Below are positions 1 through 64,000 of a stretch of DNA of 64,000 bases, piece by piece. Made by a program: the position numbers and the translations under genes. Where the stretch lies: assembly GCF_020911925.1 (NCBI RefSeq), contig NZ_CP087134.1:372001-436000 (forward strand), read 5' to 3'. The notes below the pieces were generated by a model, which saw only the letters and a program-made list of their open reading frames with translations, was not told the origin of the DNA and did not search any database. Every line of letters starts with the position of its first letter. Positions within the stretch are counted from its first letter, which is position 1. The stretch is from Flavobacterium cupriresistens. Its GTDB lineage: Bacteria; Bacteroidota; Bacteroidia; Flavobacteriales; Flavobacteriaceae.

Positions 1-982
1 TTTCTAATTCACCATATAAATCTTTTACATCTTGTGAATTCTCTTTTTGCAATAATAGATTTGCAGTATCCGTGCAAACAAAAATAGTATTTTTCAATCC
101 TAAGAATGCTGTGTATTTATCAGTCCCAATTACCATATTTCCATTTTTATCTACAGCATGTCCTTTAGATACCAAATAGTCATAAACAGACTCAAATGAT
201 CCCAAATCGGACCATGAAAATGAAGCAGGAACTACTTTAATTTTTTTACTACGTTCCATTACCGCATAATCAATACTAATGGATGGAATTTCTAAAGACA
301 AATCCAAATCAAGTACTCCATTCTTACCCGATTCCCAAACTATCTTTGCTTTTTCATAAACATCAGGTTGAAATTGTTTTAGCTCATCTAAAAGAACCCC
401 TGCTTTAAAACAGAACATACCACTGTTCCATAAAAAATTACCTCTTGCTATAAAGTTTTTAGCTGTTGTTTCATTTGGTTTTTCACGAAATGAAATTACT
501 TTATCTCCATTAGATTCAATATAACCATATCCCGTTTCCGGTTTGGTTGGAATAATTCCGAATGTTACGATATAACCTTCATTTGCTTTTAAAATAGCTT
601 CATGTATGGCTTTATTATACTCTTCCATCTTATCAATAATATGATCTGAGGGCGTCACAATTAATACATCATCAGGATGAGATGCAAATGCCGCAAAAGC
701 AATAGCTGCAGCCGTATTTCTTGGGGTAGCTTCTACAATATTTAGAAATTCAGTCTGGGTCTTATCCATCACCTTACTGCTTAAGTGGTGATTATCAACA
801 TTACCTACCACCATAACTTTATTAGCCAAATGACTGTTTCTTTCTACTGTCATTTCAAATAAAGACTTCCCTTCAAATATCTCCAGATATTGTTTGGGTT
901 GGCTTTTTCGTGACAAAGGCCATAATCTGCTCCCAACTCCGCCAGTCAAAATTACATGTATGATTGAACTGCTTATTTCCAT
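1..982 (-). CDS. manC: Mannose-1-phosphate guanylyltransferase, cut at left edge
   Basis: The enzyme makes GDP-mannose from mannose-1-phosphate and GTP, supplying mannose- or fucose-derived sugars for surface polysaccharide. About 327 residues are visible from the ATG at 980-982. Residues 12-25 carry the nucleotidyltransferase signature with GGVGSRLWPLSR, and a GYGYIE stretch typical of the family lies in the middle. No stop codon occurs before the window edge, so the C-terminus is missing. Short flavobacterial forms without an isomerase domain are about this long, so probably only a short tail is lost (inference). It lies 31 nt downstream of the nucleotide-sugar dehydrogenase in the same orientation and is probably co-transcribed with it. 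Confidence 0.88.
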   Translation of the reverse strand, partial: MEISSSIIHVILTGGVGSRLWPLSRKSQPKQYLEIFEGKSLFEMTVERNSHLANKVMVVGNVDNHHLSSKVMDKTQTEFLNIVEATPRNTAAAIAFAAFASHPDDVLIVTPSDHIIDKMEEYNKAIHEAILKANEGYIVTFGIIPTKPETGYGYIESNGDKVISFREKPNETTAKNFIARGNFLWNSGMFCFKAGVLLDELKQFQPDVYEKAKIVWESGKNGVLDLDLSLEIPSISIDYAVMERSKKIKVVPASFSWSDLGSFESVYDYLVSKGHAVDKNGNMVIGTDKYTAFLGLKNTIFVCTDTANLLLQKENSQDVKDLYGELE

Positions 983-1013
983 TTTTTTAAAACTAAAAAA
1001 GAAACTTTATTTA

Positions 1014-2297
1014 CTACAACCTATTATCGGCTACAGTACCTAAAACTCCTTTTACATCATATACTAAACTATTTGATTTTTGCAAACCGGAAAAATCCAG
1101 TTTCAAAAATTCTTTGTGTGCGACACCTAAAACAATAGCATCAAATTTCTCCTTTGGAATTGAATCTACTGTTGTGAGCTTGTATTCTTTTCTAACCTCG
1201 TCAATACTTGCTAACGGGTCGTATATCGTTACCGCTATTCCATACTCTTTCAATGCTTTTATAACATCTACAATTTTAGTATTTCGAACGTCAGGGCAAT
1301 TTTCTTTAAATGTAATTCCAAGCATTAACAGATTGGCACCATTTACAGAAATCCCTTTTTTAATCATCAATTTAACCACTTGAGAAGCAATATACTCTCC
1401 CATGCTGTCATTTAAACGTCGTCCTGCCAAAATTATTTCAGGATGATACCCAAATTCCTGTGCTCGTTGTGCCAAGTAATATGGATCAACACCTATGCAA
1501 TGACCTCCAACCAAACCTGGTTTAAATGGTAAAAAATTCCATTTTGTGGCTGCTGCTGTCAGAACTTCTTGTGTATCAATATTCATTAAGTTGAATATCT
1601 TAGCTAATTCATTAACAAAAGCGATATTAATATCCCTTTGTGAGTTTTCTATCACTTTTGCGGCTTCTGCCACTTTTATGCTAGGGGCTAAATGAGTTCC
1701 TGCTGTAATAACAGATTTATATAGTGCATCAACTTTTAATCCAATTTCAGGAGTTGATCCTGAAGTTACTTTCAGAATTTTCTCAACCGTGTGTTCTTTA
1801 TCTCCGGGATTTATTCTTTCAGGTGAATATCCTGCAAAAAAATCCTCATTAAATTTCAAACCTGAAACATTTTCCAACACAGGTACACATTGTTCTTCTG
1901 TAACGCCTGGATAAACCGTCGATTCATAAATAACAATATCTCCTTTTTTCAGTATTTTACCAACAGATTCACTCGATTTATACAATGGGGTTAAATCCGG
2001 ACGGTTATTTTTATCAACTGGTGTTGGAACTGTTATTATAAAGTAATTACAATCTGCGATGTCCGTCAAAGAGGTAGTGCAGTACAGTCCAATTTCAACA
2101 TTAGGATTATCTACCAATACTTTCTGCAAAGTAACATCATCCACTTCCAGTGTAGTATCAAATCCTGATTTTAAAGAATCTACTCTTGATGTATTAATAT
2201 CAAAACCGATAACAGCATACTTGGTGGCAAACAACCTTGCTAAAGGTAGTCCGACATAGCCCAGACCGATAACCGCTATTTTTATATTCTCATTCAA
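1014..2297 (-). CDS. Nucleotide-sugar dehydrogenase, UDP-N-acetylhexosamine 6-dehydrogenase type (TviB/WbpO/CapL-like)
   Basis: This is an NAD-dependent four-electron dehydrogenase that oxidises C6 of a UDP-sugar to a uronic acid. The Rossmann motif GLGYVG is at residues 11-16. The catalytic cysteine sits in GGHCIGVDPYY near residue 267. The C-terminal UDP-binding domain contains the GITFKENCPDVRNTK motif. At 427 residues it matches TviB/WbpO/CapL enzymes that make UDP-GalNAcA or UDP-GlcNAcA. A TviC/WbpP-like 4-epimerase is encoded at 4556-5539, which supports the UDP-GalNAcA route (inference). The gene has its own promoter (2394-2424) and a leader of about 90 nt. The exact substrate cannot be read from the sequence. 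Confidence 0.88.
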   Translation of the reverse strand: MNENIKIAVIGLGYVGLPLARLFATKYAVIGFDINTSRVDSLKSGFDTTLEVDDVTLQKVLVDNPNVEIGLYCTTSLTDIADCNYFIITVPTPVDKNNRPDLTPLYKSSESVGKILKKGDIVIYESTVYPGVTEEQCVPVLENVSGLKFNEDFFAGYSPERINPGDKEHTVEKILKVTSGSTPEIGLKVDALYKSVITAGTHLAPSIKVAEAAKVIENSQRDINIAFVNELAKIFNLMNIDTQEVLTAAATKWNFLPFKPGLVGGHCIGVDPYYLAQRAQEFGYHPEIILAGRRLNDSMGEYIASQVVKLMIKKGISVNGANLLMLGITFKENCPDVRNTKIVDVIKALKEYGIAVTIYDPLASIDEVRKEYKLTTVDSIPKEKFDAIVLGVAHKEFLKLDFSGLQKSNSLVYDVKGVLGTVADNRL

Positions 2298-2393
2298 ATT
2301 GTTTTCTTTTTATACGATTTAGTCCGTAAAATTCACGGCTACGCCGTTCCCTGTCACAGTAATCGACACAGAATTTGGAAAAATCATTTTTGG

Positions 2394-2424
2394 CAAATAT
2401 AACACATTAAGTCAATTAATTCAA
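2394..2424 (-). promoter_or_regulatory. Flavobacterial promoter for the nucleotide-sugar dehydrogenase
   Basis: On the minus strand TTG (2422-2424) is followed after 20 nt by TATATTTG (2394-2401). This matches the flavobacterial consensus TTG-N17-23-TANNTTTG exactly. Transcription would begin near 2387, leaving a leader of about 90 nt before the start codon at 2297. The leader contains a small hairpin, ACGGC/GCCGT, at about 2335-2347. The promoter lies just downstream of the terminator that follows the antiterminator gene. Confidence 0.65.
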
Positions 2425-2503
2425 TACGTTTTTTTGCAGACTTAAAAACAAAAAAACCTATAAACACAAACCTTTACAAATCAAAGCTGTGCCATTTTAT
2501 TTG

Positions 2504-2548
2504 CAAAAAAAAAGAGAATGAAAAACACCAAAAACGAATTTCACTCTC
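2504..2548 (-). terminator. Intrinsic terminator after the UpxY-type antiterminator gene
   Basis: GAGAATGAAA (2514-2523) pairs with TTTCACTCTC (2539-2548) with one mismatch. On the minus strand the stem is followed by ten Ts (2504-2513). It sits 37 nt after the stop codon of the gene at 2585-3049. It separates that gene from the promoter of the next one. Confidence 0.65.
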
Positions 2549-2584
2549 AATTAATTTATATTTTAATTTCGTAAACAAAATATA

Positions 2585-3049
2585 CTACTTGTACTTAATT
2601 TTCAAAACACAACCTAAAGATTCCAATACCAAAATATAATGGGTATTAGAAATTTCCTGAACAATTGCATTTTGACTACTGAAAACCCCGGATTCAAGTT
2701 TTATGCGATCTCCAACTTGAAATGCCGTTACCGAAACATCGCTTACATTTGAATCCGAAAGACCCTTTTTTATTATAGCTATTTCTTCGTCTTTAACAAT
2801 TGCCGGCTTTCCAAGCCAAAACAAATAGCGAATTACACCAGCGACCTGAAAAACAGCATTTCGATCCATATCTAGTAATTGAACAAATACATAGGAATTA
2901 AAAAGAGGCCCTTCAATTTTTTTCTTTCTATCCGACCATTGCTTTATCTGAGTAATTACCGGACAATAACATTCGATTCCGATTTGATTTAGCCGCTCTG
3001 CAACCTTCTTTTCCCATTTGGGCTTAGTATAAACTACGTACCAATTCAT
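2585..3049 (-). CDS. UpxY-family transcription antiterminator (NusG/RfaH-like)
   Basis: This 154-residue protein has the NusG N-terminal fold seen in specialised NusG paralogs: it opens with WYVVYTKPKWEKKVAERL, then SDRKKKIEGPLFNSYVFVQL, then VIRYLFWLGKPAIV. The C-terminal third (about 105-154) is a KOW-like domain. In Bacteroides, UpxY proteins bind RNA polymerase on the leader of the capsule operon that encodes them and prevent early termination. Here it lies inside the exopolysaccharide locus, 83 nt after ugd, and a terminator follows it. Its likely targets are the local polysaccharide transcripts (inference). In Bacteroides capsule loci this gene is normally first in the operon, so its internal position here is unusual. 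Confidence 0.85.
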   Translation of the reverse strand: MNWYVVYTKPKWEKKVAERLNQIGIECYCPVITQIKQWSDRKKKIEGPLFNSYVFVQLLDMDRNAVFQVAGVIRYLFWLGKPAIVKDEEIAIIKKGLSDSNVSDVSVTAFQVGDRIKLESGVFSSQNAIVQEISNTHYILVLESLGCVLKIKYK

Positions 3050-3132
3050 ATCTCTTTTATAATGAAATAAAATTTTTAATTCTATCGCTTTATTCGCTTT
3101 CTGCTAAATTTTAAATCAAGACTAATAATCGA

Positions 3133-4524
3133 CTATGAACCAATTCCGTTATAAACAAACCCAATAGACTCTAACTCTTGTGCATTTAATATATTTCTAC
3201 CATCAAAGACGAATGCAGGTTTGTGCATTGCATCATAAATTTTTTGCCAATCGTATGTTGTAAATTCATCCCATTCGGTAAGAATTGCAATCGCATGGGC
3301 GTCTTTGCAGGCATCATAAGGATTATCAAACGTTAAAACAGCCTTATTATTTTCTTCAACTGTTCTTGTTTCTAAATAATTTAAATCCGCCAGCATTTTA
3401 GTTCTTGAAACTTTAGGATCGTAAACAGCAATTTTTGCCTGTTCGTTAATCAAATCATCAGCTACATATATTGCTGCAGACTCACGGGTATCGTTTGTAT
3501 CTTTTTTGAATGCCCAGCCCAAAAAGGTAATTTTCTTATCAGCAACCGTATTGTATAAAGTCTGAACGATCTTATTTGAAAATCTTCGCTTCTGATGATC
3601 ATTCATAATAATAACCTGTTCCCAGTAGTCCGCCACTTCATTCAATCCGTATGTTTTTGCAATATAAACTAAATTCAAAATATCCTTTTGAAAGCAAGAT
3701 CCACCAAAACCAACGGAAGCTTTTAAAAATTTTGATCCAATTCTACTGTCCATTCCTATCGCTCTTGCCACCTCGTTTACATCAGCACCTGTTTTTTCAC
3801 AAAGTTCAGACATTGCATTTATAGATGAAATACGTTGCGCTAAAAAGGCATTCGCTGTAAGTTTAGACAATTCTGAAGACCAAACATTTGTAGTCAGAAT
3901 TTTATCCTCACTAACCCAGTTGGCATATACATCTACCAAAGCCTTAATAGCCACTTCCCCTTCAGGAGTAGTATCGCCACCAATTAAAATTCGATCCGGA
4001 TTTAATAAATCTGTAACAGCAGTTCCTTCTGCTAAAAATTCAGGATTGGATAAGATCTGAAATTGAACTCCATTTCCGGTATTATCTAAAATACTTTTTA
4101 TGGCTTCTGCAGTACGTACCGGTAAAGTCGATTTCTCAACTACGATTTTATTTTCTTTTGCCACTTTTGCAATCTGTCTGGCGCATAATTCAATATATTT
4201 CAAATCAGCTGCCATACCTTTTCCTTTTCCGTAGGTTTTTGTTGGCGTATTTACTGATATAAAAATCACCTGAGCTTCATCAATCGCTTTTTCTACTTCA
4301 GTTGAAAAGAAAAGGTTTCTTCCTCTTGCCTCCGCTACAATTTCGGAAAGTCCCGGTTCGTAAATCGGAATATTATCGGTATTTGGATCGTTCCAATCTT
4401 TAATTCTTTGTTCGTTCAAATCAACAACAGTCACTTGAATATGTGGACATTTTTGAGCAATTACTGCCATCGTCGGACCTCCAACATAACCTGCACCAAT
4501 GCAACAAATTTTTGTTACTTCCAT
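3133..4524 (-). CDS. ugd: UDP-glucose 6-dehydrogenase
   Basis: The enzyme oxidises UDP-glucose to UDP-glucuronate using two NAD+. The NAD-binding motif GAGYVGG is at residues 10-16. The catalytic cysteine is Cys277 within [23 protein letters not shown] marks the C-terminal UDP-binding domain. At 463 residues with IYEPGL and [12 protein letters not shown] segments, it resembles the long, animal-type UGDH class rather than the shorter bacterial class; human UGDH uses Cys276. It follows the epimerase gene after 31 nt and precedes the antiterminator. It supplies glucuronic acid, or sugars derived from it, to the exopolysaccharide. Confidence 0.93.
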
Positions 4525-4555
4525 TTAATTTAATTTAATATCTTAATCTTTGACT

Positions 4556-5539
4556 TTATTTCAAATTGCTCCAGTACCAGCTGACAGCTTCTTTTAATCC
4601 TTCTTGTAATGAATATTTCGGATCATATCCCAGCATTTTTTTGGCTTTAGCAATACTAGCTAACGAATGCGGAATATCTCCTGCTCTATTTTGACCGTAA
4701 ACAACTTCTACATCAGCAATTTTTGAATCCAATTCACTTAAGTATTTTTTCAAATATCCTGTCAAGTCATTCAAAGTATTCCGATCTCCAAATGCCGTAT
4801 TGTAAACTGTATTTACAGCTTCCGAATTTTGACTTAACATCGCCAATTCGTTCATCTGAATCACATTGTCAATATAAGTGAAATCGCGTGAATAATTCCC
4901 GTCACCATTGATAACCGGACTTTCATAATTCATAAACTGCATCACAAACTTAGGAATTACGGCTGCATAGGCACCATTTGGGTCTTGTTTTCGTCCAAAA
5001 ACATTAAAATAGCGCAATCCAATCGTTTCCAGACCGTAGGTTTTACTGAAAATTTCAGCATATAATTCGTTTACATATTTTGTAATAGCGTATGGAGACA
5101 AGGGTTTACCGATAACCTCTTCTACTTTTGGCAATCCTTCAGAATCTCCATAGGTAGAGGAACTTGCTGCATATATAAATCGCTTTACTTTAGCATCACG
5201 GGACGCTGTCAACATATTTAAAAAACCCGACACATTAACATCGTTAGTAGTTATCGGATCGTTTATAGATCTTGGAACAGAACCTAGAGCGGCCTGATGC
5301 AAAACATAATCAACTCCGTCAACTGCAGCGACGCAATCGGCCATGGTGCGAATATCACCCTCAATCAATTTAAAATTGGGGTTCTCCATACAATCTTTCA
5401 GATTATGGCGATGTCCTGTCGCAAAGTTATCTAAACAAACCACCTTGTGACCTAATTTTAAAAAGTGCTCACATAAATTTGAACCAATAAAACCAGCACC
5501 TCCTGTAATTAAAATTTTGTATTGAGCCGATACTTCCAT
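4556..5539 (-). CDS. NAD-dependent epimerase, UDP-GlcNAc 4-epimerase type (TviC/WbpP-like)
   Basis: This extended short-chain dehydrogenase/reductase interconverts UDP-GlcNAc and UDP-GalNAc (or their uronates) at C4. It has the TGGAGFIGSN dinucleotide motif near residue 12, a serine cluster AASSSTYGD, and the catalytic YAITK. The NVFGRKQDPNGAYAAVIPKF segment is typical of WbpP/TviC epimerases. An in-frame TTG at 5546-5548 would add three residues, but the ATG at 5537-5539 is preferred and gives 327 residues. The gene starts about 10 nt after the wzc-like stop codon, so translation is probably coupled within the operon. Substrate is inferred from similarity. Confidence 0.87.
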   Translation of the reverse strand: MEVSAQYKILITGGAGFIGSNLCEHFLKLGHKVVCLDNFATGHRHNLKDCMENPNFKLIEGDIRTMADCVAAVDGVDYVLHQAALGSVPRSINDPITTNDVNVSGFLNMLTASRDAKVKRFIYAASSSTYGDSEGLPKVEEVIGKPLSPYAITKYVNELYAEIFSKTYGLETIGLRYFNVFGRKQDPNGAYAAVIPKFVMQFMNYESPVINGDGNYSRDFTYIDNVIQMNELAMLSQNSEAVNTVYNTAFGDRNTLNDLTGYLKKYLSELDSKIADVEVVYGQNRAGDIPHSLASIAKAKKMLGYDPKYSLQEGLKEAVSWYWSNLK

Positions 5540-5549
5540 ATGCTTCAAA

Positions 5550-7985
5550 TTATTTTTTATTGAATTTGTTTAAAAGAGATTTCACAACACCTTCCTTTTC
5601 TCTTTCTTCATAATAGCCGTTAGAATAGGCACCATATCCGTACCCGGAACCATACTTGGCTTTATTTTCATATCCATTTAAAACGATACTTGCATTGTTA
5701 AGCTCTCCTCTTTTCACTCTGTTATTCAACAACGTGATCATATCTTTTTTGGTATAGTTCTGCCTTACAATATATAAAGTAACATCAGCATACTGAGCCA
5801 ACTCTAAAGCATCAGAAACTAAACCAACGGGAGGCGTATCTAAAATAATATAATCGTATTCTTGCTTTAACTCATCTATTAACTCTTTCATCGCTTCACT
5901 TAAAATAAGTTCGGAAGGATTAGGAGGGATTGGGCCTGACAAAATAACATCAAGATTTGGTATCTGTGTTGGATTTGTTATTTCACTTAAACTTTTTTGT
6001 TTAATCAAATAATTAACTACACCCACATTCTTAGTCAAATTAAATTCATCAGCCAACCTCGGTTTTCTCAAATCCAAACCGACAATCACCGTTTTCTTTT
6101 CACTTAAAGCAAAAACTGTCGCAATGTTTATGGAGCAAAATGTTTTTCCTTCACCACTTACCGACGAAGTAATCATTAATGTTTTTGCTCCGCTAACACG
6201 TTGTTTTTTATACAAAAACTGTAGCGAAGAACGAACAGCCCTAAAAGATTCTGAAAGCGCCGATTTTGGTCTGTCAAAAACCGCCAAGCTCATATTTTCT
6301 TTATCAACCCCAATAACCCCAATAAGGGGAATCTGCGTTAATTTACTTATGTCCTCAACATTCTGAATTGAATTATTAACGAAGAAAATCACAAAAACAA
6401 ACAACAAAGGAACCAACATCCCCAGAAACAAAGCCAAAACATAATTGGCAGAAGTTTTAGGCCCTACCAGATCTCCACCTATATCTTTTGCAGGATCAAT
6501 AAAATGAATGTCTGATAAATTAGATGCTTTTACAATTTCTGCTTCATTTCGTTTTTGTAGAAACTCCGTATAAATATTATCATTTAAATCGTACTTTCTC
6601 TTAATCTTCAACAACTCCTGTTGTTCTTCGGGAAGTCGTTTAACCGTACTTTCTGCCTGACCAATTTTAGCATTTATCATTGACAGGTCATACAACAAAG
6701 ATGATTTTGCACTTGTAATATTTTCCAACAAAACACCTTTAACAGCATTCATTTGATTATCAAAATCCTTGAAAATCTTATCACTTTTTACCGCATACGC
6801 CATTTCTGACCTTTGTGCAGAGAGCGCGATAAGTTTTGAAACATTCGTAATAATATTCGGGTCCTCAATTCCTGCAACAGACGGAGCAGGCAAACGAGAG
6901 TAATCTACACTATTATTTAGATATGTTTTTAAAGAATTATAATAAGCTATTTTTCTGGAAATCAAATCTCTCTCAACATCGAAATCCATTATTTTATCCG
7001 AAAACTTAACACCTCCGCCTTCAATTTCGTAGATATTCTTGTCCTTTCTGAACGTTTTTAGCTCGTTGCCGTTTTCTTTCAACTGAGACTCCATCGCAAC
7101 AAGAGTACTATCTATAAATCGGATCGTGTTGTTTGCAAATTGATTTTTACCATCAAGCTGAATTTTAATCAACATCCTTACTGTTGAGTTCAAATAATCA
7201 ACCATCCTGGCTTTGTTCGTACCCTGCAACGACAAAGTTAACAGCGAACCTCCTTTGTCATCAGAAGTAACATTTATACCTCTGTAATTAGACACTGTAC
7301 CGTCAAAATCATTAAATCTAACGAAGTACTCATTTCCTTTATAGAGCCCCGGATTATCATTTATTTGCAATTTCCAATTTAGGAAAGGAAGCGAAACTTG
7401 TTCTCCGACTTTATATCTTTTAACAAACTCCACAGGCTGAACCGCCGTATTAGCATAAGAATTAGTCGAATAATTTAATACCGAAACAGAATTATTTTCA
7501 AATAAAATTCTGATTTCATATACATTTTCACTTATAAATTTAACTCCGATAAGAGTATTGGCAAGCTGTCCTTTTGATTTATCAATATTCAAATAAAAAG
7601 GTACTTCACCATAAGAATCGACCAAATTGTATTTCCCTTGCGAAAGATAATCGATATAAAACTGCAATTTATCAACCACCAATTCATTATGTGATCTTGA
7701 CTTCAAGATGGTAGAAATTCCATTTACCTGATCAGAAATCCCACCCCAATTAAAAACCAAACTGGTATTTGAAGTAAAAAACGGATTGCTTTCTTCTTTA
7801 ATAGAAATCATGGTTTGCATGGCGTAAATTTTTTCTTTACGAATATTTACCTGATGGGCTATTGCAAACGCAATTATTAAACTCACCAGAAACCACTTCC
7901 AATAACTTACAATTTTTAATAAAAGTCCTTTAAAATCAAAATTCGAATGATTCTCAAAAATCGAAAAATCTTTTATATCTAACAT
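5550..7985 (-). CDS. Polysaccharide co-polymerase / tyrosine autokinase (Wzc type)
   Basis: This inner-membrane protein controls chain length and export of exopolysaccharide. It has a Wzz domain between two membrane segments (about 29-46 and 515-536), with a long coiled-coil periplasmic region between them. The cytoplasmic BY-kinase domain has Walker A TSSVSGEGKT (about 605), Walker A' GLDLRKPRL, and Walker B IILDTPPVG (about 710). A tyrosine-rich tail at about 778-796 (YGSGYGYGAYSNGYY) provides the autophosphorylation cluster. The fusion of Wzz and kinase in 811 residues is the usual Gram-negative arrangement. It lies 15 nt downstream of the Wza-type gene, its export partner. Confidence 0.93.
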   Translation of the reverse strand: MLDIKDFSIFENHSNFDFKGLLLKIVSYWKWFLVSLIIAFAIAHQVNIRKEKIYAMQTMISIKEESNPFFTSNTSLVFNWGGISDQVNGISTILKSRSHNELVVDKLQFYIDYLSQGKYNLVDSYGEVPFYLNIDKSKGQLANTLIGVKFISENVYEIRILFENNSVSVLNYSTNSYANTAVQPVEFVKRYKVGEQVSLPFLNWKLQINDNPGLYKGNEYFVRFNDFDGTVSNYRGINVTSDDKGGSLLTLSLQGTNKARMVDYLNSTVRMLIKIQLDGKNQFANNTIRFIDSTLVAMESQLKENGNELKTFRKDKNIYEIEGGGVKFSDKIMDFDVERDLISRKIAYYNSLKTYLNNSVDYSRLPAPSVAGIEDPNIITNVSKLIALSAQRSEMAYAVKSDKIFKDFDNQMNAVKGVLLENITSAKSSLLYDLSMINAKIGQAESTVKRLPEEQQELLKIKRKYDLNDNIYTEFLQKRNEAEIVKASNLSDIHFIDPAKDIGGDLVGPKTSANYVLALFLGMLVPLLFVFVIFFVNNSIQNVEDISKLTQIPLIGVIGVDKENMSLAVFDRPKSALSESFRAVRSSLQFLYKKQRVSGAKTLMITSSVSGEGKTFCSINIATVFALSEKKTVIVGLDLRKPRLADEFNLTKNVGVVNYLIKQKSLSEITNPTQIPNLDVILSGPIPPNPSELILSEAMKELIDELKQEYDYIILDTPPVGLVSDALELAQYADVTLYIVRQNYTKKDMITLLNNRVKRGELNNASIVLNGYENKAKYGSGYGYGAYSNGYYEEREKEGVVKSLLNKFNKK

Positions 7986-8000
7986 CTTTTGACCTGAGTT

Positions 8001-8795
8001 TTAATTTTTAAGAATCAAATAAACTGTTGTTGCCAATGTCAACAAAGTAATAACAGTCCCTATAGACTGTATTCCTGTCTGCCCGGTCCCCCATGTTTTT
8101 TGCCTTAGTGGCTTTACATAAATATAATCGTTAGGCTGTAAGTAATAATAAGGAGATTTCATCACATTGGCATCGGTAAGATCAATATCATGCATCTGAA
8201 CTCCAGTTGGGGTCTGACGAATTACTGTTACTGCTTTTCTGTTTCCAACTGTTGTAATATCTCCTGCATTTGCAATAGCCTCCATAATATTTACATGTGG
8301 CTGAAACAATGTTTTAGTCCCTACATTTCCTACTTCACCATTTATCGTATATCTGAAACCCGCCAATTTTACTGTTACAAAAATATTGGCTTCACTTTTA
8401 AAATATTCTTCAAGTAATTTTTTTTCAATCATCACTCGTACTTCTTCAAGCGTATATCCAATAACATTTAGCTCTCCTAAAATTGGCATTCTTATATTTC
8501 CATGATCATCAACTGTAAAACCATCAAAATACAAAGCTCCTTCTGATTTCCCGGACGCCGCTGCAGCACCATCATTTTTATTAAAAATGGAAACTAATTT
8601 GGGATCTATTGCTTTAATATCAACACTTATAACATCATTCACCTGCAATCTGTAAGGTTTAGATTCAACGGCAGCAACAGTATTTTGTTCTCCCGAAGTA
8701 TTTTTATCCTGCAAATACACCAAATCTTTTACAGGAATACAAGATGTAAATACTGTACTAATTAATAGTAATATATAAAAACTTTTCTTTGTCAT
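8001..8795 (-). CDS. Polysaccharide export lipoprotein (Wza type, SLBB domain)
   Basis: This outer-membrane export protein forms the exit channel for exopolysaccharide with its Wzc-type partner. The N-terminus is a lipoprotein signal ending in the lipobox FTSC (Cys19). A Poly_export domain follows (YRLQVNDVISVDIKAIDP), then an SLBB domain (YTINGEVGNVGTKTL). A hydrophobic C-terminal segment, TVITLLTLATTVYLILKN, would be the final membrane helix. At 264 residues it is shorter than E. coli Wza, as usual in Bacteroidota. It is the first gene of the exopolysaccharide run and has a plausible promoter just upstream. Confidence 0.92.
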   Translation of the reverse strand: MTKKSFYILLLISTVFTSCIPVKDLVYLQDKNTSGEQNTVAAVESKPYRLQVNDVISVDIKAIDPKLVSIFNKNDGAAAASGKSEGALYFDGFTVDDHGNIRMPILGELNVIGYTLEEVRVMIEKKLLEEYFKSEANIFVTVKLAGFRYTINGEVGNVGTKTLFQPHVNIMEAIANAGDITTVGNRKAVTVIRQTPTGVQMHDIDLTDANVMKSPYYYLQPNDYIYVKPLRQKTWGTGQTGIQSIGTVITLLTLATTVYLILKN

Positions 8796-8812
8796 TATTA
8801 ATATTTTATCCG

Positions 8813-8840
8813 CAAATATAGCTTTTCCTTTAATCTTCAG
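8813..8840 (-). promoter_or_regulatory. Probable promoter of the exopolysaccharide operon
   Basis: On the minus strand CTG (8838-8840, one change from TTG) is followed after 17 nt by TATATTTG (8813-8820). The -7 box ends 17 nt before the start codon at 8795, leaving a leader of roughly ten bases. The -7 element is perfect and the -33 element is weak. Confidence 0.5.
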
Positions 8841-8866
8841 GAAATCTAGCTTTTTATTGACTCTAT

Positions 8867-9487
8867 TTAGTTGTTTTTGAAAGTTTTTTCGAACGGGACA
8901 CGGTGTAAAATACTTCTTCCAAGTGTAACTTCGTCTGCGTATTCTAATTCGTCTCCAACAGAAATCCCTCGTGCAATTGTAGAAACTATGATATCGTACC
9001 CTGATATTTGCTTGTAGATATAAAAATTCGTTGTATCACCCTCCATGGTTGAACTTAGTGCAAAAATAAGTTCTGTTACTTTCCCTGATTTTACTTTTTC
9101 TACCAAAGTTGTAATATTCAGCTGACTGGGTCCAACACCTTCAATCGGGGAAATTTTCCCTCCTAAAACATGATAAATCCCTTTGTACTGTCCCGTATTC
9201 TCAATAGCCATTACATCGCGAATATCTTCAACGACACAAATCAACTCATGGTTTCTTGCCACATTAGCACAAATTTCACAAACTTTAGTATCTGAAATAT
9301 TATGACAGCTTTTGCAAAATTTAATATCCTCTCGCATGTTTAACAATGCCTGAGATAAAAATCCTGTTTGTTCTTTAGGCTGTTTTAATAAATGCAAGAC
9401 CAAGCGCAATGCCGTACGTTTACCAATTCCCGGTAATTGTGACATTTCGTTGACTGCTTTTTCTATTAGTTTTGATGAAAATTCCAT
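8867..9487 (-). CDS. recR: Recombination mediator protein RecR
   Basis: RecR works with RecO and RecF to load RecA onto gapped DNA covered with SSB. The helix-hairpin-helix with [17 protein letters not shown] is at residues 18-34. A four-cysteine zinc finger follows (Cys58, Cys61, Cys70, Cys73). A Toprim domain comes next ([13 protein letters not shown]). The C-terminus ends in [14 protein letters not shown], a typical RecR tail. The length of 206 residues is usual for the family. A TANNTTTG-like box (TATTTTTG, 9493-9500) lies just upstream but without a convincing -33 element. Confidence 0.96.
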
Positions 9488-9561
9488 GACGACAAAAATA
9501 CTGTTTTTAATAATTTAGCGGCCTTGAGACACCAAAAATCAATCGGTATCGAAAAAGTGAA

Positions 9562-9927
9562 TTAATATTGATTTGTAGCTAATAAAACCAATGTACAAGC
9601 AACTTCTGCTTTAATATTATTCAGTTCCAATAATTGATACAACTCCGGATTCTCAGAACCAGGGTTGAAAATCACCCTCTTTGGTTGTGCTTCAACGATA
9701 TAATTATAATAATCACGCTGACGTGCCGGATTCAAATACAATGTAATAGTATCAATATTTTTAACAGGAATCGCTTTTGTATAAATTTTCACCCCGGCAA
9801 CTTCGCCTGTATTTTGACCTATTGCCAAAACGGTGTGTCCTTTTTCAACTAATGCATTTATAGCTCTAAAAGCATAACGCTCCGGTTTTGTAGTTGCTCC
9901 CAGAACTAAAGTTTTTTTATTTTTCAT
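9562..9927 (-). CDS. CoA-binding domain protein (YccU-like)
   Basis: This small single-domain protein has a Rossmann-like CoA-binding fold: the N-terminus KKTLVLGATTKPERYAF is followed by VEKGHTVLAIG. The family resembles the CoA-binding domain of succinyl-CoA synthetase, but its cellular role is not established. An upstream in-frame TTG at 9955-9957 would extend it, but a promoter box at 9945-9952 would overlap that start. One of the tandem ATGs at 9925-9930 is therefore preferred, giving about 121 residues. Confidence 0.82.
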   Translation of the reverse strand: MKNKKTLVLGATTKPERYAFRAINALVEKGHTVLAIGQNTGEVAGVKIYTKAIPVKNIDTITLYLNPARQRDYYNYIVEAQPKRVIFNPGSENPELYQLLELNNIKAEVACTLVLLATNQY

Positions 9928-9944
9928 CATTTTTAAATATCGTA

Positions 9945-9977
9945 CAAAAGTAATCAAAAAGTACGAGCTAAATTCAG
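9945..9977 (-). promoter_or_regulatory. Promoter-like site for the CoA-binding protein
   Basis: TACTTTTG (minus strand, 9945-9952) is a perfect match to the flavobacterial -7 box. A CTG (9975-9977) lies 22 nt upstream as a weak -33 element. The position argues for the ATG start at 9925-9930. Confidence 0.45.
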
Positions 9978-10081
9978 GTAATTTAGCATAGACTTAACAA
10001 CAATAAAAAAGCAATATCTCACCATAAATTTACACTCAAATATTAAAAAAAGACTATTTTTACCCTACTAACCTAAACAAT

Positions 10082-10711
10082 ATGGATTTATTCATTTATT
10101 TATTTGCTGCTCTTTTCTCGGTTCTAAACCCAATCGGTACCGTACCGATTTTTGTTGGACTGACACAGCACGACTCTCAAAAAGAACGTTCCAGGATTTC
10201 ACTTTGGACGGCGATCAACGTTTTTATCATTTTATTAGTTTCCTATTTCATTGGTCAATACGTATTGACTTTCTTCGGAATTAGTATTGATGCGCTACGA
10301 ATTGCCGGTGGAATTGTAATCGTAAATTCAGGTTTCTCTTTGCTCTCCGGAAAATTCAACAAGAAAAGAGGTATCAACAAAAAAATTGAAAACGAGGCAC
10401 AACAACGAAACGACATTGCTTTAACTCCTTTGGCGATTCCGATGCTCGCCGGTCCGGGTTCTATGTCATTATTAATTGCTTTTTATCAGGAGCATCATGA
10501 AATGAATGAAATTATTATTTCGACTTTGGCTATTGCAGCCATTGCAATAGCGATTTTTGCGATATTAAAAAGTGCTCATTATCTTGCCAGAATTTTAGGT
10601 GCTTCGGGAATTGTTGCGATTTCTAGAATTGTTGGTTTTATTGTAATCTCTATCGGAATTCAATATATCGTGAGTTCGATTATCAATATTGTAAAAGGAA
10701 ATTTGATGTAA
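10082..10711 (+). CDS. MarC family inner-membrane protein
   Basis: This integral membrane protein of 209 residues has about six hydrophobic segments. It carries family features: the N-terminal FAALFSVLNPIGTVPIFVGLT, the central LTPLAIPMLAGPGSMSLLI, and a C-terminal ILGASGIVAISRIVGFIV. MarC proteins were once thought to confer multiple antibiotic resistance, but that role has been withdrawn and the substrate is unknown. It is transcribed away from the CoA-binding gene and is followed after 34 nt by the acetyltransferase gene in the same direction. Confidence 0.9.
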   Translation: MDLFIYLFAALFSVLNPIGTVPIFVGLTQHDSQKERSRISLWTAINVFIILLVSYFIGQYVLTFFGISIDALRIAGGIVIVNSGFSLLSGKFNKKRGINKKIENEAQQRNDIALTPLAIPMLAGPGSMSLLIAFYQEHHEMNEIIISTLAIAAIAIAIFAILKSAHYLARILGASGIVAISRIVGFIVISIGIQYIVSSIINIVKGNLM

Positions 10712-10745
10712 ATCTGTTGTTTACTTTAATTCTAGCCGAAAAAAA

Positions 10746-11195
10746 ATGAAAGAAATTAATTTCTCTTTTGGAGATTTCACTATTACAACCGATAAAAACA
10801 AATTGGATCTTGATGCCATTCATGATTTCTTATCAAAAAAATCCGGGTGGAGTGATGGTATTCCTTTTGAGACCATGAAAACTTCTATTGAAAATTCTCT
10901 AAATTTTGGATTATTCTATAAAAATATACAAATTGGTTTTGCAAGGGTAATTTCAGATTTTGCTACTATTGGGTATTTGGGCGACATTTATGTATTGGAA
11001 GAATATCGAGGAAGAGGACTTTCTAAAGCTTTGATGGAACAAGTAATGAACCATCCTAATTTACAAGGTTTACGCCGTTGGATTTTATTGACATCTACAG
11101 CTGAATGGCTTTACGAAAAATACAATTTTACAAAATTACCCAATCCTGAATTCTACATGGAATTATATAATCCTGAAGTTTACAAGTCAAATTAA
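10746..11195 (+). CDS. GNAT family N-acetyltransferase
   Basis: This 149-residue protein has the acetyl-CoA-binding motif A of the GNAT fold, DIYVLEEYRGRGLSKALME, at about residues 80-97. Later it has LLTSTAEWLYEKYNFTKLP, which matches the final strand-helix part of the fold. It belongs to a small GNAT subgroup common in bacteria with unassigned acceptors. It follows the marC-like gene and ends before a bidirectional terminator. The substrate cannot be predicted. Confidence 0.88.
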   Translation: MKEINFSFGDFTITTDKNKLDLDAIHDFLSKKSGWSDGIPFETMKTSIENSLNFGLFYKNIQIGFARVISDFATIGYLGDIYVLEEYRGRGLSKALMEQVMNHPNLQGLRRWILLTSTAEWLYEKYNFTKLPNPEFYMELYNPEVYKSN

Positions 11196-11220
11196 GCTTA
11201 ACGATTAATCCACAAACACA

Positions 11221-11273
11221 AAATTCCAAATTCCAAACTGTACTATTCAGCTTTTGGAATTTGGAATTTTTTT
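11221..11273. terminator. Bidirectional terminator between convergent genes
   Basis: AAATTCCAAATTCCAAA (11221-11237) is an exact inverted match to TTTGGAATTTGGAATTT (11253-11269), with a 15 nt loop and trailing Ts on the plus strand. It sits between the acetyltransferase gene (+) and ctlX (-). Each arm is itself a short tandem repeat of AATTCCAA. Confidence 0.7.
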
Positions 11274-11290
11274 ATTAAAAATTATAAAAT

Positions 11291-12226
11291 TTAACTTCTT
11301 GGCAAGAACACCTCTGCCATCATACATCTTGCACTTCCACCACCGCACGCTTCGATTGTATCTAAGCTTGAACTTAAAATTTCAGCATGAGCTTCTAACT
11401 GTGCAATTTGTTTTGGCGTTAAACTCTGATGAGCTGAAGCACTCATAACAATATATTTCTTATCATCAGTTCCTCTAACTTCCAGCATATTACCAGCAAA
11501 ATTATTTACCTGAGCTTCTGTAATCAAAATAACTTCTTTGTTATCTGCTTTTAGATTCTCCAGAACCATTTTGCGTTCTTTTTTATCATCGATGCAATCC
11601 GCACAAATAACAGCGAAAGTTTCACCCAAACACATCATTACGTTGGTGTGATAAATTAATTTACGTTCCCCATCAACGGTCTGAAAAGCTTCAAAAATTA
11701 CCGGAGCATAATCAAAGTCTTCACAGAATTCGATAAACAATTCTTCATCAGCTCTCGGAGACAAAGCACAATAGGCTTTTCCGTTGGCACGATCTAAAAG
11801 CAAACTTCCCGTACCTTCAAGAAAAATACCGTCTTCTTCTGCCGAGGTATAATCCATTATATTGGCAATTTCAAAACCTTTGTCTTCAAGTGTATCTAAA
11901 ATATCTTCACGACGCTCCTGACGACGATTTTCTGCAAACATTGGATATAAAGCCACGTCTCCGTTTTCGTGAAACGAAACCCAGTTATTTGGAAAAATAC
12001 TATCCGGAGTATCTGTTTCTAAAGTATCTTCTATAACGGTAACATCAACCCCTACAGCTCTCAATTTCTCAACAAAAACATCAAATTCCTGTTGTGCTTT
12101 TGCATTTACTGTACTCGGTAAAAGTCCGTCCAAAACTTTTTGATAATAATTATTGACAGCCGTTTGCTCATTCATTCTAAAAGCAACAGGGCGAATCATT
12201 ACAATTGCATTCGTTGTTTGTTTCAT
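11291..12226 (-). CDS. ctlX: Citrulline utilization hydrolase-like protein CtlX
   Basis: This is a member of the guanidino-group-modifying superfamily that includes arginine deiminase and dimethylarginine hydrolase. The 311-residue protein has the family substrate and catalytic elements: IFPNNWVSFHENG near residue 80, GTGSLLLDR, an active-site histidine in YHTNVMMCLG, and a C-terminal catalytic cysteine in GGGSARCMM (about Cys301). CtlX proteins are linked to citrulline use, but the reaction is less well characterised than for arginine deiminase. It lies 77 nt downstream of a second superfamily member in the same orientation, suggesting a shared role in arginine or citrulline metabolism (inference). 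Confidence 0.86.
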   Translation of the reverse strand: MKQTTNAIVMIRPVAFRMNEQTAVNNYYQKVLDGLLPSTVNAKAQQEFDVFVEKLRAVGVDVTVIEDTLETDTPDSIFPNNWVSFHENGDVALYPMFAENRRQERREDILDTLEDKGFEIANIMDYTSAEEDGIFLEGTGSLLLDRANGKAYCALSPRADEELFIEFCEDFDYAPVIFEAFQTVDGERKLIYHTNVMMCLGETFAVICADCIDDKKERKMVLENLKADNKEVILITEAQVNNFAGNMLEVRGTDDKKYIVMSASAHQSLTPKQIAQLEAHAEILSSSLDTIEACGGGSARCMMAEVFLPRS

Positions 12227-12243
12227 GTTTTAATATTTTTTTT

Positions 12244-12296
12244 GTTTCAAGTTTCAGGTTTCAAGTTGTCGTGAACTTCAAACCTAAAACTTGAAA
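12244..12296. repeat. Imperfect inverted repeat between the two amidinohydrolase genes
   Basis: The left arm at 12244-12267 (begins GTTTCAAGTTTCAGG) pairs with the right arm at 12272-12296 (ends AAACTTGAAAC) with a few mismatches and a very short loop. Each arm is built from degenerate GTTTCAAG units. Neither strand has a clear T-run after the stem, so it looks more like a dispersed intergenic palindrome than a simple terminator. Confidence 0.6.
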
Positions 12297-12303
12297 CTAC
12301 TTT

Positions 12304-13218
12304 TTAATCTCTAATTAATGGTAAAGTTGAACATCTTAACAATCCCTCTTGTTTTGCAATTTCAGCGTATGGAATTTCTTCAACTGTAAAACCATTTGCA
12401 CGCAACCAATTGTTTAAGCGGGTAAAGTTTTTTTCTGAAACCACTACATCGGCATCAATAGAAAATACGTTAGAAAACATATGATACATTTCGTCTCTTT
12501 CGATATGAAATAAATTCTCTTTTCCAAAAAGGTTTACCAAATACAAATAATCTGCTTCTTCACGAAAACCTCGTTTGTAAATAATCCCTTTGTCTTTTCC
12601 AACAGGTTGAAAGCAACAGTCCAAATGCAAAGCATTATCTCTGGCTTCTAATTTAGATTTAACCAGATCAAACTCTTTAACAATTTTGTTTGGGAATAAT
12701 TCTTTAATATAATTTACACCCTCCATATTGGTTCGAGCTGTAATATAATCTTTATAATCACTGCCTTTATAGGTTCCTATAAAAATATGATCGTTCCAAA
12801 GCATAACATCACCACCTTCGATATGAACTTCTTCCGGTGGACGAACCACCTTTAAAGTATTCATTTGGTCGATTACATATTGAATCGCATCTAATTCTCG
12901 CTCTCTATCCGGTAAAATATTAGATTTCACGAAAGTATCATCAATAACAAACCCTATATCTCTCGCAAAAATTTGATTGTAATTTTCTATCATCTCAGGA
13001 CGATAAACCGTTACATCATATTTTTGAAAAACAGCATTAAAAGCATCCATTTCAACAACCATATCTTTTTCAAGAGGGTAGGTTCCTGCTTTAATATGTT
13101 CCAATGATTTAGGATCATAAGCCTCATCTAAGGATGGAGTTGGCCCATTATGAACCGCTGAACCCAAAACTACAGCACGTAATCTTGACGTTTCGTTCTT
13201 TACATTTAATTGCAACAT
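12304..13218 (-). CDS. Arginine deiminase / amidinotransferase family protein
   Basis: This is a second guanidino-group-modifying enzyme, 304 residues. The acidic substrate-binding motif HIEGGDVMLW lies in the middle. The catalytic histidine motif is HLDCCFQPVG, close to the HxDxxF form of glycine amidinotransferases. The C-terminal catalytic cysteine is in LLRCSTLP (about Cys296). It could be a deiminase, dimethylarginine hydrolase or amidinotransferase, and the sequence alone does not decide. A TATCTTTG box (13238-13245) lies 20 nt upstream of the ATG, right beside the gltA terminator. Confidence 0.83.
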   Translation of the reverse strand: MLQLNVKNETSRLRAVVLGSAVHNGPTPSLDEAYDPKSLEHIKAGTYPLEKDMVVEMDAFNAVFQKYDVTVYRPEMIENYNQIFARDIGFVIDDTFVKSNILPDRERELDAIQYVIDQMNTLKVVRPPEEVHIEGGDVMLWNDHIFIGTYKGSDYKDYITARTNMEGVNYIKELFPNKIVKEFDLVKSKLEARDNALHLDCCFQPVGKDKGIIYKRGFREEADYLYLVNLFGKENLFHIERDEMYHMFSNVFSIDADVVVSEKNFTRLNNWLRANGFTVEEIPYAEIAKQEGLLRCSTLPLIRD

Positions 13219-13244
13219 AACTTTATTGTATTTTGAACAAAGAT

Positions 13245-13274
13245 AAAAAAAGCTTCACAGTTAAGTGAAGCTTT
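13245..13274 (-). terminator. Intrinsic terminator of gltA
   Basis: AAAGCTTCAC (13249-13258) pairs perfectly with GTGAAGCTTT (13265-13274) around a 6 nt loop. On the minus strand a T-run follows (13245-13251). It lies 10 nt past the gltA stop codon. Confidence 0.8.
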
Positions 13275-13283
13275 AAAATGTTT

Positions 13284-14561
13284 TTATTTATTTGACTTAA
13301 AGTCTCTCAACGGGTGCCCAGTGTATATTTGTCTTGGTCTTCCGATTGGTTCTTTATTCTCACGCATTTCTTTCCATTGCGCAATCCAACCTGGTAATCT
13401 ACCAATAGCAAACATCACGGTAAACATATCTGTTGGAATCCCTAAGGCTCTGTATATAATTCCAGAGTAGAAATCAACGTTTGGATATAAATTTCTTGAT
13501 TTGAAGTATTCATCTTCTAAAGCTGCTGCCTCTAACTTTTTCGCGATCTCTAAAATCGGATCTTCAACACCTAAAGTTTCTAATACTTCTTTAGCTGCTT
13601 TTTTGATGATTCTTGCTCTTGGATCAAAGTTTTTATAAACTCTATGACCAAATCCCATTAAACGGAAAGGATCATTTTTATCTTTGGCTTTCGCCATGAA
13701 TTTATCAGTGTCTCCACCGTCTTTGTTAATTTCTTCCAGCATTTCAAGAACTGCCTGGTTAGCACCACCGTGAAGTGGCCCCCAAAGCGCAGAAACACCT
13801 GCAGAGATTGAAGCAAACAATCCTGCATGAGAAGAACCAACCATTCTTACCGTAGAGGTTGAGCAGTTTTGCTCGTGATCTCCGTGTAAGATAAATAATT
13901 TGTCTAATGCATTAACAATAATAGGGTTTGCAGCGTAAGGTCCTGTAGGCAATTTAAACATTAATTGCATAAAGTTCTCTACATACCCTTGTGTATTGTC
14001 ATAATAGTTCAATGGATACCCCATTGTTTTTCTATACGTCCATGTAGCGATTACAAGAAACTTAGCTATAGTTTTACAGATAGCTTCGTACATTTCTTTT
14101 TCGTTCTCTACATTTACAGCTTTTGGATTAAAGGCGGTTAAAGCACTTGTCAAAGCAGACAAAACTCCCATTGGATGAGCCGTTTTTGGAAAACCGTCAA
14201 TGATGTTCTTCATTTCTTCGTTAACCAAAGTATGCTTTTTAATATCAGCATCAAATTGAGCTAATTGTTGGGCTGTTGGTAATTCACCAAAAATTAAAAG
14301 ATAAGATACTTCAGGGAAACTTGCTTTTTCAGCTAAATCTTCGATTGAATATCCTCTGTAACGCAAAATCCCAAGTTCTCCATCCAAGAAAGTAATCTCA
14401 CTTGTACAAGATCCTGAATTTTTATATCCTGGGTCAAGCGTAATGAAGCCAGTTAAATCACGTAATTTGTTAATATCGACAGCAGACTCATTTTCACTCC
14501 CAGTGATTACCGGAAGTTCAATTTTCTTACCATCTACTTCTAATGTAGCTGTTTTTGACAT
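13284..14561 (-). CDS. gltA: Citrate synthase
   Basis: The enzyme condenses acetyl-CoA and oxaloacetate at the entry to the TCA cycle. It is a hexameric type II-like bacterial citrate synthase of 425 residues. The oxaloacetate/CoA-binding histidines are in LHGDHEQNCSTSTVRM and GFGHRVYKNFDPRA, followed by the DFYSGIIYRALGIP region that holds the catalytic aspartate. The N-terminal beta-rich extension (residues 1-60) is present, as in the Gram-negative type. It has its own terminator and lies downstream of eno, separated by the eno terminator, so it is transcribed independently. Confidence 0.96.
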   Translation of the reverse strand: MSKTATLEVDGKKIELPVITGSENESAVDINKLRDLTGFITLDPGYKNSGSCTSEITFLDGELGILRYRGYSIEDLAEKASFPEVSYLLIFGELPTAQQLAQFDADIKKHTLVNEEMKNIIDGFPKTAHPMGVLSALTSALTAFNPKAVNVENEKEMYEAICKTIAKFLVIATWTYRKTMGYPLNYYDNTQGYVENFMQLMFKLPTGPYAANPIIVNALDKLFILHGDHEQNCSTSTVRMVGSSHAGLFASISAGVSALWGPLHGGANQAVLEMLEEINKDGGDTDKFMAKAKDKNDPFRLMGFGHRVYKNFDPRARIIKKAAKEVLETLGVEDPILEIAKKLEAAALEDEYFKSRNLYPNVDFYSGIIYRALGIPTDMFTVMFAIGRLPGWIAQWKEMRENKEPIGRPRQIYTGHPLRDFKSNK

Positions 14562-14660
14562 AATATATCGGAAATAAATCTTTAAAATAATAATTTACCA
14601 AATCTAAGGAATTTAAGACTAATTAAAAAAAGAATCCTGCTATGAATTTGTTAAAACTCC

Positions 14661-14691
14661 AAAAAAAAACCATCCGTAAAAACGGATGGTT
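14661..14691 (-). terminator. Intrinsic terminator of eno
   Basis: AACCATCCGT (14668-14677) pairs perfectly with ACGGATGGTT (14682-14691) around an AAAA loop. On the minus strand nine Ts follow (14661-14669). It lies 26 nt past the eno stop codon. Confidence 0.85.
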
Positions 14692-14717
14692 TAAATATAG
14701 TCTATAATTGTTTACAA

Positions 14718-16034
<1,317 letters not shown>

Positions 16035-16112
16035 TTATATATTTTTTTCGAAATTATAAAAATATCCAATAGAAAATACGCATTTTAACTATTAAAAACC
16101 TTTATTTATTAA

Positions 16113-17231
16113 CTATATCGTTTTAGCAGAAGCCTCTTTGATGTTCTCTACAAACTGATCGAACAAATAAGAAGAATCATGAGGACCAGGACTTGCTTCC
16201 GGGTGGTATTGTACTGAAAAACAATTTTTGTTTTTCATACGCATCCCAGCTACAGTTCCGTCATTCAAATGCAGGTGTGTAATTTCTAAATCCGGGTGGT
16301 TATCTAATTGTTCTTTATTAACAGCAAAACCATGATTTTGAGATGTAATTTCACCTTTTCCCGTAATGATATTTTTTACAGGGTGATTTATTCCTCGGTG
16401 CCCGTTAAACATTTTATAAGTCTGAACTCCATTAGCCAAAGCAATTACCTGGTGTCCTAAACAAATCCCAAATAGGGGTTTATCATTCGCCAGAATTTCT
16501 TTTGCTACTTCAATCGCCCCGAAAAGCGGATCCGGATCACCAGGCCCGTTTGACAAGAAGTATCCATCTGGATTAAACGCAGCCAAATCTTTATAAGTTG
16601 AATTGTATGGGAATACTTTTATGTAACAATCTCTCTTAGCCAGATTTCTAAGAATATTTGTTTTAATACCAAGATCTAAGGCAGAGATTTTATAAGTAGC
16701 GTTTTCGTCACCAAAAAAATAAGGCTCAGTAGTGGAAACTTTCGATGCCAATTCTAAACCTTCCATGTTTGGCACATTTGCCAACTCTTTCTTTAAATCT
16801 TCCACAGCAGTACCATCTGTACAAATAACAGCATTCATAGCTCCATTATCACGAATGTAACTTACTAATGCACGTGTATCAACATCAGAAATACAAATTA
16901 GATTTTGTTTTGTAAAATAATCTTCCAAACTACCGGAAGCATCTTCTCTGGAATAATTAAAACTAAAGTTTTTACAAACTAAACCGGCAATTTTAATCGA
17001 ATCAGATTCAACTTCTGAATCATTAACTCCATAATTTCCGATGTGCGTGTTAGTAGCCACCATAATTTGTCCAAAATAAGAAGGATCAGTAAAGATCTCC
17101 TGGTATCCGGTCATTCCAGTATTAAAACAAACTTCTCCAAAAGTTTTACCGCTAATTCCGATAGATTTTCCATGAAAAATAGTTCCATCACTTAGTAATA
17201 AAATGGCGCTTTGACGTGTAGTGTATTTCAT
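16113..17231 (-). CDS. carA: Carbamoyl-phosphate synthase small subunit
   Basis: This glutaminase subunit releases ammonia from glutamine and channels it to CarB for carbamoyl phosphate, the precursor of pyrimidines and arginine. The N-terminal CPSase_sm_chain domain (LSDGTIFHGKS) is followed by a class I glutamine amidotransferase domain with the nucleophile Cys257 in FGICLGHQVIALA and the His-Glu pair in YHPEASPGPHD near residue 343. The length of 372 residues is normal. The large subunit carB is not in this window. It has its own promoter (17304-17334). Confidence 0.96.
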   Translation of the reverse strand: MKYTTRQSAILLLSDGTIFHGKSIGISGKTFGEVCFNTGMTGYQEIFTDPSYFGQIMVATNTHIGNYGVNDSEVESDSIKIAGLVCKNFSFNYSREDASGSLEDYFTKQNLICISDVDTRALVSYIRDNGAMNAVICTDGTAVEDLKKELANVPNMEGLELASKVSTTEPYFFGDENATYKISALDLGIKTNILRNLAKRDCYIKVFPYNSTYKDLAAFNPDGYFLSNGPGDPDPLFGAIEVAKEILANDKPLFGICLGHQVIALANGVQTYKMFNGHRGINHPVKNIITGKGEITSQNHGFAVNKEQLDNHPDLEITHLHLNDGTVAGMRMKNKNCFSVQYHPEASPGPHDSSYLFDQFVENIKEASAKTI

Positions 17232-17303
17232 TCTTTAATTGTATTGTTTTTAATCGTCCTATAAAACCGGCGAAGCCTGTTTCAATTGTAATTAGATATT
17301 TTG

Positions 17304-17334
17304 CAAATTTACTTCTTTAAAAGAGTGTCTCCAA
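17304..17334 (-). promoter_or_regulatory. Flavobacterial promoter for carA
   Basis: On the minus strand TTG (17332-17334) is followed after 20 nt by TAAATTTG (17304-17311), matching the flavobacterial consensus. A start point near 17297 would leave a leader of about 65 nt before the carA start codon. It lies between the rplQ terminator and carA. Confidence 0.65.
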
Positions 17335-17396
17335 GATTTTTTAAAAATTTCATTCATAAAAATGAAACCTAAAAATTCAAATAAGTTAGATTTCCT

Positions 17397-17443
17397 TTTA
17401 AAAAAAATCAAAAAAAAAGGATAAACTAAAAATTAGTTTATCC
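17397..17443 (-). terminator. Terminator of the long ribosomal protein operon
   Basis: GGATAAACTAA (17419-17429) pairs perfectly with TTAGTTTATCC (17433-17443) around a 3 nt loop. On the minus strand a T-rich tract follows (17397-17418). It lies 30 nt after the rplQ stop codon and ends the run that begins at rplC. Confidence 0.85.
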
Positions 17444-17473
17444 TTGATTTCTATAGAATCATTACTTTCATAA

Positions 17474-17962
17474 TTATTCAGAAGCTTCAGTAGTCGATTC
17501 TGATTCAGCAGCTGGAGCTTCCGGAGTATCCTCAGCTTTTTTTGCTTTACCACCACGACGGCTTTTTGCTTTTTTAACTTCTTTTTTACCACCATTGTAA
17601 AGTTCATTGAAATCTACAAGTTCGATCATTGCCATATCAGCATTATCTCCCAAACGATTTCCAACTTTAATGATACGAGTGTATCCACCTGGACGGTCAC
17701 CAACTTTAGCAGCTACGTCTCTGAACAAGTCAGTTACCGCATATTTACTACGTAGGTAAGCAAAAACAATACGACGGTTGTGAGTCGTATCTTCTTTTGA
17801 TTTAGTGATTAAAGGCTCAACGAATTGTTTAAGCGCTTTAGCTTTAGCAACAGTAGTGTTAATACGTTTGTGCTCGATAAGAGAACAAGCCATATTAGCC
17901 AACATAGCTTTTCTATGTCCAGTCTGTCTGCTTAAGTGATTGAATTTTTTTCCGTGTCTCAT
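17474..17962 (-). CDS. rplQ: 50S ribosomal protein L17
   Basis: L17 is a large-subunit protein near the exit tunnel. The first 115 residues match the family, starting [20 protein letters not shown]. The rest is a tail: a lysine-rich part ([18 protein letters not shown]) and then an acidic Ala/Glu/Ser/Thr end. The 162-residue length exceeds the ~127 residues of E. coli L17; such tails are common in Bacteroidota. It is the last gene of the ribosomal operon, 36 nt after rpoA. Confidence 0.97.
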
Positions 17963-17998
17963 TGCTATTTTAAATTTAATCCGCCGCAGCGGATTGAA

Positions 17999-18991
17999 TT
18001 ATTCTTTATCTAATTTGTATTTAGCTAAATCCATTCCGAAGGTTAGATTTTTAACTGCAACAAGTTCATCAAGTTCAGTTAAAGATTTTTTACCAAAATT
18101 ACGGAATTTCATTAGGTCATTTTTATTGAACGATACTAAATCACCAAGTGTATCAACTTCAGCCGCTTTCAAGCAATTTAATGCTCTCACAGATAAATCC
18201 ATATCAACAAGCTTAGTTTTAAGCAATTGTCTCATATGCAATGACTCTTCATCATACGATTCTGTTTGTGCAATTTCGTCAGCCTCGAGTGTAATTCTTT
18301 CGTCAGAAAATAACATGAAGTGGTGAATTAAAACTTTAGCAGCTTCAGTAAGGGCATCTTTTGGATTAATAGAACCATCAGTTTTAATTTCAAAAACTAA
18401 TTTTTCGTAATCTGTTTTTTGTTCCACACGGAAGTTTTCAATAGCATATTTTACGTTTTTTACCGGAGTAAAAATAGAATCTGTAAAAATAGTACCAATT
18501 GCTGCATTCTGTTTTTTGTTCTCCTCAGCAGGAACATATCCTCTACCTTTTTCGATTGTTAAATCGAAGTTCAATTTGATCTTTGAATCTAAATTACAGA
18601 TTACAAGGTCTGGGTTCAGAACTTGAAAACCTGAAATAAATTTTTGAAAATCACCTGCTGTTAATTGATCTTTACCAGAAACAGAAATTGTAACTGCTTC
18701 ATTATCGATATCTTCAATCTGACGTTTGAAACGTACTTGCTTCAGATTAAGGATAATTTCAGTAACGTCCTCAACAACACCTGAAATAGTAGAAAACTCA
18801 TGATCTACACCTTCGATACGAACAGATGTAATTGCATAACCTTCTAATGCTGAAAGCAAAACTCTTCTAAGTGCATTACCAACAGTCAATCCATAACCAG
18901 GTTCTAAAGGTCTAAATTCGAATTTACCTTCAAAATCGGTTGAATCGATCATGATAACTTTATCGGGCTTTTGAAAATTAAATATTGCCAT
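17999..18991 (-). CDS. rpoA: RNA polymerase alpha subunit
   Basis: Alpha dimerises to nucleate RNA polymerase assembly and contacts promoter DNA and activators. The N-terminal domain has [30 protein letters not shown] sequence (here with FRPLEPGYG). The C-terminal domain (about 250-315) has the helix-hairpin-helix region [20 protein letters not shown]. The 330-residue length is normal. It sits between rpsD and rplQ, the usual alpha-operon order. Confidence 0.98.
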
Positions 18992-19012
18992 AAATTTCGA
19001 CTAAGTCAATTA

Positions 19013-19618
19013 TTATTTGTTGTACAACTCTACGATTAATTGTTCTTTAATGTTTTCTGGAATTTGAAGTCTCGCAGGTACAGAAACGAAAGTTCCTTCT
19101 TTAAGATCATTGTTCCAAGTAATCCATTCGTAAACATGACTTGAATTTGATAAAGAACGTTCGATAGCTTCTAAAGATTTAGATTTTTCACGAACTGCAA
19201 CTTTATCACCAGGCTTAAGGTGGTAAGAAGGAATATTTACAACTTCACCATTAACAGTAACGTGTCTGTGAGATACGATTTGACGAGCACCTCTTCTAGA
19301 AGGAGCAATACCCATTCTGAAAACAACGTTATCTAATCTTGCTTCACATAATTGTAATAAAACTTCACCAGTAACTCCTTTAGTAGCTGATGCTTTTTCG
19401 AATAAATTTCTGAATTGTTTTTCTAAAATTCCGTAAGAATATTTAGCTTTTTGCTTTTCCATTAACTGAACAGCGTACTCAGATTTTTTTCCTCTTTTTT
19501 TAGCCATCCCGTGTTGTCCAGGTGGGTAATTTCTTTTCTCGAAAGATTTATCATCTCCGAAAATTGCTTCGCCAAATTTACGAGCGATTCTTGTGCTAGG
19601 ACCAGTATATCTTGCCAT
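19013..19618 (-). CDS. rpsD: 30S ribosomal protein S4
   Basis: S4 is a primary 16S rRNA binding protein that nucleates 30S assembly. It is 201 residues, with the N-terminal [20 protein letters not shown] and an S4 RNA-binding domain near residues 90-150 ([10 protein letters not shown], then [19 protein letters not shown]). In enterobacteria S4 also represses its operon by binding leader RNA. Here a 93 nt gap with a structured segment (19632-19684) precedes the gene, which is the longest spacer inside this part of the operon. Confidence 0.98.
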
Positions 19619-19631
19619 TTTAAATTGTTTA

Positions 19632-19684
19632 AGATAGAGATTATGAATTCAGGTCTTATCCTTCGATAATCGTATATTCTATCT
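19632..19684 (-). promoter_or_regulatory. Candidate structured RNA leader of rpsD
   Basis: In the rpsK-rpsD spacer AGATAGA (19632-19638) pairs with TCTATCT (19678-19684), and inside it GATTAT (19639-19644) pairs with ATAATC (19666-19671). A small AGG/CCT helix may close the inner loop. The structure ends 13 nt before the rpsD start codon. There is no T-run, so it is not a terminator. A role in S4 autoregulation is inference from position only. Confidence 0.4.
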
Positions 19685-19711
19685 AGGTTATACTATAATT
19701 AAATTTGAGTA

Positions 19712-20095
19712 TTAAACTCTACGTCTTTTTGGAGGACGACATCCGTTGTGAGGCATTGGAGTAACATCGATAATCTCAGTAACTTCAATTCCACCGTTAT
19801 GAATAGAACGGATAGCAGACTCACGTCCGTTTCCTGGTCCTTTTACATAAACTTTTACTTTTTTAAGTCCTGCCTCAAGAGCTACTTTACTACAATCTTC
19901 TGCTGCCATTTGAGCTGCGTACGGAGTGTTCTTTTTAGAACCTCTGAAACCCATTTTACCAGCTGAAGACCAAGAAATAACTTCACCTTTCTTATTAGTC
20001 AAAGAAATGATAATGTTGTTGAAAGTGGCAGAAATATGAGCTTCACCCGTTGATTCAACGATAACTTTACGTTTTTTTGCAGTTGCTTTAGCCAT
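19712..20095 (-). CDS. rpsK: 30S ribosomal protein S11
   Basis: S11 lies on the 30S platform near the mRNA exit site. The 127-residue protein has the family segments [20 protein letters not shown] and [13 protein letters not shown], and ends in [15 protein letters not shown]. It follows rpsM after 8 nt. Confidence 0.98.
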
Positions 20096-20103
20096 ATTAC
20101 TTA

Positions 20104-20478
20104 TTATTTAGTTGCTTTTTTCTTGTTCGCAACAGTTTTTCTTTTACCTTTTCTAGTTCTAGAGTTGTTTTTAGTTCTTTGTCCTCTTAATGGAAGACCA
20201 GATCTATGACGGATACCTCTATAACAACCAATATCCATTAAACGCTTGATGTTTAAAGAAACTTCAGAACGTAATTCTCCTTCAATTTTGTAAAATGAAA
20301 CTGCGTCACGAATCGCTCCGATTTCATCATCATTCCAATCTTGAACTTTTTTATCTTGGCTTACTTGAGCTTTCTCTAAAATCTCAATAGCTCTACTTTT
20401 TCCTAATCCAAAGATGTAGGTAAGTGCTATAACACCTCTCTTATTTTTTGGGATATCTACCCCTGCTATTCTTGCCAT
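20104..20478 (-). CDS. rpsM: 30S ribosomal protein S13
   Basis: S13 sits in the 30S head and contacts the large subunit and the P-site tRNA. The 124-residue protein has [19 protein letters not shown] at the N-terminus, the helix-hairpin-helix region [11 protein letters not shown], and [19 protein letters not shown] near the basic tail. It starts 2 nt after the rpmJ stop codon. Confidence 0.98.
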
Positions 20479-20480
20479 AA

Positions 20481-20597
20481 TTATCCTTGTCTTTGTTTAA
20501 ATCTAGGATTCTTTTTGTTTATTACGTACAATCTCCCTTTTCTACGCACAATGATGCACTCGGGACTTCTCTTTTTTACTGATGCTCTAACTTTCAT
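20481..20597 (-). CDS. rpmJ: 50S ribosomal protein L36
   Basis: This 38-codon gene starts at the ATG at 20595-20597 and stops at TAA 20481-20483. The protein begins [20 protein letters not shown] and ends NPRFKQRQG, the full family pattern. L36 is normally a zinc-ribbon protein. Only one cysteine (Cys14) is visible and the other zinc ligands are missing, so this is the zinc-independent (C-minus) form. It lies between infA (12 nt) and rpsM (2 nt), its usual place. Confidence 0.95.
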
Positions 20598-20609
20598 AGT
20601 GAATATCCT

Positions 20610-20825
20610 TTAATATCGATAAGTAATTCTTGCTTTTGACAAATCATAAGGGCTCATTTCCAGTTTCACTTTATCACCAGGTAATAATTTGATGTAATGC
20701 ATACGCATCTTTCCGGAAATATGAGCAATCACGATATGTCCATTTTCTAACTCCACACGGAACATCGCATTTGATAATGCTTCAATGATTGATCCGTCTT
20801 GTTCTATTGCTGATTGTTTTGCCAT
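20610..20825 (-). CDS. infA: Translation initiation factor IF-1
   Basis: IF-1 binds the 30S A site during initiation and helps IF-2 and IF-3. The 71-residue protein is a single OB fold with the family residues [36 protein letters not shown] and [21 protein letters not shown]. It follows secY after 7 nt. The map and adk genes that often lie between secY and infA in other phyla are absent here. Confidence 0.98.
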
Positions 20826-20832
20826 AAATATA

Positions 20833-22179
20833 TTAAGCTACCGCTTTTCTATTTTTACCAGTCTTCATTAAACCATCATAATGTTTGTTTAACAAGTACG
20901 AGTTGATTTGTTGAATAGTATCTATTGCAACACCAACCATAATTATTAATGAGGTACCTCCAAAAAACATTGCCCAAGATGGTTGTACATCCATAATACT
21001 TACAACAATAGCTGGGAACACAGCAATCAAAGCAAGGAATAAAGATCCTGGGAAAGTTATCAAAGACATCACTTTATCAAGGAAGTCTGAAGTTTCAGCT
21101 CCCGGACGAACGCCAGGAATAAAACCACCACTTCTTTTCAAATCATCGGCCATCTTGTTAGTCGGTACGGTGATCGCAGTATAAAAGAATGTAAATACAA
21201 TAATTAAAGTTGCAAATACCAAGTTATACCAGAAACCAAACATATCGCTAAATGCTCCAACGATTGATTGTGATGTATCTGATTTAGACAATCCAGCTAC
21301 AGCCGCAGGTATAAACATAATTGCCTGAGCAAAAATGATTGGCATAACCCCAGAAGCATTAAGCTTAAGAGGAATCCATTGTCTATTACCACCTGCTAAA
21401 TCTTGCTCATAGTCACCAGTTGTCGTACGACGAGCGTATTGAACCGGGATTCTACGTACTGCCATTGTAAGCAATACACAAGAAATAATAACTAATAACC
21501 ACACAATAATTTCAATAACTAACAACATTGGACCTCCATTGTTGTTGGTAACTCTCGTTGTAAACTCTTGAATAAAAGCTTGCGGTAAACGAGCTAAGAT
21601 ACCAACCATAATCAATAATGAAATTCCATTTCCAATACCTTTATCTGTAATTTTCTCACCAAGCCACATAGCAAAAATTGTACCTGTAACTAAAATGATA
21701 ACTGATGAGAACAAAAATTCAGGAGAATTAAAGCCTAGTAAGAATGCACTACCAGGCAATGTTCTGTACAGATTATAGATATAAGTTGGACCTTGAACCA
21801 GTGTAATAGCTATAGTCAACCAACGAGTGATTTGATTAATCTTTTTTCTACCACTTTCTCCATCGTTTTGAAGTTTTTGCAAATAAGGAATAGCAATTCC
21901 CATTAACTGAACAACAATAGATGCAGAAATATAAGGCATAATACCTAAAGCAAAAACTGAAGCTTTAGAGAAAGCACCTCCTGTAAACATGTCTAGGATA
22001 GATCCTAAACCATTTTTAGTCTGTCCCGCTAAACCTGTTAATTGAGTTGCGTCAATACCAGGAAGCGTTACGTGTGCACCAAAACGATATACTAAAAGTA
22101 ATCCTAATGTAATTAAGATTCTATTTTTCAGTTCTTCGATTTTCCAAACATTACTTATTGATTCAATAAATTTCTTCAT
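20833..22179 (-). CDS. secY: Preprotein translocase subunit SecY
   Basis: SecY is the channel of the Sec translocon in the inner membrane. The 448-residue protein has ten predicted membrane segments, the plug region after [19 protein letters not shown], and the cytoplasmic loop motif containing [10 protein letters not shown]. The [12 protein letters not shown] segment is typical of the second membrane helix. It sits between rplO (13 nt) and infA, so it is made with the ribosomal proteins. Confidence 0.97.
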
Positions 22180-22192
22180 CTTAGTAGATAAG

Positions 22193-22645
22193 TTATATAG
22201 TTACAGCTTCTCCACCAGCAGCTTCAATAGCAGCTTTTGCAGTAGCAGTAAATTTGTGGGCAGTTACTTTTAATTTTGCTTTCAATTCTCCTCTACCTAA
22301 AATCTTAACGATTTCATTTTTGGTAGCTAGACGGTTTGCTACGTAATCTGTCATGTTAACAGAATCAGTAATCACACCATTGTCTACTAATAATTGAAGC
22401 GTATCTAAATTAACACCTTCGTATTCTTTACGATTGATGTTTGTGAAACCAAACTTAGGCACACGTCTTTGAAGTGGCATTTGCCCTCCCTCAAAACCAA
22501 TCTTTTTAGAATAACCAGAACGAGATTTTGCTCCTTTGTGACCTCTTGCAGAAGTACCACCTTTTCCAGAACCTTCTCCTCTACCTAATCTTTTATTTTG
22601 ATTGTGTGTTGACCCTTCAGCTGGTTGTAAGTTACTTAAATTCAT
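22193..22645 (-). CDS. rplO: 50S ribosomal protein L15
   Basis: L15 joins late in large-subunit assembly and contacts 23S rRNA. The 150-residue protein has the glycine-rich N-terminal region LGRGEGSGKGGTSARGHKG and GGQMPLQRRVPKFGF, followed by the L27e/L15 domain. It lies 11 nt after rpmD and 13 nt before secY. Confidence 0.97.
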   Translation of the reverse strand: MNLSNLQPAEGSTHNQNKRLGRGEGSGKGGTSARGHKGAKSRSGYSKKIGFEGGQMPLQRRVPKFGFTNINRKEYEGVNLDTLQLLVDNGVITDSVNMTDYVANRLATKNEIVKILGRGELKAKLKVTAHKFTATAKAAIEAAGGEAVTI

Positions 22646-22656
22646 AACAGTATTTG

Positions 22657-22839
22657 TTATTTAGCTTCTTCGACAGAAACTAAGTGTTTAACTTTGTTTA
22701 TCATACCAAGGATAGCAGGGTTTGAATCATGCTCTACAACTTGTCCCATTTTACGTAGACCTAAAGCTTCCAAACCTCTCTTTTGAGAAAGAGGACAGTT
22801 GATTTTGCTTCTTACTTGTTTTACTAATAATTTAGCCAT
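22657..22839 (-). CDS. rpmD: 50S ribosomal protein L30
   Basis: L30 is a small large-subunit protein. The 60-residue sequence has the family elements [23 protein letters not shown] and [19 protein letters not shown]. It lies between rpsE and rplO with short gaps. Confidence 0.97.
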
Positions 22840-22851
22840 AATTTCCTTGAA

Positions 22852-23373
22852 TTAACCTTTAAAAACTTTTTCTAAAGAAACACCTCTTTGTTTTGCAACA
22901 GTGTAAGCGCTTCTCATTTGTAATAAAGCATCAAAAGTTGCTTTCACTACGTTATGAGGATTTGATGATCCTTGAGATTTAGATAATACATCGTGAATAC
23001 CTACTGATTCAAGAACTGAACGAACAGCTCCACCAGCAATAACTCCTGTACCATGAGACGCAGGAATTAAGAATACACGTGCACCACCAAATTTACCTTT
23101 TTGTTCGTGAGGAACAGATTGTCCGTTCAAAGGAATTTTTACTAAATTTTTCTTAGCATCTTCTACTGCTTTCGCAATTGCTTCAGAAACGTCTTTAGAT
23201 TTTCCTAATCCGTGACCAACTACTCCATTTTCATCACCTACAACTACAATAGCAGAAAAACCGAAAGCTCTACCCCCTTTTGTAACTTTAGTAACACGAT
23301 TAACACTTACCAGACGATCTTTAAGTTCAAGACCACTTGGTTTTACCAATTCTACATTTTTGTATTTAGACAT
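22852..23373 (-). CDS. rpsE: 30S ribosomal protein S5
   Basis: S5 supports decoding accuracy and mRNA helicase activity at the 30S entry channel. The 173-residue protein has the double-stranded RNA-binding-like domain with [20 protein letters not shown], then the [20 protein letters not shown] motif. It lies 6 nt after rplR. Confidence 0.98.
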
Positions 23374-23379
23374 AATATA

Positions 23380-23730
23380 TTAGAATTTAAGTCCAGCCGC
23401 TCTTGCGCCTTCTGCTAATGATTTAATACGACCGTGATATAAATATCCACCTCTATCGAAAGTGATGGTATCAATCCCGGCTTTTAACGCTTTCTCAGCA
23501 ACTAGTTTTCCAACAGCAGCAGCGATTTCAACGTTAGTACCTTTTCCTATTTCTTTTTCTCTTGAAGATGCAGCTAATATAGTAACTCCATTTACATCAT
23601 CAATAAGTTGAGCGTAAATTTCTTTGTTACTTCTAAATACAGATAGTCTAGGATTAGAGGTTGTACCACTGATCGATTTTCTAATTCTGAATCTAATTCT
23701 CTGTCTTCTATCAGATTTTGTTAATGACAT
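23380..23730 (-). CDS. rplR: 50S ribosomal protein L18
   Basis: L18 binds 5S rRNA and anchors it in the central protuberance. The 116-residue protein has [20 protein letters not shown] at the N-terminus and [20 protein letters not shown] at the C-terminus, both typical. It follows rplF after 11 nt. Confidence 0.97.
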
Positions 23731-23741
23731 AATCTTATTTT

Positions 23742-24284
23742 TTAAGCTGATTTACCTGCTTTTCTTCTTAATACTTCACCCACAAATTTAACACCTTTTC
23801 CTTTATATGGCTCAGGCTTACGGAAACCTCTGATTTTCGCAGCTACTTGACCTAAAAGTTGTTTATCGAATGATGTTAATTTTACGATAGGGTTTTTACC
23901 TTTTTCAGATATTGTTTCTAAAGCTACTTCTGGAGCAATTTCTAAAACAATATTGTGAGAATATCCAAGAGCTAAATCTAACTTTTGACCTTGGTTTGAA
24001 GCTCTATAACCAACTCCAACTAATTCAAGTTCTTTTGTAAAACCTTCAGATACACCAACAATCATGTTATTGATTAATGATCTGTATAATCCGTGTTTTG
24101 CTCTTTGATCTTTATGATCAGACGATCTTTCTACTAAAACCTGATCGCCTTCAACTTTTACAGTTACGTCCGAAAACTCCTGAGTAAGTTGACCTTTTTT
24201 TCCTTTTACTGTAATAATACCGTCTTTAACTTCTACAGTTACACCAGCAGTGATTACAATTGGGCTTTTACCTATTCTTGACAT
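23742..24284 (-). CDS. rplF: 50S ribosomal protein L6
   Basis: L6 lies near the factor-binding site of the large subunit. The 180-residue protein has two repeated domains and ends with the signature [20 protein letters not shown]. It follows rpsH after 19 nt. Confidence 0.98.
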
Positions 24285-24303
24285 CTTTATCTAGTGTTTA
24301 AAA

Positions 24304-24702
24304 TTAGTATACGTAACAAATTACTTCACCACCTACATTTAATTGCTTAGCTTGTTTTCCAGTCATCAAACCTTTTGATGTAGAAACAATAGCAATTCCT
24401 AATCCGTTAAGGATTCTAGGTAATTTGGCAGCACCTGCGTACTTACGTAAACCAGGTTTACTAATTCTTTGGATATCTTTAATTACAGGCTCTTTAGTAT
24501 CTTTATCATACTTCAAAGCAATTTTGATTGAACCCTGAACAGAGTTGTCCTCAAATTTGTAACTCAAGATATAACCTTGATCAAATAAGATCTTAGTTAT
24601 TTCTTTTTTTAGATTAGAAGCTGGAATTTCAACAACTTTGTGGTTTGCAGCCACAGCGTTACGAACTCTAGTCAAATAATCTGCAATAGGATCTGTATAC
24701 AT
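24304..24702 (-). CDS. rpsH: 30S ribosomal protein S8
   Basis: S8 binds the central domain of 16S rRNA, and in E. coli it represses the spc operon. The ATG at 24700-24702 gives 132 residues beginning MYTDPIADYLTRVRNA, as in other S8 proteins. An upstream in-frame TTG at 24760-24762 would add 20 residues with no family match and is rejected. The C-terminal STSKGLMTGKQAKQLNVGGE motif is present. Confidence 0.97.
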   Translation of the reverse strand: MYTDPIADYLTRVRNAVAANHKVVEIPASNLKKEITKILFDQGYILSYKFEDNSVQGSIKIALKYDKDTKEPVIKDIQRISKPGLRKYAGAAKLPRILNGLGIAIVSTSKGLMTGKQAKQLNVGGEVICYVY

Positions 24703-24779
24703 ATGTATTTGATTGCGATTATGGTTTTCAGGAAGCACTATGCCTCCTGAACCTTTAATCAATTTATAAACTTTTTAAA

Positions 24780-25049
24780 TTACCAGCTGGCTTTTTTAAC
24801 ACCTGGAATTAATCCATTGTTAGCCATTTCACGGAAAGTTACACGTGAAATACCGAATTGACGGATATACCCTCTTGGTCTACCTGTTAATTTACAACGA
24901 TTGTGTAAACGAACTGGCGAAGCATTTTTAGGTAATTTTTGTAATCCTTCAAAATCTCCAGCTTCTTTCAAAGCTTTTCTTTTCTCAGCATACTTTGCTA
25001 CCGTTTTTTCTCTTTTAACCTCGCGGGCTTTCATTGATTCTTTAGCCAT
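24780..25049 (-). CDS. rpsN: 30S ribosomal protein S14
   Basis: S14 is a head protein of the small subunit. The 89-residue form has [20 protein letters not shown] and ends with [13 protein letters not shown]. Zinc-coordinating CxxC pairs are absent, so this is the zinc-independent (C-minus) type. It starts 3 nt after the rplE stop codon. Confidence 0.98.
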
Positions 25050-25052
25050 GTC

Positions 25053-25604
25053 TTAATTCTTTTTAAAAGGTAAACCTAATTCAGCCAATAATGACTTTGC
25101 TTCTTTGTCAGTTTGAGCAGTAGTAACAAAAGTAATATCCATTCCTGAAATTTTGTTTACTTTATCAATATCAATTTCTGGGAAAATGATTTGCTCTAAA
25201 ACTCCAAGGTTATAATTACCTCTACCATCAAATCCAGTAGCTTTAATACCACTAAAGTCTCTTACACGTGGTAAAGCAGAAGTGATAAGTCTATCTAAAA
25301 ACTCATACATTCTTTCTCCACGCAAAGTAACTTTTGCTCCAATCGGCATCCCTTTTCTCAATTTGAATGACGCAACGTCTTTCTTTGAAATAGTAGATAC
25401 TGCTTTTTGTCCAGTGATCTTTGTTAACTCATCAACTGCATAGTCAATAAGTTTTTTATCAGATACAGCTGCACCAACTCCACGGCTCAAAACGATTTTT
25501 TCCAATTTAGGAACTTGCATTACGTTTGTATATCCGAATTCCTCTTTAAGAGCAGCGATTACTCTACTCTTATATTCTTCTTTTAGTCTAGGTGTATATG
25601 CCAT
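25053..25604 (-). CDS. rplE: 50S ribosomal protein L5
   Basis: L5 binds 5S rRNA and contacts the P-site tRNA. The 183-residue protein has [38 protein letters not shown] and FPEIDIDKV, all family features. It begins 2 nt after the rplX stop codon. Confidence 0.98.
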
Positions 25605-25606
25605 TA

Positions 25607-25921
25607 CTATAGTACTTGATTAGATTTTTTTGAAAATCTTACTTTCTTATCTCCTTCTACTCTAATACCAACTCTAGTTGTTTCCTTAGTTTTAGGATCA
25701 ATTAGTGAAATGTTAGATATTTGTATAGAAGCTTCTTTCTTAACGATACCACCTTGAGGGTTTTTAGCACTTGGTTTTGTATGTTTCGAAACCATGTTTA
25801 CACCTTCAACTATCGCTTTATTTTTCTCACGGTAAACACGTACAACTTTACCTTCAGCACCTTTATGGTCTCCGGCAATTACTCTTACGATGTCTCCTGT
25901 TTTTATTTTTAGCTTTATCAT
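25607..25921 (-). CDS. rplX: 50S ribosomal protein L24
   Basis: L24 initiates assembly of the large subunit. The 104-residue protein has a KOW motif at the N-terminus ([20 protein letters not shown]) followed by [14 protein letters not shown]. It lies between rplN and rplE. Confidence 0.97.
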
Positions 25922-25932
25922 CTTAAAACGAA

Positions 25933-26301
25933 TTAAAGCACTTCTGGTGCTAATGATACAATTTTCATGAATTGTTTTTCACGAAGTTCTCTTGCTACCG
26001 GACCAAAAACACGAGTTCCTCTCATTTCCCCTGCAGCGTTCAAAAGAACACATGCATTGTCATCGAAACGGATATAAGAACCATCGGCTCTTCTCACTTC
26101 TTTTTTGGTACGTACAACAACTGCAGTTGAAACAGCTCCTTTTTTCACGTTTCCGTTTGGAGTTGCATCTTTGATAGAAACTACAATCTTGTCACCAACA
26201 GAGGCATACCTTCTTTTGGTACCTCCTAAAACACGGATAGTTAAAACTTCTTTTGCTCCCGTGTTATCTGCTACTTTTAGTCTTGATTCTTGTTGTACCA
26301 T
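25933..26301 (-). CDS. rplN: 50S ribosomal protein L14
   Basis: L14 helps form an intersubunit bridge. The 122-residue protein has the signature [20 protein letters not shown] and ends with [18 protein letters not shown]. It starts 2 nt after the rpsQ stop codon. Confidence 0.98.
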
Positions 26302-26303
26302 AA

Positions 26304-26564
26304 TTATTTAGCTCTTTCTAAGATTTCAACTAATCTCCAACATTTTGATTTACTTAAAGGACGCGTTTCGCTAATTCTTACAGTATCTCCAATGTTACAG
26401 TCGTTTGTTTCGTCGTGTGCAACGTATTTCTTAGTTTTCAACACGAACTTACCGTATAATGGGTGTTTTACTCTTCTTACTTCAGCAATAACGATAGATT
26501 TATCCATCTTATTTGAAGTGACAACACCAATTCTTTCTTTTCTTAAATTTCTTTTTTCTTCCAT
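26304..26564 (-). CDS. rpsQ: 30S ribosomal protein S17
   Basis: S17 is an OB-fold protein that binds the 5' domain of 16S rRNA. The 86-residue protein has [28 protein letters not shown], and [21 protein letters not shown]. It lies 17 nt after rpmC. Confidence 0.98.
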
Positions 26565-26581
26565 CTTTCAGCAGAATACAA

Positions 26582-26773
26582 TTATTGTAACTCTCTTTTA
26601 GTTAACTCTGTAGCCAATCTTGCAACTGTTCTTCTTACACTTCTAATTTGAAGTGGGTTCTCAATTGGAGAAATAGCGTGAGCCATTTTTAGGTCAGCAT
26701 ATGTTTTCTTAGTTTGACTAAGTTTTTCTTGCAACTCCGCTGCAGAAAGATCTTTTATTTCTGATTGTTTCAT
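26582..26773 (-). CDS. rpmC: 50S ribosomal protein L29
   Basis: L29 sits at the tunnel exit next to L23. The ATG at 26771-26773 gives 63 residues starting MKQSEIKDLSAAELQ, which matches the family. A longer in-frame reading to 26809 overlaps rplP and is rejected. The ENPLQIRSVRRTVARL segment is the family signature. Confidence 0.96.
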   Translation of the reverse strand: MKQSEIKDLSAAELQEKLSQTKKTYADLKMAHAISPIENPLQIRSVRRTVARLATELTKRELQ

Positions 26774-26786
26774 AATATAATATAAA

Positions 26787-27212
26787 TTATGCTTCGAAAT
26801 CTCTAGCAACGACGAACTTAGTTTTTACTGGAAGCTTTTGAGCTGCAAGACGTAACGCCTCTTTTGCAACTGACAAAGGAACTCCTCCAACTTCAAACAT
26901 AATTCTTCCTGGTTTAACAACAGCAGCCCAATACTCAACTGCTCCTTTACCTTTACCCATACGTACTTCAAGAGGCTTCTTAGTTATAGGTTTGTCTGGA
27001 AATATTTTGATCCATAATTGTCCCTCTCTCTTCATGAAACGAGTTGCAGCGATACGTGCAGCTTCGATTTGACGAGAAGTTAAGAACATTCCATCTTCAT
27101 GTACAGATTTAATACCAAACATTCCATTAGAAAGTTCATGCCCTCTTTGAGAGTTTCCTTTCATCTTACCTTTTTGTACCTTACGGTATTTTGTTCTTTT
27201 AGGCTGTAACAT
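26787..27212 (-). CDS. rplP: 50S ribosomal protein L16
   Basis: L16 contacts the A-site tRNA and is needed for peptidyl transfer. The 141-residue protein begins [19 protein letters not shown] and has [20 protein letters not shown]. It follows rpsC after 19 nt. Confidence 0.98.
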
Positions 27213-27231
27213 TTTTCTTTAGTTTAAAAAT

Positions 27232-27993
27232 TTACTTTCTTTTACGAGCGTCTGGTTTACCACCTTTATTAAAGGGCTTTCTGTCTCCTCTTGGAGAATC
27301 GCCACCTTTACCACCACCAGTTCCGGATTGTTTTTTATCCATTCCTGCAAGTGGAGAAAGATCTCTCTTTCCATAAACTTCACCTTTCATGATCCACACT
27401 TTGATTCCCATTCTACCATAAGTAGTATGAGCTTCAGCAAGTGCATAATCGATGTCAGCTCTGAAAGTTGATAGAGGAATTCTACCTTCTTTGAAACCTT
27501 CTGAACGTGCCATCTCAGCACCATTCAAACGACCAGAAATCAAAACTTTGATACCTTCAGCGTTCATACGCATAGAAGCAGCAATAGCCATTTTGATTGC
27601 ACGTCTGTAAGAAATACGGCTTTCGATTTGACGAGCGATGCTTGTAGCCACAAGATACGCATCTAACTCAGGTCTTTTGATTTCAAAGATGTTGATTTGA
27701 ACCTCTTTGTCAGTAACTTTCTTAAGTTCTTCTTTTAACTTGTCTACCTCTTGACCACCTTTTCCGATAATGATACCAGGTCTAGCAGTAGTGATAGTAA
27801 CGGTTACAAGTTTTAAAGTTCTCTCGATGATTACTTTTGATACACTAGCTTTTGATAAACGAGCATGGATATACTTTCTGATTTTGTGATCTTCGGCAAG
27901 TTTATCACCGTAATCATTTCCACCATACCAGTTTGAGTCCCATCCTCTGATGATACCAAGTCTATTTCCAATTGGATTTGTCTTTTGTCCCAT
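27232..27993 (-). CDS. rpsC: 30S ribosomal protein S3
   Basis: S3 forms part of the mRNA entry channel. The 253-residue protein has a KH domain with [21 protein letters not shown] and a C-terminal domain with [17 protein letters not shown]. Past residue 215 there is a glycine- and lysine-rich tail ([19 protein letters not shown]). It starts 5 nt after the rplV stop codon. Confidence 0.98.
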
Positions 27994-27998
27994 GCTGC

Positions 27999-28412
27999 TT
28001 AAGAATTGCTTTGTGTGTTATTGATAGCTCCAAGCACGATTGTTACGTGGTTAGAACGTTTTCTTATTCTGTGTGCGCGACCTTGTGGAGCTGGACGAAG
28101 TCTTTTCAACATCATTCCACCATCTACTCTGATCTCTTTAACAAATAATCCAGCCTCTTCTAAATTACCTTCACTATTTTTTTGCTCCCAGTTGTTGATT
28201 GCAGATAATAATAGTTTCTCTAGTTTTCTCGAAGCTTCTTTAGAACTGAATCTTAAGATGTTAAGTGCTCTTTCTACCTTCTGACCTCTTACCAAGTCCG
28301 CTACTAAGCGCATTTTTCTAGGTGAAGTAGGGCAGTTATTCAATTTTGCGAAAGCAATAGACTTATTAGCCTCTTTTCTCGCATCTGCTGTTTCTCTTTT
28401 ACGAACTCCCAT
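27999..28412 (-). CDS. rplV: 50S ribosomal protein L22
   Basis: L22 lines the nascent peptide tunnel, and its loop is a site of macrolide-resistance mutations. The 137-residue protein has the loop region with [21 protein letters not shown] followed by [11 protein letters not shown]. It lies 6 nt after rpsS. Confidence 0.97.
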
Positions 28413-28418
28413 TGCTTC

Positions 28419-28697
28419 TTATTTTTTACCTTTATTTTTTGCTCCAGCATGACCTCTAAAAGATCTAGTTGGTGAAAACTCTCCTAATTTGTGACCTACC
28501 ATGTTTTCTGTTACGTAAACTGGTACAAATTGACGACCGTTATGAACTGCGATAGTTTGTCCAACAAAGTCTGGAGTAATCATGGAAGCTCTAGACCAAG
28601 TCTTTACTACTCCATTTTTTCCGCTTTCAATGTTTTCTTGAACTTTCTTGTCTAACTTATAATGAACGAAAGGTCCTTTTTTTAATGAACGTGCCAT
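28419..28697 (-). CDS. rpsS: 30S ribosomal protein S19
   Basis: S19 pairs with S13 in the head of the small subunit. The 92-residue protein begins [15 protein letters not shown] and has the signature [18 protein letters not shown]. It lies between rplB and rplV. Confidence 0.98.
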
Positions 28698-28703
28698 ATC
28701 TTA

Positions 28704-29528
28704 TTATTTCTTTCTACGTTCTACGATATACTTGTTACTCGGGTTTTTCTTAGAACGAGTTCTATAACCTTTTGCTGGTATTCCATTTCTTGAACGTGGA
28801 TGTCCACCAGAAGAACGTCCTTCTCCACCACCCATTGGGTGATCAACAGGGTTCATTGCAACAGGTCTTGTTCTAGGTCTTCTTCCTAACCATCTTGTTC
28901 TACCAGCTTTTCCTGATACAACTAATTGGTGATCTGAATTAGAAACAGCTCCAATAGTAGCCGAACAAGTTAACAAGATCAATCTTGTTTCACCAGATGG
29001 CATTTTAATTGTAGCATATTTTCCATCTCTTGCCATTAATTGAGCAAATGTACCAGCTGAACGAGCAATTACTGCTCCTTGACCTGGACGTAACTCAATA
29101 CAAGAGATTACAGTTCCTAAAGGAATTCTGCTTAAAGGTAATGTATTACCAATTTCAGGTTGAGACTCTGGACCAGAAACTAATTTCTGACCAACTTTCA
29201 ATCCGTTTTGAGCAATAACATAAGTTTTCTCACCATCAGCATAAGCTAATAAAGCGATAAATGCAGTACGATTTGGATCGTATTCGATTGATTTCACAGT
29301 AGCCGGAATTCCGTCTTTAGTTCTTTTGAAATCAATAATACGATATCTCTGCTTGTGACCACCACCCGTATAACGCATGGTCATCTTTCCTTGACTATTT
29401 CTACCTCCAGAGTTTTTTATCGGCGCTATCAAAGAGCGTTCCGGCTTATCAGTTGTAATGGCGTCATAACCATTCACAACTCTAAATCGCTGACCTGGGG
29501 TAATAGGTTTTAATTTTCTTACTGACAT
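28704..29528 (-). CDS. rplB: 50S ribosomal protein L2
   Basis: L2 is essential for subunit joining and peptidyl transferase activity. The 274-residue protein has [20 protein letters not shown] with the conserved histidine near residue 230 that is linked to catalysis in other bacteria. It lies 9 nt after rplW. Confidence 0.98.
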
Positions 29529-29537
29529 TTTTCTATC

Positions 29538-29828
29538 TTAGATATTGTTGTAAAAATCAATTGTTTCTCCTTCTTGTACTTGAACAATCGCTTTCTTAAT
29601 TGCATTTGTCTTTCCACTGATCAAACCACTTTTAGTGTATTTTGTAGTTCTATCCGGTCTAACGTTCATCGTGTTAACACTAACAATAGTTACTCCATAA
29701 GCAGCTTCGATAGCTTTCTTAATTTGAACTTTGTTTGCTTTTTTGTCAACAACGAATCCGAAGCGGTTTAAAACTTCACTTTCTTTGGTTACTTTTTCCG
29801 TTACTATAGGTCTAATTATGATGCTCAT
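29538..29828 (-). CDS. rplW: 50S ribosomal protein L23
   Basis: L23 sits at the tunnel exit and is the docking site for trigger factor and SRP. The 96-residue protein starts with IIIRPIVTEKVT and has VKQ-type VQIKKAIEAAYGVTIVSVNT and then a GKTNAIKKAIVQV segment. It follows rplD after 7 nt. Confidence 0.97.
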   Translation of the reverse strand: MSIIIRPIVTEKVTKESEVLNRFGFVVDKKANKVQIKKAIEAAYGVTIVSVNTMNVRPDRTTKYTKSGLISGKTNAIKKAIVQVQEGETIDFYNNI

Positions 29829-29835
29829 ATTCCTA

Positions 29836-30465
29836 TTATTTACTTAAATTTTCTTCAATTAACTCCAAAGAACCTTCTAAAAGCACTAAATTATTAGTGT
29901 TTAAAATAGCGTAAGTGCTTAATTCTGAGCTCTTTACAACATTTGAAGCCTTCAAATTGCGTGACGACAAATATACATTTTTATTCGTCTCTCCCAACAC
30001 AAATAAAGATTTTTTATCTTCTAACCCTAAAGCTTTCAAAACGTTAATGAAATTTTTAGTGTTTGGTGTTTCAAAATTAAAGTCTTCAAGAACGATGATA
30101 TTCGACTCTTTTGCTTTGATTGAGAAAGCTGATTTTCTAGCCAATCTCTTCAAGCTTTTATTCAATTTGAATGAATAACTTCTTGGTCTTGGTCCAAAAA
30201 TTGTTCCACCACCTTTAAACAATGGATTTTTGATACTACCCGCACGAGCTGTACCAGTTCCTTTTTGTTTTTTAATCTTACGTGTACTACCAGTAACTTC
30301 AGCTCTTTCTTTAGCCTTATGAGTACCTTGTCTTTGATTAGCAAGATATTGCTTAACATCAAGATATACAGCGTGATTGTTTGGTTCAATTGCGAATACT
30401 GAATCAGAAAGTTGAACTTTTCTTCCAGTATCTTTTCCGTTGAAATCTAATACTTTTACTTCCAT
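29836..30465 (-). CDS. rplD: 50S ribosomal protein L4
   Basis: L4 binds early to 23S rRNA, and in E. coli it also regulates the S10 operon. The 209-residue protein has the tunnel loop RKIKKQKGTGTARAGSIKNP followed by FGPRPRSYSFKLNK. Its start codon overlaps the rplC stop codon by one base, so the two are translationally coupled. Whether L4 regulates this operon is not shown; the arrangement differs because rpsJ is split off. Confidence 0.98.
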   Translation of the reverse strand: MEVKVLDFNGKDTGRKVQLSDSVFAIEPNNHAVYLDVKQYLANQRQGTHKAKERAEVTGSTRKIKKQKGTGTARAGSIKNPLFKGGGTIFGPRPRSYSFKLNKSLKRLARKSAFSIKAKESNIIVLEDFNFETPNTKNFINVLKALGLEDKKSLFVLGETNKNVYLSSRNLKASNVVKSSELSTYAILNTNNLVLLEGSLELIEENLSK

Positions 30466-31082
30466 TACTTCTGAATGATTACATAAGAGTTTTTATGTCC
30501 AGGAACACATCCTTTAATAACAAGTAGATTCTTTTCAGCCACTACTTTTAAAACTCTAAGGTTTTGTACTTTTACATTATCTCCTCCCATTCTTCCAGCC
30601 ATACGCATTCCTTTGAATACTCTAGATGGATAAGAAGAAGCTCCCACAGAACCTGGCGCTCTTAAACGGTTATGTTGACCATGAGTTGCTTGACCAACAC
30701 CACCAAAACCGTGACGTTTTACAACACCTTGGAAACCTTTACCTTTAGATACACCTTGCACATCTACAAATTCTCCTTCAGCAAAAATAGAAACATCAAT
30801 AAGATCTCCTAATTTTTGTTCAGTTGCGAAATCTTGGAATTCAACGACTTTTTTCTTAGCAACAGTTCCAGCTTTTTTAAAGTGACCTAAAGCCGCTTTA
30901 GTAGAATGTTTCTCGTTTTTGTCATCGAAACCAAGTTGCAACGCTTCGTACCCGTCAACACCTTTGGTTCTGACTTGGGTAACAACACACGGCCCAGCCT
31001 CGATTACTGTACAAGGAATATTTTTCCCGTTTTCGTCGAAAATACTAGTCATGCCGATTTTTTTACCAATTAACCCAGACAT
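30465..31082 (-). CDS. rplC: 50S ribosomal protein L3
   Basis: L3 initiates assembly of the large subunit and lies near the peptidyl transferase centre. The 205-residue protein has [20 protein letters not shown] at the N-terminus and the signature [20 protein letters not shown]. It is the first gene of the long ribosomal operon, downstream of its own promoter (31152-31182), and is not continuous with rpsJ. Confidence 0.98.
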
Positions 31083-31151
31083 AAATATTAATTATTAATT
31101 ACTAAAATTCCCTTCAATTTGAAAATAACAGAAATTTCCAAACAGGGAGTG

Positions 31152-31182
31152 CAAAAGTAGCTATTAAAATTGAATATACCAA
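31152..31182 (-). promoter_or_regulatory. Promoter of the rplC-rplQ ribosomal operon
   Basis: On the minus strand TTG (31180-31182) is followed after 20 nt by TACTTTTG (31152-31159), a full match to the flavobacterial consensus. The start point would be near 31145, giving a leader of about 63 nt before rplC. The rest of the 31083-31486 gap is A/T-rich and shows no other gene or clear element apart from the rpsJ terminator at 31433-31464. Confidence 0.72.
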
Positions 31183-31432
31183 ACAGTTACAAAAATTAAA
31201 TCGCTCATAATCAAAATCCAAGCCCGAAATCAAACTTCATCTACCGCATAATTATAGAAAAAATAAAAATATTTTCCTTAACCAAAAACAACAAAATACT
31301 TAACAATTACATCATAATTAAAAATAAAAAACGTTGCCAACAGCCTAAAATAAAGACCTTTCGCAAAAACAAACATTATTTTCACAAAAATAAAACACAA
31401 CAATTAACCCGGAAGAAAAAACTTAAAAACAT

Positions 31433-31464
31433 AAAAAAAGCGGAACATTTCTGTTCCGCTTTTT
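31433..31464 (-). terminator. Intrinsic terminator after rpsJ
   Basis: AAAAAGCGGAACA (31435-31447) pairs perfectly with TGTTCCGCTTTTT (31452-31464) around a TTTC loop. On the minus strand the stem is followed by a T-run. It lies 22 nt past the rpsJ stop codon and separates the rpsL-rpsJ operon from rplC. Confidence 0.88.
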
Positions 31465-31486
31465 ATTTATAAAATATAATAAAAAA

Positions 31487-31792
31487 TTATACTTTGATCT
31501 CTACTTCAACCCCACTTGGCAATTCAAGTTTCATTAAAGCATCAATTGTTTTAGATGAAGACGAGTAAATATCGATCAATCTTTTGTACGACATTACTTC
31601 GAATTGCTCTCTCGCTTTTTTGTTAACGTGCGGAGAACGCAATACAGTGAAAAGTTTTTTGTGAGTTGGCAACGGGATTGGACCTGTTACAACCGCTCCA
31701 GTAGTTTTTACTGTTTTTACGATCTTTTCAGCAGATTTATCTACCAACATGTGATCGTAAGATTTTAGTTTTATTCTGATTTTTTGACTCAT
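31487..31792 (-). CDS. rpsJ: 30S ribosomal protein S10
   Basis: S10 is a head protein of the small subunit and, as NusE, also takes part in antitermination. The 101-residue protein begins [20 protein letters not shown] and has [20 protein letters not shown]. It lies 11 nt after fusA and is followed by a terminator, so here it belongs to the rpsL-rpsG-fusA unit rather than to the S10 operon. Confidence 0.98.
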
Positions 31793-31803
31793 TTTCTTAA
31801 GAA

Positions 31804-33960
31804 TTAAGCGTTACCTTTTGCTTTTTTAATTACCGCTTCTGAAATATTAGAAGGCGTTTCTGCATAGTGAGAAAACTCCATTGTTGAAGTAGCTCTACCA
31901 GAAGATAATGTTCTCAATGTAGTAACATATCCAAACATCTCTGATAATGGTACATCAGCTTTAATAGTTTTAGCACCATTTCTGTCACCCATATCATTAA
32001 CCTGACCTCTACGACGGTTGATATCACCTACGATATCTCCCATGTTTTCTTCAGGAGTAATAACTTCCATTTTCATGATTGGCTCAAGAACAATTGCACC
32101 AGCAGCTTTAGCTACTTCTCTATAACCCATTCTAGCAGCTAACTCAAAAGAAAGCGCATCAGAATCGACAGGGTGGAAAGATCCGTCTGTCAAAGTTACT
32201 TTCAAACTATCCACTTGATAACCAGCCAAAGGACCAGTTTTCATAGCTTCACGGAAACCTTTTTCTACAGATGGAATATATTCCTTAGGAACGTTACCAC
32301 CTTTTACAGCATTAATAAACTGTAATCCTTTTGGAACTTTACCATCAACTTCATCAGCAGGCTCAAGTGTAAATACGATATCACCGAATTTACCACGACC
32401 TCCAGATTGTTTCTTGTAAGTTTCTCTGTGTGTCGCAGTTCTTGTAAACGCTTCTTTATATTCAACTTGAGGCTCACCTTGGTTCACTTCAACTTTAAAT
32501 TCACGTTTCATACGATCTACTAAGATATCTAAGTGAAGCTCACCCATACCTGAGATAATTGTTTGACCAGAAGCCTCATCAGTTCTAACTGTAAACGTTG
32601 GATCCTCTTCAGCTAATTTAGCTAAAGCCATACCCATTTTATCTACGTCAGCTTTTGTTTTAGGCTCAATAGCAATACCAATTACCGGTGCAGGGAATTT
32701 CATAGACTCAAGAATAATTGGGTGTTTTTCATCACACAATGTATCTCCAGTTTTAATATCTTTAAACCCAACAGCAGCTCCAATATCTCCAGCCTCAATA
32801 TATTCGATTGGATTTTGTTTGTTAGCGTGCATTTGGTAAATACGAGAAATTCTTTCTTTACTACCAGAACGTGTATTCAAAACGTAAGAACCTGCGTCCA
32901 AACGACCAGAATAAGCACGGAAGAAAGCTAAACGACCTACGAATGGGTCAGTAGCAATTTTAAATGCTAAAGCTGCGAATGGCTCTTTAACATCTGGCTT
33001 ACGTAAAATTTTAACTTGATCTTCTTCTAATAATTCAGCATCATCAGGGTGAATTCCTTCGATACCTTCTTTATCCATTGGAGATGGTAAGTATTTACAT
33101 ACTGCATCTAACATGAACTGAACACCTTTATTTTTGAAAGAAGAACCAGCAATCATAGGAATGATAGCCATGTCAATTGTAGCAGCTCTTAAAGCAACAT
33201 TAATTTCTTCTTCAGTAATAGAGTTTTCATCTTCCATGAATTTCTCCAACAAGTTCTCATCGTAATCAGCAACTGCCTCGATAAGAATTGATCTGTATTC
33301 TTTTACTTCTGCAACCATATCCTCAGGGATAGGCACAATATCAAAAGTAGCTCCTTGAGTAGCATCATGCCAAACGATTGCTTGGTTTTTTACTAAATCA
33401 ACAACACCTTTAAAATCATTTTCTTCACCAATAGGTAAAGTGATCGCAACAGCATTAGATTTCAACATATCACGAACTTGTTGACAAACTGCCAAAAAGT
33501 TAGATCCTTGACGGTCCATTTTATTAACAAACCCCATACGTGGAACTCTATATTGATCAGCAAGTCTCCAGTTAGTTTCTGATTGAGGCTCAACACCATC
33601 AACAGCACTAAACAAGAATACTAAACCATCAAGTACACGTAAAGAACGGTTTACCTCTACAGTAAAATCAACGTGTCCAGGAGTATCAATAATATTAAAG
33701 TGGTAAGGCAATGTTTCAGGCAACGTTTTACCTTGCTCAGTTGGAAAATTCCACTCACAAGTTGTAGCTGCTGAAGTAATTGTAATACCTCTTTCTTGCT
33801 CTTGAGCCATCCAGTCCATTGTTGCAGCACCATCGTGTACTTCACCAATTTTGTGTGACTTTCCAGTATAAAAAAGAATACGCTCCGTTGTTGTTGTTTT
33901 ACCAGCATCAATGTGAGCAGCAATTCCGATATTTCTTGTATATTTTAAATCTCTAGCCAT
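31804..33960 (-). CDS. fusA: Elongation factor G
   Basis: EF-G is the GTPase that drives translocation on the ribosome. The 718-residue protein has the G1 loop AHIDAGKTT at residues 15-23, the switch [11 protein letters not shown], and NKMDRQG. Domains II to V follow, with VEPKTKAD-like and [16 protein letters not shown] segments. It lies between rpsG and rpsJ. No tuf gene follows it, which is usual in Bacteroidota. Confidence 0.98.
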
Positions 33961-33971
33961 TTCTTTACGAA

Positions 33972-34448
33972 TTAAAATCTAAAGTGAGAGAAAGCTTTAT
34001 TAGCTTCTGCCATTTTGTGAGTATCCATTCTTTTCTTAACAGCAGCACCTTCTTCTTTAGCAGCAGCTAAACATTCTGACGCTAAACGTTGTGCCATAGA
34101 TTTTTCATTTCTTCTTCTTGAATAAAGTATTAACCACTTCATTGCCATAGAAATTTTTCTGTCTGGTCTAATTTGCATTGGAATTTGAAATGTAGCTCCA
34201 CCAACTCTACGACTACGTACTTCTACGTGAGGCATAACGTTTGTTAAAGCATCTTTCCAAATTTCTAATGAAGATTTTTCTGAATCTTGCTTTTTAGACT
34301 CAATGATGTCAATTGCATCATAAAATACTTTGAAAGCTGTAGATTTCTTACCATCCCACATTAAGTTGTTCACAAAACGCGTTACCAATTGGTCATTAAA
34401 CCTTGGATCTGGTAAAAGTGGTCTTTTCTTTGCCGCTCTTTTTCTCAT
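33972..34448 (-). CDS. rpsG: 30S ribosomal protein S7
   Basis: S7 nucleates assembly of the 30S head. The 158-residue protein begins [20 protein letters not shown] and has the family region [20 protein letters not shown]. It follows rpsL after 117 nt and precedes fusA by 11 nt. The 117 nt spacer has no obvious terminator. Confidence 0.98.
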
Positions 34449-34565
34449 GTCTTTTTTTTAATAAAAAGTTATAGGTTATCCGTTAAATGTTATGTGTCAT
34501 CCATTTTAGCCTACGCTTTAATTTCAAACCCTTAACTCCTAACCTCCAACTCTTAACGTTTTAAA

Positions 34566-34949
34566 TTACTTTTTTGCTTCTTTTGGGCGTTTAGCACCGT
34601 ACTTAGATCTTCTTTGCGTTCTTCCTGCAACTCCTGACGTGTCAAGCGCTCCACGAACGATATGATATCTAACACCTGGTAAATCTTTTACCCTTCCACC
34701 TCTAACTAATACTATCGAGTGCTCTTGTAAATTGTGTCCTTCTCCAGGGATGTAAGCATTCACCTCATTACCATTTGTCAAACGTACACGCGCAACTTTA
34801 CGCATTGCAGAGTTTGGTTTTTTTGGTGTAGTAGTGTAAACACGCGTACAAACCCCTCTTCTTTGAGGACAAGAATCTAAAGCAACCGATTTACTCTTCT
34901 TAGTTATCTGAGTTCTTCCTGTTCTTACTAATTGTTGAATTGTTGGCAT
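34566..34949 (-). CDS. rpsL: 30S ribosomal protein S12
   Basis: S12 lies at the decoding centre and is the site of streptomycin-resistance mutations. The ATG at 34947-34949 gives 127 residues beginning [21 protein letters not shown] longer in-frame reading to 35033 is rejected because it overlaps the promoter and lacks family similarity. It has the signature [17 protein letters not shown]. It is the first gene of the rpsL-rpsG-fusA-rpsJ operon. Confidence 0.98.
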
Positions 34950-35003
34950 AATTAATACTAAAAATTTATTATGTATATTAAATTCCCGCTTTTTACGGGG
35001 TTG

Positions 35004-35033
35004 CAAATGTATAAAATATTTTTCACTATACAA
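35004..35033 (-). promoter_or_regulatory. Promoter of the rpsL-rpsG-fusA-rpsJ operon
   Basis: On the minus strand TTG (35031-35033) is followed after 19 nt by TACATTTG (35004-35011), a full match to the flavobacterial consensus. Transcription would start near 34997, about 48 nt before rpsL. The site argues against a start codon further upstream. Confidence 0.72.
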
Positions 35034-35131
35034 ACGTTAATTCATTAATTTTCAATAACATTATTTATACTTATGATTTTACAAACAAACAATAGATATT
35101 TGCAATACAATTATTAAACTTAATTTAACAC

Positions 35132-36832
35132 TTGAAACAGCTTCTAAACATATTGATTTTCATTTTTGGACTTAGCTGCCATGCCCAAAATTTTTATTTA
35201 AAAATAAACGGAACCAATCAAATTGAAAACAAAACTATCGATTCGCTAAATTACACAACAAAACACAACAACATAAAATCATTGTTTGACGAAATCAACA
35301 GCACCTCAAAAAAGCTTTCTAAAAAAGGATACCCGGACAACAAAACAGTAGAAACCAGCAAACTAAACGATAGCACTTATATATCGATCATAAATCTTAA
35401 AAACAGAATAAAACAGGCCCGTATATATATAGGTAGAAATAATACTTTTTTCAAAACATCAAAAAACCAAAACGACACTATCATCATCCCCTATGTTGAG
35501 ATAGAAAACTATCTGAACCAAAAAACAATTGAAGCCGAAAAGCTTGGCTACGCATTAAGCAAGATAAAACTTGAAAATATCACCCGAAAGAATTCAATAA
35601 TTTACGCCGACTTAAACTTTAAATCCGAAAAAAAACGTGTCCTAAATTCAATTATTCTCAATTACACAAACAGTGATGGAAAAGATTTTTTCCCAAAAGG
35701 ACACTTAAAGCAACTCAATAAAAAATACATCAACAAAACTTTTAATCAGGAAATAACCAAAGAATTATACGACGATATAAACCGCTTTGAATTCATTACC
35801 CAAACAAAATATCCTGAAATATTATTCACCAACGATTCAACCAAAATCTACACCTACATAGAGAAAAGAAAAGCAAACACTTTTGACGGATACATCGGCT
35901 TCTCTAATGATGAAAACAAAAAAATCAACCTTAACGGATACCTCGATGTCACCTTGCAAAACATTCTTCATTCCGGGGAAAAATTCTCCTTGTACTGGAA
36001 GAGCGATGGAAACCAGCAAAAAACTTTTAACACAAAACTAGAAATCCCATACATTTTCAAAACTTCATTGGGAATAAAAGCGCAACTCAACATATTTAAG
36101 CAAGACAGCACCTTTCAAAACACAAAAACAGCAATTGATTTAGGTTACTACATCAACTACAATTCCAAAATATATCTGGGCTATCAATCTACCGAATCAA
36201 GCGATATTCAAAACACAAACAATTCTGCTATTAGCGACTACAACAACTCCTACACTACCGCAACTTTTGAGTACAAAAAAATAGATCCTATCAACAATCT
36301 CTTCCCTAAAAAAGCTTTTGCAAACTTCATAATTGGCTATGGAAAAAGAGACACAAACAATGATCCGGATACCGCAGGATCAAGTAAACAATTTTTCATC
36401 AATCTGGACATTTCCTACAATTTTGAACTAAATGAAAAGAATTTTATTAGTATTAATTCACAGAATTTCTATTTAAAAAGCAAAAGTTATATTTCGAATG
36501 AACTATATCGTTTTGGCGGAATTAATTCCATCAGAGGTTTTTTAGAAAACAGTTTACAAGCCAATTTCAATTCGTTAATTCTTACAGAATACAGATATAT
36601 CGTCTCTAAAAACTTATATCTAAATTCTATCGTCGATTATGGCTTATACCAAGACTTAACCAACACCTCAAACAAAAGCGAAATCAAAAAATTAATAGGA
36701 ATCGGAATTGGAACTGCTATACAAACCAAAAATGGCTTATTAAAAATTACACTAACGAACGGAGGCGAGAATATTCAGGAAATGCAATTATATAACAGTA
36801 TCATAAACATATGTTATAATGTTAAATTTTAG
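35132..36832 (+). CDS. Omp85-family outer membrane protein (BamA/TpsB-like), TTG start
   Basis: This 566-residue protein has a signal peptide (about residues 1-18, KQLLNILIFIFGLSCHA), one or two POTRA-like segments at about 135-240, and a C-terminal beta barrel. The Omp85 lid-lock motif is present as RFGGINSIRGF, and the last residue is Phe. The size is close to two-partner-secretion transporters such as FhaC (inference). The start must be the TTG at 35132-35134: an in-frame stop lies two codons upstream and no ATG precedes the signal peptide. It is transcribed away from rpsL. Cargo is unknown. Confidence 0.78.
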   Translation: MKQLLNILIFIFGLSCHAQNFYLKINGTNQIENKTIDSLNYTTKHNNIKSLFDEINSTSKKLSKKGYPDNKTVETSKLNDSTYISIINLKNRIKQARIYIGRNNTFFKTSKNQNDTIIIPYVEIENYLNQKTIEAEKLGYALSKIKLENITRKNSIIYADLNFKSEKKRVLNSIILNYTNSDGKDFFPKGHLKQLNKKYINKTFNQEITKELYDDINRFEFITQTKYPEILFTNDSTKIYTYIEKRKANTFDGYIGFSNDENKKINLNGYLDVTLQNILHSGEKFSLYWKSDGNQQKTFNTKLEIPYIFKTSLGIKAQLNIFKQDSTFQNTKTAIDLGYYINYNSKIYLGYQSTESSDIQNTNNSAISDYNNSYTTATFEYKKIDPINNLFPKKAFANFIIGYGKRDTNNDPDTAGSSKQFFINLDISYNFELNEKNFISINSQNFYLKSKSYISNELYRFGGINSIRGFLENSLQANFNSLILTEYRYIVSKNLYLNSIVDYGLYQDLTNTSNKSEIKKLIGIGIGTAIQTKNGLLKITLTNGGENIQEMQLYNSIINICYNVKF

Positions 36833-36916
36833 CGTTTATCAAAAAAAGATTTTTATTTATTAGGAAAGTTAACAAATTATTAAGAGTTTTGCGATACTAA
36901 TTCAAAATATTTAAAA

Positions 36917-39900
36917 ATGAAACTAAAGTTCAATGGATTCTTAGTACTATTGCTAGTACTAGTGGCGCAACTAACTTTCGCGCAAGAAAGAGTTGTTTCA
37001 GGAATGGTTTCTGACAATACAGGAATGCCTCTTCCAGGGGTAAGTGTATTGATCAAAGGAACAAAATCTGGAACACAAACTGATTTTGATGGTAAATTCT
37101 CTATCAAAGCATCAACAAGCCAAGTTTTGGTATTCAGCTACATTGGGATGAAAACTCAGGAAGTAGCAGCAAGCTCATCCTCACTTAATGTAAAATTAGG
37201 CGCAGATGCAAACGAACTTGAAGCAGTTGTTGTAACAACAGCTTTAGGTATTAAAAGAGAGAAAAAATCTCTTGGATACTCTGCACAACAAGTAACTGCT
37301 GAGCAAGTATCAACAGTTCCTACAGGAAACTTCGTAAACAACTTAACAGGAAAAGTTGCTGGTCTTAGTGTAACCAATGGTACTAACTTTGGAGGATCTA
37401 CAAACGTAGTTCTTAGAGGTTTCAAATCACTTTTGGGAGACAACCAGGCTTTATTCGTAGTTGATGGGGTGCCAATTTTGAACAGTAACGTAAACAGTGC
37501 TGATCAAAAAAGTGGTAGAGGTGGTTACGATTATGGTAACGCTGCTTCAGATATCAACCCAAATAACATTGCAGATATTAACGTACTGAAAGGTGCAGCT
37601 GCAACAGCTCTTTACGGATCTAGAGCACAAAATGGAGCGATTATCATTACTACTAAAAAAGGAAAAGCAAGAACTGACTTAGCTGTAGAATTTTCATCTT
37701 CTTACACTATGTCTTCTGTAGACAAAAAAACTTTCCCTGAATATCAAAGTGAATACGGACAAGGATATTTAGGACAATCATTTGGAAGCTACCAAGGACA
37801 ACCAAGACCTAGTACTACACATGATGCTTCTTACGGACCAAAATTTGATGGCGCACTAATTTGGCAATACGACGCCTTTATCCCGGGTTCACCAACATAC
37901 GGACAAAGAACTCCATGGGAAGCTGCTAAAAATGGTCCAATTGAATTTTTTGACACTGCGACATCTACAATCAACAACATCTCGTTAAACGGTGGAACTG
38001 AAAAGGCAACTTACAGATTGACTTATGCTAACACCAACAGTGATGATATTATGCCAAATGCTTTATTAAGCAAGAACAACTTTAATGCTAGTGCTACTTA
38101 CAAGTTTAACGACAAATTAAGTTCAACTTTTAACGCTACTTACGTATCGCAAAACACCAGAAACAGAAATACGACTGGTTACGGAGGAAACAACGTGGCT
38201 GGTTTCAGACAATGGTGGGCAACAAACGTTGACATTAAAGAGCAAAAATACCTTTACGAATTAGGTCACCAAAATTACACATGGAACATTAAAAGTCCAA
38301 CAAATATTGCTCCACAATACTGGGACAACCCTTATTTCACAAGATACCAAAATTACAACAACGACAGCAGAAAAAGATTTGCTGCCAATGCTAGTGTTAC
38401 TTATGATGCATCTAAAAGCTTAAGCTTTACTGGTAGAATAGGTACTGACGGTTTCACAATGAGAACTGAAGACAGAATAGCTGCTGGTTCAATTCCTGCA
38501 ACTCTTGGATCAAACTCAAACGGTCAAAACTTACCTGTTCAACCATCTGGTTATGCCTTGGACATCTATGATTTTAGTGAGCAAAACTATGACTTCTTAG
38601 CCACTTACAAAAAAGACTTAGCTGAAGAATTAAATCTTAGTGTAATTGTAGGTAGTAACTACAACGTACAAAGTAGATTTATCAACCAACAAATGACATC
38701 AGGAGGATTATATATCCCTGGATTGTATACTATTTCTAACTCTGTATCGGCTCCGGCTCTTCCTAGAATTGTAGACACTAGAAAAGAAGTACTTGGTTTA
38801 TTTACGCAAGCAACATTAGGTTACAAAGGAACTTACTACTTTGAAGGTTCCGTAAGAAGAGACGTAGCTTCTTCATTACCTGTAGATCTTAATGATTATT
38901 GGTATTCTTCTGTATCAGCAAGTGTTATTTTCTCAAATTGGTTAAAAGATGTTGAATTCATCAATTTTGGTAAATTCAGAGCAGCATACGCTCAAGTAGG
39001 TTCGGACACTGATCCTAACCAATTACTTGACACTTATACTGCACGAAATCCATTCGGAACACCAGTATACTCTTTCAATACTACTAAGAAAAATGCAAAC
39101 CTAAAACCACAACAGTTAGACAATGTCGAGTTAGGTTTAAACATGCAATTCGCTAAAAACAGATTTGGATTTGATGTCGCTTGGTTCCAAAACAAAGCAT
39201 ACAATCAAATTTTACCGCTACCTGTATCAACAGCTACCGGATCTTCATTCAACACAGTCAATGCTGGTACATTAACTACAAAAGGATTCGAGGTTACCCT
39301 TAATGCTACTCCCTTTAAAACAGATAACTTTGCTTGGGATATAAACATAAACTGGTCAAACCCAAACACTAAAGTTACAAAACTAGCTCCTGGTATCGAA
39401 AACATCAATATCAACTCACTACAAGGTGGTATCAGTATCAATGCTCCTCTTAACCAAGATTACGGTCAAATTTGGGGAACAACTTATGTGTTAGATGATG
39501 CTGGAAACAGAATCATCGGAGACAATGGTGCTTATGTAGTTTCTACTACAACTGACAACAAATTAGGAACCTACCAAGCTGATTGGACTGGAGGAATCAA
39601 TAATAAGTTCTCGTACAAAAATCTTTCTTTCAGTTTCTTAATTGACATCAAGAAAGGTGGAGAGATATTTTCGCTTGATCAATATTATGGATACGGAACT
39701 GGTATTTACGCTAACTCTGTTGGAAACAATGACCTAGGATTCCCAATAAGAAATACATTAGCAAATAATGGAGGTGAAATTCTAAAAGGTGTAATGGCTA
39801 ACCCTGCTTATACACCAGGAGGTAACCAACCACAATACATCACAAACACAACTAGATTAGACAGATCTCAATCTAGCCAGGTTTTAGGTACAGATCCTCC

Positions 39901-40162
39901 TGCTGAAGCATTTATTTATGATGCTGGATTTGTAAAATTAAGAGAAGTTGTTTTTACATATAATCTTCCTGAAAGCATAATAGGAAAATCTATAAAAGGA
40001 GCTTCATTTAGCTTAATAGGTAACAATCTTTGGATAATTGACAAAAGCTTACCATATGCTGATCCAGAAGCTGGATTGTCTTCAGGTAACACGCAAGGAT
40101 ACCAATCAGGACCTATGCCGACAACAAGAAATATTTCTTTTAATGTCAAAGTTAATTTTTAA
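36917..40162 (+). CDS. SusC/RagA-type TonB-dependent outer membrane transporter
   Basis: This is the TonB-linked barrel of a SusCD nutrient importer, 1081 residues. The signal peptide spans about residues 1-22. A carboxypeptidase-regulatory-like domain follows at about 24-95 (SGMVSDNTGMPLPGVSVLIKG). The TonB-box-like LEAVVVTTALGIKRE comes next at about 98-112, then the plug domain with GKVAGLSV and VLRGFKSLLGDNQALFVVDG, and the barrel ending in NISFNVKVNF. Its SusD partner starts 6-12 nt downstream. No glycan-degrading enzymes, SARP, ECF sigma or SusR-type regulator lie next to it, so the substrate (peptide or glycan) is open. Confidence 0.95.
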   Translation: MKLKFNGFLVLLLVLVAQLTFAQERVVSGMVSDNTGMPLPGVSVLIKGTKSGTQTDFDGKFSIKASTSQVLVFSYIGMKTQEVAASSSSLNVKLGADANELEAVVVTTALGIKREKKSLGYSAQQVTAEQVSTVPTGNFVNNLTGKVAGLSVTNGTNFGGSTNVVLRGFKSLLGDNQALFVVDGVPILNSNVNSADQKSGRGGYDYGNAASDINPNNIADINVLKGAAATALYGSRAQNGAIIITTKKGKARTDLAVEFSSSYTMSSVDKKTFPEYQSEYGQGYLGQSFGSYQGQPRPSTTHDASYGPKFDGALIWQYDAFIPGSPTYGQRTPWEAAKNGPIEFFDTATSTINNISLNGGTEKATYRLTYANTNSDDIMPNALLSKNNFNASATYKFNDKLSSTFNATYVSQNTRNRNTTGYGGNNVAGFRQWWATNVDIKEQKYLYELGHQNYTWNIKSPTNIAPQYWDNPYFTRYQNYNNDSRKRFAANASVTYDASKSLSFTGRIGTDGFTMRTEDRIAAGSIPATLGSNSNGQNLPVQPSGYALDIYDFSEQNYDFLATYKKDLAEELNLSVIVGSNYNVQSRFINQQMTSGGLYIPGLYTISNSVSAPALPRIVDTRKEVLGLFTQATLGYKGTYYFEGSVRRDVASSLPVDLNDYWYSSVSASVIFSNWLKDVEFINFGKFRAAYAQVGSDTDPNQLLDTYTARNPFGTPVYSFNTTKKNANLKPQQLDNVELGLNMQFAKNRFGFDVAWFQNKAYNQILPLPVSTATGSSFNTVNAGTLTTKGFEVTLNATPFKTDNFAWDININWSNPNTKVTKLAPGIENININSLQGGISINAPLNQDYGQIWGTTYVLDDAGNRIIGDNGAYVVSTTTDNKLGTYQADWTGGINNKFSYKNLSFSFLIDIKKGGEIFSLDQYYGYGTGIYANSVGNNDLGFPIRNTLANNGGEILKGVMANPAYTPGGNQPQYITNTTRLDRSQSSQVLGTDPPAEAFIYDAGFVKLREVVFTYNLPESIIGKSIKGASFSLIGNNLWIIDKSLPYADPEAGLSSGNTQGYQSGPMPTTRNISFNVKVNF

Positions 40163-40173
40163 AAAAAATGGAA

Positions 40174-41625
40174 ATGAAAAAAATCATAGCAATATTAACC
40201 ATTGGTCTGTCGATGACAGCTTGTGTTAATGAGGACATAAATACAGACCCAAACAGTGCATATACCACTGTACCGGGAGCACTAGTAACTTACACACAAA
40301 AGGAATTAAGTGATTACGTAAATACACCAAGTGTAAACGAAAACAACTTTAGACTGACGATGCAGTATTGGCAGGAAACAACTTATGTAAACGAGAGTAA
40401 TTATGATTTTACAAACAGAAATGTTTCTAATAACATCTTTTTGCTTAATTATGTAAACATCCTAAACAACCTTGGTAAGGCAAAAGAAATTATCAATGTA
40501 TATGATCCAACACCAACCGAGGCACCAAACTGGCCTGTTAACAAACAAAATCAATTAGCAATAGTTGACTTAATGCAAGTTTACACTTATCAGCTTTTAG
40601 TAGATACTTTTGGAAACGTTCCTTATACTCAGGCAGCAAATCTTAATGCTTATCCATTACCTGTATATGATGACGGAGCTACTATCTACGTAGATTTGAT
40701 TAAAAGAGTTGATGCAGCCACTGCTAAATTAGTAAACACTACATCAACCACTGACTTTGACACTTTTACTGATGGTGACAAATATTACGCTGGATCTATT
40801 CAAAAGTGGAGAATATTTGCAAATTCCTTAAAATTAAAACTAGCAATAGGAATAGCAGATTCAAATCCAACTTTAGCACAAACTACTGCAAATGCAGCTA
40901 TTGCTGCTGGGGTAATGACTTCTCCTGCTGATAATGCTCAATTACCGTATTTATCTGCATCGCCAAACTACAATCCTTTGTTTGAAAACCTTTCTGCAAG
41001 CGGTAGAGATGATTTCTTCGCCGGAAAAACATTAGTTGACTACATGAACACAACTAATGACCCAAGAATAAGCCATTATTATGATCCAATAACTGGTGGA
41101 ACTTACGTTGGTCAAGTAATTGGTCAAGGTGGTGAATTTGGAACTTTTTCTAATATTGGTGAATTTGCTTACACTGCAACAACACCAGGTACTATTCTAA
41201 ACTACACTGAAGTTGCTTTTTATATTGCTGAGGCTAATGCTCGTTGGACTCCAGCAGCAGCAGCAACGGCTTACACTACAGCCGTAACTGCATCTATCGT
41301 AGAATGGGGTGGTACTCCCGCACAGGCTACAGCATATCTTCTAACAAAACCATACGATGCTGCTAATTGGAAAAAATCAATTGGAGAGCAAGCTTGGGTA
41401 GCGATGTTTAATCAAGGATTAACTTCTTGGAATTTCTGGAGAAGATTAGATTTCCCTGTTTTAGCAGCTCCAGCTACAGCTATTATCAATGCAGGTGGTA
41501 AAGTTCCTGTGAGAATGGCTTATCCTGTTCTTGAACAACAAGTAAATAACTCAAACTGGAAAGCTGCATCTACAGCAATCGGTGGAGATTTATTGACAAC
41601 AAAATTATTCTGGGATAAATTCTAA
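40174..41625 (+). CDS. SusD/RagB-type outer membrane lipoprotein
   Basis: This is the lid lipoprotein that pairs with the SusC-type transporter to bind and deliver nutrients. The ATG at 40174 gives 483 residues with a lipoprotein signal ending LSMTAC (Cys17). An ATG at 40168 adds only two residues. The helical TPR-like core has YWQETTYVNES, QLLVDTFGNVPYTQA and the C-terminal WRRLDFPVL. It matches the SusD-like_2 type. A strong terminator follows after about 25 nt. Confidence 0.93.
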   Translation: MKKIIAILTIGLSMTACVNEDINTDPNSAYTTVPGALVTYTQKELSDYVNTPSVNENNFRLTMQYWQETTYVNESNYDFTNRNVSNNIFLLNYVNILNNLGKAKEIINVYDPTPTEAPNWPVNKQNQLAIVDLMQVYTYQLLVDTFGNVPYTQAANLNAYPLPVYDDGATIYVDLIKRVDAATAKLVNTTSTTDFDTFTDGDKYYAGSIQKWRIFANSLKLKLAIGIADSNPTLAQTTANAAIAAGVMTSPADNAQLPYLSASPNYNPLFENLSASGRDDFFAGKTLVDYMNTTNDPRISHYYDPITGGTYVGQVIGQGGEFGTFSNIGEFAYTATTPGTILNYTEVAFYIAEANARWTPAAAATAYTTAVTASIVEWGGTPAQATAYLLTKPYDAANWKKSIGEQAWVAMFNQGLTSWNFWRRLDFPVLAAPATAIINAGGKVPVRMAYPVLEQQVNNSNWKAASTAIGGDLLTTKLFWDKF

Positions 41626-41648
41626 TTTTATTCTCAAATAAATATACT

Positions 41649-41682
41649 AAACCACTCTGTTCATTCAGAGTGGTTTTTTTTT
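41649..41682 (+). terminator. Terminator of the SusC/SusD operon
   Basis: AAACCACTCTG (41649-41659) pairs perfectly with CAGAGTGGTTT (41666-41676) around a 6 nt loop and is followed by a T-run to 41682. Confidence 0.88.
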
Positions 41683-41710
41683 ATATAAACATTATCCCTA
41701 TATTTGCCCT

Positions 41711-42445
41711 ATGGAAAAAGAACATCAAATATTTGGAATTAGAGCCATTATAGAAGCAATTCAGGCAGGTAAAGAAGTAGATAAAGTATTCATCCAAAAA
41801 GAGATTTCCGGTGAGCTAATGAAAGATTTGATGAAGGTGATGAAACGCGCCAACATAAATTTTTCCTATGTTCCTGTAGAAAAACTAAATCGACTAACAC
41901 CTAACAATCACCAGGGTGCTGTAGCAACAATCTCCCCTATTGGTTTTATCGATTTAGAGCATTTGGTTGAATCAACAATCGAGTCAGGTACTAAACCTTT
42001 ATTTCTTATACTGGATCAGATTTCAGATGCAAGAAATTTTGGCGCTATTATTCGTACTGCTGAATGTACAGGTGTAAACGGAATCATCGTTCAGAAAGCA
42101 GGATCTGCTCCTGTGAATGGAGATACTGTTAAAACATCAGCCGGAGCCGTTTTTAATGTGCCTATCTGTAAAGTTGAACATATTAAAGATGCGATCTTTT
42201 ATTTACAAGGTTCAGGAATCAAAACCGTTGCCGCTACTGAAAAAACAGAGCAAACTATTTATGATTTATCTTTAAACGAACCTGTTGCAATAATAATGGG
42301 ATCTGAAGATCGCGGAATAAACCCGTCTGTACTTAAAATTGTAGATGAAAAAGCAAAACTTCCAATGTTTGGAACAATTGGCTCTTTAAATGTTTCTGTT
42401 GCCTGTGGAGCATTCTTATATGAGGCTGTACGTCAAAGAAGCTAA
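41711..42445 (+). CDS. rlmB: 23S rRNA (guanosine-2'-O-)-methyltransferase RlmB
   Basis: RlmB methylates the ribose of G2251 in the P-loop of 23S rRNA. The 244-residue SPOUT-family protein has an N-terminal substrate-binding domain and the trefoil-knot motifs LILDQISDARNFGAIIRTAE, IIMGSEDRGI and LNVSVACGAFLYEAVRQRS. A TATATTTG box at 41699-41706 lies only 4 nt before the start codon with no TTG partner, so its relevance is doubtful. Confidence 0.94.
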   Translation: MEKEHQIFGIRAIIEAIQAGKEVDKVFIQKEISGELMKDLMKVMKRANINFSYVPVEKLNRLTPNNHQGAVATISPIGFIDLEHLVESTIESGTKPLFLILDQISDARNFGAIIRTAECTGVNGIIVQKAGSAPVNGDTVKTSAGAVFNVPICKVEHIKDAIFYLQGSGIKTVAATEKTEQTIYDLSLNEPVAIIMGSEDRGINPSVLKIVDEKAKLPMFGTIGSLNVSVACGAFLYEAVRQRS

Positions 42446-42501
42446 ATAGATCAGAAGTTTAGATTTTAGATTGGTAATGAATAATTTTAACTTAAAATCG
42501 A

Positions 42502-43311
42502 ATGCATTCATACTTGCCGTTAAAACGATCCTTACAAAAACTTTTCATACTTTTATCCATAACAGTACTTTCAGATTACTGTTATGGACAAAAGACTACC
42601 TATAATCAATTCTGGAATGAGATTCAATTTACACGTACTTTAAACGAAAAATGGTCTGCAGAATTAGATCTCGCAAACTCCTTTAGTAGTACAGAATCCT
42701 CTTCCAATCTTTTCGAAAATAATGTACAGCGCTCTTTTAGATTTTGGGGAAATTACTACCTAACTCCGAGATGGAAGACTTCAGCTTTCGTAGCTTATTA
42801 CGACAATAAGGATGTACCTGAAATTGGACAATTTAAATCCCCGGAATGGAGATTTGCGCTTCAGGGTACCTACTATTTTCACAAAATAGGTTATAGTTTA
42901 ACCACGAGAATGCGTTTAGAGCTGCGACACATTAGAGATGAAAATCTAGAATATGAAAACGTTTTACGGTATCGGCAACAAATTAAATACCTAAAACCAT
43001 TAAATAGTAAAGTACTACGAAAAGGAGTCATTTACGCAATAGCCTCTGATGAAATATTCTTAAAAACCGGAACAAAAGTAACCGGAGAAAGTTTCTTCGA
43101 TCGAAATAGATTTAATATTGGAGCCGGTTATTTATTTAATGATGACATACAGCTTGAACTTACTTATGCCAATGAGTATCTCCCAAGAAACAATGGTGAT
43201 CAAATAGTAAATGCAGCTTCGTTAACACTAACTTTTAACAATCTGTACAAAAACGTTAGAAAAAAACTATCTCACAAAAATGATCCCCCAGTTACTAAAG
43301 AGGACGAGTAA
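42502..43311 (+). CDS. DUF2490 domain outer membrane protein
   Basis: This 269-residue exported protein has a signal peptide (about residues 13-29, ending in YGQ) and a series of beta-strand segments with aromatic residues at alternate positions, such as FRFWGNYYLTPRWKTSAFVAYY and YSLTTRMRLELRHI. It matches the DUF2490 family, whose members are predicted small outer-membrane barrels of unknown function. It follows rlmB after 56 nt and converges with the next gene with 4 nt between the stops. Confidence 0.8.
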   Translation: MHSYLPLKRSLQKLFILLSITVLSDYCYGQKTTYNQFWNEIQFTRTLNEKWSAELDLANSFSSTESSSNLFENNVQRSFRFWGNYYLTPRWKTSAFVAYYDNKDVPEIGQFKSPEWRFALQGTYYFHKIGYSLTTRMRLELRHIRDENLEYENVLRYRQQIKYLKPLNSKVLRKGVIYAIASDEIFLKTGTKVTGESFFDRNRFNIGAGYLFNDDIQLELTYANEYLPRNNGDQIVNAASLTLTFNNLYKNVRKKLSHKNDPPVTKEDE

Positions 43312-43315
43312 CACA

Positions 43316-43813
43316 TCATTCCTCTTCTTTCAAAAAGCAATTTAACTGCTGCATAATTGCCTTTTTATGTAATTTAAAAGCATAGTTTCTCACAAACTCT
43401 GTTCCTTCCATATTTATGTCAGCCGAAACGGCTTCAAAAACAGAAAAGTCTTTTAAATCTTTTTTGTCAATCAGATACAGCACCTGCATAACAGAATCAT
43501 GTTTTATATAACGGGTATCGAAATGTTGTAGTTTATACTTATTAGTATTTGACAACTCAATAATCAAATCTTCTTTTATCTTTTGTCCAGTTCCCTTAGA
43601 AGGAAATGGAATCGGCTGTAAGGCAATAAAATAGCTCTCTTTATCCGTAACAATTCCAATTTTTAATGACTTTGATTTTGTAGTATAAAAAGTTGCCGGT
43701 TCCAAAAAATAGGACATCGATCCGTCAGCCTGCACTTTATTATGAATTTCACATTGAGCAACAACCGATACAGAAAAGAAAACCGAAAGAACTACAAAGA
43801 CGACACTTTTCAT
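43316..43813 (-). CDS. Hypothetical exported protein
   Basis: This 165-residue protein has a signal peptide (residues 1-19, ending VSVVAQ). I do not recognise a family. The mature part is mainly charged and soluble, with one early cysteine and one near the C-terminus (LNCFLKEEE). It is probably periplasmic (inference). A TACTTTTG box at 43845-43852 lies 32 nt upstream of the start codon with a possible TTG 15 nt further, slightly close for this promoter type. Confidence 0.72.
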   Translation of the reverse strand: MKSVVFVVLSVFFSVSVVAQCEIHNKVQADGSMSYFLEPATFYTTKSKSLKIGIVTDKESYFIALQPIPFPSKGTGQKIKEDLIIELSNTNKYKLQHFDTRYIKHDSVMQVLYLIDKKDLKDFSVFEAVSADINMEGTEFVRNYAFKLHKKAIMQQLNCFLKEEE

Positions 43814-43887
43814 AATTAAATATTTAGAAATTAAATCATTAAAACAAAAGTACTCATTTTATAAAAGCAAATTTCATCGTATTAAAA

Positions 43888-44649
43888 CTATTCAATTTCG
43901 TCGATTTCATCACTTTTTCTAATGGTATAATTAACCAAAACATCAGAGCTAAAATAACTTGAAATCACCTCTTCTTCTTCGATCTCGGTATTAACAAAAT
44001 TTCCATTCTCATCAAAATGCTTCATAAATGCGTCCCCTTGAGGATCAAAATCCGGCTTCTGCCAATCGTAAACAATTGGTTTTGCATATTCAGGCGCTTT
44101 ATAAAACAAACTCAAAACAAAACCAGTGACAAATCCCGCTAAATGCCCTTCCCAGGAAATGGACTGATCTACATCCGGAAAAACATACCAAATCATACCA
44201 CCATAAAGTAAAACAACAGAAAAAGAAAGAGCTACTAAACGGTAATAACGTGTCTGAATTCCTTTGAAAAAAATAAAACTAACCAAAACATAAATCAACC
44301 CACTAGCTCCGATATGATAATTCTCCCGACCAATAACCCAGGTAATAAATCCTGAAAATAAAATCCCAAAACCAATAACACCTAAAGTCTGTTTGGGATA
44401 AAAAAATTGCAGCGCCGCCAATAACACAAACAACGGAATGGAGTTATTATACAAATGACCTAAATTTTCATGTATAAAAGGGCTAAACAAAACTCCTTGC
44501 AGACCCGAAAAATCCCGTGGATAAATACCATTTCGATAAAAATCCAAATCAAAACGAATTTGAAACCAATAGACAATCCAAAGAAAAAGGACAAAAAACA
44601 AAGGCAGACCAATTACGGCGGTTGAAAATTTAAAGTGATTGTCGTTCAT
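43888..44649 (-). CDS. Rhomboid family intramembrane serine protease
   Basis: Rhomboids cleave membrane proteins within or near their transmembrane segments. The protein has about six membrane helices, the catalytic serine in GASG (Ser116) and the catalytic histidine in WEGHLAG near residue 165. The amphipathic FSPFIHENLGHLYNN with the HxxxxHxxxN pattern is conserved. The ATG at 44647-44649 gives 253 residues; an upstream TTG (44692-44694) and an ATG (44677-44679) are less likely starts. The C-terminus is an acidic cytoplasmic tail with EIEEEEV. Confidence 0.88.
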   Translation of the reverse strand: MNDNHFKFSTAVIGLPLFFVLFLWIVYWFQIRFDLDFYRNGIYPRDFSGLQGVLFSPFIHENLGHLYNNSIPLFVLLAALQFFYPKQTLGVIGFGILFSGFITWVIGRENYHIGASGLIYVLVSFIFFKGIQTRYYRLVALSFSVVLLYGGMIWYVFPDVDQSISWEGHLAGFVTGFVLSLFYKAPEYAKPIVYDWQKPDFDPQGDAFMKHFDENGNFVNTEIEEEEVISSYFSSDVLVNYTIRKSDEIDEIE

Positions 44650-44820
44650 AATATAATATTCCGTTCGATTGATAACCATCAAAAAACTATCCAATTACAA
44701 TTTACTGTTAATTTGTCAGCTATCAAAAATATTGTTCCCAATAGCAACAAAATAGAATTGTACAACAGGAATATACTCCTAAAAATATAAAATTAAAATT
44801 GAAAATAGTAATTTTACAAA

Positions 44821-46098
44821 ATGGAAGCACCTTTAGCCGAACGAATTCGTCCACAGAAATTAGAAGATTATATTAGTCAAGCTCACTTGGTTGGACCAAA
44901 TGGTTCCTTGACACAGCAAATTTCAAGAGGAGCTATTCCTTCGCTAATCTTTTGGGGACCACCGGGTACAGGAAAAACAACCTTAGCCCAGATTATTGCA
45001 CAAGAATCAAAACGCCCGTTTTATATTTTAAGTGCCATAAACTCGGGGGTAAAAGATATTCGGGACGTCATCGAAAAAGCCAAACAAAGTGGCGGATTGT
45101 TTACGGCCAAAAATCCAATTCTTTTTATTGATGAGATTCACAGGTTTAGCAAATCACAACAGGATTCACTTTTGGCAGCTGTAGAGAAAGGCTGGATTAC
45201 ACTAATTGGTGCCACTACAGAAAATCCGAGTTTTGAAGTTATACCCGCATTACTATCACGCTGTCAAGTCTACATCCTAAATGCTTTTAGCAAACATGAT
45301 CTGGAAGCTTTATTACACCGTGCCATGAAAACGGACACCGAATTAGCTTCAAAAAACATAACGCTCAAGGAAACAGAAGCACTACTACGACTTTCTGGCG
45401 GAGATGGCAGGAAACTGCTTAATATTTTTGAGTTAGTGATAAATGCCTCGCCAGACGGAGAAATTATCATTACAAATGATCGTGTATTTGAACTGGTACA
45501 ACAAAATACGGTTTTGTATGACAAAACGGGAGAGCAACATTATGACATTGTTTCTGCATTTATAAAATCAATTAGAGGCAGTGATCCAAATGGAGCTGTT
45601 TACTGGTTAGCACGAATGATTGAAGGTGGTGAAGATGTAAAATTTATAGCACGAAGAATGCTTATTTTATCGAGTGAAGATATCGGAAATGCCAATCCTA
45701 CTGCTTTTATTATGGCAAACAGTACTTTTCAAGCTGTATCAACCATTGGGTACCCTGAAAGTCGTATCATACTAAGTCAATGCGCTATTTATCTGGCTAC
45801 CTCACCAAAAAGTAATGCCTCCTATATGGCTATCGGAACTGCACAACAATTGGTCAAGCAAACCGGAGATTTACCAGTACCTATTCACTTGCGCAATGCC
45901 CCAACTAAGCTTATGAAAGAACTGGGGTATGGTGAAGATTACAAATACTCTCATGATTATGCCAATAATTTTGCCGAACAGGAATTTTTGCCGGACGTCG
46001 TAAAAGAAACGGTTCTTTATAATCCGGGAAGCAATTCCCGAGAGAATAGCAACCGCGAATTTTTAAAGAACCGTTGGAAAGACAAATATGGTTATTAA
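44821..46098 (+). CDS. rarA: Replication-associated recombination protein RarA (MgsA)
   Basis: RarA is an AAA+ ATPase acting at stalled replication forks. The 425-residue protein has Walker A GPPGTGKT at residues 46-53, Walker [11 protein letters not shown], sensor 1 [11 protein letters not shown], and the C-terminal tetramerisation region with [18 protein letters not shown]. The length is typical. It converges with the hypothetical gene at 46115 with a gap of only 16 nt. Confidence 0.95.
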
Positions 46099-46114
46099 AA
46101 CCAGATCTTATTAT

Positions 46115-46882
46115 TTAGAATTTAACCGTAACTTTTTCAGATACCAGTTTATCGTTTTGATAGTACTCAAAATACCATTGATTATCTTTAGCATTTAATG
46201 TACCCTGAACAGTATCCTTTATTGCTATAAAAGAATCCGAGCGAGACGTTTTAAACAATTTCATCACTACTTTTGGAGTCTTATCAATTAACTGATATCC
46301 GTTTTCTGTTGGCTGTGCGTATAGTAAATTTGGATCTGAAATGTCTGCAACAGGAGCTGCAACAGTATTTACAGCAGCAGTAGTTGCAACAGCAGCGGTA
46401 GCAACCACAGGTAAAGACGCAACAGTGTTCACCCTCGTTACAGGAGCTGCAACCAGATTTCCGCTATATTTATAATGTAAACTATTTACCGAAACAAAAG
46501 CGCCATCAAGTGCTTCTCTATAGGCAATTTCATAATCCTTCTCTTTGCTTTTTCCAATCTCCGAAGTGTAAATCTCTTTCCCATAACAATCTTTTAATTC
46601 AACAAAAAGCTTCGTTACTAAAAAACCACCCTCCTTCTTTACATCAACATATAAAAGCTGACAACGATCGTTTAATTCTGCAGGGATTTCTTCATTGATA
46701 TAAAATGCATTAAAACCGGCTTTAAGCAAATTTGATTTAGTTCTAGTTGCCAATCTGTACTGATTATCTGTTTTAACAAAATCATATCGCAACGGAATAA
46801 TGACAGCCTTATAATCATTAACGGATTGTGAAAATCCAATAACCGAAAATAAAAGTGCTGTCAGTAAAAATTTAATTTTCAT
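46115..46882 (-). CDS. Hypothetical exported protein with Ala/Thr/Val linker
   Basis: This 255-residue protein has a signal peptide (residues 1-18, ending VIGFSQ). The first domain (about 20-130) and the last (about 185-255) are separated by a low-complexity linker of Ala, Thr and Val. I do not recognise the family. It is the last gene of a tight operon: radC, yjjG, then this gene, with a gap of 2 nt. The co-location does not suggest a clear function. Confidence 0.75.
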   Translation of the reverse strand: MKIKFLLTALLFSVIGFSQSVNDYKAVIIPLRYDFVKTDNQYRLATRTKSNLLKAGFNAFYINEEIPAELNDRCQLLYVDVKKEGGFLVTKLFVELKDCYGKEIYTSEIGKSKEKDYEIAYREALDGAFVSVNSLHYKYSGNLVAAPVTRVNTVASLPVVATAAVATTAAVNTVAAPVADISDPNLLYAQPTENGYQLIDKTPKVVMKLFKTSRSDSFIAIKDTVQGTLNAKDNQWYFEYYQNDKLVSEKVTVKF

Positions 46883-46884
46883 AA

Positions 46885-47571
46885 TTATAAATATTTTTTA
46901 AGTTCTAATAAATGATTTATTTGTTTAAAATTTGTCGGGGCTTCAATCTTTTTATCATTAAAAAAAATAGCATCTAAACCTGCATTTAAAGCACCATTAA
47001 CATCTGCGTCAAGGTCATCACCTATCATAATACTATTTTCCCTAGTAGTTTGAGCTAAATTGAGCGCATAATCAAAGATAATACTATTTGGCTTTTTTAC
47101 ACCTGCCAATTCCGAATTAGTGATCGTGCTAAAATACCCCCCAAGAGCTGCATTATTTATTTTTTTATCCTGAACCTGGGCAAAACCATTGGTAATAATG
47201 TGCAATTTGTATTTTGGCTTCAAATATTCCAATACTTCAATAGCACCATCAAAAAGGTGATTATTCTCTGTTAAGAGCTCGATATACTCATTTGCGATTA
47301 AATCGATATCTTCATCCGAAATTTCATAGTTTAATTCATCAAAAGAAAATTTCAGTCTATTATATCGCAATTCCTGATGTGTGATTTTATCATGTTGGTA
47401 CAGTTTCCAGCACGCTTGGTTTATCGGCACATATTTATCAATAAAATCGGCTGTGTTTATGTTTAGAGATTTCTCTTTAAAAATACGATTAAAAGTCATC
47501 TCAGAGTTTTTATCAAAATCCCAAAGTGTATGGTCTAAATCAAAAAAGATATCGGTAATAGTAGTGTTCAT
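46885..47571 (-). CDS. yjjG: HAD hydrolase, YjjG-type noncanonical pyrimidine nucleotidase
   Basis: YjjG enzymes dephosphorylate modified pyrimidine nucleotides and keep them out of DNA. The 228-residue protein has HAD motif I FFDLDHTLWDFD at the N-terminus, motif II ITNGF, the motif III lysine in GVKKPN, and motif IV IGDDLDADVNGA. It starts 3 nt after the radC stop codon, in keeping with a shared operon. Confidence 0.9.
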   Translation of the reverse strand: MNTTITDIFFDLDHTLWDFDKNSEMTFNRIFKEKSLNINTADFIDKYVPINQACWKLYQHDKITHQELRYNRLKFSFDELNYEISDEDIDLIANEYIELLTENNHLFDGAIEVLEYLKPKYKLHIITNGFAQVQDKKINNAALGGYFSTITNSELAGVKKPNSIIFDYALNLAQTTRENSIMIGDDLDADVNGALNAGLDAIFFNDKKIEAPTNFKQINHLLELKKYL

Positions 47572-47574
47572 ATA

Positions 47575-48264
47575 TTAAAAAATTCCTTCATCTACAAAAC
47601 TATAATATTTTGTTTCAGTAATAATCAAATGGTCTAAAACTTTAACATCTAAGCTGTCTCCTGCCAATTTTAATGTCTTTGTAATTTTCTTATCTGCATC
47701 ACTTGGAGATAATGCCCCCGAAGGATGATTATGACACAAAATCAAGCCTGTAGCACCTTTTTCTAAAGCTAATTTAAAAACTAGGCGTACATCAACAATT
47801 GTACCTGCTATTCCTCCTTTACTTAGTTGTGATTTAAAAATTACTTTATTCGAATTATTTAGAAAAAGAACCCAAAATTCTTCATGTGGTAAATCGCCAA
47901 TTATGGGTTGCATAATCTCAAAGACCAACTTGCTGGATGTAATTTTAATCAATTCTACAGAATCCTCACTTCTACGGCGACGCCCCAATTCTAAAGCAGC
48001 GACAATACTGATTGCTTTCGCCTCTCCTATTCCTTTAAAATTCATCAATTGAGGAATCGACATTTTGCCCAATGCACTGAGATTATCAGCAGTGGTCAAG
48101 ATTCTTTTACTTAAATCAACGGCCGATTCGTTTCTGTTACCGGATCCAATTAAAATTGCAATTAATTCTGAATCGCTCAAAGCACTTTTGCCTTTTAGCA
48201 TTAACTTTTCACGTGGTCTGTCGTCTTCTGACCAGTTTCTTATAGGGAAATGTATCGCTTCCAT
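47575..48264 (-). CDS. radC: RadC family protein (JAMM domain)
   Basis: The 229-residue protein has an N-terminal helix-hairpin-helix region (MNFKGIGEAKAISIVAALELG) and a C-terminal MPN/JAMM metal-binding domain with HNHPSGALSPSDAD at about residues 177-190. RadC was named a DNA repair protein, but its role in repair is disputed. It is the first gene of a three-gene operon with yjjG and a hypothetical gene. Confidence 0.93.
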   Translation of the reverse strand: MEAIHFPIRNWSEDDRPREKLMLKGKSALSDSELIAILIGSGNRNESAVDLSKRILTTADNLSALGKMSIPQLMNFKGIGEAKAISIVAALELGRRRRSEDSVELIKITSSKLVFEIMQPIIGDLPHEEFWVLFLNNSNKVIFKSQLSKGGIAGTIVDVRLVFKLALEKGATGLILCHNHPSGALSPSDADKKITKTLKLAGDSLDVKVLDHLIITETKYYSFVDEGIF

Positions 48265-48295
48265 CTGTAAAAATTTAGGTAAATATCTTATCCTT

Positions 48296-48329
48296 CAAAT
48301 TTAAATAAAAACTAAGAAAATTCATTCAA
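48296..48329 (-). promoter_or_regulatory. Promoter of the radC-yjjG operon
   Basis: On the minus strand TTG (48327-48329) is followed after 23 nt by TAAATTTG (48296-48303), within the flavobacterial consensus at its longest spacing. The box ends 31 nt before the radC start codon. Confidence 0.55.
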
Positions 48330-48379
48330 AATAAACATAAATTATCATTTAAATTATTCCTACATTTAAATAAAAAACG

Positions 48380-49006
48380 ATGAAATACTTTTCTATTCTT
48401 TTCCTTTTAATTATATCCTATTCCTGTCAACAAAAAAAGGAGAGTAAAATAATTTCATTGACTTCAAATCAGGCGATAAAAAAATTTGAAGAAAAACTAT
48501 CTGATGCCGCAATTTCGATCATTGACCCCACAATAGAATATGATCCTGCTTATTTTTCTATACCCTATCCTAATGGAGATGTTCCTAAAAATAAAGGCGT
48601 CTGTACTGATGTTATCATTCGTTCCTACAGAAAACTGGGTATCGATTTACAAAAAGAAGTGCACGAAAATATGATTGCAAACTTCTCTGCCTATCCCAAT
48701 TTAGAAAAATGGGGAATGACAAAAACAGACCCTAACATAGATCACAGAAGAGTTCCAAATCTAGAGGTTTACTTTGAACGAAAGGGGCAGAAACTTAACA
48801 TTAGCCAAGATCCGTCTGCTTATAAAACAGGTGAAATAGTAACCTGGATGATCAATGGCAAACTTCCTCATATTGGAATTGTTACCAACAAAAAATCAAA
48901 AGACGGAAAACGAAATCTGATCGTACACAATGTTGGCGGCGGCCAGGTTTTGGAAGATTGTTTATTTAATTATGAAATAGTAGGACATTATAAATATGTC
49001 AAATAA
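48380..49006 (+). CDS. DUF1287 domain lipoprotein
   Basis: This 208-residue protein has a lipoprotein signal ending SYSC (Cys16). The body matches DUF1287: YDPAYFSIPYPNGDVPKNKG, then a cysteine in GVCTDVIIRSYRKLGIDLQ, and later GEIVTWMINGKLPHIGIV with a histidine. The Cys...His pattern is like an NlpC/P60-type papain fold, so a peptidase or amidase role is possible (inference). It is transcribed away from the radC operon. Confidence 0.85.
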   Translation: MKYFSILFLLIISYSCQQKKESKIISLTSNQAIKKFEEKLSDAAISIIDPTIEYDPAYFSIPYPNGDVPKNKGVCTDVIIRSYRKLGIDLQKEVHENMIANFSAYPNLEKWGMTKTDPNIDHRRVPNLEVYFERKGQKLNISQDPSAYKTGEIVTWMINGKLPHIGIVTNKKSKDGKRNLIVHNVGGGQVLEDCLFNYEIVGHYKYVK

Positions 49007-49009
49007 AAA

Positions 49010-49036
49010 AGCCAACTAACAAACTGTCAATTGGCT
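49010..49036. terminator. Possible terminator between convergent genes
   Basis: AGCCAA (49010-49015) pairs with TTGGCT (49031-49036) with a 15 nt loop, flanked by A-runs and a short T/A stretch. It lies between the DUF1287 gene and mpl, which are convergent. The stem is short. Confidence 0.4.
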
Positions 49037-49059
49037 CTTAAAAAATATTTAGATAAAGG

Positions 49060-50415
49060 CTATTCGATTAGTCCTTTAACATCATCAAAATTTAATCCTC
49101 CGTAATTCCCTGAACTCATCAAAAGCAATGCAGAATTCTCGAGATTTAAATTGAACAGGTATTCCTTAAATTCAACAGGATTAGTATAAATAATTAAATC
49201 TTTTCTGTTGAATGAACTTGCAATTTGTTCATAGGTAACTTCTTCAAGCTGTTTAATCTTAACAGCATCGGGAGAATAAAACACCACTGCCACATCGGCA
49301 TATTCCAGTGCTCCTTCATATTCCTTTAGAAACTCAGCATTCAAGCTACTGTAGGTATGCAATTCCAGACACGCTACCAAAGTTCTGTTCGGATATTGTT
49401 CTTTTACCGCTTTGGTAGTAGCAGCTACCTTACTTGGCGAATGCGCAAAATCTTTGTAAGCCACCTTTCCTTTTCCTTCTGCAATTTTCTCCAGACGTTT
49501 AGATGCTCCTTTAAAACTAGCTATGGCTTCGTAGAAATCGGCTTCATCAACCCCCATGTTTTGACAAATCCATTTAGCTCCGGCAAGATTATTTAAATTA
49601 TGTGCACCAAAAACTTCAATAGGCATATCTCCTTCCGGAGTTTTTAGTAAAGTAACCCCATCACTAACAGTATATTCGGGAGTTTCATAAGCTAATTTAC
49701 GAATTGGATTTGTTGCTGCTTCGGCAACACGTTTTACTTCAGGATCATTTTCGTTGTAAACTAAAATTCCACCATTTGTAATTTTACCAATGAAGATTTC
49801 AAATTGCTCCACATAATTCTCATAGGTTGGAAAAACATTAATATGATCCCATGCAATTCCAGAAATCAAAGCGATATTAGGTTGGTACAAATGAAATTTT
49901 GGTCTTCTATCGATTGGAGAGGACAAATACTCATCACCTTCTAAAACCACAAAATCATTCTCTTCAGTAAGATGCACCATGGTATCAAAACCTTCCAATT
50001 GTGCTCCAACCATATAATCCACTTCTATATTATGATAATGCATAACATGCAAAATCATCGAAGTTATAGTCGTTTTTCCGTGCGAACCACCGATTACAAC
50101 ACGGGTTTTATTTTTAGATTGTTCGTATAAAAATTCCGGATAAGAATATATTTTCAAACCCAATTCCTGTGCTTTTAGCAATTCCGGATTATCTGCCTTT
50201 GCGTGCATTCCTAAAATTATCGCATCAAGATCCGTCGTGATTTTTTCAGGGAACCATCCTAATTCAGCAGGAAGAATTCCTTTGTTCTCTAACCTTGATT
50301 TTGACGGTTCAAAGATAGCATCATCGCTTCCCGTCACCTGATATCCTTTGTTATGCAATGCTAATGCCAGATTATGCATGGCACTTCCGCCTATAGCGAT
50401 GAAATGTGTTTTCAT
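49060..50415 (-). CDS. mpl: Mur ligase family protein, Mpl type
   Basis: Mpl rejoins murein tripeptide to UDP-MurNAc during cell-wall recycling. The 451-residue protein has the N-terminal Rossmann-like IAIGGSAMHNLALALHNKGY, the Mur ATP loop GGSHGKTTIT near residue 110, DEYLSSPIDRR, and the C-terminal domain with DFAHSPSKVAAT. It resembles Mpl more than MurC because of LEGDEYLSSPID. The ATG at 50413-50415 is preferred over an in-frame TTG at 50425-50427. Confidence 0.85.
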   Translation of the reverse strand: MKTHFIAIGGSAMHNLALALHNKGYQVTGSDDAIFEPSKSRLENKGILPAELGWFPEKITTDLDAIILGMHAKADNPELLKAQELGLKIYSYPEFLYEQSKNKTRVVIGGSHGKTTITSMILHVMHYHNIEVDYMVGAQLEGFDTMVHLTEENDFVVLEGDEYLSSPIDRRPKFHLYQPNIALISGIAWDHINVFPTYENYVEQFEIFIGKITNGGILVYNENDPEVKRVAEAATNPIRKLAYETPEYTVSDGVTLLKTPEGDMPIEVFGAHNLNNLAGAKWICQNMGVDEADFYEAIASFKGASKRLEKIAEGKGKVAYKDFAHSPSKVAATTKAVKEQYPNRTLVACLELHTYSSLNAEFLKEYEGALEYADVAVVFYSPDAVKIKQLEEVTYEQIASSFNRKDLIIYTNPVEFKEYLFNLNLENSALLLMSSGNYGGLNFDDVKGLIE

Positions 50416-50471
50416 TTTAAATTCCAATTTTATCTTAAATTCCGAACCGTAATACTTTAAAAATCTATTTA

Positions 50472-51158
50472 TTAGGTCTCAAATTTTTGTTTTAATTCCC
50501 GAGCTTTTTTAGGGTCTTTTAATTTGTTCAAATATAAATTATATAATTTTTGAAACGTAGTTTTTGATTTACCAATTTCATTCGCTTTCATATAATATTT
50601 TTCGGCCGAGTTATAGCGTTTAAAATATTCTTCAATCCTTCCTTTTGACAAGTATCCGTCTACCACAGACAATTGCATTAATTCTACTGAATAAGAAATT
50701 GCCTTAGTCTCACTTCCTCCAAAAATACCGGGCAAATGCAAATAATATTCGATCAATCCCCAGCGAGCCTGAAGGTGTTTTGGATTGAGTTCTATAGCTT
50801 TTTCAAATGATTCCCGCACTTCGGTTGCCATTCCTAAAGCTTTAAATTTATTTACTTCTGAAGCCCGCATTCCAAGAGCGCCGCCATATTTAAAATAATA
50901 ATTAGCTTCCGTTGGTTTTAACTCTTTCAGTTTTTTGTAATATCCAACCGCTTCTTCCCACGATTTATTATAAGAAGCAATATCACCTAAATACTCTATA
51001 ACCTTTGTATCTGATGGTTTGTTTTTCAAAACCTCTTCGAACAGATTTTGCGCTTCATCGTATTTTTTTGCGTGAAACAACTTCTCTCCCTTTTCGAAAT
51101 TAGATTGCGAGCACATTACTAATGGCGAAAGCAAAAATAGAAGTAGCAGTTGTTTCAT
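50472..51158 (-). CDS. Exported tetratricopeptide-repeat protein
   Basis: This 228-residue protein has a signal peptide (about residues 1-17, ending VMCSQ). TPR-like helical repeats cover the rest, for example KKYDEAQNLFEEVLKNKP, SWEEAVGYYKKLKELKPTE and VRESFEKAIELNPKHLQARW. TPR proteins act as protein-interaction scaffolds, and the partner is unknown. A TATTTTTG box lies 5 nt upstream of the start codon. Confidence 0.85.
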   Translation of the reverse strand: MKQLLLLFLLSPLVMCSQSNFEKGEKLFHAKKYDEAQNLFEEVLKNKPSDTKVIEYLGDIASYNKSWEEAVGYYKKLKELKPTEANYYFKYGGALGMRASEVNKFKALGMATEVRESFEKAIELNPKHLQARWGLIEYYLHLPGIFGGSETKAISYSVELMQLSVVDGYLSKGRIEEYFKRYNSAEKYYMKANEIGKSKTTFQKLYNLYLNKLKDPKKARELKQKFET

Positions 51159-51287
51159 GTTTCAAAAATAAGGAAATATAAAATGTATCATTTGCTTTTA
51201 GATATAAATTGCTACTTTGGGTGAAAAATATTCTAAGAACTTCCCAACCTTTCTTTTAAAAAGGTCATCATACATTAAAACGCTGCT

Positions 51288-54200
51288 ATGAAAAATATAT
51301 TATTTTTATTCTTATTGCTCTCTACAACACTTTTTGGACAACAAAATGACAAAAAATGGGATAACGTTGTTTTTTACGAAAAAGCAGGCAAAATAAAATC
51401 CGCTAATGAAATAGTTGCTAAAATCTATAAAAAAGCAGTACTCGACAAAGATGAAGTTCAAATAATAAAATGCTTTTTCTATCAATCGAAGTACATGCAA
51501 ATCCTTGAAGAAAACGCTCAAACTAAAATAGTAAATAATCTAAAAAAAGACATAAGTAGAATTACTATTCCTTCAAGGGCTATTTTAAATTTAGTTTATG
51601 CGAAATGCCTGGATGAGTACTTCACGCAAAACAGATATCAAATCAACAACCGTACAAACACCGTAACTTTTGATGCAGATTTTTTGACCTGGACCGAAAT
51701 CAACTTTAAAGATCAAATAAACAGTTCGTTGAAACAAACGCTCGAAAATGAAAACATTTTAAAGAATACTTCTTTAAGCCAATATAAATCTATTTTTGAT
51801 TATTCAACAAAAGAAAAATTTAAAACTAATACTTTATTTCATTACATTTTAAAAGAATATATATTTCTGTTTAAGCAAAGATTGGCTACCTGGGAAATCA
51901 AAAGAGATCAATTTTTAAATTATAAAAAAGAACTTTATGGAAAATCTGACGACTTTACAAAAATAAATTTTGATTTTGTCAGCAGTCCAGACCTTCAAAA
52001 TCTCCTTTTGTTATACCAAAAACTAGAAAAAAACACACCATCTGCCGAAAATACATTTGACCGTGTCCTATTCTGCAAAAATTTTATATTTGAAGCTGAT
52101 ACCGACTACATCAATGCGCTTACTAAAATTCAAAAAAGTACAACGGATACACTAATTATACAAAAAACTCAATTAGAAAAAGCGGAAATCCTTATTCAAA
52201 ATGCATTTAAAGACCTACATTCCGATTATAAAATTAAAGCTGTTGCAACTTTAGACAGTATCCTAAAAATCAATAATCGATCTAACGCGTACAAACAAGC
52301 CATTGAGAAAAAACACTACATCAATTCAAAATCGTTACAAATTCAACTTGAAAAATACACTTATCCCGATCAAAACACCAGAGCGTTCCTTACCTATAAA
52401 AATGTTGACAGTCTAAAAATAAGTTTTTACAAAATAGATCTTAGTCAAATTAATTTTTTCCATTATTCCTACGCAAAAAAAGACAGCGTCTTAAATCATC
52501 TGCTTTTAAATCACATTCCTGTAGCTAAGAAAAATTACATTTTAAAAAATCCTAAAGACTATTTTGAACATACTACAGAAATCATCCTGCCCAATTTAAA
52601 AACAGGTAACTATGTAGTATTTTTCGAAAGCAACAACAATAAAAAAGATAGTAAAGCTTTTGCTTCTGAAACCCTTACCGTAAGTAATTTTACCGTTCTG
52701 ACAGAAATAAAAGACAAAAAAGAATATTATCAGGTACTGGATAGAAAATCCGGGCAACCTATAGAAAATGTAAAGATCCAAACGGATAAATTCACTGGTC
52801 ACACAGATAAAACCGGGATTCTTATTTACGAAAAAGACGGTATTGAAAGTTCGTATCTAAATTTAACGTTAACCAAAGAAAACGACAGCCTGGCTCTGTA
52901 TAATAACCAAATACAAGTTTCTAACGAATATCGCGTAAATGAAACTACAAAAGGCAAAGTAAAATTCTACTTAGACCGAGCCATTTATCGTCCGGGTCAA
53001 ACCGTTTATTTTAAAGGAATCGCTTTTCAGAAAAAAGCAACTCAATCTACAATTGTTTCTGATTGTGTTTTTAAAATTAGTATTCTTGATGCCAATCGAT
53101 CAGTTCTAAAGGAATTCAACTTGACAAGCAATGAATACGGTTCCTTTTCAGGTGAATTTACTTTACCGAAAAATGGAATAACCGGAAATTTTTCGATTAC
53201 CGCAGAAAGACCTAAAGATTACGAAAAAGACAGTATAAATGGTAAAACAAAAGAAAAACCTTCGTTTTGGGATTATGTTGATTTTGAGAATTCCTCTTTA
53301 AAATTTAGAATGGAAGAATACAAAAAACCAACTTTTGAAATCAGTATAGATCCTTTGGCAAAGACTTATGCTGTCAATCAAAAAGTAACAATAACCGGAA
53401 ACGCGACCTCTTTTACAGGCGCAAACATTACCGATGCCAAAGTCTCCTATGAAATTCGTCAGGAAACTTATAAGATTAACCGGTATGACGACTATGAATA
53501 TTATGGAGGAAAATTGCAAATAATATCCCAATCCGAAACCAAGACGGACAACAAAGGGAAATTCACAATTGATTTTATCGCAAAACCAGATCCTGAACCA
53601 AAAAAAGAAACTTTACCAATTTTTAGTTATCGAATTAGAGCTACCGTAACGGATATCAACGGAGAAACACATACTATTGAGCAACTAATTGGTAATGTTG
53701 GATATCATGGATTAAAACTAAAAACAATACTTCCAAGCATTATTAAAACAAAAGAGAAAAACACTTTAAAACTAGAAAGCGAAAACTTAAATGGCGTATT
53801 TGCCGCAACGCAAGGCGAAATTAAAATTTATTGTTTGCGAAAATCAGAAAACAAATTCAAACCCAGAATATGGGAAAAACCAGAAATACAGTCAATTTCA
53901 GATACTGAATTTGATCGATTATTCCCTTTTGAGCAAAATAAAAAACCGCTTTCTGAGAAAGAAACAGGGGAATTAGTCTATACCCACAAAGTAGATACCG
54001 GAAAAAACCGGGAAATCCCGTTAGACTTTATGGCTGAGTACCCGTCCGGAAACTACAAAGTTACTTTTGTCGCCACAGACCAATTTAACACTACCATAGA
54101 AAACAGCTCTCTTTTTAATCTCATTCATAGTTCAGAAAAAACAATTCCGAACCAACTTTTCACAGTTGAGCAAACAAATTCCGACCCAAAAAAAGATGGA

Positions 54201-57200
54201 TTTTTAAAAATTAAAATTCATAGTAAAATTCCTAACTTGTATATAAACGGCTCTGCTTATTATAGAGATATGTCTTTTTTTGAAGAAAATGTCATCGTAA
54301 AAGATAATGAAGCTTCTTTAACAATTCCACTACAAAAAGAGTTCGAAAACACGATTACGATCTATTTCACGAGTGTTTTTGACAATGCCGAACTCAAAAA
54401 TCAATTGGACGTTACCCTAAAAAATGAAGAACCAAAACTTCAATTTGAAATAAAAAGTTTCAGAAATAAAATTGAACCCGGAAAACCGGAAAACTGGTCT
54501 TTTAAATTATCCGCATCCAATACAACTTTAGAATCAGAAATTCTGGCAGCTATGTATGACAAATCCTTAGACCAATTTGATAAAGAAGATTGGCACTTGC
54601 TAAAATTCCCTAATTTCCATTCTTACTATAATTCAGGATACAAAAATCATTTTGGATTCCAAAAAACATATTCTTCAATAAATAATTTAAATACTGATTT
54701 AAACCATATCCAATTCTATAATCAGGGAACTGAGTTAATGTGGTTTGGCTTTAATTTTAATAATACCAACAATCCTTACTCACTTAAAGAATACGAAAAC
54801 TATCTTACTAATAAAGCCAAAAAGCCATCTGATGCAAAAATGGTTTTCGGAATTGTATCTGATAACGCCGAAGTTTTGCCGGGAATCACTATCAAAATAA
54901 AAGGCACTAATAGAGCTACCACTTCTGATTTTGATGGATATTACCAAATCGAAGCCGGTGAGAATGAAAATCTCGAATTTTCATACCCTGGTTATAAAAA
55001 CCAAATTAAAACTATTGGTCCTGAAAAAGAAATAAATATTATACTGGAAGTGGAAGATTCAGCTCTGGAAAAAGTCATCGTAGTTGGCTATGGTATACGA
55101 AAAGTAAAAAAATCATTTGCCGCCTCAGTAGTCGAAGAAGACAATTCGGTTTATAGCAGTGCCAGTGCATCATTATCTTTAGAAGAGAGAATTACAGGAT
55201 TACAGGCTTCTAAAAATGAAGAATTAAATGCTATACTACAAGTCAAACCAAGAAAAAACCTCTCTGAAACGGCATTCTTTTTGCCTCATCTAAAAACAGA
55301 TGCTAAAGGGAATGTAAGTTTCAACTTTACTTCTCCGGAAGCTTTAACAAGTTGGAAACTTCGTTTACTGGCCCATAATAAAGAGGCAGCTTCGGGGTAC
55401 TTAGAAAAAACGGTAATCACTCAAAAAGACTTGATGGTTTTACCTAATTTTCCACGTTTTTTAAGAGAAAAAGATACCATTGTAATTACTGCTAAGATTT
55501 CGAATATTACGAATGAAGTCAAAACCGGAATCGCCATTTTACAATTTTTTGATGCCACCACTATGGAACCAATCGATGCCAAAATGCTAAATGCTAAAAA
55601 CGTTAAAAACTTCTCCGTTGGGGCTTTGGGGAACACGACAGCAAGCTGGACAATAACTATTCCGGAAGGATTACAAGGGGTTCAATATAAAATCCTGGCC
55701 AAATCCGGAAACTTCTCTGATGGTGAAGAAAACATTCTTCCTGTTCTGACCAACAATATGCTGGTTACAGAAAGTATTCCGATTTGGGTTCGTGAAAATT
55801 CTAAAAAAGAATACACTTTTGAGAATCTAAAAAACAATACTTCGACCACTTTAAGAAATCATCAGTTTACTTTAGAATATACGTCCAATCCCTCTTGGAT
55901 TGCGATTCAGTCTCTTCCTTATTTAATGGAATACGAACATGAATGCGCCGAACAAACTTTCGCGCGATTCTATGCCAACGCATTGGCGACAGAGATTATT
56001 TCGAGTAATCCCAAAATCGCCACCGTTTTTGAAAATTGGAGAAAAAAAGGAAAACTGAATTCAAAATTAGAAGAAAATGAAGAATTAAAATCGATACTTC
56101 TAGCTGAAACCCCTTGGTTTAATGATGCTCAAACTGAAGACGAAAAGAAGAAAAACATAGCCCTGTTATTTGATTTAGAGAAAATGAAAGTATCTCAGGA
56201 AACGACTTTCAAAAAATTAAAACAAAAACAGAAGAGCTCAGGAGGATTCCCTTGGTTTGACGGAAGTGATGAAAACAACTATATCACCAGACATATTTTG
56301 GCAGGTTTAGGCCATTTATCTAAATTGAGTAAAACAAAAGACAATCTTTCTAAAATGGATGCCATTGCAAAAACAGCAATCCCCTATTTAGACCAACAGT
56401 TTCTGGAAAATTACAAACTAAAAACCAAAAATCTAAAAGCTGCCGACAAACTGCTTTGGATTAACCCAAATGCTGATTTACACCATTTGTATGCGAGAAG
56501 TTTTTATTTAGAGAACTACCCGCTTTCAGATACTTTAAAAAAGGCTTCCAAAATGTATCTCGATACCGCCAAAAAAAACTGGCTAACCTATTCTCTATAT
56601 GAAAAAGGATTAGCGGCTTTAACATTAAACCGTTTTGGAGACGAAGCAGCTGCCAAAACAATCCTGGAAAGTCTAAAAGAAACTGCCTCCAACAACGAAG
56701 ATTGGGGAATGTATTGGATTGCCAATAAATCGGGTTGGTACTGGTATCAGGCACCAATAGAAACACAAGCTCTATTGATTGAAGCTTTCAGCGAAATAAA
56801 CAACGATACCAAAGCTGTCGATGCCATGAAAGTCTGGTTGCTAAAAAACAAACAGACTAAAAACTGGCCCACAACAAAATCTACGACCGAAGCCATTTAT
56901 GCCTTATTGTTACAAGGAACAGATTGGCTTAGTGTAAAAGACAATACTGTTATTACACTTGGGGATGAAAAAATCATGACCAAAAAATTAACTGAAAACG
57001 AAAAAGAAGCCGAAACAGGTTACCTCAAACTGAATTGGAAAGCAGACGAAGTCAAAAAAGAAATGGCTACAGTAAAAATCGAAAACAAATCTAATGTTCC
57101 CGGTTTTGGTGGTATTTACTGGCAATATTTTGAAGACTTAGATAAAATCAAAACCAATACCGGAGCGGTTTTATCCGTATCAAAGGAACTGTATCATAAT

Positions 57201-57587
57201 AAGAGTACTATAAAAGGAAATGAACTCGAAAAAATAACAGCCGAAAAGCCATTACAAATTGGTGATCTGATAACCGTAAGATTGCTTATCACCTCTAAAG
57301 AAGATACCGAATTCGTACACTTAAAAGACATGCGTGCTTCTTGTTTTGAACCTGTCGATGTGCTTTCAAAATACCAATACAGAGATGGATTGGGTTACTA
57401 CACCAGTACAAAAGACGCCGCAACACATTTGTTTTTTGACAAAATAAACAAAGGGACTTATGTAATAGAATATAATATCCGTGTCAATAACAGTGGTGAA
57501 TTTTCTAATGGTATTACCACAATCGAGAGTATGTATGCACCGGAATTTACCAGCCACACTAGAGGAATTCGGGTGAAGGTCAAATAA
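51288..57587 (+). CDS. Alpha-2-macroglobulin family protein with embedded SusC-like N-terminal segment
   Basis: This 2099-residue exported protein has a signal peptide (1-18). An MG2-like domain at about 554-650 starts YLDRAIYRPGQTVYFKGIAF. A carboxypeptidase-regulatory-like domain at about 1183-1258 is followed by LEKVIVVGYGIRKVKK (about 1260), the TonB-box-like pattern of SusC proteins. The A2M domain starts about 1325 (TSPEALTSWKLRLLAHN). A thioester-type motif ECAEQTF is at about 1551, and a bacterial A2M C-terminal domain ends the protein. Bacterial A2Ms trap or inhibit proteases; the protein is probably anchored or periplasmic. There is no lipobox, and no pbpC gene is adjacent, unlike in enterobacteria. 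Confidence 0.88.
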   Translation: MKNILFLFLLLSTTLFGQQNDKKWDNVVFYEKAGKIKSANEIVAKIYKKAVLDKDEVQIIKCFFYQSKYMQILEENAQTKIVNNLKKDISRITIPSRAILNLVYAKCLDEYFTQNRYQINNRTNTVTFDADFLTWTEINFKDQINSSLKQTLENENILKNTSLSQYKSIFDYSTKEKFKTNTLFHYILKEYIFLFKQRLATWEIKRDQFLNYKKELYGKSDDFTKINFDFVSSPDLQNLLLLYQKLEKNTPSAENTFDRVLFCKNFIFEADTDYINALTKIQKSTTDTLIIQKTQLEKAEILIQNAFKDLHSDYKIKAVATLDSILKINNRSNAYKQAIEKKHYINSKSLQIQLEKYTYPDQNTRAFLTYKNVDSLKISFYKIDLSQINFFHYSYAKKDSVLNHLLLNHIPVAKKNYILKNPKDYFEHTTEIILPNLKTGNYVVFFESNNNKKDSKAFASETLTVSNFTVLTEIKDKKEYYQVLDRKSGQPIENVKIQTDKFTGHTDKTGILIYEKDGIESSYLNLTLTKENDSLALYNNQIQVSNEYRVNETTKGKVKFYLDRAIYRPGQTVYFKGIAFQKKATQSTIVSDCVFKISILDANRSVLKEFNLTSNEYGSFSGEFTLPKNGITGNFSITAERPKDYEKDSINGKTKEKPSFWDYVDFENSSLKFRMEEYKKPTFEISIDPLAKTYAVNQKVTITGNATSFTGANITDAKVSYEIRQETYKINRYDDYEYYGGKLQIISQSETKTDNKGKFTIDFIAKPDPEPKKETLPIFSYRIRATVTDINGETHTIEQLIGNVGYHGLKLKTILPSIIKTKEKNTLKLESENLNGVFAATQGEIKIYCLRKSENKFKPRIWEKPEIQSISDTEFDRLFPFEQNKKPLSEKETGELVYTHKVDTGKNREIPLDFMAEYPSGNYKVTFVATDQFNTTIENSSLFNLIHSSEKTIPNQLFTVEQTNSDPKKDGFLKIKIHSKIPNLYINGSAYYRDMSFFEENVIVKDNEASLTIPLQKEFENTITIYFTSVFDNAELKNQLDVTLKNEEPKLQFEIKSFRNKIEPGKPENWSFKLSASNTTLESEILAAMYDKSLDQFDKEDWHLLKFPNFHSYYNSGYKNHFGFQKTYSSINNLNTDLNHIQFYNQGTELMWFGFNFNNTNNPYSLKEYENYLTNKAKKPSDAKMVFGIVSDNAEVLPGITIKIKGTNRATTSDFDGYYQIEAGENENLEFSYPGYKNQIKTIGPEKEINIILEVEDSALEKVIVVGYGIRKVKKSFAASVVEEDNSVYSSASASLSLEERITGLQASKNEELNAILQVKPRKNLSETAFFLPHLKTDAKGNVSFNFTSPEALTSWKLRLLAHNKEAASGYLEKTVITQKDLMVLPNFPRFLREKDTIVITAKISNITNEVKTGIAILQFFDATTMEPIDAKMLNAKNVKNFSVGALGNTTASWTITIPEGLQGVQYKILAKSGNFSDGEENILPVLTNNMLVTESIPIWVRENSKKEYTFENLKNNTSTTLRNHQFTLEYTSNPSWIAIQSLPYLMEYEHECAEQTFARFYANALATEIISSNPKIATVFENWRKKGKLNSKLEENEELKSILLAETPWFNDAQTEDEKKKNIALLFDLEKMKVSQETTFKKLKQKQKSSGGFPWFDGSDENNYITRHILAGLGHLSKLSKTKDNLSKMDAIAKTAIPYLDQQFLENYKLKTKNLKAADKLLWINPNADLHHLYARSFYLENYPLSDTLKKASKMYLDTAKKNWLTYSLYEKGLAALTLNRFGDEAAAKTILESLKETASNNEDWGMYWIANKSGWYWYQAPIETQALLIEAFSEINNDTKAVDAMKVWLLKNKQTKNWPTTKSTTEAIYALLLQGTDWLSVKDNTVITLGDEKIMTKKLTENEKEAETGYLKLNWKADEVKKEMATVKIENKSNVPGFGGIYWQYFEDLDKIKTNTGAVLSVSKELYHNKSTIKGNELEKITAEKPLQIGDLITVRLLITSKEDTEFVHLKDMRASCFEPVDVLSKYQYRDGLGYYTSTKDAATHLFFDKINKGTYVIEYNIRVNNSGEFSNGITTIESMYAPEFTSHTRGIRVKVK

Positions 57588-57605
57588 TAATAATAATAAT
57601 AATAA
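57585..57605 (+). repeat. Seven tandem TAA units beginning with the stop codon
   Basis: The stop codon of the A2M gene is the first of seven perfect TAA triplets, so seven in-frame stop codons follow each other. This is a short trinucleotide microsatellite. Confidence 0.9.
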
Positions 57606-57616
57606 GGTAACTAAAG

Positions 57617-57649
57617 AAACCTAACAGGTTTTGAAAACCTGTTAGGTTT
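57617..57649 (+). terminator. Perfect 15 bp hairpin after the A2M gene
   Basis: AAACCTAACAGGTTT (57617-57631) pairs with AAACCTGTTAGGTTT (57635-57649) around TGA. A T-rich sequence follows. It shares the core ACAGGTTTTGAAAACCTG with the next hairpin at 57691-57720. Confidence 0.65.
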
Positions 57650-57683
57650 AGTTTACTCTTTAGAAATTATTTCACCTATTTAA

Positions 57684-57720
57684 AACAAAAAACCCGACAG
57701 GTTTTGAAAACCTGCCGGGT
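57684..57720 (-). terminator. Hairpin terminator of the S46 peptidase gene
   Basis: ACCCGACAGGTTTT (57692-57705) pairs with AAAACCTGCCGGGT (57707-57720) with one mismatch. On the minus strand T-rich sequence follows (57684-57691). It lies about 20 nt past the stop codon at 57742. Confidence 0.75.
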
Positions 57721-57741
57721 CTATTTTATAAAAAAATCGAA

Positions 57742-59892
57742 TTATTTTATAATTGTCATTTCATCAATAATGTTTTTGGCACCTGCGTATTTGTCAATAA
57801 TCCAAAGTACATAACGAATATCTACGTTGATGGTTCTTTGTAATTTAGAGTCAAAAATAACATCTCCGGCCATAGCTTCAATGTTTCCGTCAAAAGCAAC
57901 ACCAATTAATTCTCCTTTTCCGTTAAGAACCGGTGAACCTGAATTCCCACCTGTAATATCATTATCCGTAAGGAAGTTTACTGGCATGTATCCTGCTTTA
58001 TCAGCATATTGTCCGTAATCTTTGGTTTTGTTTAATTCTAACAATCTTGCCGGTAAATCAAATTCCTGATCTCCTGCTTTGTACTTTTTCACCATACTTT
58101 CCATGGTAGTATAATTGTTGATTTTAGCATCGTTACGTTTGTCTTCCGGCAAAGCACGAACTTTTCCGTACGTCAATCTCAAAGTTGAATTGGCATCAGG
58201 GTATTGAATCGTATTTAATTTAGATTCTCTTAAACCTTCCACTAATTTTCTGTAAGCAATTGCAAAAGCCTCATCAGATTTTACTTGATCATCAGATTTA
58301 GCACGGTATTTTGTCAACAAGTCAGTAGAGATAATATATAAAGGATCGTGTACAATAGCCAATGGTTTTGGATCAGCCATAAACGCCACTATTTTTTCTT
58401 TAGAAGTAAAGTAACTTGTTTCAGTTGCTTTTGCAACGTCTGCTGTAAAATCACCATTATTCAATGATTTCATTTTAGCTACTTGTGGGGCTAAACCGTA
58501 TTCAGTTGCTTTAGCAGCGTATAAATTTAACTGTGCTGTTAATACCTCTTTTTCAAGTGGAGCATAAAAATCGCCATAAATGCCATCAATCATTGCGTTG
58601 ATCTTAGGTAACATTTCTGCTTTTTTAGCATCATTCTCGTTGTAGTAAGCAATCAAAGCATTTCCTAAATTTGCAGGTCCATTTGCATAACTTGAAGTAC
58701 GCATCAGTTGCGTTAAATAGTTATCATGAACTACTTTTACATTTGTACTTCTGTAATACTCATTAATAGTCGGAATTACATTCTCGTACTTTTCTTTATT
58801 AGCCGGCTTAGTTGCCCACTCATAAAACTTATCTTCTTGCTCTTCTTTAGTAGCTGCTGTTCCTGCTTTAGTCAAAGCATCAATCATTCCTTGACGGTTT
58901 TTCCAGTAATTAGCTGTAGACGCATATTTAGAAGCATACTGTAAACGAACAGTAGCATCTTTATCCATATACTTTTTCATTTGGTCCATTCCGGTCTTAG
59001 CACCTTCAACCCATGCAGGGTAAGCAAATTTTACATTTTGCTCAATTCCACCTGCCGGCATCCAACGGTTTGTTCTTCCCGGGTAACCCAAAATCATAGC
59101 AAAGTCATTTTCTTTAACTCCTTTAAGACTTATCGGTAAATAATGTTTAGGCTGTAAAGGCACATTATCTTTAGAATAAGTTGCAGGATTTCCGTTTTTG
59201 TCTGCGTACACTCTAAACATAGAGAAATCTCCAGTTTGACGCGGCCACTCCCAGTTGTCTGTATCTCCACCAAATTTACCAACACTTTCAGGAGGTGTAC
59301 CCACTAAACGTACATCAGTATAATCTTGGTAAACGAAATAGTAATATTCATTTCCTTGAAAGAAAGGACGAACAGAAACTGTATATTTTCCACCTTCATT
59401 ATTCTCCTTTTCAATCAAAGCGATCTCTTGTTGAATAATTTTGTTTCTTTCTGTTTCCGTCATTTTATCATCAACTTTAGACAATATTCTTTTCGAAACG
59501 TCATCCATACGAACGAAGAAACGAACGTATAATGATTTTGGTTTCATCTCGGCACTTTTTTCTTTTGCCCAAAAACCATCTTTCAAATAATTTTTTTCTG
59601 CAGACGAAAGTTCTGCAATAGCATTATAACCACAATGGTGATTGGTTAAAACCAAACCGCTTTTAGAAACGATTTCGGCTGTACAACCTCCGTTAAATTG
59701 TACAATAGCATCTTTCAAACTATGATTATTAATACTGTAAATCTCTTCGGCTGTTAATTGCAAGCCCATTTTTTCCATATCTCTATGGTTTAATCTTTCG
59801 ATAAACATCAAAAACCACATTCCTTCATCAGCTCTTACAGGAAAAGCCATTAGGCACATGGTCAAGTATAATCGAAAAATCAAAATTTCCAC
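57742..59892 (-). CDS. S46 family dipeptidyl-peptidase, predicted DPP7 type
   Basis: S46 enzymes are periplasmic serine peptidases that remove dipeptides from the N-termini of peptides. The 716-residue protein has the catalytic histidine in TNHHCGY (residue 85 or 86) and the catalytic serine in GNSGSPV (Ser651). Eighteen residues after the serine is Gly669 (AFDGN); in this family Gly here marks DPP7-type hydrophobic P1 preference, Arg marks DPP11. The signal peptide ends before ADEGMWF. The start is GTG at 59890-59892; there is no in-frame ATG or TTG upstream before a stop. See the duplicated start region at 59871-59914. Confidence 0.9.
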   Translation of the reverse strand: MEILIFRLYLTMCLMAFPVRADEGMWFLMFIERLNHRDMEKMGLQLTAEEIYSINNHSLKDAIVQFNGGCTAEIVSKSGLVLTNHHCGYNAIAELSSAEKNYLKDGFWAKEKSAEMKPKSLYVRFFVRMDDVSKRILSKVDDKMTETERNKIIQQEIALIEKENNEGGKYTVSVRPFFQGNEYYYFVYQDYTDVRLVGTPPESVGKFGGDTDNWEWPRQTGDFSMFRVYADKNGNPATYSKDNVPLQPKHYLPISLKGVKENDFAMILGYPGRTNRWMPAGGIEQNVKFAYPAWVEGAKTGMDQMKKYMDKDATVRLQYASKYASTANYWKNRQGMIDALTKAGTAATKEEQEDKFYEWATKPANKEKYENVIPTINEYYRSTNVKVVHDNYLTQLMRTSSYANGPANLGNALIAYYNENDAKKAEMLPKINAMIDGIYGDFYAPLEKEVLTAQLNLYAAKATEYGLAPQVAKMKSLNNGDFTADVAKATETSYFTSKEKIVAFMADPKPLAIVHDPLYIISTDLLTKYRAKSDDQVKSDEAFAIAYRKLVEGLRESKLNTIQYPDANSTLRLTYGKVRALPEDKRNDAKINNYTTMESMVKKYKAGDQEFDLPARLLELNKTKDYGQYADKAGYMPVNFLTDNDITGGNSGSPVLNGKGELIGVAFDGNIEAMAGDVIFDSKLQRTINVDIRYVLWIIDKYAGAKNIIDEMTIIK

Positions 59893-59914
59893 TTTGAAAA
59901 AACAAAATTTCCAT
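59871..59914 (-). repeat. Imperfect 22 bp tandem duplication at the S46 gene start
   Basis: The unit 59871-59892 and the unit 59893-59914 match at 18 of 22 positions, including an exact CAAAATTTCCA. The inner copy carries the GTG start (59890-59892); the outer copy carries ATG (59912-59914) at the same place. A 22 bp shift puts the ATG out of frame. Confidence 0.75.
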
Positions 59915-59957
59915 TTTTCAGACGTACATAGAAATTTTTAAACGTCATTTAAAAAGC

Positions 59958-60052
59958 AATTAAAGCCCCGATTGGGGCTTTTTTTTATGCTATCGAACAA
60001 TAGACATAGCATAATATTATCTATTGAGCTTTGCCCGACTACGTAGGTCTGA
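59958..60052 (-). ncRNA. Candidate small RNA, copy 1
   Basis: A promoter-like TATATTTG box (minus strand, 60058-60065) precedes about 95 nt that ends in a GC-rich hairpin (AAAGCCCC at 59962-59969 with GGGGCTTT at 59974-59981). Two helices interleave: 59985-59993 pairs with 60006-60014, and 59998-60004 pairs with 60020-60026, which predicts an H-type pseudoknot. A second copy with the same pairs lies at 60152-60246. The T-run after the hairpin is weak on this strand (three Ts) and better on the plus strand (eight Ts), so strand is not certain. No reading frame is conserved between the copies. Family unknown; Rfam Flavo-1 should be tested. Confidence 0.5.
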
Positions 60053-60151
60053 CTATGCAAATATACATAATTTTTTTTTGTGGTAAGTGGCTGTACTCGA
60101 ACCAAGCGCATTAGATTCTTTTTTTAGACAAATTGAGCTAATACGAGAATA

Positions 60152-60246
60152 AACAAAAAAAGCCCCAATTGGGGCTTTTTTATGCTATCGAACAATAGAT
60201 TAGCATAATGTTATTCTATTGAGCTTTGCCCGACCCGCAAGCCTGA
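60152..60246 (-). ncRNA. Candidate small RNA, copy 2
   Basis: This is a paralog of the element at 59958-60052. It has TATATTTG (60252-60259) 10 nt after the stop codon of the phage-side gene, then the same interleaved helices: 60180-60187 with 60201-60208, and 60193-60199 with 60215-60221. It ends in a perfect AAAAAAGCCCC/GGGGCTTTTTT hairpin (60156-60181) followed by T-rich sequence on both strands. Differences from copy 1 fall mostly outside the helices or keep pairing. Neither copy has a clear TTG -33 element. Confidence 0.5.
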
Positions 60247-60268
60247 CAATGCAAATATACGTAATATT

Positions 60269-60451
60269 TTATTTGTAAATTCCCTCGTATGCTATAACCG
60301 CATTAATAGTTCTAACAGACAAATAAAAATCAGTTGCAATACTTTCTATTACGGCATCAACCGTCCATTTTTTTTGCGCTTTCGTTTTCTTTTCAAAGCT
60401 AGTTCGTATGTCTTTATTTCTCCTTTTTATACGTTCTTGTTTACTCTCCAT
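60269..60451 (-). CDS. Small basic phage-associated protein, possible helix-turn-helix
   Basis: This 60-residue protein has a strongly basic N-terminal half (KQERIKRRNKDIR, KKTKAQKKW) and a C-terminal half that looks like a helix-turn-helix (VDAVIESIATDFYLSVRTI). I do not recognise a named family. It is 8 nt downstream of the tape-measure gene in the same direction and lies directly before the small RNA pair. A DNA-binding or late-gene role is only a guess. Confidence 0.6.
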   Translation of the reverse strand: MESKQERIKRRNKDIRTSFEKKTKAQKKWTVDAVIESIATDFYLSVRTINAVIAYEGIYK

Positions 60452-60459
60452 AAATTAAA

Positions 60460-62205
60460 TTAACTGGTTTGCATTTGGTTTACACTATTTACTGCTCTTA
60501 ATAATATTTCTTGCACCGTTTCGCCTAATCTTTCAATTCCTTTTTCGGTGTTTTCAACAAATATTTTTGTATCATCCTGTAGCTTATGGATAGTTACATT
60601 AATGGTTGTCATTTTAGAGCCTCCTGATACAATGTTATCGTCTTTTTCTCCTTTTCGCTTTTTCTTTTTGCCCGTATCATTCATCAAGTCAGCAAAAACT
60701 TTAGATTTCTCTTGTTTAAGATAATCAGGAGTAGTTTTTTTATCATCAGCGGTTTTTATTCCGACTTCTTTAGCCTTCATGTGAACACCATCATTATAAC
60801 CTTTGGAAAATGTTCGAGCCGCTTTTAGTCCATCGTCAAAGAGTTTCTTTTTTGAATCAACTCCCATTAAATCGCCTACGGCTTTTTTACCAATATCAAA
60901 AGCATTTTTGAAATCGCCTTTAAAAAATGCCATCAATGCGCTACCTATTCCTGTAATACCTGATAATAAATCGTGAAAGCGATTAATCACATAATCTTTA
61001 ATTGCAGTTCCAAAGCCTTTCAGTACTTCCCAAGTTCCCATTATGACACCCCGAAATCCCTCAAAGCGATTCCAACACGCCCAAACAATGGCAATCAAGC
61101 CCGCAAAGGCGATAACTGCCAATCCAATAGGGTTCATACTCATTACAAGGTTAAAGGCACTTTGAGCGGCTGTAGCTAACCAAAGCCGTGCCTCAAATAA
61201 AGCAAATTGAGCTGAAAACACCCAAAAACCTGCATTAGCCGCAACAAAAGAAATCCCTAATGTAGTAACCAAAGCTCCAAAGAAAAACATTAAAGGTTTT
61301 GCTTCAATAATCCATTTAACAACATCGGCTACAGCATGACCAAAAGGAATAATGCTTTCGCCTATTGCCGTACCAATATCAAATAAAGGTTTTATCCATT
61401 CTGCAAAAGCCATTCCAATTCTGCTTATTTTATTTTGAAATGTTCCTATCATAGTAGTCCATTTACCGCCCGCAGATTCAGCCATCTTTTTTGCCATATC
61501 ATGGTATCGCCCACCTTCCGAAGTTGCAAGCCTAAACGCTTCCTCAACCATCCCCGAAGATATAGCTCCCTGTTCCATTTTATCTTTTAATTTACTCATT
61601 GATATACCCGTGTTTTCGGATATAATTTGAAGTGGATTAAAACCTTGATTAATCATTTGTAAGGTATCCTGCCCCATCAAACGACCAGTAGCCATAACTT
61701 GTGAGTAAACGAGTGATAAACCGTTTAACTTTTCCTGATTACCCATTGCAACATCCCCGAGCATTTTCATATTACCCATTACTTTCTCCTGAGCAATACC
61801 AAAACCAAGCATTGTTTCAGCACCTTTAATAATTCCGTCATTACTGTAAGGCGTGGCATTAGCATATTCGTTAAGTTGCCCGAGCATATCCCGGGCTTTC
61901 CCGACGGAACCGAGCAAGACTTCAAATTTAACGTTCGTTTGCTCCATTTCCACCCCCATATTAAAAATAGCCTTGACTCCCGCAACGACACCAAGCGAAA
62001 TACCCAACGCTCCGACTAAGCCAATTACTGTTTTAAAGCCCGAACCCATAGAATTGAAAAAAGAGCTAGAAGAACTTTCGGTACTTCTAAAAGTACCGTT
62101 TAATCCTTGAACTCGATTATTAGTCATGCCAACACTCGCCGCTATTTGAGTAAGCGACGATGATGCCATGTTTTTCATTGATATAATAAATTCATATGCA
62201 TTCAT
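60460..62205 (-). CDS. Phage tape-measure protein, short
   Basis: Tape-measure proteins set tail length in siphoviruses and myoviruses. This 581-residue protein has the tape_meas N-terminal pattern: hydrophobic segment [21 protein letters not shown] (about 57-77), then [32 protein letters not shown] and [18 protein letters not shown]. More hydrophobic segments lie at about 295-400, followed by a charged C-terminus. Tape measures are often much longer, so the tail would be short or the protein truncated. It begins 5 nt after the capsid gene, which is unusual because connector and tail genes normally come between. Confidence 0.85.
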
Positions 62206-62210
62206 AAATC

Positions 62211-63089
62211 TTAAATTTTAGCAGAAATTATAGCACCAAGGGCTTTGTTTCTAATAGGCATAGCCAAAAACCTTTTATCAAAACCTACTATAGTAGCCCT
62301 TTGCTCTGGATCATTAATACGCTCGTACATATTTACACTACCGTCGCACTTCATTACTTCCTCAGAACTAAAAGAAAATGAGCCGAAAGTTGTGTTAGAA
62401 TCTGCTATCGCACCCCAAGGAAGTTTTGTTAACGTTGAAACATTATACTTTGGCGTTTTGGTATATTGCAAAATATTGAATCCTGCAAATCGGTTAGGTT
62501 GTCCGTTAACAAAGTCCGTAATATCTTTGAAAGATTTTAAGTCGAAAAGAATTAAATCCTCTAAATGATTTGGGTCAAGCACTAAATATCTGTTTTCAAA
62601 AGGAATATCTAATAAATCATATTTCTTTTTTAGTTTCAAAATATCCTCAGGAACTAATCTTTTAAATCCTTCTCCATTGTCACTTCCTGTAGTAATAAGA
62701 ATAGGAGTATCTACTGTATTACTAGCGGGAGCATAAGCGTGTGCCGCTTTTTGTCCTGTTGAAGATTTTAATGCGTTTCTATGTCCGTAAATAACGCTTT
62801 CTAATTTATCATAAGCCAGCTCTACCGTTTCAGGATTTCTAACTAAAGTGTTTTTAGTTTCGTAGAAATCCAGTTCAAGAGATATAGGCATGTCGGCTCT
62901 CTCAACTATCGGAATAGGATAAGTTGTATTATTAATTAAGACCTCGGGGTCAAAACCGCAATCAGCTAAATTGATTTTGTCGTTTTCTACGTATGCAGTC
63001 ATGTCTTTTGCATAATTTAAAAACGATGCCTCAGGGTAAAATTTTTCCATAATTTGGCTAGTCCAAACTTGTTTATTCAATGTACTCAT
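62211..63089 (-). CDS. Phage major capsid protein
   Basis: This 292-residue protein resembles major capsid proteins of Bacteroidota prophages: [20 protein letters not shown] at the N-terminus, then [20 protein letters not shown] and a long helical region with [19 protein letters not shown], and [20 protein letters not shown] near the C-terminus. No scaffold domain is seen within it. It follows the prohead protease after 19 nt and precedes the tape measure by 5 nt. Assignment rests on order and pattern. Confidence 0.75.
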
Positions 63090-63108
63090 AATCTCTAATA
63101 TTTAAAAT

Positions 63109-64000
63109 TTAATTGTTATACTCTTCTTTAATTAGTTTGTTGTAAAGTTCTCGGTCGTCTTCAAGTTCTTTTGGAGCGTGTTTTCTATAATCTTGTAATG
63201 TCCATTCGCTTCGTGGCTTATCGGTAAGGTCGCTTAACTCTGTTTTTGTGCTTTTGTGACCCAAAACAACACTTTTTATTAAACTGTGGTTCGCTCGTGT
63301 AACGTCCTTATTGGTTGCTTCTGTAATAAGAGCTTGCAAATCTTTTTTTGTAGAAACAAAGTCGCCTTTGAAAGCCATCAACTGGACACGTTTTAAACTG
63401 GCGGGAATAATTTTTAGTTGAATTGCTAAACTTGTTAAATTTTCGGATTCCTCAGTCCTTTCATTTCCTAGTTCGTCAACCCGTTTTTTTAATTCCTCAA
63501 TTGCTGTGAAAATTTCATCATCCTTTGCATTACTTTTCAAATCCAACAGTTGAATAAGTTTAGTGTTCAAATCCGCTGGAGTTTTTAAGTACGTTCTACG
63601 GTATAGATTGTATTTTACGGTATTTTTTGATAACTCACTACTAACCCTAACCGCATTTGCATTTGACGGTATTGCAACGATTGAGCATTCAATAACGACT
63701 GATTTTTTAGCTACACCGTCGAGGGGTGGCTCTTCGGGAAATTCAACACCTAAAGAGGTAGCGTTAAGAAAACCGTTTTCAACTTTTTTCGCAATCTTAA
63801 TCGCCAACGGGTCATCCATATCAAAAACCGCATCAGCAAAAACTTGTGTACCTTTTACTGTTATGTTTTCCCACTTTCCAATAACGTCAAGTGCTTTATC
63901 GTGTTGATAAAACATTACTGGATTCTGTTTAAATCGGGTCAAATCCATTCCAGCGGTTAGAATTGAAAACCCGTAGCTATTTACACTTTCATCGTGTATT
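63109..64000 (-). CDS. Prohead protease (HK97/U35-like), cut at right edge
   Basis: The open frame runs past the right edge, so the gene starts outside the window; the ATG at 63946-63948 is probably internal, because the preceding in-frame sequence (IHDESVNSYGFSILTAG) matches the family. The protein has NPVMFYQHDKALDVIG, VKGTQVFADAVFDMDDPLA and GFLNATSLGVEF, typical of caudovirus head maturation proteases. The rest (about 140-297) is helical and may act as a scaffold. It is upstream of the capsid gene, the usual order. Confidence 0.82.
   Translation of the reverse strand, partial: IHDESVNSYGFSILTAGMDLTRFKQNPVMFYQHDKALDVIGKWENITVKGTQVFADAVFDMDDPLAIKIAKKVENGFLNATSLGVEFPEEPPLDGVAKKSVVIECSIVAIPSNANAVRVSSELSKNTVKYNLYRRTYLKTPADLNTKLIQLLDLKSNAKDDEIFTAIEELKKRVDELGNERTEESENLTSLAIQLKIIPASLKRVQLMAFKGDFVSTKKDLQALITEATNKDVTRANHSLIKSVVLGHKSTKTELSDLTDKPRSEWTLQDYRKHAPKELEDDRELYNKLIKEEYNN

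Follow-up and report, generated by a model that had tools for sequence, protein, structure and literature searches.

The stretch of DNA analysed here, referred to as the window, comprises 64,000 nucleotides (positions 372001-436000) of the 5.74-Mb chromosome of Flavobacterium cupriresistens (genome G000). It harbours two neighbouring elements that are predicted to be minus-strand RNA genes, each with exact pairing arms, a -7 promoter box and a terminator. In copy 2, the box TATATTTG (60252-60259) is followed by a 5' hairpin (60228-60247; GUC-A-GGCU-UGCG-GGUC-G-GGC) that begins at the predicted +1 (60247), by a second stem corresponding to helix 1 of a putative pseudoknot (60193-60221; 60215-60221 with 60193-60199), which has exact arms and covaries, by pseudoknot helix 2 (60180-60208; 60201-60208 with 60180-60187), also with exact arms and with one compensatory pair in five sequences, and by an intrinsic terminator recognised from its sequence (60156-60181). 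Copy 1 has the same parts on the same strand, that is, the box TATATTTG (60058-60065; predicted +1 at 60053), a 5' hairpin evident from the sequence and the family alignment (60033-60053), a covarying second stem with exact arms (59998-60026; 60020-60026 with 59998-60004), helix 2, again with exact arms (59985-60014; 60006-60014 with 59985-59993), and a terminator with a short U tract (59962-59981). A sequence-only reading of this region had described two copies about 85% alike, with interleaved complementary segments, a shared 5' element on the minus strand and a GC-rich terminal hairpin, and this description holds well: the copies align at 85-87% identity, in each of the four pairs, the arms match as exact reverse complements at the coordinates claimed, a -7 box precedes both copies, and the terminal hairpin of each is a GCCCC/GGGGC terminator. 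Interleaved exact arms of at least eight and at least seven bases within 60 nt are seen by chance in 4/5000 (copy 1) and 18/5000 (copy 2) dinucleotide shuffles.

The predicted transcription starts rely on the sigma-A motif of F. psychrophilum, given in passages of PMC9723704 as TAnnTTTG at -12 to -5; with this spacing applied, the +1 of both copies is the first base of the 5' hairpin. This hairpin, which the sequence-only reading did not list, is the most conserved part of the RNA family, and its GU(C/U) start lies four bases from the box in 24 of the 24 aligned rows. The two copies fold with z-scores of -3.3 and -3.9 on the minus strand and of -2.6 and -4.9 on the plus strand, the latter partly via the palindromic terminator, so that folding alone cannot pick the strand; the minus strand is favoured because some pairs are G-U on that strand. 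Conservation does not follow codons, as had been proposed, since the indels separating the two copies have lengths not divisible by three, so that no reading frame is kept. Together with the existence of homologs bearing compensatory changes, the promoter box and terminator found here support the earlier proposal that the elements are small structured RNA genes, as judged from sequence comparison.

The suggestion that they might belong to an Rfam family such as Flavo-1 (RF01705) was not borne out: at the gathering score, Rfam 15 gives no match at the window RNAs or in 20 related loci, and the matches listed are all sub-threshold. Homologs were sought with DNA patterns over viral contigs and a named genome set, and then with a covariance model, R1. 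Such a search across relatives had been advised, and it recovers homologs in which the 5' hairpin and second stem carry compensatory changes. Among 14 distinct sequences, from which the structure itself was drawn, 14/20 pairs have changed on both sides, and 47 covarying cells are counted against a shuffled mean of 14.4, with 0/500 shuffles as high and slid controls far lower; in the 5' hairpin, 4/7 pairs have changes on both sides (24 sequences). The family is rare. R1 matches 4/397 genomes of the taxonomic family, among which G452 is probably false, and 3/395 genomes of the order (G000, G452 and G176), and the strict DNA pattern matches 2/398 genomes of the genus. The copy in G176 has no TAnnTTTG box before its hairpin. 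The genome studied here has four copies: the two in the window, one in a second island and one in a prophage. Elsewhere in the window, the S4-Flavobacteria ribosomal protein leader (RF03141) lies at 19639-19671.

An H-type pseudoknot had also been predicted from the interleaved arms, a prediction that is supported for the type of RNA present in the window and fails as a family trait. Helix 1 (CAATAGA/TCTATTG) is the second stem of the family and covaries widely, and helix 2 (TTATGCTA/TAGCATAA) is found in just five copies, namely the two in the window and those in island 2, G299 and G176. In these five every cell of both helices is paired, and there are two compensatory pairs in helix 1 and one in helix 2, all contributed by G176; 8/500 shuffles reach this number of pairs and 52/500 the covariation score. 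Compensatory changes, which the sequence-only reading had advised looking for in both helices, are therefore widespread in helix 1 and amount to a single pair in helix 2. The phage copies, including that of the genome's own prophage, and the copy on the island of contig L133 have a plain hairpin in place of the pseudoknot, which for this reason is not a feature of the family.

Both RNA genes reside 95-392 bp within a 6,960-bp island (island 1; G000 431867-438826) that spans 59867-64000 of the window, extends to window-equivalent 66826 and is flanked on both sides by CAAG, a 4-bp target duplication (left copy at 59863-59866). They are thus cargo of a mobile element and do not, as had been thought, sit between a chromosomal S46 peptidase gene and a phage block. 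The island splits the signal peptide of the host S46 peptidase (57742-59892, minus strand; PF10459), which is intact at the empty site in the relatives G004, G006 and G008 and is restored when the flanks are joined with a single CAAG. At the left terminus are two 22-bp tandem repeats (59874-59917) that resemble transposase sites and probably function as such; the left end of a Mu-like prophage in the same genome carries similar repeats. Upstream of the RNAs, on the minus strand, are a 60-aa gene (60269-60451), helix-turn-helix-like by eye and without a Pfam or PHROG match, which shares 44% identity with a 72-aa gene at the same position in the prophage and 40% with a gene lying near the G176 RNA; a tape measure protein (60460-62205; PF20155) with 81% identity to that of the prophage; a major head protein (62211-63089; phrog_267) with 33% identity to its prophage equivalent; and a 305-aa head-region gene (63109-63948, the ORF continuing beyond the window) matching phrog_11321 (unknown) and phrog_617 (major head). 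The window has no MuF gene.

Island 2 (7,027 bp; G000 4084711-4091737) has termini in common with island 1, is flanked on both sides by AAAG and holds the third RNA copy. The islands encode a repressor (with the CI-repressor domain PF07022 in island 1), small ORFs, a protease (PF00574 in island 2) or its counterpart, a major head protein and a tape measure protein besides the RNAs; no counterpart of the 60-aa gene is listed in island 2. Both are inserted in the start of a signal-peptide coding region, with the island end giving a new in-frame start. At G000 4084830-4084953, in island 2, a degenerate terminator of copy 1 persists, but about 120 bp of unrelated sequence, perhaps another type of RNA, stands where copy 1 would be expected. 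The Mu-like prophage (34 kb, approximately 5.070-5.104 Mb; Portal_Mu and Phage_Mu_F) holds the fourth RNA copy, and its termini are like those of the islands, with CGTT at both edges. RNA-bearing islands with similar genes also occur in G299 (L225), where the terminus patterns found no island ends, and on contig L133, where no tape measure match was found. Given the termini common with the putative helper, the lack of any transposase or integrase among the ORFs of islands 1 and 2 inspected by eye, their own regulators and their few structural genes, the islands are read as satellites of such a Mu-like phage, which presumably mobilises them.

The genes that accompany the RNA point to its possible function. 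A MuF gene is readable in 16/18 RNA loci, the others being a cut stretch of contig (L132) and the L133 island, and in these 16 the MuF C-terminus is CdiA_C-like and the stop codon falls 4-31 nt within the RNA model, on the opposite strand. In the phages inspected, the RNA occurs as one copy per locus, after the toxin gene and on the other strand. The combination of MuF with a variable C-terminal toxin domain is represented by PF04233 plus PF18451 in L010 and L246. Such a convergent position, and a palindromic second stem that may terminate both strands, would suit a cis antisense or terminator element controlling muF or the following gene; this is very unlikely, since no muF adjoins the copies in the satellites or in G537, and G-U pairs formed only by the minus strand are retained in the 5' hairpin.

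The association holds when approached from the protein. A profile of the CdiA_C part of MuF (A3), built from RNA-bearing loci, finds 13 viral loci in a protein-only search, of which twelve were known before and one (L238) is new, and the RNA is present in 13/13, convergent at the end of the domain; the independent loci are fewer, because L232-L235, with their similar scores, seem to be near-duplicates of one another. In genomes, A3 matches 2/249 Flavobacterium, 3/4 selected and 2/228 of the phylum. R1 detects the RNA at all four of the loci in G000, G113, G299 and G618, and a fifth, distant locus (G1135; R1 18.9 bits) has TATTTTTG, a UGCG-capped hairpin and a terminator on the reverse strand directly 3' of the gene. 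Over 14 loci, with the MuF of L135 substituting for the cut L119, identity between RNAs correlates with identity between CdiA_C domains (r=0.80) and not with that of the MuF N-part (r=-0.23), indicating that the domain and its RNA travel together as a cassette, a co-inheritance that physical linkage alone can yield. The best match of the CdiA_C domain model is the tRNA nuclease 4G6V. The residues D, D and K occur at the catalytic spacing of 4G6V in 10/14 loci, so that a catalyst is likely in most of these domains; the spacing is shifted by one residue in two, and the NPD motif is missing in two (L247 and L251). The aligned D, D and K columns are invariant in 9 sequences.

A survey with a second profile, A4, which covers only the N-part of MuF, matched 78 viral loci, 67 of them usable, and shows what fills the slot after other MuF C-termini. 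TAnnTTTG is present in the slot of 29/46 loci with a C-terminal extension of at least 80 aa (28 without L300), of 1/5 loci with an intermediate extension and of 0/16 loci whose MuF ends at most 52 aa past the N-part (long extension versus none, Fisher P=4.5e-6). The fold z-score against shuffles has a median of -4.58 after the motif (n=30), compared with 0.34 in slots without it (n=37). Read by eye, the slot RNAs differ between toxin types: seven loci, each of them CdiA_C-like and among the nine found by A3, match R1 with E <= 1.4e-5, a further five match weakly (E 0.03-0.74), every match lying in the expected slot and on the expected strand, and R1 finds nothing at E <= 1 at the weak CdiA_C loci L292 and L293, both of which have the motif. 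With several names resting on matches below curated cut-off, and L255 and L258 assigned by likeness to L254, the 29 motif loci comprise ten CdiA_C-like (by Pfam or A3), five PBECR2, one PBECR3, three LPD3, nine with no named domain and L300, which lay outside the domain scan; the 17 motif-less loci likewise comprise two ART or ADP-ribosyltransferase, one glutamine deamidase, three PBECR2, one PBECR3 and ten without a name. A convergent ORF of at least 65 aa runs through the slot in 9/17 loci without the motif, 4/29 with it and 3/16 without a toxin. From this pattern of motif and ORF, the position appears to be a place for an antidote, occupied by either a protein or an RNA. A strict rule to this effect is weakened by ORF counts that are not clean, by L299, L307 and L322 (PBECR2-matching tails, two below cut-off), where neither motif nor RNA was recognised, and by L319, which has no motif in its slot.

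Other structured RNAs with TAnnTTTG follow MuF C-termini of other types in L254, L255, L258, L262, L256 and L263, in L264, L270, L278, L288, L302, L303, L308 and L312, and in L313, L317, L318 and L323. A search of 15 of the 18, all but L255, L258 and L262, gives no Rfam match. In some loci a small helix-turn-helix-like gene lies beyond the RNA slot, as it also does beside toxin-less MuF (L248, L249 and L252).

The tie between type of RNA and type of C-terminus would also be expected if the RNA were a cofactor of MuF, bound by the C-terminal domain for head assembly or virion entry, and the inactive PBECR domain of MuF in phage Mu is suggested to bind RNA in passages of Iyer et al. (PMC5512222). 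It is nonetheless unlikely that this is the role of the RNA, given the MuF-less copies in satellites and G537 and the probable catalyst of most of the domains. The RNA might instead act in trans, as a small RNA with which satellite and phage regulate, for example, late genes of the helper. Across 35 nt covering its 5' hairpin, copy 2 has 94% identity to the RNA of the prophage, and it could therefore base-pair with helper mRNA transcribed from this region; the finding of different RNAs in this slot next to other types of toxin makes such regulation decidedly unlikely.

An unusual pair of RNAs is found in G537, a genome with no A3 match. Here two tandem copies (L144 8369-8803) stand at the end of a type II CRISPR array, approximately 110 bp from its first, degenerate repeat and on the side away from cas2 (Cas1 and Cas2 assigned by Pfam), each beside a repeat-like stretch that lies upstream of the -7 box. 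In a set of five genomes that did not include G113 and G176, all four with strong RNA matches have Cas9 and G452 lacks it, which may reflect nothing more than the base rate of Cas9. Since phages are known to use RNA anti-CRISPRs (passages of PMC10651486 and PMC11656645), the RNA could be an anti-CRISPR or Cas9-associated RNA that occupies or regulates type II Cas9. We find this highly improbable: G537 already has a canonical-type tracrRNA-like gene upstream of cas9, those of 11/13 other long-Cas9 loci are non-homologous to the RNA, R1 is silent at E <= 0.1 over 17 CRISPR loci except G537, the window and phage copies show no tracrRNA anti-repeat by eye, and the tie to CdiA_C would be left unexplained. 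The G537 pair may be orphan immunity in a defence locus, or may be a sign of a Cas9 link. The genome studied here has a CRISPR locus of its own (L149; G000 5366500-5375500), which encodes a Cas9 of 1129 aa and has about 45 repeats.

Collectively, the conserved hairpins, the constant position and strand of the RNA relative to the MuF-CdiA_C stop codon, the co-inheritance, the nuclease-like domain model and the toxin-less satellite copies lead us to favour, with moderate confidence, an explanation in which the RNAs confer immunity to a virion-borne nuclease and the copies in the window serve a satellite as orphan antidotes. The toxin would be a tRNase-like CdiA_C-type domain at the C-terminus of MuF in Mu-like phages of Bacteroidota. 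In the lysogen the promoter would be active and produce an RNA beginning at the 5' hairpin, which would bind and block the nuclease, either as a ligand of the active site or as a tRNA decoy, and so keep the cell alive. Satellites and some chromosomes would retain orphan antidote copies. A 7-kb satellite with phage-like termini and a tape measure protein 81% identical to that of the prophage would need an antidote of its own if it entered cells in MuF-CdiA_C particles, and this would account for the orphans in the window. Against RNA immunity, all CDI immunities known to us are proteins, and it does not explain the G537 copies, which lie beside a CRISPR array in a genome without an A3 match.

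The survey raises the prospect, to which we give slightly less than an even chance, of a general class of RNA immunity, in which many unrelated structured RNAs, expressed from a convergent TAnnTTTG promoter, would each serve their own type of nuclease (CdiA_C, PBECR2, PBECR3, LPD3 or unnamed), orphans would be kept by satellites and chromosomes, and a satellite travelling in toxin-loaded particles would have to carry one. If true, RNA immunity of the kind proposed for the window copies would bring an RNA antidote to a phage-head toxin, and with it RNA antitoxins and polymorphic toxins, into one system; it would explain the conserved non-coding elements at MuF stop codons, give satellites a reason to carry such genes, and provide a source of small natural RNA inhibitors of tRNA-cutting nucleases. 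The literature covered attributes immunity against polymorphic toxins to proteins (e.g., passages of PMC5576092), and RNA immunity to a MuF toxin does not appear among the open-access matches listed, a set from which many subscription papers and preprints are absent. The RNA family beside MuF-CdiA_C is absent from Rfam and, on sequence grounds, its members are probably antidotes.

Several known systems share part of this arrangement. The RNA anti-CRISPRs, or Racrs, are likewise small phage RNAs (passages of PMC10651486), but they mimic CRISPR repeats (passages of PMC11656645), whereas the present RNA has neither repeat nor anti-repeat. The MuF polymorphic toxins (Jamet et al. 2017, PMC5576092) also combine MuF with a variable C-terminal toxin and, directly downstream, an antidote gene, which is a putative one here, and passages of that paper report small ORFs after 89.4% of 191 MuF toxin genes, more commonly than after short muf genes, and discuss entry of the toxin with infection; these passages name small ORFs and no RNA, whereas the slot here holds an RNA gene. 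CdiA-CT/CdiI of Burkholderia pseudomallei 1026b (4G6V) has the same toxin fold, and in most loci the same spacing of the catalytic D, D and K, but its immunity is a protein and its toxin is delivered by CdiA. In the type III toxin-antitoxin families, ToxIN, CptIN and TenpIN, a structured RNA neutralises a nuclease toxin, as is predicted here, and it forms a pseudoknot, as one form of the present RNA may do. Toxin-less RNA mimics are also known for type III, in the form of phage pseudo-ToxI (passages of PMC5086642). However, type III systems place a repeat array and terminator before the toxin in one transcript, whereas the RNA described here is single, has its own predicted promoter and lies on the opposite strand after the toxin gene, and the toxin is a domain of a virion protein with a PD-(D/E)XK-like fold.
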